A stretch of DNA of 5,468 nucleotides from J061 sp003695725 [NCBI: Candidatus Schekmanbacteria bacterium]. Its GTDB lineage: Bacteria; Schekmanbacteria; GWA2-38-11. A model generated the notes under the pieces. It saw only the letters and a list, made by a program, of their open reading frames with translations, was not told the DNA's origin and did no database searches. Below are positions 1-5,468 of this stretch, in pieces. The position numbers and the translations under genes are program-made. The stretch covers positions 1 through 5,468 of the forward strand of contig RFHX01000273.1 in assembly GCA_003695725.1 (NCBI GenBank), written 5' to 3'. Every line of letters starts with the position of its first letter. Within the stretch, counting starts at the first letter, position 1.

Positions 1-1379
1 GGCGTCTTGAATATTTCTGTAAATGCTCTTTTCAAATCACCTTTGTATCTCCCGGAATTAATTTCAATCCATATCTTATACATTCTTTTATCATAAATAT
101 ATAGAAATGCAGGGTCAAGACCTATTAAATATCGATTTTTTGAATTATAGAAAAAAAGCTCCGGATAATCATCCCAATCTGTCAGATATACAGGCATTCC
201 AATTGCATTTTCATAAAGCCACTTTGCTGCATTTCTATATCTATATGGATTTCTCGTATCAGAAGAGACTTCTTTAGATGCTTTCTGTGAAGTTGTGAAA
301 GCAAGAAGAAGGAAAAAGAAAAAGAAAAAAGGGGTGCTGTATCTTAAAAAAGACCTACTATTCTCTTTTATCTTCGACAAATATTCGTTTCCATAATCCC
401 TGATTATTGTGGCAGAAAAAAGCAATACAAAGGGAACTGCCAATTCAATGAAACGTCTCCACTTATATGCAAAAATAATTAGAGGGATCGATATAAAAAA
501 GAGAGAAAGGGAATCCTTCGCCATTTTTTTTTCACTTACAGCGGAGATATAGAGTGAGACAAGAAAAACAGCAATAAAGGGAAATTGAATCGTGAAAAAT
601 TCCTCCGGTGAAAAGGACATCCATTCGTTGCCGCCTCTGATTGACCTTGTAATACCTGCAGATGTCGTTTGAAAATAGATAAATTTAACATTATCCGGAA
701 AAAAAGGACTTATGATTAGACCGAACAATACGCCGGAAATTGTCGAAACCAATCCTTTATAAGGAAGTCTCTTCTCTTTTATCACATATGTCAAAGATAC
801 AGCTGTAAGAGGAAGAAATATCGAAGAAAAACCACCATAAAAATTTGGAAATACTGCAGAAAAAATAAATAGAAGCAAGTTCTTCTCCTTTAGCATTAAA
901 TACCAGCATAACAAGAGAATAAGGCAGGAAGGGACTGTTGCGCGAGGAAGTGAAAAGCGGAATAGAAATGTCGATGAAAGAGAAAAAAACACAAGTAGCC
1001 ATATAGGAATATTCTTTACAGAAAGTTTTTTCAATATTGATGCCAAGACTATCAGAAAGAGAAAATCGAAGAAAATAGCTGAAATCTTTGCCCCTTCCAT
1101 AAGACCAAATAATAATGAGAAAGGAATCAAAAGAATATGATACAAAAAATGATGGTCAACGAAATTTTTGCCAAAGGGTATATATATCAGCGAGGAAAAA
1201 AGAAAAAAAATACCATTATCATACATTACTTTTGCCATCTTGATATGATAGTAGCCGTCGTATCCAATAATACCGGGATAGGAATATTGAATTCGAATAA
1301 GAAGAAAGATAAGAAAAAGAAGTGTTGTAATGAAAAGAAGAAAAGAAGCTATGTTTGACTTCTTTATATCATAACCCAC
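1..1379 (-). CDS. STT3-like (GT-C fold) membrane glycosyltransferase, 3' end outside window
   Basis: Hand translation of the reverse strand gives 459 uninterrupted codons from a GTG at 1379 to the window edge, with no stop. The protein is a polytopic inner-membrane protein with hydrophobic segments near residues 10-30, 79-95, 101-118, 124-140, 181-198, 208-226, 262-282, 291-304, 313-326 and 348-363. A soluble region starts near 365. Motifs resemble the STT3/PglB/AglB oligosaccharyltransferase family: D41-G-Y-Y-H45 in the first external loop, D75-H-H77 in the next, G249-G-N-E252 in a later loop, and K306-W-R-R-F-I-E312 before a late membrane helix. At the start of the soluble part, D401-W-D-D-Y-P406 lies about where WWDYG sits in STT3, followed by G420-L-D-P423. 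Family members transfer lipid-linked glycans to exported proteins. A pilin or the nearby peptides are possible acceptors, inferred only from context. The gene begins 2 bases after the lipoprotein stop, so translational coupling is likely. It could instead be a lipid- or polysaccharide-modifying GT-C enzyme. Confidence 0.82.
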   Translation of the reverse strand, partial: MGYDIKKSNIASFLLFITTLLFLIFLLIRIQYSYPGIIGYDGYYHIKMAKVMYDNGIFFLFSSLIYIPFGKNFVDHHFLYHILLIPFSLLFGLMEGAKISAIFFDFLFLIVLASILKKLSVKNIPIWLLVFFSLSSTFLFRFSLPRATVPSCLILLLCWYLMLKEKNLLLFIFSAVFPNFYGGFSSIFLPLTAVSLTYVIKEKRLPYKGLVSTISGVLFGLIISPFFPDNVKFIYFQTTSAGITRSIRGGNEWMSFSPEEFFTIQFPFIAVFLVSLYISAVSEKKMAKDSLSLFFISIPLIIFAYKWRRFIELAVPFVLLFSATIIRDYGNEYLSKIKENSRSFLRYSTPFFFFFFLLLAFTTSQKASKEVSSDTRNPYRYRNAAKWLYENAIGMPVYLTDWDDYPELFFYNSKNRYLIGLDPAFLYIYDKRMYKIWIEINSGRYKGDLKRAFTEIFKT

Positions 1380-1381
1380 AA

Positions 1382-2335
1382 TTAAACCTTTTTACCATTA
1401 AGTTCGTTCAACTTTGCCAATAGCTCTTCTGCCCGGCGGGAGTAATTGGTCCCCGGAAATTTTTGGATTACTTCATTTAAATCTTTCTCCGCTTCCGCAG
1501 TGTATTTCGTTTTCTTTTTGTTATCATCTCCTATTTGAACGACTGCTTCTTTTATATCTTCTTGGAAGCCCTTGATACCCTGCCAAGAGTCAATAAATTC
1601 TTCCAAGGACTTTATCCTATTGCTCAGCATTTCAACTCTTTTGATTTTATATTCAGCAATCCAAAGCAAACCTTCAGCCAAATTGTCCTTGTTATTAGGG
1701 AAAGCAGATATGGCGTCTCTAATAATTTTCAATCCCTCCTTTTCATTCTGCAGATTTTCAGTCGTTATCACTCCAATCTTCAAGAGAGCTTTAGCATCAT
1801 AATCTGATTTTATATTATTCTTGACGATTTTGTTGAGTTCCAAAATAGATTTTTCATACTCATCTTTGAGAAGATAAATAAGCGCTTTATGGTAGCGAAT
1901 TCTTTCTTCAATTTCTGTGCCTTCATTTTTTCTTATAATCGTATCTAACTCACGAATTGCACCTTTGAAGAAGGACGAATCCGATGAATTGCTGTTTCCT
2001 GCCAGAAAATTAGCCATATCAACATCGCCAATCATTACTGAATAATTTTTTCTGATTTCAAAAGTCCTCTTCAATTCATCTAAAGCTTTTTTGTCATTGC
2101 CTATTTTCAAATAACAATATCCTTTCAGGTAATGAAGCAGAGCGTTTCCATTATATCTCTTTTCGAGATTTGAAAGAAGGTTTAAAGCAAGGGAATAATT
2201 GGAGGAATTTATCGTTTCTTCGATTTTTTCCAAATCTTTATTTGGAATACGATTGCATCCAAAGGATATGAAAATAAAAAAAAAGACAAGAATAGAAAAA
2301 TATCTCAATGAAGTTGAACTTTTGGAAAAAATCAT
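1382..2335 (-). CDS. TPR-type outer-membrane lipoprotein of unknown role
   Basis: The product is 317 residues from ATG 2335. It begins with a basic N-terminus, a phenylalanine-rich hydrophobic stretch (about 12-23) and an S-F-G-C27 lipobox. The box is atypical because Ser rather than Leu/Val/Ile is at -3, but Cys is in the right place for lipidation. The mature part is charged and helical, with tetratricopeptide-like helix pairs near 32-60, 65-95 and 146-175. It ends with F-P-G-T-N-Y then S-R-R-A-E-E-L-L, reminiscent of the C-terminal TPRs of BamD and YbgF/CpoB-type proteins. Such lipoproteins usually scaffold envelope complexes; by analogy with PilF/PilW-type pilotins it may help pilus assembly, but that is inference. 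A TTG at 2350 would add five residues (M-L-I-K-K). Neither start has a good Shine-Dalgarno: AAGAAG abuts the ATG directly. The gene lies 70 bases after the second peptide gene and 2 bases before the glycosyltransferase, suggesting shared transcription. Confidence 0.8.
   Translation of the reverse strand: MIFSKSSTSLRYFSILVFFFIFISFGCNRIPNKDLEKIEETINSSNYSLALNLLSNLEKRYNGNALLHYLKGYCYLKIGNDKKALDELKRTFEIRKNYSVMIGDVDMANFLAGNSNSSDSSFFKGAIRELDTIIRKNEGTEIEERIRYHKALIYLLKDEYEKSILELNKIVKNNIKSDYDAKALLKIGVITTENLQNEKEGLKIIRDAISAFPNNKDNLAEGLLWIAEYKIKRVEMLSNRIKSLEEFIDSWQGIKGFQEDIKEAVVQIGDDNKKKTKYTAEAEKDLNEVIQKFPGTNYSRRAEELLAKLNELNGKKV
1387..1393 (-). promoter_or_regulatory. Ribosome binding site fixing the GTG start
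   Basis: On the minus strand AAAAAGG is followed by 7 bases and then GTG at 1379. There is no in-frame ATG between this GTG and the in-frame stop at 1394-1392, so the site supports GTG as the true start of the membrane glycosyltransferase. The site lies inside the last codons of the upstream lipoprotein gene. Confidence 0.6.
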
Positions 2336-2405
2336 CTTCTTAATGAGCAAAAGAAGGATAAGTCAAATAGCAAACTACATAAACGATGTTGAAATTAAAC
2401 AAAAA

Positions 2406-2591
2406 CTATTTAACTTCGTGCCAGTTTTTTATTGTCGTTGATGGAGTAAATGGGACAGTATCTCCTCCACCACCTCCATTGACATTTGCATTCGAATTAC
2501 TGTTGTCAGTTGCAATTACTGAGAAGCTGAATACTGTAGTCATAATACCTGCCGCTAATAGAATTGTAAAAAATTTCTTTATTTTTGACAT
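2406..2591 (-). CDS. Small exported peptide B, conserved C-terminal IKNWHEV tail
   Basis: This 61-residue product is not a family I recognise. Residues 1-27 look like a Sec signal peptide: basic M-S-K-I-K-K, a hydrophobic core, and a predicted cut after V-I-A27. The mature peptide would be about 34 residues: an Asn/Ser-rich part (N30-S-N-S, N36-V-N38), a run of five glycines (39-43), a short Thr/Pro segment, and the tail S-T-T-I-K-N-W-H-E-V-K at the very C-terminus. It is clearly related to the gene just upstream (peptide A), sharing the A-x-x-N-x-N-S-x-x-N-V-N pattern around the cleavage site and the tail. The start is well supported by AGGAGG (2597-2602) placed 5 bases before the ATG, one of the best ribosome sites in the window. 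It has no cysteine, so disulfide-type antimicrobial structures are excluded. A pilus-associated peptide, a signal peptide or a modified peptide are possible roles; none is shown. Confidence 0.78.
   Translation of the reverse strand: MSKIKKFFTILLAAGIMTTVFSFSVIATDNSNSNANVNGGGGGDTVPFTPSTTIKNWHEVK
2413..2435 (-). repeat. Direct repeat copy 2: tail-coding segment of peptide B
   Basis: This 23-base segment matches 2635-2657 with one mismatch (position 2418 versus 2640). It encodes T-I-K-N-W-H-E plus the first two bases of the Val codon. Flanking DNA of the two genes is much less alike. Confidence 0.85.
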
Positions 2592-2596
2592 TTCAT

Positions 2597-2602
2597 CCTC
2601 CT
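2597..2602 (-). promoter_or_regulatory. Strong ribosome binding site of peptide B
   Basis: AGGAGG lies 5 bases before the ATG at 2591. It is a full consensus site, in contrast to the weak sites of the pilW-like, pilX-like and lipoprotein genes, and suggests efficient translation of the peptide. Confidence 0.7.
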
Positions 2603-2627
2603 GTCTTTTTCAATTTATAATACATCA

Positions 2628-2813
2628 TTAGTTGACTTCATGCCAGTTTTTTATTGTTGAATTTGGCTGAACATTATTCCCTTGTCCTTGTGGCGCATTT
2701 ACATTCATTTCTGAATTGGTATTTGAATCAGCTCTTGTGGAAACAGTTGAAAACATAAGCACACCAGTGAAAGCCACAATTACCAATATTGCAACAATAA
2801 GTTTCTTTAACAT
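2628..2813 (-). CDS. Small exported peptide A, conserved C-terminal IKNWHEV tail
   Basis: This 61-residue product is the first of a tandem pair and is of unrecognised family. Residues 1-28 form a Sec-type signal peptide (M-L-K-K, then a long aliphatic core, predicted cut after T-R-A28). The mature peptide would be about 33 residues: an Asn/Ser/Gln-rich linker containing N37-V-N39 and P41-Q-G-Q-G-N-N, and then the tail S-T-I-K-N-W-H-E-V-N. No cysteine is present. The start has a strong AAGGAG (2822-2827) with 8-base spacing. It lies 25 bases after the pilX-like stop and 36 bases before peptide B, so it should be expressed with the minor pilins. The hydrophobic N-terminus lacks the G-F-T-L-x-E pattern of a prepilin, so it is probably not a pseudopilin. 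The conserved far C-terminus with a variable linker suggests that the tail is the functional or recognised part; this is inference. Confidence 0.8.
   Translation of the reverse strand: MLKKLIVAILVIVAFTGVLMFSTVSTRADSNTNSEMNVNAPQGQGNNVQPNSTIKNWHEVN
2635..2657 (-). repeat. Direct repeat copy 1: tail-coding segment of peptide A
   Basis: This is the partner of 2413-2435, 23 bases with a single difference (a CAT/CAC His codon). The repeat reflects the shared C-terminal tail of two duplicated peptide genes rather than a mobile element. Confidence 0.85.
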
Positions 2814-2821
2814 TTTTTATT

Positions 2822-2827
2822 CTCCTT
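2822..2827 (-). promoter_or_regulatory. Strong ribosome binding site of peptide A
   Basis: AAGGAG lies 8 bases before the ATG at 2813, in the 25-base gap after the pilX-like stop codon. This short gap leaves little room for a private promoter, so peptide A is probably read from the pilin transcript. Confidence 0.7.
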
Positions 2828-2838
2828 TTTAAAAGATT

Positions 2839-3894
2839 CTACCATTTGTCATAACTGTTTGAAACCCAAAGTCCTGCTGATGAGCCAGATGGATTCCCAG
2901 CGCTTCTCGAAAGCGAGTTTACATCTACAAGCACAACTTTATAAATTTCGCCATTACTGATCGACAGGGCTGGAGCGCCTGATGTATCTGGCACATAATT
3001 TCCTCCACTCAACACACATTCTGGTTCTTCTCCGCTTCCACCTGCATAAACCTTGTAGCGCCACCCTCGAGTGTTGCTCAAACAAAATGTCTTATTGGTT
3101 GTGTTTATTTCAGGTTCACCAACTATCTGCCAATCCGAAGTGGCTAAATTATTATCTCCATCCTTGTAAATGATAATCGCTTTTGTAGTGTTATCGTTTG
3201 TGCATATACCCGTAATTTTGTTGAGTGCAGCATCTATACCTAAATCATTTCCAACACCTCCAATGATTACATTGTTATTTGCAATATTGTCTATATCGCT
3301 GGTACCATCGGAAGGGTCTTTAAAAGTTTGAAAAGACAAAAGATTATTTTCAAATTTTATTTCAATATCAGCTTCTACTTTTTTTGCATTGGTGCCAGAG
3401 AATGTTGACCGCACATTCCTAAATGCGATTACAGTGGGATTTACCCATAACCATTGGGGCCTAGGCAGTGTTATGTCCGCATATTCCGACCCAATAATTA
3501 TGGTCTTATAAAGAGTTGTTGCGTTTTCAGCATTTGCTTCAGAAAGGGGTGTAGTTTTTGCAGCATCTATATACCAAGAAGAATCAACCCAATTCAAAAA
3601 GTTGGTAATCGTGTTTTTTGGTGAATCGCCAACGACATAAATTTGAGTATTCTTGGTTGTGGCGCTTGTGCCGGCAAAATTGCTGACAGCGCTTGATTTC
3701 AAATTACCTTCCGTAACCTCCATACCTCCTTCAGCAACATATAAGGCATCTGTAGCAGTGCGAAGATTGCCTGATATTTTTAATTCAGTTGAAGTTATGA
3801 AAAGTGCACCAACTCCTAAAACTGTCAATATAGCAAGCAAAAACATTGCAAGAGCTAAAACAAATCCATCTCTATTTTTTCTCAATTTCTTCAT
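2839..3894 (-). CDS. pilX: PilX-like type IV pilus minor pilin (assembly/tip subunit)
   Basis: The product is 351 residues from ATG 3894. The leader M-K-K-L-R-K-N-R-D-G10 is followed by F11-V-L-A-L and a hydrophobic helix to about 35. Then comes the PilX N-terminal signature: S-T-E-L-K-I-S-G-N-L-R near 35-45 and Y-V-A-E-G-G-M-E near 52-59. Prepilin peptidase should cut after G10. The mature protein lacks the usual Glu5 (Leu instead), as PilX and GspK proteins commonly do, which fits a tip position. The rest (about 60-351) is a divergent, probably beta-rich periplasmic domain with three cysteines (231, 271, 293) and an acidic D245-G-D-N-N249 loop. An upstream in-frame ATG at 3918 would give 359 residues and overlap the pilW-like gene by 17 bases. 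The 3894 start is preferred because it gives a standard short leader and a 7-base gap. It lies between pilW-like and peptide A in the probable operon. Confidence 0.82.
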   Translation of the reverse strand: MKKLRKNRDGFVLALAMFLLAILTVLGVGALFITSTELKISGNLRTATDALYVAEGGMEVTEGNLKSSAVSNFAGTSATTKNTQIYVVGDSPKNTITNFLNWVDSSWYIDAAKTTPLSEANAENATTLYKTIIIGSEYADITLPRPQWLWVNPTVIAFRNVRSTFSGTNAKKVEADIEIKFENNLLSFQTFKDPSDGTSDIDNIANNNVIIGGVGNDLGIDAALNKITGICTNDNTTKAIIIYKDGDNNLATSDWQIVGEPEINTTNKTFCLSNTRGWRYKVYAGGSGEEPECVLSGGNYVPDTSGAPALSISNGEIYKVVLVDVNSLSRSAGNPSGSSAGLWVSNSYDKW

Positions 3895-3901
3895 AATCAA
3901 A

Positions 3902-4819
3902 TCAATCCAATCCCACATTTCTCAATTTTATTTCAGATTCAAGAGTCATCCTATGATAACCGTCGTTGTATGTATCTCCACAGTTGTAAGTTCCTGAGCT
4001 TGAATAGTAAGGATCTTCCCTCGATGTCCGAGCTACGATTAGAACTTTTATCTTTCTGATACTCTTTCTCTCATCAAGTGACAAATTGATGTTTTTATAG
4101 GGCGATGCGCTGCTAATTTGATTTCCATTTTCATCATAATATTTAAATTCCAGGTAGTCAATATCATCTACAACAGTCTGTGCAGTTGCCCCATCTACTG
4201 AGCGAGTTACCTTAATCGTGGCGGCGTCAGTTGAATGTTTATGGTCAGATGGATTTAGAGAATATGTTACGGTATTGATTATATGAAGCACAGAACCTTG
4301 TGAAAAATCATTAGTCATCGCATTGATATTTAATGTCCCTTCAGAACTTGAAGTTACAGTTGTTGATTCCCACTTATTTCCGTCTGTTATGTAAATTGTA
4401 TCACCACTCTGAAAATTGCCATAATAATTATCCGCCGAGGTATCTGCCACTGTATCAACAGAAAGAGAAGTTTGTCCTGCTGTATAATCTGCTGTAAGAG
4501 ATGCTTTTGCATTGTTCAAGTCAACTAAAAAGGTAATGGAATTTTCAGTAGCATTTGAAATCACGGCTATTTCTGATGGATTGTCAACAGTGGGGATGCC
4601 GTAGCCAATCGAGCGAAATTCTCTTGTAAGCATATCCATCATTGTCCGCGCATTCTGCTGCATTTCGACTATAAGGTCTTGGCTGTTATAGGTTTTTTGC
4701 TGATTATTTAGAAGCGTGTAAAAAGTAATCATCAATATCGATGCAAGGACTACCGATACCATCAATTCAACTAAGGTAAAACCCTTTCTGTCTTTCAATT
4801 TATTCATTGATTTTCTCAT
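3902..4819 (-). CDS. pilW: PilW-like type IV pilus minor pilin
   Basis: The product is 305 residues. The prepilin leader ends in R-K-G13 and is followed by F14-T-L-V-E18-L-M and a hydrophobic helix to about 35, including the conserved Glu5 of mature pilins. The helix continues as Q-Q-N-A-R-T-M-M-D-M-L-T-R-E near 54-67, which is typical of PilW. A Ser/Thr-rich beta segment around 108-182 includes a G-D-T-I-Y-I and later G-S-V-L-H-I pattern. The C-terminus G287-Y-H-R-M-T-L and then L-R-N (299-301) matches the usual PilW ending. PilW acts with PilV and PilX in the inner membrane to prime pilus assembly. It starts 8 bases after the pilV-like stop. An internal ATG (Met5, 4807) would shorten the leader to nine residues; neither start has a clear Shine-Dalgarno, so coupling to pilV translation is likely. 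Confidence 0.87.
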   Translation of the reverse strand: MRKSMNKLKDRKGFTLVELMVSVVLASILMITFYTLLNNQQKTYNSQDLIVEMQQNARTMMDMLTREFRSIGYGIPTVDNPSEIAVISNATENSITFLVDLNNAKASLTADYTAGQTSLSVDTVADTSADNYYGNFQSGDTIYITDGNKWESTTVTSSSEGTLNINAMTNDFSQGSVLHIINTVTYSLNPSDHKHSTDAATIKVTRSVDGATAQTVVDDIDYLEFKYYDENGNQISSASPYKNINLSLDERKSIRKIKVLIVARTSREDPYYSSSGTYNCGDTYNDGYHRMTLESEIKLRNVGLD

Positions 4820-4827
4820 AAATTTCG

Positions 4828-5277
4828 CTATTGGGAAATCACAGTAGTAAAAGATGTTTTCCTCTCTTTTCCAGAATCATTCCATTTGATGATAACTGTA
4901 ATCGTTTTCATATTTGCCGATGGAGAATCATCTGCAATATTCCATATTCTAGTATAAATCCCTCCCGGATTACCCTCTCCATCAATATCAGTCTCACTGT
5001 GGTCAACTGAAGTAGTACTCGTAAGGTCATTATTATTGGCAGGATTGCTGTCCTCAAGGTCGCTGTCATCATAAGATTTATTTTTCAATTCCTCAATCTT
5101 TGTCTGTGCAAGGGATATTGCAGTTGTTAATCGTTTGCTTTGAGCGTTTCCTCGTATGACAGTAGTCACTAAACCTGCAATGGAAAGTAAACCCACAGAA
5201 AGAATGACAATTGCGACAAGTATTTCAACGAGTGTAAATGCGGCTTCGGATTTTTTATCCGATTTTTCTGTATGCAT
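4828..5277 (-). CDS. pilV: PilV-like type IV pilus minor pilin
   Basis: The product is 149 residues from ATG 5277. A hydrophilic leader is followed by F14-T-L-V-E18-I-L-V and a hydrophobic helix containing S27-V-G-L-L-S-I-A-G-L36, typical of PilV. Then come the A-x-x-L-A-Q-T-K-I-E-E-L-K segment (53-65) and a short beta domain with I107-Y-T-R-I-W112 and V128-I-I-K-W132. Glu5 of the mature protein is present. The residue before the predicted cleavage is Ala13 rather than the nearly invariant Gly, which is unusual for a prepilin peptidase substrate. ATG 5301 would add eight residues (M-Q-L-E-G-G-G-S), but its coding bases contain the excellent ribosome site of the 5277 start, so the shorter form is preferred. 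It is the first gene after the AT-rich leader, so probably the first of the operon visible here. A FimU/FimT-type gene is not seen and may lie elsewhere. Confidence 0.87.
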   Translation of the reverse strand: MHTEKSDKKSEAAFTLVEILVAIVILSVGLLSIAGLVTTVIRGNAQSKRLTTAISLAQTKIEELKNKSYDDSDLEDSNPANNNDLTSTTSVDHSETDIDGEGNPGGIYTRIWNIADDSPSANMKTITVIIKWNDSGKERKTSFTTVISQ

Positions 5278-5281
5278 ACTA

Positions 5282-5289
5282 CCTCCCCC
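5282..5289 (-). promoter_or_regulatory. Ribosome binding site deciding the pilV-like start
   Basis: GGGGGAGG is placed 4 bases before the ATG at 5277. Because it would be inside the coding sequence if translation began at 5301, it argues for the downstream start. Confidence 0.65.
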
Positions 5290-5345
5290 TTCAAGCTGCA
5301 TTTATACCATATATTGTCGCCACTTTCCTTAAAAACCTTTAATCA

Positions 5346-5374
5346 ATTATAGAACAAATTAATATTTTTCTTAA
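5346..5374 (-). promoter_or_regulatory. Candidate sigma70-type promoter of the pilin operon
   Basis: On the minus strand a perfect TATAAT (-10, 5351-5346) is preceded by TTAAGA (-35-like, 5374-5369) with a 17-base spacer. The start point would fall near 5339, giving a leader of about 60 bases before ATG 5277. The -35 matches the consensus at only four of six positions, and the whole 5302-5468 region is very AT-rich, so chance matches are possible. I see no gene, tRNA or clear operator in 5302-5468. Confidence 0.4.
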
Positions 5375-5468
5375 ACTATTACATTAACAATAATAATATA
5401 TCTTTTTGTTTTTATAAGATAATTAATCGTCTATATATTTTTTTTATATAAAGAATTATTTTTGTTCA

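What the first reader, a model, noticed from the sequence alone, without database searches (positions are those of the whole stretch)
2406..2813. Tandem family of tiny exported peptides with a conserved IKNWHEV C-terminus inside a pilus operon
Two adjacent 61-residue genes share a plan: signal peptide, low-complexity Asn/Ser/Gly linker of about 22 residues, and an almost identical tail (STIKNWHEVN / STTIKNWHEVK) ending the protein. Conservation is concentrated at the cleavage site (A-x-x-N-x-N-S-x-x-N-V-N) and at the extreme C-terminus, while the linker varies. This looks like a displayed or recognised C-terminal motif: a secreted signal, a pilus-tip ligand, a protease-released peptide or a modified precursor. 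I do not recognise any described family with this tail.
Basis: partly seen in the sequence, partly recalled or inferred. Interest (0 to 1): 0.72.

Follow-up and report, generated by a model that had tools for sequence, protein, structure and literature searches.

The report
Stand-alone donor-strand peptides beside PilX
Next to type IV pilus tip genes, an unnamed bacterial lineage encodes tiny exported peptides whose ends look like the tail with which big tip proteins are thought to clip onto the pilus, suggesting that the clip alone can replace the big protein; this is inferred from sequence and not yet tested.

Summary
Two adjacent 61-codon genes (both on the minus strand, 2406-2591 and 2628-2813) lie between pilX and a TPR-lipoprotein gene. 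Each has a ribosome-binding site, a Sec-like signal peptide, an Asn/Ser/Gly linker and an (S/T)TIKNWHEV tail. Orthologues occur in 2 of the 3 other held genomes of the phylum (two copies, one copy) in the same place; all five end in KNWHE plus at most two residues. No credible homologue was found elsewhere.

The tail is not without precedent. A regex taken from the peptides, [ILVMFY]xxWx[ED] in the last 20 residues, matches 21 of 79 PilX_N C-termini and 12 of 26 PilY1 C-termini, against 5 of 382 control ORFs. The PilX beside the peptides lacks such a tail in all three genomes. PilY1 has no above-cutoff match in the phylum (0 of 4). Published AlphaFold models have the PilY1 C-terminus adding a beta-strand to PilX.

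Best reading: the peptides are stand-alone donor strands, a PilY1-like tail without PilY1, completing the PilX tip. This is inferred. Both monomer structure predictions failed and no complex could be modelled.

The parts
2628..2813 (-). small exported peptide B, 61 aa; signal peptide (likely cut after A28), Asn-rich linker, tail STIKNWHEVN
   Evidence: cleavage site judged by eye
2406..2591 (-). small exported peptide A, 61 aa; signal peptide (likely cut after A27), Asn/Gly linker, tail STTIKNWHEVK
   Evidence: cleavage site judged by eye
2631..2660 (-). proposed donor strand of peptide B (last 10 residues)
   Evidence: (score 13.0 with the PilY1-tail matrix)
2409..2438 (-). proposed donor strand of peptide A (last 10 residues)
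   Evidence: (score 9.3 with the PilY1-tail matrix)
2821..2826 (-). Shine-Dalgarno-like AGGAGA of peptide B
   Evidence: read by eye
2597..2602 (-). Shine-Dalgarno-like AGGAGG of peptide A
   Evidence: read by eye
2839..3894 (-). PilX-type minor pilin (PilX_N), 351 aa from this start, C-terminus ..SNSYDKW without the W-x-E tail; proposed acceptor
3902..4819 (-). PilW-like minor pilin
   Evidence: (PF16074 23.3 bits, below its cut-off of 26; N_methyl above its cut-off)
4828..5301 (-). PilV-like minor pilin
   Evidence: TIGR02523 40.9 bits, below its cut-off of 52.2; prepilin N-terminus above its cut-off
1382..2350 (-). TPR lipoprotein (YbgF/BamD-like TPRs), next gene in the operon in all three genomes; start codon uncertain

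Best explanation
The two peptides are stand-alone donor strands for the type IV pilus tip. After Sec export and signal peptidase cleavage, each would be a 33-34 residue chain: a flexible Asn/Ser/Gly tether and a C-terminal beta-strand (TIKNWHEV). The strand inserts beside the last strands of the pilin domain of PilX, or of a neighbouring minor pilin. It completes or caps the tip complex and licenses pilus initiation, as the C-terminus of the large PilY1 adhesin is modelled to do elsewhere. In this phylum, where PilY1 was not found, the docking strand exists without the adhesin. Shown: the genes, synteny, constraint on the tail, the match of the tail to PilX/PilY1 C-termini, its absence from the adjacent PilX, and no PilY1 detectable with PF05567. 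Inferred: export, cleavage, strand pairing, partner and effect on piliation.
For: (1) The regex was taken from the peptides before C-termini were tallied, though after I had seen some PilX tails. It matches 21 of 79 PilX_N and 12 of 26 PilY1 C-termini, against 5 of 382 control ORFs (one of them itself a PilX) and 1 of 39 other pilins (rows). (2) A matrix built only from PilY1 tails scores the window peptides 9.3 (A) and 13.0 (B); 0.6% and 0.1% of 859 interior controls score as high. The G001 and G002 copies score 10.0, 7.4 and 7.3 (0.4%, 1.3%, 1.4%). (3) The PilX beside the peptides scores 1.4, 3.6 and -4.0 in the three genomes, reached by 25%, 10% and 90% of controls. (4) The 8 PilX followed by PilY1 on the same contig also lack the tail (0 of 8 above the 99% point, others 21 of 71, Mann-Whitney p 0.002), consistent with supply in cis or in trans. 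(5) PF05567 has no above-cutoff match in 4 phylum genomes, while PilQ is present in all 4. (6) The peptide genes follow pilX directly; in L083 pilY1 directly follows pilX. [quoted passage not shown] (7) PMC11046646 (passages): C-terminal 8-residue stretches of M. xanthus PilY1.3 (LQNVYELP) and PilY1.1 (SKVLIYAP) are modelled as strands added to PilX. LQNVYELP lies without gaps on IKNWHEVK (by eye: N and E identical, L/I and L/V alike).
Against: No structure or complex supports it. AlphaFold2 of the window PilX alone and of a tailed PilX (L088) both gave mean pLDDT 34.4. 58 of 79 PilX and 14 of 26 PilY1 C-termini fail the strict regex, and the two M. xanthus strands modelled in print lack the Trp. 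With a matrix from PilX tails the peptides score less well (4.2 to 8.3 against a 99% point of 8.3; peptide B reached by 7% of interior controls). The genome-level split of PilX tails by presence of PilY1 is not significant (1 of 12 against 16 of 55, p 0.13). Absence of PilY1 rests on one Pfam model, and each genome has a large Ig-like or similar exported ORF downstream of pilQ that could be an unrecognised adhesin. The motif is short, so convergence is possible. A scan below the 79 other pilX genes found no comparable exported tail peptide, so the arrangement is known from three genomes only.
Confidence: 0.57

Rival explanations
1. Competitor or terminator: the peptides mimic the docking tail of another tip protein and block or tune pilus initiation, rather than being a structural part of the tip.
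For: Same tail evidence. Two copies in two of three genomes, and a soluble one-strand protein would make a good inhibitor.
Against: Needs another protein carrying the tail for the same PilX. None is seen in the operon and PilY1 was not detected. Paralogous PilX-like proteins with tails exist in G001 and G002, so it is not excluded.
Confidence: 0.15
2. An unrelated secreted ligand or signal (for example for adhesion or cell-cell signalling) whose C-terminal resemblance to PilX/PilY1 tails is coincidence.
For: The motif is short. Small exported peptides with a conserved C-terminus are a common form for signals (general knowledge). Weak database matches such as PhrA (E 0.16) are at noise level.
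Against: Constant place directly after pilX in three genera and a tail shape enriched at PilX and PilY1 C-termini. No receptor gene was recognised nearby, but not every neighbour was scanned.
Confidence: 0.16
3. Ribosomally made, post-translationally modified precursor (the KNWHE tail as the modified core).
For: Conserved Trp-containing C-terminus. One radical SAM/SPASM gene lies about 3.6 kb away in the G002 neighbourhood.
Against: No such gene was recognised among the listed ORFs of the G001 neighbourhood or in the window; the precursors carry Sec-like signal peptides.
Confidence: 0.03
4. Spurious or decaying ORFs.
For: Small and low-complexity, with no database family at a meaningful score.
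Against: Ribosome-binding sites, conserved place, dS above dN in the 7 of 10 pairs where dS could be computed, and mainly third-position changes in the tail codons.
Confidence: 0.02

Closest known systems
PilY1/PilC tip adhesin (PF05567)
   Same: Sec-type signal peptide, gene with pilX (directly after it in L083), C-terminal tail of the same shape in 12 of 26 sampled; its C-terminus is modelled as a strand added to PilX (PMC11046646, PMC13190605, passages)
   Different: PilY1 has a beta-propeller and large N-terminal domains; the peptides are 61 aa with nothing but signal, linker and tail
PilX-type minor pilins with a cis tail (PilX_N, PF14341); T. thermophilus ComZ as structural example
   Same: C-terminal tail of the same shape in 21 of 79. 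[quoted passage not shown]
   Different: There the tail is part of the pilin chain; here it is a separate gene product and the adjacent PilX lacks it
Geobacter PilA-N / PilA-C split major pilin
   Same: A pilin unit made from two separate chains (PMC11046646, passage)
   Different: It concerns the major pilin and a whole 104-aa part, not a single tail strand at the tip
Streptococcus sanguinis PilA-PilC
   Same: One pilus subunit stabilises another, modelled as beta-strand complementation (PMC9934059, passages)
   Different: Both are full pilins

Membership tests
PilY1 (PF05567) | PilY1 beta-propeller domain | tested here: not met
   Pfam scan of both peptides, no PF05567
PilY1 (PF05567) | Sec-type (type I) signal peptide, no prepilin motif | tested here: met
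   Hydrophobic stretch and an A/V/T/I-x-Ala site in all 5 copies; judged by eye, no signal-peptide predictor was available; N_methyl absent from the two window peptides
PilY1 (PF05567) | gene beside the minor pilin genes | tested here: met
   Directly after pilX in 3 of 3 genomes with the peptides
PilY1 (PF05567) | C-terminal strand that adds to PilX | tested here: inconclusive
   Tail scores well with a matrix of PilY1 tails; docking itself not testable here
PilX_N minor pilin (PF14341) | prepilin N-terminus and N-terminal helix | tested here: not met
   No PilX_N or N_methyl match in the peptides
PilX_N minor pilin (PF14341) | C-terminal W-x-E tail seen in about a quarter of the sampled family | tested here: met
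RiPP precursor | conserved neighbouring modification enzyme | tested here: not met
   None shared by the window and the two neighbourhoods, by ORF lists and Pfam scans of part of the genes
Split pilin (PilA-N/PilA-C type) | two chains form one pilin unit | not testable with these tools
   No complex prediction available; monomer models failed

The most novel reading that the evidence does not exclude
Type IV pilus initiation can be licensed by a free, 33-residue exported donor-strand peptide that stands in for the whole PilY1 adhesin, with two paralogous peptides giving alternative tips on the same PilX: a diffusible licensing factor for a type IV filament.
Probability: 0.34. Interest if true: 0.82.

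Novelty: new variant of a known kind. Interest (0 to 1): 0.62.

Why it matters
How the tip of a type IV pilus is built and what licenses extension is an active question. I know strand addition by the PilY1 C-terminus only from published models and from one preprint that I saw as a citation. A lineage that appears to have kept only the docking strand would separate docking and licensing from adhesion, and gives a minimal synthetic peptide to test on purified PilX. The C-terminal W-x-E tail shared by many PilX and PilY1 proteins also gives a simple sequence handle on where that strand may lie. None of nine full-text searches showed, in its listing, a stand-alone strand peptide at a type IV pilus tip; I opened passages of five listed papers only, and each search lists only its best rows.

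Tried and rejected
Structure prediction of the window PilX (single sequence) and of a tailed PilX, L088 with L085: mean pLDDT 34.4 each, so not used, and no fold search was run. PDB sequence searches with L088 PilX and with the PilX alignment: no hit. Viral-contig scan for the tail: 63 pattern matches, none confirmed. The single genome-contig scan, made with the PilX alignment, found six distant PilX loci, none with the tail peptide. A KNWHE match elsewhere in G001 lies inside a 236-aa ORF (methyltransferase-like by eye), not at its end. G003 as a 'natural experiment' (tail in cis at a related operon) was dropped: its sequence there is interrupted by runs of N and its pilX genes look related to other paralogues, so it says nothing on loss or gain. 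A second centre gave one weak match, in G490 (8.2e-4), over the signal peptide only, inside a 376-aa frame; taken as chance. The one weak PF05567 match in the phylum (G000:C100, 11.6 bits) was followed up: the matching piece is Ig-like (Big_1 94.7 bits, Invasin_D3 76.7 bits; PF05567 12.6 bits, cut-off 28.1), in a 1477-aa ORF two genes after pilQ that ends without a W-x-E tail; not a PilY1. Genome-level exclusion of PilX tail and PilY1 was not significant (p 0.13). The phage-family matches of the peptides (best 0.0039) were taken as noise. One search flagged two ORFs after other pilX genes: a 31-aa hydrophobic one without tail (L144) and a 32-aa one with W-A-E near its end but no hydrophobic start (L184); neither resembles the peptides.

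Rows dropped: together list 83 PilX_N places outside the phylum. I analysed 81; one at a contig end (G344) and one left out by oversight (G116, second place on C39, whose ORF appears with a motif) are not in the count. 79 of 81 had a complete C-terminus. PilY1: 28 rows, 27 examined, 26 complete, one of these a broken frame (G235). The 8 PilX followed by PilY1 were picked by hand from the coordinates (same contig and strand, PilY1 downstream); one of the 8 ends in SWSQS. In one search the controls still held several PilX proteins; one search repeats the count with an HMM exclusion, and one PilX remains among its 5 control hits. Controls are ORFs of 150 aa or more in the fetched loci, not confirmed genes.

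Full report
What is there. The window (G000:C273, a 5.5-kb contig of a 2.77-Mb genome) carries a minus-strand minor-pilin operon: PilV-like, PilW-like and PilX_N proteins, then two 61-aa ORFs, then a TPR lipoprotein and a large membrane protein. The two small ORFs have their own Shine-Dalgarno-like sites, a basic N-terminus, a hydrophobic stretch and an x-x-Ala site (judged by eye). A linker of Asn/Ser/Gly follows, then the tail.

Recurrence. Peptide A as a query finds its neighbour B in the own genome (4.7e-7). In 98 genomes it finds copies in G001 (same family, two tandem copies) and G002 (same order, one copy). A five-row profile over 386 genomes finds these five copies (3e-21 to 2e-30); everything else is at 0.004 or weaker. 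A second set of 386 genomes centred elsewhere, partly overlapping, adds only one weak signal-peptide match (8.2e-4). The phylum has four held genomes; the fourth (70% complete) shows only N-terminal matches at 0.19 and 0.49 and no copy. In G001 and G002 the peptides lie between pilX and the TPR lipoprotein gene. Alignment shows KNWHE invariant in all five, at or within two residues of the C-terminus, while signal and linker vary. Codon comparison shows protein-level constraint.

What the tail resembles. Related pilus loci suggested that other PilX-type proteins end in a similar way. I then took a regex from the peptides, [ILVMFY]..W.[ED] within the last 20 residues, and collected C-termini of PilX_N proteins from two genome searches (81 of 83 places outside the phylum analysed). 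It matches 21 of 79 complete C-termini. In the 53 with a Trp in the last 15 residues, the commonest neighbours are I/V at -3, S/A at -1, R/K/Q at +1, E at +2 (26 of 53) and L/V at +3. In PilX interiors the regex matches 20 of 1356 20-mers. Among 382 non-pilin control ORFs it matches 5, one of which is a PilX that escaped the filter.

PilY1. The PilY1-sized protein of L083, directly after pilX, ends in the same way. A PF05567 search over 290 genomes found 26 genomes with PilY1. Of 26 complete C-termini, 12 match the regex, and 23 have a Trp within the last 15 residues. PF05567 has no above-cutoff match in the four genomes of this phylum, although all four have PilQ above its cut-off. The one weak match, in G000, is an Ig-like repeat protein. 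A matrix built from PilY1 tails alone scores the window peptides at 9.3 and 13.0, where 99% of 859 interior controls fall below 7.7. The G001 and G002 copies score 10.0, 7.4 and 7.3, the last two just under that point. The three PilX proteins beside the peptides score 1.4, 3.6 and -4.0. With a matrix of PilX tails the peptides score 4.2 to 8.3 against a 99% point of 8.3, a weaker match.

Cis or trans. The eight PilX followed by PilY1 on one contig have no tail by the PilY1 matrix, against 21 of 71 others with one (Mann-Whitney p 0.002). At genome level the contrast is 1 of 12 against 16 of 55 (p 0.13), so the complementarity is suggestive only. Among the paralogous PilX-like proteins of the phylum that I read, two in G001 C15 end SWKDI, one in G002 C8 ends SWREVQ, one in G002 C43 ends SWAEF and one in G003 ends AWKEVTS. 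One in G001 C4 ends VWKGGG, with a different small ORF after it, and the end of one in G003 cannot be read. So tails in cis and tail peptides co-exist in one phylum, and KNWHE peptides occur only beside the window-type PilX. A scan below the 79 other pilX genes found no comparable peptide.

Mechanism. [quoted passage not shown] In M. xanthus, AlphaFold-Multimer models have C-terminal eight-residue stretches of PilY1.3 (LQNVYELP) and PilY1.1 (SKVLIYAP) adding a strand to PilX (PMC11046646, passages). [quoted passage not shown] That paper cites a 2026 preprint that strand complementation licenses assembly of type IV filaments; I saw only the citation (the preprint is not held). One PilY1 in my sample (G031) has LQNIYELP near its end, close to the published strand. 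Laid without gaps, IKNWHEVK and LQNVYELP share N and E and have like residues at I/L and V/L (by eye). I therefore read the peptides as the docking strand alone: exported, tethered by a flexible linker, and complementing PilX or a neighbouring minor pilin where PilY1 is not found.

Limits. Nothing here shows export, binding or a phenotype. Both monomer structure predictions failed, and complexes could not be modelled. The motif is short, and PilX and PilY1 C-termini are diverse. Absence of PilY1 rests on one Pfam model; large exported ORFs downstream of pilQ in all four genomes could be adhesins of another kind. The lineage is unnamed in these tools, and only three genomes carry the peptides.

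Noticed in passing
L242:3626-8059 (-); L243:5859-8225 (-); L244:4397-8149 (+); L245:5371-7770 (+): A large ORF with a hydrophobic start lies two genes after pilQ in all four phylum genomes (1477, 788, 1250, 799 aa as listed); the G000 piece scanned is Ig-like (Big_1, Invasin_D3). None ends in a W-x-E tail. Candidate pilus-associated adhesin.
   Followed up: partly
L099:6057-6332 (+), G001:C4: A different small ORF with a hydrophobic N-terminal stretch (91 aa as listed, possibly starting later, Pro/Gly-rich end DGGDILTQ) follows another pilX paralogue (ending VWKGGG) in G001; it lacks the KNWHE tail but has the same position and plan.
   Followed up: partly
window 3-1379 (-); L053:5462-6958 (-); L054:6175-7659 (-): A conserved membrane protein of about 495 aa (cut by the contig end in the window; motifs GYDGYYHI and VDHHFLYH) follows the TPR lipoprotein in all three operons, with no Pfam match and (window copy) no NCBIfam match; it recalls GT-C / oligosaccharyltransferase-like enzymes (from memory), hinting at pilus glycosylation.
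   Followed up: no
L053:4734-5510 (-): DUF4124 plus DUF1349 protein directly after the membrane protein in G001; not seen at that place in G002.
   Followed up: no
C-termini of PilX_N and PF05567 proteins, loci L133-L239: A short C-terminal I/V-x-S/A-W-R/K-E-L/V tail is shared by many PilX-type pilins and PilY1 proteins. It may mark the complementing strand.
   Followed up: yes
L239 (G031): A PilY1 with LQNIYELP near its end, close to the published M. xanthus PilY1.3 strand LQNVYELP; it fails my regex, so the regex undercounts such strands.
   Followed up: partly
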